Source of the DNA: Gemmatimonadaceae bacterium
GTDB taxonomy: Bacteria > Latescibacterota > UBA2968 > UBA8231
Assembly: GCA_002726335.1 (NCBI GenBank)
Contig: PBSR01000042.1
Coordinates: 1 to 30,190 of the forward strand
Length of the DNA: 30,190 nucleotides
Direction: 5' to 3'
The notes under the pieces were generated by a model. The model was given only the letters and a program-made list of their open reading frames with translations, ran no database searches and was not told where the DNA came from. The translations under genes and the position numbers were made by a program. Below are positions 1 through 30,190 of the stretch, in pieces (position 1 is the first letter of the stretch; each line of letters opens with the position of its first letter).

Positions 1-1434
1 GGCCATGGGCCGGAACATCTTCCCCTCTATCCCCGAGAGCGTGAGTATGGGCACGTAGGCGCACATGATGATGAGCATGCCGAACAGGGCGGGCCGGTAG
101 ATCTCGACGGTGGCGTCGCGGACAATATCGACGCGCTCCTGTTCGGTCAGCTCGCGACCGAGTTCTTCGCGCCGCAGCGCCAGTCGGCGCACGCAGCTTT
201 CGACGATGATGACGGCGCCGTCGACGATGAGGCCGAAGTCGATGGCACCGAGGCTCATGAGGTTGGCCGATACATCGAACCAGGCCATCCCGGCCAGGGC
301 GGTGAGCATCGACAGCGGGATTGCCGCTGACACGATCAGGCCAGCGCGCAGTTGCAGCAGGAACAGAAAGAGTACACCGACGACGAGGATGCCCCCCTTC
401 ACGAGGTTGCCCGACGCCGTGTCGATCGTGCGTCCCACCAGGTCGCTGCGGTCGTAATAGGGGCGGATGTCGACGCCGTCGGGCATGGCCGCCTGCAACT
501 CCTGCAGGCGTGTCTCTACCCGCCGGGCGACATCGCGACTGTTGGCTCCCTTGAGCATCATGGCGATGCCCATCACCGTTTCGCCCCGGCCGTCGCGGGT
601 GGCGGCGCCCTGCCGGATCTGCGCGCCGAAGCCCACCTGTCCGAGGTGCCGCACGAGGACGGGACGGCCGTCGCGGGAGGCGACGACGGTGTTCTCCACG
701 TCCTGCAGGGATTCGATCAAGCCGACACCACGCAGCAGCCGCCGTTCGCCTCCTTCCTCGAGATAGGCGCCGCCGGCGTTGGCGTTGTTTTGTGCCAGCG
801 CTTCGAGCACCTGGTCGATGGTCAACTCGTGGGCGCGCAGGCGTTCGGGGTCGAGTTGCACCTCGTACTGCTTCTGCTGGCCGCCGTAGCTGTTGACCTC
901 GATGACGCCGGGCAAGGTGCGCAACTGTGGCTTGATGACCCAGTCGAGGAGGCTGCGCAACTCCATCGACGTCACGTCGGTGGCGACACTGCTGTCGGCC
1001 TCGAGGGTGAACTGGTAGACCTCGCCCAGTCCCGTGCTGATCGGCGCCAACTCGGGTTGCACCCCCGGGGGCAGCCCGTCGCGGACCACGAGCAGACGCT
1101 CGAGAACCAGCTGTCGTGCCCAATACAGGTCGACGTCTTCCTCGAATGTGACGGTCACCTGCGACAGGCCGAACTGCGAGATGGAGCGCATGTCCATCTT
1201 GCGCGGCACGCTGCTGAGTGCCACCTCGATCGGGAAGGTGACGTAGCGCTCCATCTCCTCGGCGGCGAAGCCGGGGGCGAGGCTGTTGACCTGCACCTGG
1301 TTCGTCGTGATGTCCGGCACGGCATCGACCGGCAGGTTCAACGCGGCGCGCACGCCGAAGAGGGCCGCCGTGGCCGTGAGGAGCACCACGAGTCCGCGGC
1401 GCCGGATGCTGATGTCGACGATTCGTTCGATCAC
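1..1434 (-). CDS. czcA: CzcA/CusA-type heavy-metal RND efflux pump, N-terminal 478 aa (cut by window edge)
   Basis: This is the inner-membrane proton-driven pump of a tripartite metal-efflux system. The visible part holds TM1 near residues 12-30, followed by the family hallmark LPVDAVPDITTNQVQV, then the first periplasmic porter segment. TM2-TM4 follow near residues 335-420. TM4 carries DFGLIVDGAVIIVE, close to the HME-family signature DFG-x3-DGA-x-x-VEN that is linked to divalent cations (Zn/Co/Cd/Ni) rather than the CusA Cu/Ag type; the final Asn is Ser here. The start is GTG, preceded by a GAGGGGGG Shine-Dalgarno stretch and lying 10 nt after the membrane-fusion gene. Full-length relatives are about 1030 aa, so the C-terminal half lies outside the window. 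Family assignment is firm; metal specificity is inferred. Confidence 0.95.
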   Translation of the reverse strand, partial: MIERIVDISIRRRGLVVLLTATAALFGVRAALNLPVDAVPDITTNQVQVNSLAPGFAAEEMERYVTFPIEVALSSVPRKMDMRSISQFGLSQVTVTFEEDVDLYWARQLVLERLLVVRDGLPPGVQPELAPISTGLGEVYQFTLEADSSVATDVTSMELRSLLDWVIKPQLRTLPGVIEVNSYGGQQKQYEVQLDPERLRAHELTIDQVLEALAQNNANAGGAYLEEGGERRLLRGVGLIESLQDVENTVVASRDGRPVLVRHLGQVGFGAQIRQGAATRDGRGETVMGIAMMLKGANSRDVARRVETRLQELQAAMPDGVDIRPYYDRSDLVGRTIDTASGNLVKGGILVVGVLFLFLLQLRAGLIVSAAIPLSMLTALAGMAWFDVSANLMSLGAIDFGLIVDGAVIIVESCVRRLALRREELGRELTEQERVDIVRDATVEIYRPALFGMLIIMCAYVPILTLSGIEGKMFRPMA

Positions 1435-1444
1435 AGCGCCCCCC

Positions 1445-2635
1445 TCAGTGGTGGTGGCCGCCGACATCGGCGGTCTGGAAGGCGGCCTTCACGTGCACGG
1501 CGCCTTCGGTGACGAGCTGCTCGCCGGCGTCCAGGCCGTGCAGTACTTCGACGCGGTCGCCGCCGCGGCGGCCCAGATCGACCTGGCGCGGTCGCAGGCC
1601 GTCGCCGTCGACGACGAAGACGTGGTCCTCGCCCTCGATGTCGTGCACCGCCGATGCCGGGACGCTGACCTGTGCCTCGGCAGTGTCCACCGCGATCCAG
1701 GCGGTCACCGGGAGACCGGGACGCCAGCGACCGTCGTTGGCCAGCGCCAGACGGACGACGGCTGTGCGGGTGTCCACGTCGATGACGGGGGCCACGTAGA
1801 CAATCAGGCTGTGGGCTTCGGACGCCTGGGCTATCGCGGCGCCGTCACCGATGGCCTGCACGCGCGCCGGTTGCCCTGGGCGCAGCCGTGACAGATCCTG
1901 CACGTGTGCCGCCAGGTCGACCCAGACCGTGTCGAGGTCGGCGACCAGGAAGGCGGGCTCGGCGACGGACAACATCTCTCCGAGGGTGGCGTGCCGGTCG
2001 ATGACGGTGCCGGAGATCGGCGCCGTCAGGTGGTAGTGGGAGATGTCGAAGCCGTCGTGGTGCAGGTGCGGGCCGTCGCGGCCATCGGTTGCCACCCCGA
2101 GGGCCTGCAGCATCTGCTCGGCGGCGCGCCGTGCGATGCGCGCCTCGGCCAGTTCCTGACGGGCCGCTAAGAAGTCGCGTTCCGACGAGATCTCCTCGGC
2201 GCGCAGGTCTCGCTCGCGAGCGTGGGTCGCTTCGGCCAGCGTCTCGCGCTCGCGGGCCGACAGCAGGAGCGCCCGGGCTTCGGCCAGGTCGCGACTGTCG
2301 AGGATGGCCAGCACGTCGCCGGCCTCGACGCGATCGCCGAAGGAACGCTCCACAGAAGCGACGACACCGGCGACGCGCGAGGTGACGTGGGCGGTTCGAT
2401 CCAGGTTGAGGGTTGCCTCGCCGAAGAGCCGCAACTCGACAGCGACGCGGCCCGGTGCGGCGACACCGGTAACGATGCCGAGGGCCTGCTGCTGCCGGGC
2501 TGAGAAATGCACGACCTCGAGTGGCTCCTCGTGTTCGTCATGGTCGTCGTGGACCTCCTCGGACAAAGTGGGGCCGGCCAGCGCCAGCGCGGCCGCGATC
2601 AGGGCCATGGGCGTGCGGATCGAGAAGCGTTTCAT
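1445..2635 (-). CDS. czcB: CzcB/CusB-type periplasmic membrane-fusion protein, His-rich
   Basis: This adaptor links the RND pump to the outer-membrane channel. The 396-aa product has a signal peptide (residues 1-25), then a short His/Asp/Glu cluster (VHDDHDEHEEP) typical of metal-type adaptors. Next come the first half of the lipoyl domain (GVVASVERSFGDRVEAGDVL), an alpha-helical hairpin, the second lipoyl half (YHLTAPISGTVIDRH) and beta-barrel and membrane-proximal domains. Another His cluster (PHLHHDG) lies in the hairpin region and the protein ends GGHHH, both plausible metal contacts. Its ATG overlaps the stop of the upstream outer-membrane gene by 4 nt (ATGA), so the two are probably translationally coupled. 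Confidence 0.93.
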   Translation of the reverse strand: MKRFSIRTPMALIAAALALAGPTLSEEVHDDHDEHEEPLEVVHFSARQQQALGIVTGVAAPGRVAVELRLFGEATLNLDRTAHVTSRVAGVVASVERSFGDRVEAGDVLAILDSRDLAEARALLLSARERETLAEATHARERDLRAEEISSERDFLAARQELAEARIARRAAEQMLQALGVATDGRDGPHLHHDGFDISHYHLTAPISGTVIDRHATLGEMLSVAEPAFLVADLDTVWVDLAAHVQDLSRLRPGQPARVQAIGDGAAIAQASEAHSLIVYVAPVIDVDTRTAVVRLALANDGRWRPGLPVTAWIAVDTAEAQVSVPASAVHDIEGEDHVFVVDGDGLRPRQVDLGRRGGDRVEVLHGLDAGEQLVTEGAVHVKAAFQTADVGGHHH

Positions 2636-3909
2636 CGGTCCGATCCTCCGTCGGGGTCGAAAGGGCCGCCGACGGCGCGGACTAGAGCATGCCGGGCGAC
2701 TTCGTGTCTGTGAATGGCCCGCACATGATCCATGCGTACCTCGGTGAGCGTGCGCTGCGCGTCGATGACGTCGACCTGTGGCGCCTGCCCCTGCTCCCAG
2801 CTGCGACGGGCCGCTTCGTACGCCGCCCCGGCTTCGCGCAGAAGCCCGTCGGCGAACAGCGCGAGGGTGCGGTGCGTCCGGGTGTAGTCACGGTAGGCGG
2901 TGTTCACTGCGAGCCTCGCCTGACGGCGCAGCTCGATCAGGTCGTTCTCGAGCTGGCGGGATCGGGCCCGAGCGACGGTGATGGCGCTGCGCTGCTGGCG
3001 CGCCGCCCACAGCGGTACCTCCACCGTGGCTTCCAGTCGCCACGTCGTCGGCGCGCCGGGTGCGTCGATGTCGTGACGGAATACTCCCAGGTCGACGGCA
3101 GGCAGCACGCCGACACGGGCGGCGCGAGTCGCCAGCTGGGCCGCCTGTTGATGGAGCACGGCGGCGACGATGTCGGGTCGTTGCGCCAGAGCGCGGTCAC
3201 GCAGAGCGGTCTCACTCCGTTCCAGGTGGTGCACCTCGAGCCTGTCGCTCAGCTCCACGTCGGCATCGAGAGGCAGATCGAGGAGGGTGTTGAGTCGCGC
3301 CCGGGCGGCCGCCAGCCCGTCCTGCCCGTCGGCGACGCGGAGGTTGGCGCGGCCGGCTTCCACCTCGGCACGCAGGGAAGCGAGCATGGGCGCTCCGCCG
3401 ACATCACGGCGGCGGCGCGCCATATGGGCCAGATCTTCGGCCTGTGTCAGGTCGTTGCGCGCCAGGGCCAACAGGTGTTCGGCAAGCAGGACGTCGAGAT
3501 AGGCGGTGGCGGTTTCCAGCGTGACATCGAGCCGGGCCCTGTCGACGTGTTCGAGATGCACCGCGTCGGCCGTCGAGCGGCCGGCGGCGCGTTCGTGGAA
3601 CCAGGACAGGGGCATCGCCAGTCGCTGGGTCAGGCCGATGCTGCGCTCCTCGTGGCTGCTGAGGTCAAAGGCGGACATCATGCCTTCGAACTCGAGCTCC
3701 AGCTCGGGATCGGCTGGCCCCAGTCGCGCTTGCGTCTCGGCGGTGACAACGCGCCAGCGAGCGGTGGCCGACTGGATGCGGGGGGCGACGGACACGGCCT
3801 GCGCGACGGCATGGTCGAGAGACAGCGGCGGTGTCACCGATGCGGACGAGGCCGAGAGCATCATCAACACGGCAATCAGGGCAGGCAATGGACCTGCATT
3901 GGGGTACAT
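2632..3909 (-). CDS. czcC: CzcC/TolC-family outer-membrane efflux channel
   Basis: This is the outer-membrane duct of the tripartite exporter. The 425-aa product has a signal peptide ending near residue 24 (LMMLSASSASV). It then shows the two-fold repeated, Ala/Arg/Leu-rich helical architecture of the OEP family: the first repeat begins at SLDHAVAQAVSVAPRIQSA and the second includes DRALAQRPDIVAAVLHQQAA. The ATG has an AGGAG 10 nt upstream. It is the first gene of the outer-membrane factor, adaptor, pump set and overlaps the adaptor gene by 4 nt. A 145-nt gap separates it from the small Cys-rich gene on the same strand, so that gene may be the true operon leader. Confidence 0.92.
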   Translation of the reverse strand: MYPNAGPLPALIAVLMMLSASSASVTPPLSLDHAVAQAVSVAPRIQSATARWRVVTAETQARLGPADPELELEFEGMMSAFDLSSHEERSIGLTQRLAMPLSWFHERAAGRSTADAVHLEHVDRARLDVTLETATAYLDVLLAEHLLALARNDLTQAEDLAHMARRRRDVGGAPMLASLRAEVEAGRANLRVADGQDGLAAARARLNTLLDLPLDADVELSDRLEVHHLERSETALRDRALAQRPDIVAAVLHQQAAQLATRAARVGVLPAVDLGVFRHDIDAPGAPTTWRLEATVEVPLWAARQQRSAITVARARSRQLENDLIELRRQARLAVNTAYRDYTRTHRTLALFADGLLREAGAAYEAARRSWEQGQAPQVDVIDAQRTLTEVRMDHVRAIHRHEVARHALVRAVGGPFDPDGGSDR

Positions 3910-4054
3910 GATCGGGCACTCCTGGCGCGGATGAGCGGATCACGCCTGCCGTCGTCGCAGCCGTGGCTGCAACGCGAGACGTGTACGGAATCGCAGTCTC
4001 TCCCGACCTGCCTCAGCGGCTAAGTGGGCGCGACCGGGTAACGCTCGGAGTGCT

Positions 4055-4456
4055 TCAGATCAGCAGGATGGGACTGTGCACGAGGTGCGGGTGGCGCGCC
4101 TCGTGGAGGCAGGCTTGGCGCCGTGTGATGGCCGGGCGACGATCCGCACGGGGATCTGCCGGCAGCAGGGAGACTGTGAGTCTGGGTGCGTCGGGGCCGG
4201 TCTCGCTACGCGCGGCATCCTCGGTGAGGGAGGCGTCGTCGCAGGGGCCGCAGCCGTCGAGACCATGAAGCTCGTCTGCCGATGCTGTGGCGACAGGGCA
4301 GTCGCACCCGTTCAGGCTCGCCGCTTCGACGACGAGGCTCCCGTCGGACTCGGCGCAGAGTACGTAGCCGGCATGTCCGAAGAAGCAGGCGACGACGTAC
4401 GCTGTCAGCCCGATGGAAGCGAGGGCACTGAACAGGGATCGGCGAGTGCGAATCAT
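4055..4456 (-). CDS. Small Cys-rich exported/membrane protein leading the metal-efflux operon
   Basis: This 133-aa protein has an N-terminal hydrophobic segment (SALASIGLTAYVVACFFGHA), followed by a VLCAESDGSLVVEAA stretch and two Cys clusters (GCDCP and CGPC). It ends in a hydrophobic HSPILLI tail. Small proteins with an LC-x-DG-x-x-x-(I/V)E segment, paired cysteines and a hydrophobic C-terminus are often seen directly upstream of czcCBA-type operons, where they are usually hypothetical. I infer a metal-binding or metal-sensing accessory role in the periplasm. The start lacks a clear Shine-Dalgarno sequence, so it is uncertain. No catalytic domain is recognisable. Confidence 0.7.
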   Translation of the reverse strand: MIRTRRSLFSALASIGLTAYVVACFFGHAGYVLCAESDGSLVVEAASLNGCDCPVATASADELHGLDGCGPCDDASLTEDAARSETGPDAPRLTVSLLPADPRADRRPAITRRQACLHEARHPHLVHSPILLI

Positions 4457-4532
4457 GCGACGAACATACGTTGGCAGCCGAAACAGGCAAACGGATGCCC
4501 GCGGTGTCGGTTCAGGCTGCCAGGATTTTCTT

Positions 4533-4547
4533 CGGACGTTTCGTCCG
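4533..4547. promoter_or_regulatory. Perfect 15-bp dyad in the divergent efflux/sigma intergenic region
   Basis: The site reads CGGACG-TTT-CGTCCG, a perfect 6-bp inverted repeat around a 3-nt centre. It lies between the divergent Cys-rich gene and sigma gene, centred about 19 nt upstream of a TATACT hexamer (4559-4564). The placement suits an operator, but the DNA is GC-rich and a chance dyad is possible. Confidence 0.3.
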
Positions 4548-4600
4548 CTCGACCCGACTATACTTCTGCCACCGAATCCTGACCCCGCGGGAGCGTCACC

Positions 4601-5881
4601 ATCTCAGAGCCGTCGACACACATCGAAGACGATCAGCTGGTTCGGGCTGTTCTGGCGGGTGACCGTTCCGCCTTCGCAGCTCTCGTCGAACGGCACCAGA
4701 ACGCAGTCTTTGGGCTGCTGTGCAGTCGGGTCGCCGATCGCAGTGTCGTGGAGGATCTGGCTCAGGAGGCCCTGCTCAAGGCCTACACCGATCTGGGTGC
4801 GCTGCGCGAGGGGTCGCGTTTCCGCGCCTGGTTGATCGGCATCACGCGCAACGTCGTCGCTGACTGGGGGCGACGGGACCAGTCTCAGATCCGCCTCGCG
4901 GAGCAGGTCGAGAGGGAGAGTGTTGTCGAGGCGAGGCCGTCGACGCCGGAAGACGACCTCGAGCGTCGTGAGGTCGCCGAAGCGGTTTGGGCTGCGATCG
5001 AGCAACTCCCCGACAGCAGCCGCGAAGCAGTTCTACTGCACTACATCGGGGGATTGACTGACCGTGAGATCGCCGACACGGCCGGTATTTCCGCCAGTGC
5101 CGTACGCAGTCGCCTGCACTATGCCCGCCAGCGTCTGCGGGATCTCATGCTGCCTGTCGCCGAAGAGGTCCTCGTGCGACAGCGGCGGACACGACGCTTC
5201 ACCGGCGCGATCATGGCGGCTCTGCCGCTGGCGATCCCGCGCAAGGCCGCGGCATCCATTCTCTTCGGACTCACCGCAAAGGAGCTGTTCGTGACGGCTA
5301 CCGGAATCATCACCATCGTGGGCCTGCTGGGGATTCTCTGGTCTCGCCAGGAGTCCGACGCGCAGGAAATCGTACAGACCACACCACGAGTCCTGCGTCT
5401 GGCCACCGCTGAGCAGCGTGCTGCTGTACAGAGCGCTCTTGCTGAGGAAGGCGACACACCCGAACAAGGAGGAAGACACGTGAAGCTCGACATGCGGGCC
5501 GAGAAACTGTTCCCCGGATCCCTGAATGGCTGCCTGCGGCCGGCATTGCGTGCCGTCGGCATCGATTGGTCGCCGGATTTCCTGCGTGGCTATCTGGGCC
5601 GTGCCTTCGCTTTCTCCATGCGGCCGGATGGCGGCCACCTGGAGCACACCGACATCTTCGACTGGTCCTATTTCTGGGAGATGCTCGAAGCCCTGGACCT
5701 CCAGATGATCGACGCCGAGCGAAAGGGGGAGAGGGCGGTCTCCGAAGAGGAGTACGCGCAGGTGCAGAGGCGGGCATGGGACGCGGTCCGCAAGTCGATC
5801 GACGAAGGTCGACCGGCCATCTCCTGGCAGATGTACGACGCTTGGCCGCCAGGTCGAGAAAGGTCTCGTGCGTATACGTGA
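4601..5881 (+). CDS. ECF-like sigma factor fused to a TM segment and a truncated BtrH/C39-like domain; no canonical start codon
   Basis: This is a sigma-70-family initiation factor. Region 2 reads IEDDQLVRAVLAGDRSAFAA, then VVEDLAQEALLKAYTDL and FRAWLIGITRNVVADW. Region 4 follows (IEQLPDSSREAVLLHYIGG, then LTDREIADTAGISASAVRSR). Next comes a hydrophobic segment (VTATGIITIVGLLGILW), then about 150 residues including NGCLRPALRAVGIDW, YLGRAFAFSM and WDAVRKSIDEGRPAISW. These resemble the N-terminal part of BtrH/C39-like cysteine-fold proteins, with Cys as candidate nucleophile; this is judged by eye. The frame is open from 4583, but no ATG, GTG or TTG lies between 4583 and GTG 4748, which would delete most of region 2. 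ATC 4601 has GGGAG 7 nt upstream and is used as a tentative start. The last residues after about 5842 are unlikely to be native. Confidence 0.72.
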   Translation: MSEPSTHIEDDQLVRAVLAGDRSAFAALVERHQNAVFGLLCSRVADRSVVEDLAQEALLKAYTDLGALREGSRFRAWLIGITRNVVADWGRRDQSQIRLAEQVERESVVEARPSTPEDDLERREVAEAVWAAIEQLPDSSREAVLLHYIGGLTDREIADTAGISASAVRSRLHYARQRLRDLMLPVAEEVLVRQRRTRRFTGAIMAALPLAIPRKAAASILFGLTAKELFVTATGIITIVGLLGILWSRQESDAQEIVQTTPRVLRLATAEQRAAVQSALAEEGDTPEQGGRHVKLDMRAEKLFPGSLNGCLRPALRAVGIDWSPDFLRGYLGRAFAFSMRPDGGHLEHTDIFDWSYFWEMLEALDLQMIDAERKGERAVSEEEYAQVQRRAWDAVRKSIDEGRPAISWQMYDAWPPGRERSRAYT

Positions 5882-6404
5882 ACGAATGGTAGACGGTCAG
5901 CCGCAGCAGCGACTCTCGAGAGTAGGCGCGAAAGCTGCACGAGACATCGTGGTAGCTGTGGCCCGTCATTCGGCTGACGAGCTTGGCAACCCGCCGATTG
6001 CCCCACTTCTTCACCCTCGGCATCTCGGGGATCAGCTTCGGGTCCATGAAGCGGCTCGCCGTGCAGACGAGTGCGGCGCCACTGAGGATCGGAGCGATGA
6101 GCTGGGGGATGTGGTCGGCGTTGAACTGGCCGTCCGCGTCGATGGTCACCAGCAGATCGGCACGGACCTCGAGGGCGTGGCGAACGAGGCTCTGGAATGC
6201 AACCCCGACACCGGAGTTGCGGGCGTGCCTTACGACTGTTGCCCCGGCCGCTTGTGCCAGAGACCCGGTGTCGTCATCCGAGCCGTCGTCGTCGACGACG
6301 AGGTCAATGGAGTCGACACCGCCGACTTCCTTCGGCATACGCGCGATGACGTTGGCAATGGTGGCGGCCTCGTTGTAGGCAGGAATGCCGACCAGCAGAT
6401 GCAT
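5310..6404 (-). CDS. Family-2 glycosyltransferase (polyprenyl-phosphate sugar synthase-like), 3' part replaced
   Basis: A GT2 enzyme of the DPM1-like type transfers a nucleotide sugar to a lipid-phosphate carrier at the cytoplasmic membrane. The N-terminus MHLLVGIPAYNEAATIANV, the nucleotide-site motif VVDDDGSDDDT, the metal motif TIDADGQFNADHI and the YHDVSCSFRAYS segment are all intact. The ATG at 6404 has GGGAG 4-5 nt upstream; 15 further upstream codons have no family resemblance. After HETFLDLAAK (about position 5841) the frame runs on to 5310 as Arg/Pro-rich sequence antisense to the sigma-factor gene. Only 5841-6404 therefore looks like genuine glycosyltransferase, roughly 188 aa against 230-330 aa for relatives. 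Truncation, deletion or a chimeric join explains this. Confidence 0.75.
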   Translation of the reverse strand: MHLLVGIPAYNEAATIANVIARMPKEVGGVDSIDLVVDDDGSDDDTGSLAQAAGATVVRHARNSGVGVAFQSLVRHALEVRADLLVTIDADGQFNADHIPQLIAPILSGAALVCTASRFMDPKLIPEMPRVKKWGNRRVAKLVSRMTGHSYHDVSCSFRAYSRESLLRLTVYHSFTYTHETFLDLAAKRRTSARRWPVDLRRSTCGPRPMPASAPARTPLRRPPSPPFARRRSSGGPGLRASPRNRTSRRCRCAPGGRHPAAWRKRRHGPDSHAGNPATNRCRRHAMPAAGSHSGIRGTVSRPACRASRVFLLVRVCRLPQQERSVQQHAAQRWPDAGLVVWSVRFPARRTPGETRESPAGPRW

Positions 6405-6802
6405 AGGTCTCCCAATATGGCGATGCTCGAGGACGGTGCGGACACCCAATCTACGGAGATGCCGTGTTCAAGCTACAGCTCTTTTATGAGGCTGACACGC
6501 TCGATCTCTTCGATGCTGCGGGGCCACCCACAGGTTGAAGACCTCGCAGAACCTTGCACCGGGTGAGAAGAACCCCTCGACCCAGAGCATGAAGTCCAGG
6601 TCATCGGATGCCGCTCTATCGATTCTGATCATGTCGCCACGATATCAGATGGCATGAACAGTGGCAATGGCAATGCGGGACGGGGCCATGTCACACCTTC
6701 AGCCGTTCGCGACGCCGCCTCAGTTGATCTATCCTATCGTCAGGACAATGAACCGTGCCGCTGCCGATCAACACGGAACAATACGAGAATGGAGTCGAGA
6801 TC
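6405..6802. other. 398-bp gap with little coding potential
   Basis: Apart from the minus-strand fragment at 6468-6632, no convincing gene is visible. The segment 6721-6750 is locally AT-richer (TTGATCTATCCTATCG) and could hold the promoter of the downstream lipoprotein gene. Just before that gene, GGAG lies 8 nt upstream of ATG 6803. No repeat or hairpin stands out. Confidence 0.4.
6468..6632 (-). pseudogene. Possible short gene fragment upstream of the glycosyltransferase
   Basis: This is a 54-codon minus-strand frame beginning MIRIDRAASDDLDFMLWVEG and continuing FFSPGARFCEVFNLWVAPQ. The amino-acid composition looks protein-like, unlike the surrounding DNA. After WVAPQ the frame becomes Arg/His-rich, whereas a shifted frame reads IEEIERVSLIKEL followed by a stop. 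That pattern fits a small gene or decayed remnant with a frameshift near 6520. An in-frame stop lies just upstream of the ATG, and no good ribosome site is present. I do not recognise a family. Confidence 0.25.
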
Positions 6803-7363
6803 ATGCTGAAGGCCCTGAGTCCCAAGTCGCAACTGTGGACGTGTCTCGGGCTTCTTTTTGTCGTGGCCGCCTGTGGCGATCCGGAAGAAGAGGCCTGGCA
6901 GAGCGCGAAGATGAAACGGAGTGCCGAGGGGTATGAACAGTTCCTGGAGGAATACCCGGAAGGTGTCTTCGCCGGTCAGGCTCGTGAAGCGATGGAAGAG
7001 GTGCGCTTCAAGCAGGTGCAGAAGGACAACACTCTGGCAGCCGTAGAGGAGTTCCTGGCGCAGCACCCGGATGGCCTGCATGCCGAGGAGGTCCGCAAGA
7101 CCCAGGAACTGCTGCACTGGGTGAAAGCACAGCGCGCCAAATCGCTGGCTGCTTTCGAGGCGTTTCTGAAACTGTATCCGGAGACCCGATTCGCCGATGA
7201 GGCCCAGGTCAAGATGGCCCCCTACGCCCTGGCCGAGCTCATGGGCAGCACCGATATCAAGGCGTACGAGGATTTCCTGCAGCGGTTTCCTGAAGGACCG
7301 GCGGCGGACAGCGCCCGGAAGGTTCTGGCGGAGCTGAAGTCCAGCTCGAAGGCTGCGCAGTAG
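6803..7363 (+). CDS. Lipoprotein with four TPR/TolA-trimer-like 'YExFLxxYP' repeats
   Basis: The 186-aa product has a type-II signal peptide (LWTCLGLLFVVAAC) with Cys24 as the lipidation site, followed by GDPEEE. It then carries about four 38-40-residue helical repeats. Each has a core of the form A-(Y/F)-E-x-F-L-x-x-(Y/F/H)-P-(E/D)-(G/T) followed by Ala-rich helices: YEQFLEEYPEGVFAGQA, VEEFLAQHPDGLHAEE, FEAFLKLYPETRFADEA and YEDFLQRFPEGPAADSA. This resembles the outer-membrane lipoprotein/TPR families that act as scaffolds in envelope assembly. An earlier GTG at 6755 would mask the lipobox behind 16 extra residues, so ATG 6803 with its GGAG is preferred. The exact role is unknown. Confidence 0.8.
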   Translation: MLKALSPKSQLWTCLGLLFVVAACGDPEEEAWQSAKMKRSAEGYEQFLEEYPEGVFAGQAREAMEEVRFKQVQKDNTLAAVEEFLAQHPDGLHAEEVRKTQELLHWVKAQRAKSLAAFEAFLKLYPETRFADEAQVKMAPYALAELMGSTDIKAYEDFLQRFPEGPAADSARKVLAELKSSSKAAQ

Positions 7364-7420
7364 ATCAGTCCACCGGAGACGCCCTGCTGTCTGGCACATC
7401 CCGACAGGTGGCGCAGCGCA

Positions 7421-8170
7421 ATGCCTGAATCCCCCCTGCGACGCGCCAGACTGCACGAGCGGGAGTTGCTCCTCGGAGCCGCAACCGATGTCGTCGAAGC
7501 GTCCTTCGGGCAGGTCGTGTTGAATCGTGACTATCCGGGGGCGCTGTCACACAACGTGGCCCTTGTGGATGCAGAGGTGACGGCGGAGGCGCTGTTGGCC
7601 GAGTCGACGGCGATTCGGCAGCGAGCCGGCGTTGACGGGTGCGCCATCTGGGTCGATCAGAAGCGGTGGGCGCAGAGCCTGTCACCTGGCCTCCGAGCCG
7701 CCGGATACAGACCGTTGACGGATCTCTACATGGCCCTCACAGAGTCGGCGGAGAGGACGTCGGACACGGCCGTCGAGATGGCTGGTTTTGAAGAGATCCG
7801 CCCGACCATCGAAGCGTACTGGCGGCAGACCGGCAGAAGCGCCGAGGGTGCCAAAGCCCTGGCCGGCAGGGCGACGACCTACCAACAGGCCTGCGAGTTG
7901 AGCTTCTTCGGCGTGCGCGACGGGGACACGTACGTCTCGCATTGCGAAGTCTATCGACGCGGGGCCACTGGACAGATCGACTCGGTGATCACCGCCTCTA
8001 CCTGCCAGGGCAGGGGGTACGCGTCCGCCGTCGTGATCGAGGCCTGCCGATACCTGAGGAACGCCGGCTGTGATTTCATCTTCCTCTGCACCGATGCCGA
8101 GGACTGGCCGCAGCAGCTCTACCGGAGGCTGGGGTTCTCAGATATCGGCACATCCCTGGCGTTCGAGTGA
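7421..8170 (+). CDS. GNAT-family N-acetyltransferase
   Basis: This 249-aa protein carries a C-terminal GNAT fold that would transfer an acetyl group from acetyl-CoA to an unknown amine. Motif A is seen as STCQGRGYASAVVIEACRYL near residues 190-210, equivalent to the Q/R-x-x-G-x-G/A pyrophosphate loop. A following strand and the terminal DWPQQLYRRLGFSDIGTSLA match motif B. The N-terminal half (residues 1-110) looks like a degenerate second GNAT-like lobe, as in tandem-GNAT proteins. It starts at ATG 7421, 57 nt after the lipoprotein gene on the same strand, so co-transcription is possible. Substrate cannot be deduced. Confidence 0.85.
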   Translation: MPESPLRRARLHERELLLGAATDVVEASFGQVVLNRDYPGALSHNVALVDAEVTAEALLAESTAIRQRAGVDGCAIWVDQKRWAQSLSPGLRAAGYRPLTDLYMALTESAERTSDTAVEMAGFEEIRPTIEAYWRQTGRSAEGAKALAGRATTYQQACELSFFGVRDGDTYVSHCEVYRRGATGQIDSVITASTCQGRGYASAVVIEACRYLRNAGCDFIFLCTDAEDWPQQLYRRLGFSDIGTSLAFE

Positions 8171-8180
8171 TGGTCCTGCC

Positions 8181-8357
8181 TCAGGCGGCCTGGCACTGAT
8201 TCTCACCGTCCTCGCCCTCGGCGTCGGCCATTCGGGTGGCATTCTCGTGTACCGGCATGGCGCAGCGCAGGCACACGCCTCCGCCGCCGTCTCTCGGCGA
8301 ATCTGCCGAGCCGCAGGTCACATCTCCCAAGGCGAGCATTGCGAGGTCGGTGCTCAC
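8181..8357 (-). CDS. Candidate 58-aa Cys-containing small protein coupled to the GDPD gene
   Basis: The frame starts at GTG 8357, overlapping the stop of the glycerophosphodiesterase gene as GTGA, the arrangement used by translationally coupled genes here. The product begins with STDLAMLALGDVTCG, contains the pair VCLRCAMPVHENATRMA and ends ENQCQAA, so it has four cysteines including one CxxC. It could be a small metal- or redox-binding protein. I know no family for it. In GC-rich DNA an open frame this short can arise by chance; the coupling and the cysteine pattern are the arguments for it. Confidence 0.4.
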   Translation of the reverse strand: MSTDLAMLALGDVTCGSADSPRDGGGGVCLRCAMPVHENATRMADAEGEDGENQCQAA

Positions 8358-9085
8358 AGAACGTCGCGCAGGACCCGGGCGTCGCTGTGTACAAGTCCGA
8401 CGACGCCTGCCTCGAGGACACGCCGGATATCGGTTTCGTCGTGAACGTGGATCGCGCGGACCGCCAGGCCACGGGCCCGACAGTCGGCCACCAGTTCAGG
8501 AGTGATGTGACGTGGCAGGATGCCGATATGATGGGCACCCATCTCCAGGGCGCGGTTGACATTCTCTTCCGTGGGCTCGTGAGCGGCGAAGCCGACGCGC
8601 AGTTCCAGATCGATAGACTTGACCCGTTCGAGTGCCTCGGCGTGCATGCCGATCACAATGCTGCGATGGCGCAGTTGATGTCTGACAACGGCCGCCACCA
8701 GAGCCTCTTCCACACGGCCTGGATCCTTGATCTCCAGCAGGTAGACAAGTCGGTCGCCGAATCGACCAAGCAACATCTCCAGCGTCGGAATCCGCTCGCC
8801 GACGAACTCCGGTGAGAACCAGCCGCCGGCATCGAGGCGTTGGACCTCTTCCAGCGTTAGGTCGTGGATGGAGCCGACACCGTCGGTGGTGCGGTCGACC
8901 TGCTCGTCGTGGAGCAGCACGATCTCGCCGCTGGCGCACTGGCGCAGGTCGGTCTCGGCCCAGCCGATGCCGTGCTGTAGAGTGCGATTGAAGGCCGCCA
9001 GGGTGTTCTCCGGGGCGTAGGCTTCGCCGCCCCGGTGGGCGATGGTCATCACCTGAGTTATGGTGATGCAGGATATCGCACTCAT
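8354..9085 (-). CDS. Glycerophosphodiester phosphodiesterase (GDPD family)
   Basis: This enzyme hydrolyses glycerophosphodiesters to glycerol-3-phosphate and an alcohol through a TIM barrel. Family motifs are intact: AHRGGEAYAPENTLAAF (catalytic His-Arg and Glu-Asn), WAETDLRQ (metal Glu and Asp), VLLHDEQVDRTTDG (second catalytic His) and YLLEIKDPG (Glu-x-Lys). The start chosen, ATG 9085, has AGGGG five nt upstream and gives 243 aa. ATG 9049, immediately before TIAHRGG, is the alternative and gives 231 aa. The longer upstream extension of this frame has no homology. There is no signal peptide, so the enzyme is probably cytoplasmic. It is convergent with the GNAT gene and overlaps the small Cys protein by 4 nt. 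Confidence 0.9.
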   Translation of the reverse strand: MSAISCITITQVMTIAHRGGEAYAPENTLAAFNRTLQHGIGWAETDLRQCASGEIVLLHDEQVDRTTDGVGSIHDLTLEEVQRLDAGGWFSPEFVGERIPTLEMLLGRFGDRLVYLLEIKDPGRVEEALVAAVVRHQLRHRSIVIGMHAEALERVKSIDLELRVGFAAHEPTEENVNRALEMGAHHIGILPRHITPELVADCRARGLAVRAIHVHDETDIRRVLEAGVVGLVHSDARVLRDVL

Positions 9086-9263
9086 GTTGCCCCTGTCAAT
9101 GCGCGACCGCCTTGACGGAGTCAGCCTGCGGCAGGAACATTGAGCGAGAGCAGCCCGATGGTTGAGCCCTTCGGGTTTCGTCCATCTGGACAACGGCCGG
9201 CCTCGCCACCAGAGCGACTCTGTCAACGGGCCGCTGCCAACTCCTCTGTCAACGCAGGTCGTG

Positions 9264-9794
9264 ATGAACCGTTCATCTATGATTGCCATCCTGCTGCTGG
9301 TGCCCCACGCCGCCTCAGCACAGCCGTTCGGTGCGGGCGTGGGCCCGTTTCTCGGCAGCGCCGTGGGTGTCGCCGGCAAGGCCTGGGTCAACGAACAATA
9401 CGCCCTTGCCGCCGGTCTCGGAGTTTCCGTCGAAGACGACAACTCGCTGCATGTGCACGCCGACTACCTCATCCACAGCTCCGAGGCGCCGCAGAAACTG
9501 TCCTTCTTTCGCGACCTGGGGGGGGACGGACTCATCCTCGCGTATTACGGCGCCGGCGCCCGGGTCAAGATGTTCGACGCCAATCGCCTCGGCGCCCGAG
9601 CCACCCTCGGACTGGCTTACGCCGCCGGCAACTCGCCATGGGATGCGTACCTCGAGGTCGTGCCGGTGCTCGACGTGGTCCCCGACAGTGACTGGACGGT
9701 GACCGCCTTCATCGGCTGGCGCTGGTACGTCGACGTGGTTCCGCCTCCGCCCCCCACCCCCATGTTCCGCCTGCAGGCACCCAGGATCCCATGA
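9264..9794 (+). CDS. Small secreted or outer-membrane beta-barrel-like protein
   Basis: The 176-aa product has a Sec signal peptide (MNRSSMIAILLLVPHAASAQ) with an A-x-A cleavage site. The mature part consists of alternating short strands with aromatic residues (GKAWVNEQYALAAGLGVSV, LILAYYGAGARVKMF, WTVTAFIGWRWYVDVV), as in small 8-stranded outer-membrane barrels. A proline run (PPPPPTP) and a short tail follow the last strand. It lacks the usual terminal aromatic residue, so barrel insertion is uncertain. The earlier TTG at 9162 would place 34 non-homologous residues before the signal peptide. Its stop overlaps the next gene start as ATGA. No named family was recognised. Confidence 0.7.
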   Translation: MNRSSMIAILLLVPHAASAQPFGAGVGPFLGSAVGVAGKAWVNEQYALAAGLGVSVEDDNSLHVHADYLIHSSEAPQKLSFFRDLGGDGLILAYYGAGARVKMFDANRLGARATLGLAYAAGNSPWDAYLEVVPVLDVVPDSDWTVTAFIGWRWYVDVVPPPPPTPMFRLQAPRIP

Positions 9795-10888
9795 CGATTT
9801 CCCGCCATGATCGCCTCGCCACAGCTCTGGCCGACCGTGGCGCCGACGCCTACGTCGCCGTGAAGCGTCCGAATCAGCTCTACCTGCTGGCCGAGCACCA
9901 CGACGATCCCTCCTCCGTTATCTCCCGGGCCAACTGTGGCGCCGTGCTGTTCCATGGCGACGACGTGGTCGTGTTCCCCGGGATCTGGATTTCGAACGCC
10001 TGCCGCGATCTGCTGGACAACTGCGAGGTCGTGGTCAACGATCCTGGCGACCCGCCGCCGCACCAGCAGCTGGCGACGCGTCTGTCCGCCATGGGCCTGA
10101 AGAAGGTGCTGTTCGACACACTGTCGGCGGACATGATCGGTGCCATCACATCGAAGGCAGCCGCCACCGAGTGTGTCGAGAATGACTTCGTCACCAGCCA
10201 GCTTCGGCGCACAAAGGACGAGCACGACATCGCCGGTATGCGCGAGGCGGCTCGAGTCGCCGATCTCGGCATGCAGACCGCCTTCGGCTGCATCCGGCCG
10301 GGCGTCACGTGCGCCGAGGCCATCGCTGAAGGCACCGCCGCCATGCTGCGTGCCGGCGCCGAGAGTGTCGCCATGGCTCCCGCGTCCGGCGTCGGCACGT
10401 ACTACCTGGACAGCGGCGAAGATCCCCGGCGCACGATCGAAGCTGGCGATATGGTCTTCATCGACATGGGAATCTGGGTGCACGGCTACTTGGGGGACAT
10501 GACCCGCGCAGCCATCGTTGGCGAGGGCTCAAAGGAACAGCATTCCCTGCTGACGACGGTGCAACAGGCCTACAAGCTGGCCAGTTCGGCGATGGTACCG
10601 GGCGCCCGGGCCGGTGAGATCTATCAGTCCGTCGTCGACCACTACGCTGCCACGGACATGGATCGCTACTTCGTGCATCACCTCAGCCACGGTCTGGGGT
10701 TGGGCGGTGATCTTCCTCGTGTGGCCCGCGGTGGCGAGGATGTGCTGCAGGTGGGGGACGCCCTGTCCTGTGAGCCGGGATGCTACGTGCCCGGAATCGG
10801 TGGCGCCAGGGTGGAGAACATGATCCTGGTGACGGCGGACGGTCCGGAGGAACTCACCAGGACACCGATCGATCCGGAACTGGGATGA
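9791..10888 (+). CDS. M24-family metallopeptidase (Xaa-Pro aminopeptidase/creatinase-like)
   Basis: This is a two-domain 'pita-bread' hydrolase of 365 aa. The N-terminal creatinase-like domain spans about residues 1-135 and the catalytic domain 140-365. All five dinuclear-metal ligands are present: Asp225 (VFIDMG), Asp236 (LGDMTRA), His300 (HHLSHGLGLG), Glu328 (SCEPGCYVPG) and Glu342 (RVENM). Such enzymes cleave X-Pro dipeptides or related amide substrates in the cytoplasm; substrate cannot be read from sequence. The gene is coupled by 4-nt overlaps both to the preceding barrel-like protein and to the following dioxygenase, implying a joint transcript and a possible shared degradative pathway. 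Confidence 0.92.
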   Translation: MTISRHDRLATALADRGADAYVAVKRPNQLYLLAEHHDDPSSVISRANCGAVLFHGDDVVVFPGIWISNACRDLLDNCEVVVNDPGDPPPHQQLATRLSAMGLKKVLFDTLSADMIGAITSKAAATECVENDFVTSQLRRTKDEHDIAGMREAARVADLGMQTAFGCIRPGVTCAEAIAEGTAAMLRAGAESVAMAPASGVGTYYLDSGEDPRRTIEAGDMVFIDMGIWVHGYLGDMTRAAIVGEGSKEQHSLLTTVQQAYKLASSAMVPGARAGEIYQSVVDHYAATDMDRYFVHHLSHGLGLGGDLPRVARGGEDVLQVGDALSCEPGCYVPGIGGARVENMILVTADGPEELTRTPIDPELG

Positions 10889-11760
10889 AGAACCTGACCG
10901 GAGCCCAGGCGGAGCACTTCCTCGACAAAGGATACGTGAAGATCCCGCAGTGCTTCGATCGTCAGCTGGCTGACGAGTGGCGGGCCTTTGCCTTCGAGCG
11001 GCTCGGCTACAAGCCTGACGATCCGTCCACCTGGACCGAGGCGCGTGTTCACCAGCCGCGGATGAATCTGGTCGATGTGCATGACTTCGCACCCGTGGCG
11101 TACGGTGCCATCTGTGATGTGATGGGAGGGGAGCAGCGCCTTGCCACACCGCTGAACTGGGGCGACGGGTTCATCATCAACTTCAATGTTCGTGCTGACG
11201 AACCGTGGCAGCCGCCCTCCGCCGAAGCGCCGGGCTGGCACAAGGACGGCGACTGGTTCAGGCACTTCCTCGATACCCCCGAGCAGGGGCTGCTGACGAT
11301 CGTCCTGTGGTCAGATATCGAGCCCGAGAGCGGCGGCACCTTCGTCGCCACCGACTCCGTCGCCCCGGTGGCGCGGTTCCTGCGCGACCGACCGGAAGGC
11401 TGTCATCCAGCGGCAGTAAGATTCGGGGATCTGATCGGCGAGTGTGTGCATTTTGAGGAAGTCACCGGCCAGGTGGGTGACGTCTTCCTGCTGCATCCCT
11501 ACCTGTTGCACGCCGCCTCCAACAACCCCTCCGGCCGGCCGCGGTTCATCACCAATCCCCCCGTATCACTGCGCCAGCCGATGTGTTTCGATCGGCCGGA
11601 CGACGACTACAGCCTGGTGGAACGGGCGGTTCTGCAGGGCCTGGGTGTGGACCGCCTCGACTTCCGCATCACGGGGGAGCGAGAACGGGTGATTCCGGAG
11701 CGGGAGCAACGGCAGAAGAAGATGCTGGACGAGCAGAAGGCGCGGCTCGGGGTGAGCTAG
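10885..11760 (+). CDS. Phytanoyl-CoA dioxygenase (PhyH)-family Fe(II)/2-oxoglutarate oxygenase
   Basis: This 291-aa protein has the double-stranded beta-helix architecture of PhyH-type hydroxylases, which use Fe(II), O2 and 2-oxoglutarate. Metal ligands are His119 and Asp121 in GWHKDGDWF and a distal His near 209 in LLHPYLLHAASNNPSGRPR, with an Arg (218/220) for the 2-oxoglutarate carboxylate. The start ATG overlaps the peptidase stop as ATGA. The stop shares a CTAG tetranucleotide with that of the convergent dehydratase gene. Large PhyH paralog families are common in Latescibacterota and Poribacteria, where most substrates are unknown. The coupling to an M24 peptidase hints at breakdown of an N-substituted metabolite. 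Confidence 0.9.
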   Translation: MKNLTGAQAEHFLDKGYVKIPQCFDRQLADEWRAFAFERLGYKPDDPSTWTEARVHQPRMNLVDVHDFAPVAYGAICDVMGGEQRLATPLNWGDGFIINFNVRADEPWQPPSAEAPGWHKDGDWFRHFLDTPEQGLLTIVLWSDIEPESGGTFVATDSVAPVARFLRDRPEGCHPAAVRFGDLIGECVHFEEVTGQVGDVFLLHPYLLHAASNNPSGRPRFITNPPVSLRQPMCFDRPDDDYSLVERAVLQGLGVDRLDFRITGERERVIPEREQRQKKMLDEQKARLGVS

Positions 11761-12947
11761 AAAACGAAGGGCTTCAGCCACTCCTCCTCGAGGCCGAGGC
11801 CGAAGCCGGCCCCCGTCGGGGGAGAGCCAAGCCAGCCATCGACCGGCACCGTGGCTTCCGCTGTCCTGCCTGAGTGGATGGACACCTCGCCCGACTCCTC
11901 GAGCGGAACCCCGGGGTCAGAACCGATGAAGTACTCCCCCCACGGCGTGTTCGGCATGGCCCAGGTGAAGTGCTGGCCATAGGGATCGCGGCCCCCACCG
12001 TGCAGACAGACCTGCTTGCCGGCGGCCTCGGCCATGCGGGCAATGCGGACACAGGCCGTCAGGCCCCCGACCCAGTGGATGTCCGGCTGGAGGATGTCGA
12101 GGCAGCCGCGCTCGAGCATGCGCTGGTAGGGGAAGGGGGTGTAGAAGTGTTCACCCGAGGCCAGGGTCATCCAGGGCAGACGACGTCGGACCTCGGCATG
12201 GCCATCCTCATCCTCTGGAATCAGATACTCCTCGATCCACTTCAACCGGTAGGGGCGTAGCCGCTGGGCCAGCTGCACGGTGTAGTCCACGTCGAAGGCC
12301 ATGTAGCAGTCGAGCATCAGCTCTGCGTCATCACCGATCAGCTCCCGGGCGCCGGCCACGTGTGCCTCGTTCTTCTCCAGGCCCGCCAGGCCATCTGCCG
12401 GGCCATGAGGGCAAGCCAGCTTGAAGGCATGGAAGCCCAACTCCTTATACCAGTCGACGTCGTTGCCCGTGGCGTAGCAGAAGATGCGGTCGCGAGCCGG
12501 GCCGCCGAGCAGTTCGTACACGGGCCGATCCTGGATCTTGCCCGCCAGGTCCCACAGGGCTAGATCGACGGCGCTGATGGCCAGGGATGCGATTCCGGCC
12601 GTGCCAAAGGGTTTGGAGACGCGTGACATCAGGTCCCACAGTCGATCGATGGCCAGGCAGGATTCACCTTCCAGCACATGGACGAAGGCATCTTCGACAA
12701 CGGCTGCCGCCGGCCGTCCCTGGGACGTGCCGAGGCCCCATGTGCCATCTTCGGCGGTGACCTTGACGCCGAATACGGGCCAGCGGCGTGCCTGGTAGAG
12801 GGAGCGATGGCGTTTGAAGCGGGGGAACTTCGAGACCGGGTTGGCCACCTCGGCGTCGTGCGCCCAGCTCTTGCGGCGCCCGGGTGTCGGCGGAGAATCG
12901 GCGGCCGGCCGTTCCACGGAAACCAGTTCAACCGAACGGATCTTCAT
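11757..12947 (-). CDS. Enolase-superfamily sugar-acid dehydratase, L-rhamnonate dehydratase-like
   Basis: A mandelate-racemase-type dehydratase of 396 aa that would convert an aldonate to its 2-keto-3-deoxy acid. The N-terminal capping domain carries AHDAEVANPVSKFPRF, the counterpart of the substrate loop in E. coli RhmD (recalled pattern DDHIATPMSKY). The barrel carries metal ligands Asp213 (LMLDCYMAFD), Glu239 (KWIEEYL) and Glu266 (SGEHFYT). Asp289 (QPDIHWVGG) and His316 (CLHGGG) form the catalytic dyad. YELLGGPARDRIFCYATG is also RhmD-like. Start ATG 12947 overlaps the upstream lipoprotein stop as ATGA and has GGAGG just upstream, so it is preferred over ATG 12962. Exact sugar acid is inferred. 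Confidence 0.9.
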   Translation of the reverse strand: MKIRSVELVSVERPAADSPPTPGRRKSWAHDAEVANPVSKFPRFKRHRSLYQARRWPVFGVKVTAEDGTWGLGTSQGRPAAAVVEDAFVHVLEGESCLAIDRLWDLMSRVSKPFGTAGIASLAISAVDLALWDLAGKIQDRPVYELLGGPARDRIFCYATGNDVDWYKELGFHAFKLACPHGPADGLAGLEKNEAHVAGARELIGDDAELMLDCYMAFDVDYTVQLAQRLRPYRLKWIEEYLIPEDEDGHAEVRRRLPWMTLASGEHFYTPFPYQRMLERGCLDILQPDIHWVGGLTACVRIARMAEAAGKQVCLHGGGRDPYGQHFTWAMPNTPWGEYFIGSDPGVPLEESGEVSIHSGRTAEATVPVDGWLGSPPTGAGFGLGLEEEWLKPFVF

Positions 12948-13438
12948 CGGACCTCCAGCCATTGCTCGAGGCGAGTCGCTTCCTCGGCTGTGAAGCCGTA
13001 GAGGCTCAGGCGATCGCCAGGGGCGCGCAGCAACGGGCTGAAATCGGCCCAGCGACCGTCGATTCTTAGCGCGAGCGGCAGCTTCAGGTTGGCTTCGTCA
13101 GCACAGAACTCGGCGAGGCGCTTCTTGGCTGCTGCATTCAGGCGGGAGTTGATGGACCGGCTGCCGTCGGGTTCTTCAGCAGAGCGGAAGGCAGTGATGC
13201 TCCAACCTGTCAGGATCGACTCGACGGAGACCAGGAAGGTGCCGGGACGCGATCTGTGACTGCCGGTGAATTCGACGCGGCGCCACCCGGTGGGCGGGGG
13301 CACGGCGGGGTCTTCGTCCAGTCGGGCGGTGAATACCTGAACGTCGATACTCTCGGATTCGCTGGTGTCGGCGCAGGCTGCCAGCACCAGACAGGCCATG
13401 ACACATGAAACCGCGTGAGACAGGGTACGATCGATCAA
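12944..13438 (-). CDS. Putative lipoprotein of unknown function
   Basis: The 164-aa product has a lipoprotein signal (SHAVSCVMACLVLAAC, then ADTSESES). It is followed by a compact domain with predicted strands (WRRVEFTGSHRSRPGTFLVSVESI) and a C-terminal helical part (AKKRLAEFCADEA, EATRLEQWLEVR). The start is TTG 13438, which has a strong AAAGGAGAG about 5 nt upstream; codons upstream to 13480 run into the Dus gene and lack homology. It sits between the Dus and dehydratase genes and its stop overlaps the dehydratase start by 4 nt. I do not recognise a family. Confidence 0.75.
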   Translation of the reverse strand: MIDRTLSHAVSCVMACLVLAACADTSESESIDVQVFTARLDEDPAVPPPTGWRRVEFTGSHRSRPGTFLVSVESILTGWSITAFRSAEEPDGSRSINSRLNAAAKKRLAEFCADEANLKLPLALRIDGRWADFSPLLRAPGDRLSLYGFTAEEATRLEQWLEVR

Positions 13439-13461
13439 GGCGACTCTCCTTTCAGCTCCAC

Positions 13462-14565
13462 TCAGCCCGTGCCCCCCCACGCGAGGCGATTCGCCTCGGC
13501 ACGGCTGAGACCGAGATCGCGCTCCTCGTCATGCTGCAGGGAGGCGCGCCATTGTTCAAGGAATTCGAGCAACTCGCCAAGGGACGCGGTGGTCAACAGC
13601 CGCCGCCGCTCGGCGGAGTTCCGCTCGAGGTCACGAAAATACAGAACGAGATGCTTGCGTGTCTCCTGCACGCCGACCCGCTCCCCTTTGTACTGTGCCA
13701 TCCAGCGGACCTGTTCAGCGGCCAACTCGATGCGCTCGGCCAGCGAGGCACCGAGACGACCGGAAAAGATCCAGGGGTTGGCCATGGCCGCCCGTCCGAT
13801 CATCACGCCGTCGCAACCGGTCTGCGCCGCCATGGCGACGGCATCGTCGTAGGTACGCACATCACCGTTGCCGAAGACGGGTACGTCGGCATTGTCACAG
13901 GCACGACGAATCCAGCTCCAGTCGGCCTCACCGTCGTACTTCTGCAGAACGGTTCGCCCATGGATGGCGATGGCCCGGGCCCCGGCCTCCTGTGCCTTCT
14001 CGACGATCTCGATGATGTTGATCGAGTCGTCATCCCAGCCAATGCGTGTCTTGACCATCACCGGCACGTTGACGGCTTCCACCGTGGCTTGTACAGCGTC
14101 GTAAAAGCGGGGCAGATCCCGCAGCCAGGCGGCGCAGTTGCCTTTGTTGACGATCTGCGGCACGGAGCAGCCGAAGTTGATGTCCACAACCTGCGTGCCG
14201 CGGCGTTCCAGTTCGGCAGCGCCCCGTGCCATCAGCTCGATGTCGTTGCCGTAGATCTGAGCCGCCAACAGGCTGATCCCGGTACGTCGGTAGACCTCGG
14301 CATCGCTGAAGTCCAGCAGGCGGGCCATACGCCGACCCGTCTGCTGCACGAGACGGCAGTTGATGAACTCCACGCCAACGAGTCGGGCCCCCAGTTGGGC
14401 GCAGATCAGCCGAAAGACCCAGTTGCCGATGCCGGCCATGGGTGCCAGGGCCATCACGGGCATACCCGGGCGCAGAGGGCTCAGTGCGTGGGGACCGATG
14501 TGGAAGGAGGGTCCGCTGGCCGTCTCGGGGACGGCGTCTTCGGTGTCCGTGCCCGGGGCCGTCAC
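13462..14565 (-). CDS. dus: tRNA-dihydrouridine synthase (DusB-like)
   Basis: This FMN enzyme reduces uridines in the tRNA D-loop. It has the TIM-barrel opening VMALAPMAGIGNWVFRLIC, then the DINFGCSVPQIVNKGNCAAW loop with a conserved Cys133. FMN and RNA-site motifs MVKTRIGWDD, AIAIHGRT and VPVFGNGDVRTYDDA follow, with GCDGVMIGRAAMANPWIF near the end of the barrel. The usual GCP tripeptide is GCS here, so the Cys is kept but the following Pro is lost; a Pro occurs two residues later. The GTG start 10 nt after the TPR gene gives about 30 extra N-terminal residues, so an internal start is possible. The gene belongs to the adk-TPR-dus operon. Confidence 0.9.
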   Translation of the reverse strand: MTAPGTDTEDAVPETASGPSFHIGPHALSPLRPGMPVMALAPMAGIGNWVFRLICAQLGARLVGVEFINCRLVQQTGRRMARLLDFSDAEVYRRTGISLLAAQIYGNDIELMARGAAELERRGTQVVDINFGCSVPQIVNKGNCAAWLRDLPRFYDAVQATVEAVNVPVMVKTRIGWDDDSINIIEIVEKAQEAGARAIAIHGRTVLQKYDGEADWSWIRRACDNADVPVFGNGDVRTYDDAVAMAAQTGCDGVMIGRAAMANPWIFSGRLGASLAERIELAAEQVRWMAQYKGERVGVQETRKHLVLYFRDLERNSAERRRLLTTASLGELLEFLEQWRASLQHDEERDLGLSRAEANRLAWGGTG

Positions 14566-14575
14566 AGGCTGACGA

Positions 14576-14908
14576 CTACGCGTCGTCCTGGCGCCGCTGC
14601 AACTCGGCGGCGTGTGCTTTGGCCTGTTCAGCCTCGGGGATCATTCCCTTGCGCATGAAGATGACGGACAGCGACGTGTGAGCCAGGACCTCGTCAGGGC
14701 TGAGCTGGACGGCCCGCTGGGCCGCGGTCAGGGCGCCGTCGAGGTCGTCGAGTTTCTCCAGAACGTGGGCGAGAGAGTGGTGGACATCGCCGTACTCGGG
14801 ATCAAGGGCCAGAGCCTGCTCGAAATCGGTCCGGGCGCCCTCGAAGTCCTGCTGTGCGTACTTGCCCATACCCGATCGATACAGAGACAGTTTGTCGGTC
14901 TGGGACAC
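14576..14908 (-). CDS. Small TPR-repeat protein
   Basis: This 110-aa cytoplasmic protein consists almost entirely of three tetratricopeptide repeats: GMGKYAQQDFEGARTDFEQALALDP, VHHSLAHVLEKLDDLDGALTAAQ and AHTSLSVIFMRKGMIPEAEQ with their paired helices. Such units mediate protein-protein contacts. It starts at GTG 14908, nine nt after adk, and ends 10 nt before dus, so all three are probably co-transcribed. There is no signal peptide. The partner cannot be identified. Confidence 0.82.
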   Translation of the reverse strand: MSQTDKLSLYRSGMGKYAQQDFEGARTDFEQALALDPEYGDVHHSLAHVLEKLDDLDGALTAAQRAVQLSPDEVLAHTSLSVIFMRKGMIPEAEQAKAHAAELQRRQDDA

Positions 14909-14917
14909 AGCAGGTTT

Positions 14918-15568
14918 CTACTGACTCGCAGCCTGTGAGGACAGATGTTTCTGGAAGGAGGCGAACACGAGACTGGGCGCGCGATCACCGTTGACCTCGA
15001 TCAGCTGCCCTGTCTCGCGGTACTGTTCGATGACGGGCATGGTTTCGGCGTGATAGGTCTGCAGCCGCTGTTTGATGATCTCAGGACGGTCATCGTCGCG
15101 CTGTACGAGGCGTGCCTCGACAGAGGGATCGGGGTGATCTCCCTCGAGATTCAGGTTGTAGATACGGCGGGTCTCCGGATCGATACGGCGATCTGACAGA
15201 CGACCGATGACGACCTCGTCGGCCACATCGATGCGCAGGACTGCATCGAGGGTGCGACTGCGAGCCTGCATGATCCGGGCGAATTTATGTACCTGGCGAG
15301 CGGTGCGCGGGTAGCCGTCGATGACGAAACCATTCGGCAGGTCGCCGCGGTCGAGTCGGTCCTCCACCAGCGAGGTGACGTGGGTGTCGGGGACCAGGTG
15401 TCCCCGGCTGATATAGTTGTTGACGAGGATACCAAGGTCGCTGCCGCTGCGCACGGCTTCGCGGAGCATGTCGCCGGTAGAGATGTGAACGATACCGTAG
15501 GTATCCACCAGCCGATTGGCCTGCGTGCCCTTGCCCGAACCCGGGGCGCCGATGAGGATCAGATGCAA
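14918..15568 (-). CDS. adk: Adenylate kinase
   Basis: The enzyme interconverts ATP + AMP and 2 ADP. The 216-aa product shows the P-loop GAPGSGKGTQ (residues 7-16), AMP-site STGDMLREAVRSGSDLG and FVIDGYPRTARQ (usually DGFPRT). The LID opens GRLSDRRIDPETRRIYNL and ends in LVQRDDDRPEIIKQRL. The LID lacks the four-Cys zinc site and carries instead an unusual acidic/Pro stretch (EGDHPDPSVEARL). The start is TTG 15568 with AAGGT 7-8 nt upstream; the next codons go straight into HLILIGAPG, leaving no room for a later start. It heads a probable minus-strand operon running to 11757. Confidence 0.95.
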   Translation of the reverse strand: MHLILIGAPGSGKGTQANRLVDTYGIVHISTGDMLREAVRSGSDLGILVNNYISRGHLVPDTHVTSLVEDRLDRGDLPNGFVIDGYPRTARQVHKFARIMQARSRTLDAVLRIDVADEVVIGRLSDRRIDPETRRIYNLNLEGDHPDPSVEARLVQRDDDRPEIIKQRLQTYHAETMPVIEQYRETGQLIEVNGDRAPSLVFASFQKHLSSQAASQ

Positions 15569-15708
15569 CGTTGGACCTTACGTTACGGGATGTGCCATCG
15601 GCACCATTCGGAATGGCCGCCGGAGAGCCGTATTATCTAATTGTTTCGCAAGCCCCCCGCAAGTCGAGATTCAGAAGAGTACCACTTGACGCTGGAGATC
15701 CGCAGAGC

Positions 15709-16869
15709 ATGAAAGCTCCCAAATTGAGAGCCACCACAGGCCACCTGGCGATGGTCCTGCTGTGTCTGCCCGTCGTCGTCGCGGCTCAGGCCGAATGGGA
15801 TCCAGACTATCTCCTCTCGATTCAACCCGAGCAGTATACCGCCTTGCGTGCTGCCGGCGAGCTGACGATTGATGGGGCCCTCGACGAGCCCTCTTGGCAG
15901 AACGCTCCCTGGACGGCCGCCTTCGTCGACATCGAAGGGGAGGTCCGCCCCAGGCCACGCTTCCGGACGCGGGCAAAGATGCTGTGGGATGAGCGGTATT
16001 TCTACATCGCCGCCTACCTGGACGAGCCCCATGTCTGGGCGACGCTGACAGAGCGGGATGCGGTGATCTTTCATGACAACGATTTCGAGGTCTTCATCGA
16101 TCCGGACTGGGACACGCATAACTACTACGAATATGAGGTCAACGCCCTGGCCACCGAGTGGGATCTTCTGCTGGTCAGACCCTACAGAGACGGGGCCCCG
16201 GCGGTTCACGAGTGGGATATTCCCGGACTGCGCACCGGTACCCGGGTCTACGGCACGATCAATCAGCCCGCGGACATCGATGAGGGCTGGTCGGTGGAGA
16301 TCGCCTTTCCCTGGGAGGGGCTCCGGCGCCCGACGCGGGCTACGGTGCCGCCGGGCGATGGCGACGTCTGGCAGGTGAATTTCTCACGCGTCGAATGGGA
16401 GGTGGAACCGGCCCAGGACGGCGAAGGGTATGTGAAGATCAAGGAAAAGCGGGGAGGCAACTGGGTCGAGAAGAGGGAGGACAACTGGGTGTGGTCACCC
16501 CAGGGCCTGATCAACATGCACTTTCCCGAGCAGTGGGGATTCGTCCGTTTCTCCGATCAGCTGGCTGGCAGCGATGCCGATCTCGAGTTCGAACTGCCAC
16601 CAGAGTATCCCGCCCACCGGTTGCTGCGCGAGATCTACTGGCGGCAGCGCCTGTTCCGCACCGAAGAGAAGCGCTACACCGCCAGCCTCGACACGCTGGG
16701 CGTGGCCCACAGGATCATGACCGATTTTCTCTGGCCCCCGAGGGTTTCGGTCACCGACTACGGCTGGGAAGCCTGGGTCGAGGAGGTGACGGATCTGCAC
16801 GCCGACGGTGGAATCAATCGCTGGGTGATCACCGAGGACTCGCGGGTCGTCAAGGCGAGCCGTCCATAG
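15709..16869 (+). CDS. Secreted protein with CBM9-like carbohydrate-binding domain
   Basis: The 386-aa product has a signal peptide (LAMVLLCLPVVVAAQA). A CBM9/DOMON-like beta-sandwich spans about residues 45-230: LTIDGALDEPSWQNAPW, then AKMLWDERYFYIAAYLDEPH, DNDFEVFIDPDWDTHNYYEY and the closing GWSVEIAFPWEGL. The C-terminal 130 residues (ending WVITEDSRVVKASRP) include a Trp-rich FMHFPEQWGF-like strand and helices. Proteins of this kind bind sugars at the cell surface and are common in polysaccharide-degrading FCB bacteria. ATG 15709 is chosen because it directly opens the signal peptide; the frame is open 46 codons upstream without homology. It is divergent from adk. Confidence 0.85.
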   Translation: MKAPKLRATTGHLAMVLLCLPVVVAAQAEWDPDYLLSIQPEQYTALRAAGELTIDGALDEPSWQNAPWTAAFVDIEGEVRPRPRFRTRAKMLWDERYFYIAAYLDEPHVWATLTERDAVIFHDNDFEVFIDPDWDTHNYYEYEVNALATEWDLLLVRPYRDGAPAVHEWDIPGLRTGTRVYGTINQPADIDEGWSVEIAFPWEGLRRPTRATVPPGDGDVWQVNFSRVEWEVEPAQDGEGYVKIKEKRGGNWVEKREDNWVWSPQGLINMHFPEQWGFVRFSDQLAGSDADLEFELPPEYPAHRLLREIYWRQRLFRTEEKRYTASLDTLGVAHRIMTDFLWPPRVSVTDYGWEAWVEEVTDLHADGGINRWVITEDSRVVKASRP

Positions 16870-16877
16870 TGTCGCGA

Positions 16878-19733
16878 TCAGTAGGCCACCGCCACGACGC
16901 CGACCTGAGTCTCGTCGTCGCCGTCCCCGAGGGCGGTGAAGCGGTAGAGGTATAAGCCCGGCGGCACCAGCTGCCCGTCATCATCCCGGCCATCCCACGG
17001 CAGCTCATGGCGGCCGACGCCCAGGTCCACCGGACCGAGTTGGCGCACGATGGCACCGGTCAGCGTGGCGATGTCGAGGTCGAGCTGCACCTCTCCCAGA
17101 TACAACATCAGTGAAAAGTCGAAAACCGTATCGTCGTTGACGCCGTCACCGTTTGGCGTGAAGGGATTCGGCGCCACCGTCAGCCCGTCAAAGGTCGCGC
17201 TTGCCTGGGCGACGATGACGGCGACGCCATCCGCAGGCAGGTCGTCTGCGGCATTGCCCTCACTCGTCGGCTGCGGAATCGTGGCACCCAGATCATCATT
17301 CCAGACCCAGCTTTCGAAGCGGGTCAGCAGGCGGAAGAGAGTGGTGCGCAGATGGATACGGATTTCACGGTCCTGACCTCGCGGAAAGTCGGCATCGGTC
17401 AGAGTCGCCGTCTTGATGCCCAGCAGTGGGTTGCCGACAGCGTCACGGTAGATGGCATGGGCGTAGACCCGGGCATCGTCTATGGACACGCTGTCGAGCC
17501 AGGCGGCGCCCGCCTCCAGATCAGTCGGGGCCTTCTGCGCCACGGGTTGCCATAGCCCGCCGTCGAACAGCAAGCTGTCGAGCTGCGTGTCCTGCGTCGG
17601 CACGGCGATGTCGATACGGTTGAAGCCACCGGTACTCCCGGTCTCGAATGTCGGTCGCAGGACGTATTGCAGCGGCACTTCTCTACCGAGTGCGGAGGCG
17701 GTGTCGGGGAACACCTCGGCGAGTACGCCACGTCCGACCAGGGGACGGGCGTAGTCGAACTCAAGGTAGTCGAGGCGAACGCCGCTGGTCTCGGTGGAGA
17801 CGAAATCGACGCGGAACTGTACGTAGCGCATCAATGGTGGCAGCGACAACAGGACGCCGCCGCCCCCCTCCTCTTCCACGGCGCCCTCGTCGAAGTCGAA
17901 CGGTGCGGACCATGGCGTCCAGCCGCCAAGGGCACCGTCCTGGTTGCCGAAGAGATTGGCGGGCAGCTCTTTGTACGGCGAACGTGCCACTGCCGACATG
18001 GACAGGTAGCTGTCGATGGCCAGGCGGCTGCCCCGCGTGGGCCAGTCCAGCAGAATCGGCGCTTCGATGAAGGAGGAGACGACACCCGATCCCACTCGAC
18101 GCTGGTAGACGCGCGGATCCAGACTCGAGCCGGTGCGGACACGGATTTGCAGGTTGCCATCGTCGCCGATGCGCTCACCATGCCAGCGCACCTTGCCCCA
18201 GCTGACCGGCTCACCAGGCAGGTCGGTGGCAAACTGCGCATCCGCCTTGGTTCCGGCTTCCTCGTCGGCAGAGATGCTGGCATCCGAATTTGCGTCCACC
18301 GTGCGGATGAGCTCCAGCGGGATGGAGCGCCAGGGCTCGTCGTCGTCGAAATAGCGCCGGACACGGGGTTGCCCGGGCCCCACATCGATGATCTCCGAAT
18401 AGTAGGAGGCGTCCAGGGCGAACCCGTGGCCGAAGTACTCGGCTTCGGCGATTTCCCAGACGTCGCCTTCGGCGACGCGACTGCGGAGGTTCAGTGTCCG
18501 TACCTTCTGCGGCGGATCAAGGCGGTAGTCCTTGATGACGGGGCGGAACTGGTCTGTCTGCACAGGGATCAGGAATCGCGATGCCACCAACTGGGTGCCC
18601 CGCGTGGTCGTGCGGAAGTCGGTGGGATCGTCGCCGCCGAAACTGAGAGAAAAGCTGGCTGGTGTACGGTCGATGAAGTTGGGGCGCGGGTAGTAGCGAA
18701 TTCGATCCAGCCAGAACAGCCCGTTGAGGAAGGTGCCGAAGCCCCAGCCGCCGACGACACTCTTGGCCGTGTTGAAGCTGCCGTCGACGACCTGACCGTT
18801 GCCGGAGTCGCCGAAGCGGGGTGTACCGATCTGGTCGCCGAGCTGCAACGGATCCTGCTCACTGAGGAGACCGGCAAGGAAGCGGTCGTCCGCCAGACGG
18901 GCGACATTGCGCGTGCTGTCGAGGCGGATGGCCCGGATCCAGTCACTCGGGCGGAAAGGGCTGCGCACCAACGTTGCCGTCACCACGTCGCCGGTTGGCG
19001 CCTCTGCCTGCCACGTGCCGTCACCCGTATCGACAAAGCGCAGATCCTGACGCTGTTCGATCGTCAGGTCGCCCATGTCATAGGTGAAGACGGGGCGAAT
19101 CCAGGTCGAGGGCAGCCGTGCCGCAGGCGCGGCGTCGTCCTCGTCGACCAGACCGTCCCCATCATCGTCCAAGCCGTTGACGGGATCCTCGTTGAACCGG
19201 GCATCGACATCGTCGTCACCCCAGCCGTAGCCCGAACCCCACCCTTCGGCGTCCGCGGCGGCCTCTTCGGCGGAGGTGTAGCGGAAGAACGGTGTTGCCG
19301 CGTAGGCCGCACGGACCGGGGGACTGTAGATGGGACCGCCGGTGTGCAGACCGTCCTCGTTGATCAGCCCGTCGCCATCGTTGTCCCGCTGGGGGTCTGG
19401 CCCGTCTTCATCCACAAGCCCGTCAAGGTCGTTGTCGACACCGTCGACAGGATCTTCGTTCCAGAGAAAATCACCGTCGTTGTCGACCCGATCCACGGGA
19501 TCTTCGTCGATGAGCCCGTCACCGTCGTCGTCGACGATCACCTCGGCGGCGAAGGAGCCACCCCAGTCGAACTGAGGCTGGAAGGTCTCTCCCGTGACGA
19601 GTACGAAGCTCACCGGGTGCAGGGCCCAGGGGTGCTCGGCGTCGCCGACGCGCCACGTTTCTGCGTGGGGCTGCACAGCGCTCATCAATAGGACTGCCGC
19701 GAAGACGAGATGGCAGGATGTACGAGTGGCCAT
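16878..19733 (-). CDS. Large secreted protein with Asp-rich Ca-binding-type repeats and FlgD/T9SS-like C-terminal domain
   Basis: The 951-aa exported protein has a signal peptide (residues 1-24, ending VQPHA). Residues 68-127 and 173-199 hold repeated D-x-D-x-D-G-x-x-D/N-E-D units like thrombospondin type-3 or EF-hand-style calcium loops. A long beta-rich middle contains strands such as MRYVQFRVDFVSTETSGVRL. The C-terminal roughly 100 residues carry LTVAPNPFTPNGDGVNDDT and end GLYLYRFTALGDG, matching the FlgD-Ig-like domain that in FCB bacteria acts as an anchoring or secretion tail. ATG 19733 has GGAG 8 nt upstream and is preferred over a start 12 codons earlier. The stop lies 8 nt from the convergent CBM9 gene. 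Role inferred: surface or extracellular structural protein. Confidence 0.85.
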   Translation of the reverse strand: MATRTSCHLVFAAVLLMSAVQPHAETWRVGDAEHPWALHPVSFVLVTGETFQPQFDWGGSFAAEVIVDDDGDGLIDEDPVDRVDNDGDFLWNEDPVDGVDNDLDGLVDEDGPDPQRDNDGDGLINEDGLHTGGPIYSPPVRAAYAATPFFRYTSAEEAAADAEGWGSGYGWGDDDVDARFNEDPVNGLDDDGDGLVDEDDAAPAARLPSTWIRPVFTYDMGDLTIEQRQDLRFVDTGDGTWQAEAPTGDVVTATLVRSPFRPSDWIRAIRLDSTRNVARLADDRFLAGLLSEQDPLQLGDQIGTPRFGDSGNGQVVDGSFNTAKSVVGGWGFGTFLNGLFWLDRIRYYPRPNFIDRTPASFSLSFGGDDPTDFRTTTRGTQLVASRFLIPVQTDQFRPVIKDYRLDPPQKVRTLNLRSRVAEGDVWEIAEAEYFGHGFALDASYYSEIIDVGPGQPRVRRYFDDDEPWRSIPLELIRTVDANSDASISADEEAGTKADAQFATDLPGEPVSWGKVRWHGERIGDDGNLQIRVRTGSSLDPRVYQRRVGSGVVSSFIEAPILLDWPTRGSRLAIDSYLSMSAVARSPYKELPANLFGNQDGALGGWTPWSAPFDFDEGAVEEEGGGGVLLSLPPLMRYVQFRVDFVSTETSGVRLDYLEFDYARPLVGRGVLAEVFPDTASALGREVPLQYVLRPTFETGSTGGFNRIDIAVPTQDTQLDSLLFDGGLWQPVAQKAPTDLEAGAAWLDSVSIDDARVYAHAIYRDAVGNPLLGIKTATLTDADFPRGQDREIRIHLRTTLFRLLTRFESWVWNDDLGATIPQPTSEGNAADDLPADGVAVIVAQASATFDGLTVAPNPFTPNGDGVNDDTVFDFSLMLYLGEVQLDLDIATLTGAIVRQLGPVDLGVGRHELPWDGRDDDGQLVPPGLYLYRFTALGDGDDETQVGVVAVAY
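19137..19532 (-). repeat. Coding repeats for DxDxDGxxDED calcium-type loops
   Basis: Within the 951-aa secreted protein, at least five copies of a 12-18-residue Asp/Asn-rich motif occur, for example DDDGDGLIDEDPVD, DNDGDFLWNEDPVD, DNDLDGLVDEDG, DNDGDGLINEDG and DDDGDGLVDEDD. At the DNA level they appear as a degenerate GTC/GTCG-rich tandem pattern. Their spacing differs, with one block of four and a separated fifth copy about 60 residues later plus a weaker copy (DDDVDARFNEDPVN). Confidence 0.8.
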
Positions 19734-19831
19734 GTGGTGACTCCGGCAGGCTACGGGCAGGTAGGACACCTACGTTAAGATGGTGAGCCGAGGCAGGGCA
19801 AACCCCTGGCTCGACCAAGCCGCCGCCGCGG

Positions 19832-20746
19832 CTACAGGCTGGCCTTGATTCGTCCCCAGGAGTCGGGGCGCACAGCCGAGGACTCAGCCTGAGTACAGTC
19901 ACCGCGGGTGCAGGGCATCAGTCGGGCGTCGACGAAGTTTTCGGCGAAACAGACCAGCGGCGGGCGTTCGAGCAGCGAACTGATGGAATAACGAATGCCA
20001 CCGGACCCGGGGGCATCGTGATCGATGATCCCCATCTGCAGGCCAATGATATGATTCGGCTTGAGCAGGGTCCTGACGGAGACGTCTGGACCGTTCCAGT
20101 TCAGATTGTCCCACAGCGTCGTGTACAGCTCGAAGCGGGTTTCGGTGGGTTCGACACCGACCTGCCGTGTGCGGATGTCAGCCCACGGCGGCAGGCTGGC
20201 CCAGCCATTGGCGAAGCCTTCGAGGCCAAACAGGATGGCGTCGGGGGCGTCGGCGATGACGGCATAGCGCTGCGCCTGGGCTCCGACGAACAGTCTGATC
20301 TGGTCTTCGGTGCCATCAGGGGGACCGCAGGCATACTGGCCGCCCGAATGATCCCCGTCGACAAAGAACTCGACGTGATCGGCGCCGATGAAATTCGGTG
20401 CGTCGCCGCCGAAATACTCGTTGATGTAGATATCGTCCGTGCGTTCCAGCGCCAGATACAATCGCTGGGTGGCCATGTTCCACGCCAGGTACACACGTAC
20501 GGCAAGATCGGCCGAGCTCGGGCTGCCTACCTGCAGCGAGGAGAAGTCAAGGCTTTCGAGGGAGGGCTCGGGTACGATGTTCTCCCACTCGAAAAGCGAA
20601 AAGTCGTCGATGGCGGGTATGTCGCTGGAGGGGACTTCGTATATGGGGATCACTCGATCCCCCACATGGGCTCCGGCACCGCCTCCGAGAGACAGCACGG
20701 CGCTCAGGCAGATCCAGGTTGAGAGGCAGCAGTGGCGTCGGTTCAT
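19832..20746 (-). CDS. Secreted DOMON/CBM9-like protein
   Basis: This 304-aa product has a signal peptide (CLSAVLSLGGGAGA). Its beta-rich body resembles CBM9/DOMON-type sugar- or heme-binding sandwiches: VRVYLAWNMATQRLYLALERTDD, HVEFFVDGDHSGGQY, ETRFELYTTLWDNLNWNG and HIIGLQMGIIDHD. The tail has four cysteines (FAENFVDARLMPCTRGDCTQAE and one upstream) that could form disulfides, and ends DSWGRIKASL, a closing motif often seen at the end of these folds. It sits 98 nt upstream of the large FlgD-Ig protein on the same strand, suggesting a common surface function. No catalytic residues are evident. Confidence 0.75.
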   Translation of the reverse strand: MNRRHCCLSTWICLSAVLSLGGGAGAHVGDRVIPIYEVPSSDIPAIDDFSLFEWENIVPEPSLESLDFSSLQVGSPSSADLAVRVYLAWNMATQRLYLALERTDDIYINEYFGGDAPNFIGADHVEFFVDGDHSGGQYACGPPDGTEDQIRLFVGAQAQRYAVIADAPDAILFGLEGFANGWASLPPWADIRTRQVGVEPTETRFELYTTLWDNLNWNGPDVSVRTLLKPNHIIGLQMGIIDHDAPGSGGIRYSISSLLERPPLVCFAENFVDARLMPCTRGDCTQAESSAVRPDSWGRIKASL

Positions 20747-20755
20747 GGGAGTCTA

Positions 20756-20917
20756 GTGCCCTGTCTCAGAATGATCCTTGTATTCGTCCGCCGAGCCATC
20801 CTGGCTCGCCGCGTTCCGCTCACTCCGTGGGTCCCACTGACCCACCTCGATCGCGCGCCTTGCGAGCCAGGCGTCTCGACGCCCGAATTCCACAAGGCTA
20901 CTTCTGAGGCAGGGCAC
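20756..20917. mobile_element. 162-bp MITE-like element with imperfect terminal inverted repeats
   Basis: The left end reads GTGCCCTGTCTCAGAA, a 4-nt mismatch, CCTTGT, then ATTCG. The complement of the right end reads GTGCCCTGCCTCAGAA, a 4-nt mismatch, CCTTGT, GGA, then ATTCG. The interior contains a further exact 10-bp pair (CCTGGCTCGC and GCGAGCCAGG) and a central hairpin GTGGGTC-CCACT-GACCCAC, so nearly the whole unit can fold into one long hairpin. It has no coding capacity and no clear target-site duplication. It lies between the TIM-barrel gene and the DOMON protein gene and may separate their transcripts. A non-mobile intergenic repeat is an alternative. Confidence 0.65.
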
Positions 20918-20941
20918 CAGAAGGGGGCGGGGTAGGTAGGC

Positions 20942-21775
20942 TCAGTCCGCCGCGGCTCTGTCCCGGGCTTCACGCATCAGATCGTGGCAGCGTTGCGCCG
21001 TTGACCACGGATCGTAGTCATCTCGTTTCCATATCTGGCCGGTCACCTCGGCTGTGATCGGCAGCTCGATGCCGGCCTCCCGCACAATCCGGAAGTAATC
21101 GATCAGGTCGAGGCTGCCTTCGCCCGGCAACTCAAATTGCACGCTGCCGTCGACCATGGCGCCGTCCTTGATGTGGGTGTGCACCGAGTAGGGCGCGCAC
21201 AGCTCGGCACAGTGTTTGAGATCCATACCCAGGACGTGGAAGTGACTGTGGTCGAAGTTGAGGCGGACAGACGCCCGGCCGATGGCTTTGACGAGCCACA
21301 CCGCCTTCTCCGGCGAGTCGAGCTCCTGGCCGACGTGAGCCTCGATAGCGAGAGTGACCCCGTGATCCTCCGCGATTGTGGCGTAGGGTGCCATGGCCTC
21401 CACGACACGGTCTCGACAGGCGTCCCAATCGCCACAGTTGGCACCGAGGGTACTGGTGACGACGCGCCGGCCACCATCGAAATCGAGATCCGCCGCCAGC
21501 TGGCAGGTGTCGGCCAGGGCACGCTCTTTGGTGGCGGTATCCTCGTCCCGGCCACACAGGCCGATGAGGTTCATCAGTACCGGTGCCGGAAAGCCGGCTG
21601 CACCATAGGCGTCCCGCAGACGACTGCGGGCGTCGCTGTCCAGCTTCGTCGGCGCCGTAGGCCAGTCGTCGCCGACATTCAACTCCAGGCCTTCGTAGCC
21701 GATGGAGCGCACACGGCCCACCGCTTCGAAGGGATCGACGGACTGCAGAGCGTAGGTGCTGTAGGCAAGTTTCAC
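20942..21775 (-). CDS. Sugar phosphate isomerase/epimerase-like TIM barrel (AP-endonuclease 2 superfamily)
   Basis: The 277-aa protein belongs to the xylose-isomerase-like TIM-barrel family. Divalent-metal ligands are visible as Glu145 (TLAIEAHVGQ), Asp175/His178 (LNFDHSHFHV), His201 (VHTHIKDG) and Glu243 (ITAEVTGQ). Members isomerise or epimerise keto-sugars or inositols; the substrate is not predictable here. It starts at GTG 21775 with GGAG 5-6 nt upstream. The parvulin gene ends 33 nt upstream on the same strand. Many such genes occur beside enolase-superfamily dehydratases in heterotrophic FCB bacteria, consistent with sugar-acid use in this window. Confidence 0.9.
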   Translation of the reverse strand: MKLAYSTYALQSVDPFEAVGRVRSIGYEGLELNVGDDWPTAPTKLDSDARSRLRDAYGAAGFPAPVLMNLIGLCGRDEDTATKERALADTCQLAADLDFDGGRRVVTSTLGANCGDWDACRDRVVEAMAPYATIAEDHGVTLAIEAHVGQELDSPEKAVWLVKAIGRASVRLNFDHSHFHVLGMDLKHCAELCAPYSVHTHIKDGAMVDGSVQFELPGEGSLDLIDYFRIVREAGIELPITAEVTGQIWKRDDYDPWSTAQRCHDLMREARDRAAAD

Positions 21776-21808
21776 CGGGTCTCCTCAGGGCGGTGCACGT
21801 GGTGATCG

Positions 21809-23494
21809 TTACTGCGCCGTCTCCTGCCAGGGCAGCCGTTCGGCCAGGGCGGCGATGCGGTCATCGTGCCATGTGACACGGTCCGCATACTTCTGACGTA
21901 GCTCTTCGATATAGGCCTCGAAGGCCTGGTACTGCCCCCCCAGCTTGAGGCGATGTGTGAGCCCGAGGCGCATTTCCTCAAACGTGCGCAGCTGGTCCCT
22001 TTCCACGGTATCGATGGTCAACACAACAAAACCGTCGGCCATCTCCAGAGGGCCGACGACATCGCCCGCAGAGGCACGCCACACGGTGTCAAAGTGGTCA
22101 CCCCAATGCTCCTGGTCGTCGGCTCCGACGTGGACATGGCCCTCGGAACGCGCCGCTCCCGGTCGGAGGCTGAGGGAGTTCACCAGAGCCGCCATATCCT
22201 CGCCCCGGCGCAACCTGTCAGCCACACCTTCACCCTCGCGACGGGTGGCCACGAGAATCTCGCGGGCGTTCATCTGATCCGGCTTCTTGTAGCCGTCCTT
22301 GCCCTTTTCGTACGCCTGGCGGACGTCCGCCTCGGAGATGGTGATCTTCTCGAGCACCTTCCGTTTGCGCAGGAAGGTGACGATCATGCGCCGGTAGAGA
22401 TTCTCACGGTACTGGGTGAACGCCGCCAGTGTGTCCAGTCCCGCTGTCTGTGCTTCGAGAACGAGGAGGCTGTCGGCGAGTACGCGGGCTGTCAGTACTT
22501 CCACCACGCGAGGGCCGTCGACCTCTCCCCGCATGCGGGCATTGCCGACGACAAACCGCTGCACGTCGGCCACGGTGAGGATGTGGGTCGCCTCGAAGGT
22601 GATGACCGGCAGATCGGCATGCTCATCGCCGGGATCGGTTGAGTTGTTGGCGGCTTCAGCGAGAAGATCGATGGCGTCGGCATGGAAGACGACACCGTAT
22701 TTCTGCTGCAGTGCGACGACGAACTCACGTCTCTCGTTGGCGAATTTCCCGAGGTAAATGCCGCGTGTCAGCTGCTGTCGCACGTTCTCGATGGGTACGG
22801 GACTGTCGTCAAGGACCTTGATGATCTCAAACCCGTCCTTGGTGCGCACCGGCTTGCGGGTGAATTCGCCGACAGGCAGCCCATGGGCGGCTTCGACCAG
22901 TTCCCCCACGGCATCATTCGGACCGAAGTACTGCTCGAGGAAACCACCCTTGTCGGCATCGGCAGCGATCGACCGTTCGCGGGCCACCTCGGCGAAGTCG
23001 CGCCCCTGGTCGAGCAGGCGGATCACCTCGAGGGCGTCGGCCTCGGTGGCGCTGAGGATATGGGCGGGCAGAATCTCACGATCCCAGTGGTAGGCCCTGT
23101 ACATCTCCTCGACTTCAGCATCCGTGACCTGGACATTGGGACCGACAACCCGCTGCAATACCGTCTCGATGAGACGTTTGCTCAACAGCCGGTACTGACG
23201 GGAGGTGAACTCAGGGTCCTGATGGTAGCCGAGGGCCTCACCCTCGAGAATCATGATGCGGCGGTCGACGAGGGAGGCCAGTAAAGATCGGATGACCTCT
23301 TCATCGGAGCCCTCGGGGAGCAGGCTGGGAGGGAGTTTGCCCCTGTAAGAGACCAACTCAGCAGTATCAGCACCCCAGTCGCTGATTTCCACCAGCGGGC
23401 CGCTGACCTGGTCCGGCTCGCCGGCACAGGACCAGCACACGGCCGCCGTGGCCACCAGTGCACCCCAGCGACGATGGCGTGAGTCGCTCGTCAT
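21809..23494 (-). CDS. Lipoprotein peptidyl-prolyl isomerase/chaperone (SurA/PpiC parvulin family)
   Basis: This 561-aa envelope chaperone has a lipoprotein signal (VATAAVCWSC, Cys23) and an N-terminal SurA-like helical region. A parvulin rotamase domain follows at about residues 145-250 (EILPAHILSATEADALEV, then DADKGGFLEQYFGPND and RTKDGFEIIKVLDD). A second, more divergent one lies at about 425-530 (MNAREILVATRREG and LEMADGFVVLTID). The second lacks the usual GG(D/E)LG loop, so it may bind rather than isomerise. ATG 23494 has GGAGG 8 nt upstream and directly precedes the signal; the frame extends upstream without homology. It would help fold outer-membrane and secreted proteins such as those encoded nearby. 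Confidence 0.9.
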   Translation of the reverse strand: MTSDSRHRRWGALVATAAVCWSCAGEPDQVSGPLVEISDWGADTAELVSYRGKLPPSLLPEGSDEEVIRSLLASLVDRRIMILEGEALGYHQDPEFTSRQYRLLSKRLIETVLQRVVGPNVQVTDAEVEEMYRAYHWDREILPAHILSATEADALEVIRLLDQGRDFAEVARERSIAADADKGGFLEQYFGPNDAVGELVEAAHGLPVGEFTRKPVRTKDGFEIIKVLDDSPVPIENVRQQLTRGIYLGKFANERREFVVALQQKYGVVFHADAIDLLAEAANNSTDPGDEHADLPVITFEATHILTVADVQRFVVGNARMRGEVDGPRVVEVLTARVLADSLLVLEAQTAGLDTLAAFTQYRENLYRRMIVTFLRKRKVLEKITISEADVRQAYEKGKDGYKKPDQMNAREILVATRREGEGVADRLRRGEDMAALVNSLSLRPGAARSEGHVHVGADDQEHWGDHFDTVWRASAGDVVGPLEMADGFVVLTIDTVERDQLRTFEEMRLGLTHRLKLGGQYQAFEAYIEELRQKYADRVTWHDDRIAALAERLPWQETAQ

Positions 23495-23705
23495 GATGTC
23501 GACCTCCGAAGGTTTGTCATGGAATCGCGTTTGCGGACAAGCAATAGAAGCTACGGAGAGATGAAGAGAGGGACAACGAGGGGCGCTCTTGATCTCACTG
23601 TGCGGTTTGGCCAGATCCGCCCAAGGAACAGACACACGGGTCTCTCTTTATTATGTTGTATCCGGGCACTGATTCCGGCAACCCACAGAAGGACGCAGAC
23701 TCCCG

Positions 23706-24743
23706 ATGGCAGATGATGACCGAGCCGCCGCAGATTCGGACGAGGAAGAGAGCGAACTCCCCGTCATGCAGAAGGTGGCGATCCTCTTCGTCGCCCTCGG
23801 TCAGGAGACCTGCGGTGAGGTGATGAAGTTTCTCTCCGATTTCGAGATCGAAGAGATCACGCAGGCTGTGGCCAATCTCAAGGCAGTATCGGTGGAGATG
23901 CAGGACAAGGTGCTGGAGGAATTCGAGCAGCACCTGCTGGCTGGTGAATGGGTGAGTCAGGGCGGCATGGACTTCGCCCGCGGCGCCCTGGAGCGGGCCG
24001 TCGGGCCGCGCAAGGCGCAGGAGATTCTCGACCGTGTCGCCAGCACGGTGTCCTCGGGCTTCTACATGCTGAAGAACGTCGCGTCAGAACAGGTGGCGCC
24101 CTTCATCAGTCATGAGCATCCCCAGACCATCGCCCTGATCCTGTCGCAGCTGGAGTCTCCACAGGCCTCCGGGATCCTGGCGCAGCTTCCCGAGCGTCAG
24201 CAAGCCGACGTGGCCTATCGTATCGCCACCATGGAGAACATCACCCCCGCCGTGCTCAAGGAGATCGAGGAGGCCCTCGAAGCCAGCCTGCGGGATATCC
24301 TCGGTGGTAACCAGGACGTGGGTGGTCCCAAGGTCGTGGCCGACATCCTCAACCTGACCGGTTCGTCGGTGGAGAAGAATGTGCTGGATCAGATGGATGC
24401 GCAGGATCCGGAGGTGGCCGAGTCGGTGCGCAACCTGATGTTCACTTTCGCCGACATCAACAAGCTCACCGACCGCGAGTTGCAGATTCTGCTGCGCGAG
24501 GTCGACCAGAAGGACCTGGTGGTGGCCCTGAAGGCGGCCGAAGACGAGTTGAAGGACAAGGTCCTGGGCAACATGTCGGAGCGGGTACGCCAGTTCATCT
24601 CGGAGGAGATGGAATTCCTCGGCCCCATGCGCCTGAGCGAGGTCGAGGAAGTGCAGTTGCGCATCGTCCAGCAGGTGCGTCAGCTCGAGGAGCAGGGCCA
24701 GGTCACCATCGTGCGCGGCGACTCAGACGACACGTTCGTGTAG
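23706..24743 (+). CDS. fliG: Flagellar motor switch protein FliG
   Basis: FliG forms part of the flagellar C-ring and contacts MotA to generate torque. The 345-aa product has the N-terminal domain (VAILFVALGQETCGEVM), the middle domain with EHPQTIALILSQLE (Glu137-His-Pro-Gln), and the C-terminal torque domain. The charged helix there reads LLREVDQKDLVVALKAA, then SERVRQFISEEMEFLGP. An acidic 18-residue N-terminal extension (DDDRAAADSDEEESE) is unusual. No other flagellar gene occurs in the window, so it is a stand-alone copy. A hairpin follows directly after its stop. The ribosome site is weak (AGGA 13 nt upstream). Function in motility is inferred from the family. Confidence 0.95.
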   Translation: MADDDRAAADSDEEESELPVMQKVAILFVALGQETCGEVMKFLSDFEIEEITQAVANLKAVSVEMQDKVLEEFEQHLLAGEWVSQGGMDFARGALERAVGPRKAQEILDRVASTVSSGFYMLKNVASEQVAPFISHEHPQTIALILSQLESPQASGILAQLPERQQADVAYRIATMENITPAVLKEIEEALEASLRDILGGNQDVGGPKVVADILNLTGSSVEKNVLDQMDAQDPEVAESVRNLMFTFADINKLTDRELQILLREVDQKDLVVALKAAEDELKDKVLGNMSERVRQFISEEMEFLGPMRLSEVEEVQLRIVQQVRQLEEQGQVTIVRGDSDDTFV

Positions 24744-24762
24744 CCAATCGCCTGCGATTGGC
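24743..24762. terminator. Hairpin between convergent fliG and transporter genes
   Basis: Directly after the fliG stop, GCCAATCG-CCTG-CGATTGGC forms a perfect 8-bp stem with a 4-nt loop. There is no T-tract on either strand. Its position, 12 nt before the transporter stop, and its symmetry suit a bidirectional end point for both transcripts. Confidence 0.6.
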
Positions 24763-24773
24763 CAGGTGGCGCA

Positions 24774-25988
24774 CTACAGCGATTCTTCTTCCCCGACGCC
24801 TCTGGCGACTCGGTGCCAGCCGATGGCTGCCAGCAGTGCTACCACGGGGTACGATGCTGCGGGCAGAGCACCGGCCAGCCAGCTGACCGCTCCAATCAAT
24901 CCTGACATCATACCCTTGGACGCACGGTAACCGAAGGCGTCGATCACCTCCTTGGCGCGGTAGCGTGCATCGTAGGGCAGGGGCATGTAGAGCACTTCCT
25001 TGGCCGCCCGGAACAACGAGTAGTCGACAGCCTTGAAGAGGATGTAGACGCCGGCGGCGATGACCAGTCCCGGCTTCAGCAGAACAAGTCCCGCTGCCAC
25101 CATATGCACCAGGGGAATTCCCATGTGGATGTGGCGCAGGGCCACGTACCGCAGCAGCAGGGGGGTGACGACGAACTGCATCACGAAGGCGCAGCCGTTG
25201 AGCAGGGCGTGGAGATTGCCCAGGTAGGCGGTGCGCTCGTCGCGAAGGGGGATGGCATCGGCCAGCATCCCGTTGAAGCACAGGTCGAGGACAGTCGACA
25301 CCGTCTGCGTCAGCAGAATCAGCAGCCCCAGGCGCAGCAGCACGCGATGCCGGCGAAACAAATCCAGTGCGAGGGAGCCGTGGGCTGATCTCGCCTCTGT
25401 CTCACCACGGGGCGTGCCACCCAGACGGTAAGCCAGCAGGCCCAATGCGGTAGCTGGCAGCAGTGAACCCGCCGTGAGCAGGACCAGGGGCTCGGTACCG
25501 ACGATGGGCGCCAGACGTCCCACGGTGAGCCCGCCGAGAATCGCTCCGATCGAGGCCAGACCGCAGATCGGGCCGTTGACGCGTTTGGCCTCGGCAGGCC
25601 TGAGGGTGCTGTTGATGAAGCTCCAGTACTGCTCGATGATGAGGACGATGTAGCCTTCGCGCAGGATGTAGAGCAGGGCGCTGGCCGGCCCACCCGCGAA
25701 AGGCAGTGCCGCCCAGCACAGTGCGAGCACCATGGCGGAGATCAGACTGCAGGCCGCCAGTGTCCGCCGGGCCCCGAGCCACGTCAGCAACAGTCCGTAG
25801 CCGTAGAGCATGACCACCGTGCCCACCGGGGACAGGGCCATCACCCAGGGCAGAGACGCGGTGCCATAGTGCGCGACAATCAGCGATGTCGAGGCGCTGC
25901 GCACGGCCTCGTAGCCGAAAAGCAGAAAGGCCGCTGCCGCGGCGATGGCGACGGCAGCAGCGAGTCTTCGGGATTCGATTCCTGTCAC
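24774..25988 (-). CDS. MFS-type transporter related to ATP:ADP antiporters
   Basis: A membrane protein of about 404 aa with some 12 hydrophobic segments (for example AAAVAIAAAAAFLLFGY and LILLTQTVSTVLDL). The signature EVLYMPLPYDARYRAKEVID, followed by AFGYRASKGMMSGLIG, matches the AAA-family MFS transporters related to nucleotide (ATP/ADP) translocases. Free-living bacteria carry such relatives with unknown substrates, so nucleotide transport is not established. Two starts are possible: GTG 25988, one nt after the upstream phosphatase stop, or GTG 25997, overlapping it by 8 nt. Neither has a strong ribosome site, as expected for coupled translation. The gene is convergent with fliG. Confidence 0.82.
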   Translation of the reverse strand: MTGIESRRLAAAVAIAAAAAFLLFGYEAVRSASTSLIVAHYGTASLPWVMALSPVGTVVMLYGYGLLLTWLGARRTLAACSLISAMVLALCWAALPFAGGPASALLYILREGYIVLIIEQYWSFINSTLRPAEAKRVNGPICGLASIGAILGGLTVGRLAPIVGTEPLVLLTAGSLLPATALGLLAYRLGGTPRGETEARSAHGSLALDLFRRHRVLLRLGLLILLTQTVSTVLDLCFNGMLADAIPLRDERTAYLGNLHALLNGCAFVMQFVVTPLLLRYVALRHIHMGIPLVHMVAAGLVLLKPGLVIAAGVYILFKAVDYSLFRAAKEVLYMPLPYDARYRAKEVIDAFGYRASKGMMSGLIGAVSWLAGALPAASYPVVALLAAIGWHRVARGVGEEESL

Positions 25989-25989
25989 G

Positions 25990-26640
25990 TCAGCCACAAT
26001 CGAGAATGAGCCGGGCGATGTCGCGCACGTCGGCCGCCGGCAGGTGCCGGGTGGTCGTCGGCAGCTCGGCCAGCAGCTCCGGTCCAACGAACACCGGAAG
26101 GCCGGCGGCGTGCAGGAGCGGTAGATCCCCGCGCGAATCCCCCACAGCGGCTACCTGTCGGCGTGACAACCCGGCCGTTCCGAGCCTGGACTCGAGCCAC
26201 CGGGACTTGTCCTCGGGCCATACGTGTCCGATGCTGCCGTCCGGCTCGAGAGACGTGCCGATCCAGGCGCTGGCGCCGAGCTGCCCGGCGAACCACTCCA
26301 CGGCAAATCCCCAGGTCACCGACAGAATGGCGATCTCGATACCCGCCTCGACGAGAAGGGCGAACCCCTCCCGTGCCCCAGGCGCCAGACGTGCCTGCGC
26401 CGCAAAGTCCTGAAGCTCAGCGGGTGTGTGATCCTCGTACCACGAGACCATCTCGGCGCGGGCGAGCAACTGCGCCTCGAGATCGGTGGCCGTCGCCTCG
26501 AGTTCGCGCATACGGTCGAGACGGCCGAGGCGACGGGCGAGAACTTCACACACGGTGTCGCCGCGCAACAACGTACCGTCCAGGTCGAAGGCGACCAGAC
26601 GGATGCCGGATGGGCCAGGGGGGCACTCGTGCTGTTTCAC
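25990..26640 (-). CDS. HAD-superfamily phosphatase (SerB-like subfamily I)
   Basis: This soluble phosphohydrolase has the catalytic motif I VAFDLDGTLL (nucleophile Asp19, acid Asp21). Motif II is IAILSVTWG (Ser), the Lys is in WPEDKSRWLESR, and motif IV is VAAVGDSRGDLPLLHAAG. The helical cap between motifs I and II fits the phosphoserine-phosphatase type. The substrate is unknown. The start is uncertain: GTG 26640 gives 216 aa and begins just before the Rossmann fold, while TTG 26694 adds 18 residues. Neither has a good ribosome site. Its stop abuts the transporter start, so the two form a two-gene unit. Confidence 0.85.
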   Translation of the reverse strand: MKQHECPPGPSGIRLVAFDLDGTLLRGDTVCEVLARRLGRLDRMRELEATATDLEAQLLARAEMVSWYEDHTPAELQDFAAQARLAPGAREGFALLVEAGIEIAILSVTWGFAVEWFAGQLGASAWIGTSLEPDGSIGHVWPEDKSRWLESRLGTAGLSRRQVAAVGDSRGDLPLLHAAGLPVFVGPELLAELPTTTRHLPAADVRDIARLILDCG

Positions 26641-26664
26641 GAGGGGACAGAAAGGAGAGGAGAG

Positions 26665-26766
26665 ATGGGGCGCAAGTCGAGCTGCGACGCTCAACCGGAG
26701 GCGGGGGTCATCATGGCCCTTGCCTCTTCTTTGATGATATGGATCAGCCGTGCCCGAGGGGTCTGA
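26665..26766 (+). CDS. Candidate 33-aa small membrane peptide with a very strong ribosome site
   Basis: ATG 26665 is preceded by the purine-rich stretch AAAGGAGAGGAGAG, the strongest-looking ribosome site in the window. The 33-aa product starts MGRKSSCDAQPEAG, continues with a hydrophobic segment (VIMALASSLMIWI) and ends SRARGV. Basic ends around a single hydrophobic helix fit a small inner-membrane peptide. It is divergent from the HAD phosphatase and convergent with the next small exported protein. No family is known to me, and the purine run could be fortuitous. Confidence 0.3.
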   Translation: MGRKSSCDAQPEAGVIMALASSLMIWISRARGV

Positions 26767-26777
26767 CCGAGAGGCGG

Positions 26778-27077
26778 TCAGTCGCTCAGGACGCTGTCAG
26801 CAGGGCCCCGCTCCGGAACCACGCGGGATGGCTCCGGCACGATGAGGGGCATGGAGAACTCTCCAAAGGGCGAGACTCGGGGCATGTACAGACCTGTCGC
26901 GGAGGGGACAATTCTGGGCATGTTGTCCAGGGGATGGATATAGATGCCAGGGCTGATAGCCGGCTGTGGCGCTACGGCCTGGACTGCGCCCTCTCTCGCA
27001 GTGTGGATTGGTTCGTCCGAGTTGGTGGTCAGGCCCAATGTCGCTGCGGTAGCCACGAGAACGGATAGGATCTTCAC
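26778..27077 (-). CDS. Small exported Pro-rich protein of unknown function
   Basis: The 99-aa product begins with a signal peptide (MKILSVLVATAATLGLTT). The mature region is rich in Met-Pro and Ile/Val-Pro pairs, with loosely repeated units: DNMPRIVPSATGLYMPRVSP, then FGEFSMPLIVPEPSRVVP. The GTG start has GGAGGG 7 nt upstream, which supports real translation. The neighbours (HAD phosphatase, response regulator) give no clear functional link. I do not recognise a family; a periplasmic or surface-exposed unstructured protein is the simplest reading. Confidence 0.65.
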   Translation of the reverse strand: MKILSVLVATAATLGLTTNSDEPIHTAREGAVQAVAPQPAISPGIYIHPLDNMPRIVPSATGLYMPRVSPFGEFSMPLIVPEPSRVVPERGPADSVLSD

Positions 27078-27224
27078 GTCATGCCCTCCGTGAACTGTCT
27101 TGCCTCAATATAGCCATCTCACCCGAGAGGTACACCCAGGGCTCTTCTCTTCACGGTGTTCCATGATGCTGGTGGCCTGGTGCCGGGGAGTGGCCCCCAG
27201 GCTGTTCCCGTTGCCGCTCCGCCA

Positions 27225-27614
27225 TCAGTGCAGGAGCCGAAACTGACTCAGCACCTCCTCCAGTTCGTCTATCCTGGTGGGCTTCCTGATCACGCGATCC
27301 GCACCCATTTCGAGGAGCCTGTCGGTAACCTCATCAGTAGCGAAGCCAGAGACGGCGATGATGGGGATCTGGCGGTCGTGGGCACGAACGCGCCGGATGA
27401 GTTCCTCGCCTCGGGTCGGCATCTGCAGATCGGTCAGAATGGCCACAACGTGTGTCGCAGGGAGCTGATCGAGGAACGGCTGAGCATCAGAGTAGCACTC
27501 GACATCGTAGCCAGTCAGGACGTGCACCAACCTTGCGAGAGTCTCTCTGACGATAAGTTCGTCATCGACTACGACGATCTTGCCCTCGCCAGGCATCCGC
27601 TCCCTTGCCGCCAT
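27225..27614 (-). CDS. Single-domain response regulator (CheY-like receiver)
   Basis: This 129-aa receiver domain has no output domain. The acidic pocket is Asp17-Asp18 (IVVVDDELIVRETL), the phospho-acceptor is Asp62 (AILTDLQMP), the switch hydroxyl is Ser89 (IIAVSGFATDE) and the conserved Lys is Lys111 (VIRKPTRIDEL). All key residues are present, so phosphorylation by an unlinked histidine kinase is likely. ATG 27614 (GAAGGTG upstream) or ATG 27596 (GGGAG upstream) could be used. No kinase or chemotaxis gene is nearby, though a stand-alone fliG lies about 2.5 kb away. Confidence 0.92.
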   Translation of the reverse strand: MAARERMPGEGKIVVVDDELIVRETLARLVHVLTGYDVECYSDAQPFLDQLPATHVVAILTDLQMPTRGEELIRRVRAHDRQIPIIAVSGFATDEVTDRLLEMGADRVIRKPTRIDELEEVLSQFRLLH

Positions 27615-27749
27615 ATCACCTTCGCCTCGTTCGACACGTGCTGCTCGCGATCCGCTGAGATGGAGGGGTCGCTTCGTACACTGACGCGTGAGCCTGTCAA
27701 AGGTGAGATGGGACCATGCCGTATGCCTTCATGTCGACTCCCAGGCATA

Positions 27750-28207
27750 TCATGCCGCGCCGTCGGTCCGCTCCAGTAAATAACTGCGCAGCCTGACGGC
27801 GATCGGAGTGAGTTCATGGCTTTCCAGAGGCGACGGCACGTCATCGCCAAGGGCCGAGAACACAGCGGGACCGTTGAGTTCGGGGGGCGAGTCATGAGCC
27901 ACCGAAACGACATGAAAGTGCACATGCTGGAATCCCTGACCCTCGGCAAACTGCATGACATACTCCTTCTTCGATTGCAGGATGCCGTGAAGGCCGGCGG
28001 TTACATGGTGTAGGAGACTGCCGTACTCCACCATCTCCTCGGTGATCAGGTCGTGCAATGCTTCACAATGGCGGTTTAGTACCAGGACGACCCAACCCCT
28101 AACACTGGTGGGATGGACGTGCTCTACGGTCCAGTACTTGTGTCCGTAGTATCCTCGGTGCGTTCGTCAGGCTGATCTGACCACTCAGAGCTGCACACGT
28201 GCGACAT
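27750..28207 (-). pseudogene. HIT-family hydrolase gene interrupted by a single-base frameshift
   Basis: HIT proteins are nucleotide hydrolases or transferases with an H-x-H-x-H active site, here QHVHFHVV. The C-terminal frame reads back past any ATG through KYWTVEHVHPTSVRGWVV, then LVLNRHCEALHDL, all HIT-like, but starts at a stop and has no start codon apart from TTG 28058 inside the domain. A different frame from ATG 28207 supplies MSHVCSSEWSDQPDERTED and then diverges. Adding one T near 28149-28153 would join them as ERTED-YYGHKYW. The gene is therefore a recent pseudogene, or a base is missing in the sequence. The intact product would be about 150 aa. Confidence 0.7.
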
Positions 28208-28291
28208 TCATCATAGCCATCCGACAAGTCGTTCAATCGTTGTCCATTCCTGGCGGAGAGGCGGCCCCCCTTCAGTCGTTCAACCCGGGAG

Positions 28292-29494
28292 TCACCAGCC
28301 CTTCACGTCGGCAACACTGTTTCGACTGCTCCGGGTCCGGTGACCTTTGACCGCTGGATCAGGCGATCTTTCCGTCCTGAGCGAGGCGGTGTTCGGCGAT
28401 TCTCTCCACGCATCGCTCCAGAATGCAGCGGATCTCCGGGTCCCTCTCCTGCGCGCTCGGGCGGAGATGACCACTTCGAGGGGATAGTGGTAGGCCATCT
28501 CCCCGGCCCCCGCACCCACCGCCGCGAAGCGTCGTACGGATCTGCTTCTGTCGAAGAGCATGGCTGCGAGAAGGGGCGCGAATTCCTCGCAACGGCGCTT
28601 CTCCGGAGCATCGAGCCGAAGAAGCGCCCGCACGGCGTAGCCTCGCACTTTCTTGTTCGTATCCTGCAAGCCCCGCTTGATCAATTCGATCAACTTCTCA
28701 GTGGCTGGCACCTTCGAGATGCGCACAGCCATCAGGGCCCAGGCGCGGCTGCGGGAGTGAGGCAGATCGAGGGCGCGCTCCACTCCCGGGACGCCGTCCT
28801 CGCCGATCCGCCGCAGTTCCTCGAGGACGGCCATACGATCCGTCCCCGGACTCTCATGCAGGTTCAGCATCCGGAAGACACGTTCGGAGAAGTCCGGGCT
28901 GGGTCTGTCCTGCCTCAGTACGTCCTCAACCATGGTCAACAGTCTTTCGCTCAGTTTCTCACGCGCCGCGTGCAGTCGGTATTTCACCGTGCCTGCCGGC
29001 ACCTCCAGGATGCGCGCCACTTCCTCGAGGCGGTAGCCGTTGAGGTAGTAGAGCGACACCGTTTCGCGCTGCGTCGGGCTCAGGGCGGCCACCGCCTGTC
29101 GCACCTGCAGTCGGAGCTCCCCGCGTTCCAGGGAGGCATCCGGTTCGGTGTCCGACGTCTGGCCAAGCCCCGCGGCAGCCGGTGCATCCGGGTGGTCTCC
29201 GGCGCCAGCCAGAGAGTGCTCGGCATGTCGTCCGTTGCGTCGCACCAGATCGATACACCGGTGCACGGCGATCGACCGCAGCCATGGTCCCAGACGGGCT
29301 GGGTCCCGCAGGTCGGCGAGTCGCTCCCAGCCTTCCACGAGCACACCCTGGGTGATATCCTCGGCATCGTGCACATGTCCCAGGCGGCCCATGGCGACGC
29401 CGAAGAGGGTGTCCTTGTAGCGCTCGATGATCGGCACGTAGGCCTCGGGACCCCCCTCGAGAGCGGCGGCCACGAGGGACGCGTCTTCAGTCAT
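28292..29494 (-). CDS. ECF-like sigma factor with C-terminal HEAT-type repeats; frameshift near the 3' end
   Basis: Sigma region 2 (EAYVPIIERYKDTLFGVAMG, DAEDITQGVLVEGWERL, PWLRSIAVHRCIDLVRR) and region 4 (ALSPTQRETVSLYYLNGYR, then LEEVARILEVPAGTVKYRL) are clear. Residues after about 215 form HEAT-like units: AVLEELRRIGEDGVPGVERA, LIELIKRGLQDTNKKVRGYA and LLAAMLFDRSRSVRRFAA. After PLEVVISARA the frame turns Arg/Ser-rich to its stop at 28292. A shift at the GCGCGC run (28451-28456) gives QERDPEIRCILERCVERIAE and a stop at 28359, the more natural end. ATG 29494 has GGAGAGG upstream; ATG 29518 lacks one. A regulator tuned by its repeat domain is inferred. Confidence 0.8.
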   Translation of the reverse strand: MTEDASLVAAALEGGPEAYVPIIERYKDTLFGVAMGRLGHVHDAEDITQGVLVEGWERLADLRDPARLGPWLRSIAVHRCIDLVRRNGRHAEHSLAGAGDHPDAPAAAGLGQTSDTEPDASLERGELRLQVRQAVAALSPTQRETVSLYYLNGYRLEEVARILEVPAGTVKYRLHAAREKLSERLLTMVEDVLRQDRPSPDFSERVFRMLNLHESPGTDRMAVLEELRRIGEDGVPGVERALDLPHSRSRAWALMAVRISKVPATEKLIELIKRGLQDTNKKVRGYAVRALLRLDAPEKRRCEEFAPLLAAMLFDRSRSVRRFAAVGAGAGEMAYHYPLEVVISARARRRGTRRSAAFWSDAWRESPNTASLRTERSPDPAVKGHRTRSSRNSVADVKGW

Positions 29495-29520
29495 TTCCCT
29501 CTCCATCATCTGGCGCATAG

Positions 29521-29544
29521 TATAGTCGCGGCACCGAGTCCTGA
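29521..29544 (+). promoter_or_regulatory. TATA-type promoter-like motif upstream of the M42 gene, matched upstream of the first sigma gene
   Basis: The 24-bp segment begins TATAGT and ends GCACCGAGTCCTGA. It matches 18 of 24 positions of 4559-4582, which begins TATACT and ends GCCACCGAATCCTGA just upstream of the first sigma gene. No -35-like hexamer is visible 16-18 nt upstream in either case. It may be a shared promoter or regulatory element, or coincidence. Confidence 0.25.
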
Positions 29545-29579
29545 GGTTGGGTTTGACTCAAAGAAAGTGGAGATCCGCC

Positions 29580-30190
29580 GTGGAACTGCTGAAGGAATTG
29601 TGTGAGTGCACCGGGATCCCTGGCCAGGAGCAACGCCTGCGCGAGATCGCGCGGCGCGAGCTCGAGCCGCTGGCCGACGAACTCACCGTCGATGCCCTGG
29701 GCAATCTGATCGCCCGCAAGAAGGCGTCGAAGAAGGGCAAGAACACCAGGAAGCTGATGATCGCCGCCCACATGGATGAGATCGGCTTCGTCGTGTCCCA
29801 CATCGACGACAAGGGCTGGTTGCGCCTGGTGCCGGTGGGTGGACACAACCCGCGAAACATGGTCGCTCAGCGGGTGGTGGTGTGCGGCAGGAAAGGGGAT
29901 CTGCCCGGTCTGCTCTATCCGGGCGTACGGCCACCTCACATCGCCACACCGGAGGATCTGAAGAAGGAGTTGAAGGTGAGCGATTTCTTCGTCGACCTGT
30001 GTCTGCCGCCGGCGCGGGTGAAGAAGGAGGTCGAACCCGGCACGATGGTCGTCATCCAGCGGGACTTCGGCGAGATCGGCGATGGCGTCAGCTGCAAGGC
30101 CATGGACAACCGGGTCGCCATGTACGTGATGGTCAGCGCCATGCAGGCGGCCACATCCTTCGGCTTCGAGACCTACGCCGTGGCCACGAC
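29580..30190 (+). CDS. M42-family metallo-aminopeptidase, N-terminal part (cut by window edge)
   Basis: This is a cobalt- or zinc-dependent cytoplasmic aminopeptidase of the glutamyl-aminopeptidase/FrvX type, which form dodecameric TET shells. Visible are the start VELLKELCECTGIPGQEQRL, the catalytic-domain segment DALGNLIARKK, and the metal/catalytic motif KLMIAAHMDEIGFVVSH (first His ligand and Asp). The PDZ-like insertion is VPVGGHNPRNMVAQRVVV, and KAMDNRVAMYVMV holds the bridging-metal Asp. About 203 codons are present of roughly 350; Glu and later His ligands lie outside. The start is GTG 29580 with GGAG 7 nt upstream. It is divergent from the second sigma gene. Confidence 0.93.
   Translation, partial: MELLKELCECTGIPGQEQRLREIARRELEPLADELTVDALGNLIARKKASKKGKNTRKLMIAAHMDEIGFVVSHIDDKGWLRLVPVGGHNPRNMVAQRVVVCGRKGDLPGLLYPGVRPPHIATPEDLKKELKVSDFFVDLCLPPARVKKEVEPGTMVVIQRDFGEIGDGVSCKAMDNRVAMYVMVSAMQAATSFGFETYAVAT

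Follow-up and report, generated by a model that had tools for sequence, protein, structure and literature searches.

Introduction

Can a sigma factor carry its own membrane receptor in the same chain, and from what might such a receptor be built? The question was raised by an open reading frame in a 30,190-nucleotide stretch of contig PBSR01000042.1 from a Gemmatimonadaceae bacterium, referred to here as the window. A first-pass annotation had read this frame as an ECF-like sigma factor fused through a transmembrane (TM) segment to a domain of the BtrH/C39 cysteine-fold class, possibly a sensor that releases its sigma part. The commonest control of ECF sigma factors, according to PMC8999054, is by a separate membrane anti-sigma protein.

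Domain order of the fusion

The joining of sigma factor, TM segment and BtrH-like domain in the frame 4583..5881 (product P0001) is real and was confirmed. Beyond the two Pfam matches in its sigma part, P0001 scored 101.1 bits with the NCBIfam model TIGR02937 (sigma70-ECF) against a cut-off of 42.9, and the gap between the Pfam matches to regions 2 and 4 is 32 residues, with no region 3. The hydrophobic helix corresponds to a 19-mer of mean hydropathy 2.21, the one such stretch in the frame, and hydrophobic segments aligned with it were present in P0004, P0005, P0006 and P0007. No Pfam match was obtained for the remainder of the frame beyond the sigma part at E values up to 1. The features of the gene are as follows.

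4583..5881, plus strand: P0001, the damaged sigma-TM-BtrH-like gene, open from stop to stop.
4682..4882, plus strand: ECF sigma region 2, residues 34-100 (Pfam PF04542 Sigma70_r2, E = 1.3e-12, above the curated cut-off).
4979..5137, plus strand: ECF sigma region 4, residues 133-185 (Pfam PF08281 Sigma70_r4_2, E = 1.9e-13, above the curated cut-off).
5138..5284, plus strand: extension behind region 4 that reaches the membrane, conserved by alignment in P0004 and P0006 (FTxAxMxALPL ... GLTxKEL).
5285..5341, plus strand: single TM helix predicted from hydropathy, residues 235-253.
5342..5482, plus strand: linker from TM to domain, by alignment.
5483..5845, plus strand: N-terminal third of the BtrH-like domain, with NGCLRPALRAVGIDW, GRAFAFSM and SIDEGRPAISW, by alignment with full-length relatives and the family fold.
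5531..5533, plus strand: Cys codon, residue 317, in the presumed papain-family catalytic Cys column (computed position and alignment).

On the minus strand at 1445-3909 of the window, and divergent from the sigma gene, are genes for CusB/HlyD-type and outer membrane efflux proteins.

At least 22 matches to P0001 were found in the protein collection. Two of these, P0004 (660 aa, 57% identity over 96% of the query) and P0006 (656 aa, 48% identity over 94% of the query), have the same sigma-TM-domain order and run more than 200 residues past the point where the window frame leaves the alignment. The three motifs quoted by the first-pass annotation recur in both proteins, which together with further fusions are the longer homologs of this domain order that were sought. 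Part of the linker, residues 280-300, had pLDDT values below 50 in the model of P0004.

Damage to the window copy

The first-pass annotation was right on the domain order of the frame and missed its truncation. The window copy is a damaged gene, having no ordinary start and lacking two thirds of the BtrH-like domain, and it probably no longer senses. The earliest in-frame ATG, GTG or TTG is a GTG at 4748, which lies inside region 2, so that the copy has no ordinary start for the whole of that region; the near-start codons listed between 4583 and 4748 are ATC and CTG only. Nor is the end of the frame natural, because alignment with the full-length relatives stops at about 5838-5848. Judged by P0004, approximately 217 domain residues are absent, and the last residues of P0001, PPGRERSRAYT, have no counterpart in the relatives. 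Similarity to L001, a related locus, likewise ends at 5838 by blastn and at 5848 by tblastx. Two features meet at this point.

5838..5865, no strand: junction zone in which both convergent genes run out of homology; a misjoin or rearrangement.
5841..6404, minus strand: GT2 glycosyltransferase gene with its 3' end cut by the junction (PF00535, E = 3.3e-20).

Six GT2 homologs that were fetched have frames of 317-406 aa, and the window protein aligns with them only up to its own residue 180-198; the homology ends at window positions 5841-5865 in five of the six and at 5811 in the remaining one. Two convergent genes are thus cut near 5840, and the data do not decide between rearrangement and misassembly. 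The tetranucleotide contrast across the window peaks at 3500-4000 and not at the junction. Searched against one phylum, the left-hand outer membrane efflux gene has its best relative (35%) in G008, and the right-hand enolase-like gene has 86% relatives in G068, G008 and G067; as this search covered a single phylum, the window may have been joined as a chimera at the junction. The same truncated sequence occurs in the protein collection as P0003, with 11 member sequences on three contigs, the longest of 199,625 bases.

Could the joining of sigma factor and BtrH-like domain itself be an assembly accident or a functionless one-off chimera? The sharp junction with its two cut genes would fit this, as would the broken state of related copies: L001 has kept TM and domain and mostly lost its sigma part, and in L039 the sigma frame is broken into three pieces, behind which stands the end of a domain, another part of that domain being gone. 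Against this, the join recurs in 19 of 118 family rows and in genomes of three members of the Poribacteria phylum. Between window and L001, dN/dS averaged over the two branches is 0.38; the 223 codons compared lie between the end of sigma region 4 and the junction, with the sigma regions outside this span. The value indicates that this stretch was under constraint. An accident is highly improbable, and for the fusion it is already largely refuted.

The copies L001 and L002 consist of TM and domain, with a stub alone remaining of the sigma half. P0078, P0121 and P0129, also TM and domain copies, keep a stub alone of an M56 half, an M56-tail-like stretch ahead of the TM segment with best E values of 4e-11 to 1e-8. 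It is as if in these five copies the N-terminal module were decaying and the domain staying.

Size and distribution of the domain family

A profile of the C-terminal domain retrieved at least 19 proteins and a broader profile at least 109; both are lower bounds, set by scoring the 7994-7997 candidates that shared most words. The domain tree was built from 118 database rows with at least 200 domain residues, excluding shorter matches, P0001-P0003 and the sigma-only proteins P0009-P0024. The first-pass annotation had allowed for the possibility that the domain never co-occurs with sigma regions. This did not come true: sigma fusions make up 19 of the 118 rows, and a member found in locus L087 is the twentieth, the window copy standing outside this count.

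Between sigma part and domain, 16 of the 20 fusions show a hydropathy peak above 1.4, of at least 2.1 in five and of 1.49-1.82 in eleven; P0062 and P0089 are among those in which the TM peak is present. The other four, P0060, P0081, P0090 and P0117, have no TM segment. A hydrophobic segment precedes the domain in 49 of the 98 sigma-less rows and is absent in eight, and in 41 there is no indication for or against export, several of these proteins starting at the domain.

With distant and fragmentary matches counted, 19 of the 64 genomes searched in the phylum of G001 (recorded as Gemmatimonadetes or Gemmatimonadota) and 18 of the 84 searched in that of G004 (recorded as Candidatus Poribacteria) gave a match to the domain. 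The one-frame sigma fusions among the fetched loci are from G004, G075 and G141, all of the Poribacteria phylum, with frames of 623-670 aa. The loci fetched from the 64 genomes of the phylum of G001 included no intact sigma fusion, the broken L039 being the only one encountered there. Long sigma frames are common in G141: counted by eye, 42 region 2 rows lie in frames of at least 500 aa among the best 63 of 83 matches listed, and none among the best 23 of 36 matches listed for G001.

Predicted fold of the BtrH-like domain

The AlphaFold model of the domain, made with P0061, has a pLDDT of 92.5. All six Foldseek matches below 0.001 and the 14 best VIA entries are structures of AziU3, CcbD or CtaG, BtrH-type proteins composed of a papain fold and a helical bundle. 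The models of P0061 and P0004 predict a papain-like half followed by a C-terminal helical bundle. The fold class named by the first-pass annotation is supported by these matches, and the unrelated fold that it had considered as an outcome did not appear.

By sequence the relationship is distant, with 8-15% identity between the family domain and AziU3, CcbD and CtaG. Weak Pfam matches at E values up to 0.01 were given by Peptidase_C39_2 (PF13529) in 14 of 85 family members and by BtrH_N in six of 85 (best 0.0017). BtrH_N exceeded its cut-off in none of the 85, and no BtrH_N match was found by Pfam in P0001, P0004, P0006, P0007 or P0008. The domain is without a Pfam family of its own. Searches of PDB sequences with family profiles gave no significant relative: profile A6 had no match at E values up to 1, the five matches of profile A7 were weak (E = 0.19-2.5) and were to coiled or designed proteins, profile A5 gave one match, to cruzain (E = 1.1), and L054 alone gave none.

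Residues at the active-site positions

Since no significant PDB relative was found by sequence, the mapping of residues to CtaG was made by spacing and secondary structure and not from a printed structural alignment or superposed coordinates. PDB variants of CtaG are named C11A, H128A and D144N, with spacings of 117 and 16 residues. The matching residues of P0061, as judged from spacing and secondary structure, are C31, W149 and H165: the Cys falls within the first helix (28-38), the Trp opens a strand (149-156) and the His belongs to the strand that follows (161-166). The columns so assigned were then counted over alignment A5, which holds 85 of the 140 protein ids in hand at the time. The Cys column contains C in 24 members, T in 25, A in 18 and S in eight; the His column contains W in 83, with one Y and one gap; and the third, or Asp, column contains R in 70 and H in 11, the column after it having H in 74 of 85.

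Read in this way, the Cys-His-Asp triad appears to be absent from the family, in which the positions are mostly replaced relative to AziU3, CcbD and CtaG and the domain is joined to transducers. The catalytic Cys and His of C39 peptidases, assigned to the same columns by spacing and secondary structure, are absent as well. With Trp in the His column of 83 members and Cys kept in 24, catalysis by the domain is not supported by the alignment, and the working Cys hydrolase or acyltransferase suggested by the first-pass annotation was not borne out.

The window's own clade differs in part. It comprises 18 tree rows, 15 of them in A5, and of these 15 aligned members 14 have the Cys and 14 have a His at the position of P0004 residue 474, in the column after the third. 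Of the rows outside A5, P0032 has the Cys, and P0008 and P0037 start behind its position. Given the Cys in 14 of 15 clade members, and the His beside the Asp column in 74 of 85 members of the family, a remodeled active site is possible, and this clade may use its Cys in a non-standard manner. These residues, together with the Cys in the window copy and the PDB entries of CcbD and CtaG whose titles include Cys mutants, as expected for Cys enzymes, are the points in favor of a working Cys acyltransferase or hydrolase as the outer domain, with a sigma part that reports on or is controlled by catalysis. We regard this as unlikely, in view of the Trp in the papain His position, of the Cys being kept in just one of the 19 sigma-fused members of A5 (P0004), and of the window copy, which also carries the Cys, ending ahead of the papain His position.

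Exchange of modules and gene neighborhoods

The domain was also found away from sigma factors, and different modules were found behind nearly the same sigma part. The loci concerned are listed here.

L085:3150-6796 (G001:C88): BlaI-type gene directly followed by the gene of an M56 BlaR1-type protein in which two tandem BtrH-like domains replace the usual sensor.
L087:18-16999 (G141:C56, Poribacteria): five ECF-TM genes in 17 kb, almost alike in the N-terminal half and with differing C-termini.
L094:4183-6564 (G020): separate ECF gene with HEAT repeats, immediately preceded by a distant BtrH-like gene.
L086:3396-4226, L093:2797-3642 and L094:3186-4019: xylose-isomerase-like gene directly upstream of a fusion or domain gene.

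In L085, the BlaI-type gene matched PF03965 (E = 8.1e-25), and the 1077-residue protein after it has an M56 BlaR1 domain (E = 5.6e-29). The locus lies in G001, the genome that also holds L001. P0131 is a further M56 fusion.

In the L087 array, the sigma-TM half is 69-87% identical across the five genes, and the C-termini are a WD40 module, a long unassigned module, a BtrH-like domain, an M61-like module and a fifth that is cut by the edge of the stretch. Sigma regions exceeded curated cut-offs in three of the four genes scanned with Pfam; in the WD40 gene, for which Pfam gave the best 25 of 60 families listed, the sigma part was recognized by an HMM built here. Up to residue 299, the BtrH-like member shares 87% identity with its M61-like neighbor; its domain, from residue 304 on, again shares 87% with that of the sigma-less P0058. 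A similar disparity holds for P0004 and P0006, which are 62% identical in the sigma part and 35% in the domain, the domain of P0006 being 66% identical to that of the sigma-less P0050. The C-terminal module has thus been exchanged between sigma modules, and in L087 the domain was swapped as a cassette. On the domain tree, a quick tree with long branches on which gains and losses of sigma are indistinguishable, the sigma label needs at least 13 changes. A tree of the sigma parts, with a weak backbone, places the fused ones in several positions and needs five changes, three of them forced by starred branches.

The near-identity of the sigma-TM halves in L087, each with another C-terminus, would also be expected if this half were a generic anchor and the C-terminal modules passengers outside the inner membrane, to which sigma activity is only loosely linked. 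The pairing of the same domain with BlaI and M56 points instead to signaling, and sigma regions exceed curated cut-offs in the window as well as in three of the four scanned L087 genes; we consider the passenger explanation improbable.

A sigma gene beside a sigma-less domain gene was considered as a general rule and was not found in L001-L005 or L007-L009, in flanks of up to 8 kb searched with an HMM built from fused sigmas. The xylose-isomerase-like gene of L086 was identified by Pfam as AP_endonuc_2, and those of L093 and L094 by sequence likeness. Among the gene neighbors of fusions or domain genes there was no clear regulatory target.

Comparison with known systems and a proposed mechanism

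A single-chain sigma factor with an outer domain has been described in Pseudomonas putida. IutY is a sigma/anti-sigma protein made as one polypeptide, with a cytosolic ECF sigma factor and a periplasmic domain in one membrane-spanning chain (PMC5411451); it is processed by Prc and RseP, and its sigma part becomes active in the absence of a signal when a portion of the outer domain is removed (PMC5411451, PMC8999054). As there described, IutY shares with the window family a sigma factor, one TM segment and a further domain in a single chain, the outer placement of that domain being inferred in our case. The two differ in this domain, which in IutY is an anti-sigma domain working with an outer membrane receptor and in the window family is BtrH-like. 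A FecR-type anti-sigma domain is the outer part expected of an IutY-like sigma factor, and no Pfam match to a FecR/CSS-type domain was obtained in P0004 or P0006 at E values up to 5.

Actinobacterial sigma factors of groups ECF48, ECF52 and ECF53, for example SCO4117, are C-terminally fused to TM segments and outer modules, according to PMC8999054. They share with the window family the layout from ECF part to TM to outer module; on that account they hold a zinc-finger anti-sigma part, and SCO4117 also has a carbohydrate-binding domain, neither of which was matched in the window family. For the zinc finger, Pfam gave no match in P0001, P0004 or P0006. Sigma factors with C-terminal TM segments and outer modules have therefore already been described, and the BtrH-like sensor module is the new part. 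A search that covered part of the ECF literature turned up no description of a sigma factor bearing a BtrH-like or C39-like module.

BlaR1 offers a second comparison, as a receptor in which a repurposed enzyme fold serves for recognition. The family resembles the BlaR1/BlaI system in that the same domain occurs on the M56 protein behind the BlaI-type gene of L085, and differs from it in that the window gene relies on a sigma factor instead of an M56/BlaI pair.

Taking the domain order, the predicted fold, the replaced triad and the exchange of modules together, we propose, at about even confidence, that the intact form is a one-component receptor composed of an ECF sigma factor, a TM segment and an extracytoplasmic BtrH-like domain without the usual triad, in which a binding event frees or activates the sigma part. 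The ECF part would lie in the cytoplasm, tethered by one TM helix, with the BtrH-like domain outside the inner membrane, a location read from hydropathy. The domain, lacking the triad, would bind a ligand or partner protein as the signal, and the sigma part would stay at the membrane until cut loose or rearranged. By analogy with IutY, signal binding would most likely release or activate it through stepwise proteolysis, and a sensor that releases its sigma part, as the first-pass annotation had it, is plausible. The outer location would not be universal, because four of the 20 fusions have no TM segment and the peak is modest in 11 of the other 16.

The four TM-less fusions indicate that the layout is not fixed, so that the domain might also control sigma directly. 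Could it act mainly by inhibiting or docking its own sigma factor, or another protein, as a built-in anti-sigma with no small-molecule sensing? In those four, domain and sigma would share the cytoplasm. The separate ECF gene of L094, which closely follows the distant domain gene, encodes a sigma that groups with those of P0081, P0090 and P0117, a lineage that is fused in these proteins, and inhibitory C-terminal extensions are described for ECF41 (PMC8999054). A hydrophobic segment nevertheless separates sigma and domain in 16 of the 20 fusions, and the domain also occurs on M56 and DUF362 proteins, which have no sigma to inhibit. We hold a built-in anti-sigma to be rather unlikely and favor the one-component receptor.

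A broader proposal is more tentative and falls somewhat short of even confidence. A retired BtrH-type acyltransferase fold may serve in Gemmatimonadota and Poribacteria as a portable receptor cassette that is mounted both on ECF sigma factors and on BlaR1-type M56 proteases, membrane transducers unrelated to each other. Recombination within tandem arrays of membrane-tethered sigmas would exchange the cassettes, and the fold may recognize acylated or peptide-linked small molecules once bound by the ancestral enzyme. Sensing and promoter choice may thus be united in a single protein whose interchangeable module derives from a dead enzyme. If so, nature would have run receptor-swapping experiments in arrays such as L087, and the sigma part, once freed, could serve as a direct reporter for finding the ligand. 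It would also provide a first functional hint for a domain family that has no Pfam entry and is present in two phyla at the frequencies given above.

Further occurrences of the domain

Six of ten long frames that were scanned (L032, L033, L034, L048, L023 and L043) encode DUF362 fused to distant BtrH-like members. The first residues of P0038 (645 aa) resemble the middle of the BtrH-like domain (..YCWGLVVGYN..), and this protein may contain a tandem duplication of the domain.
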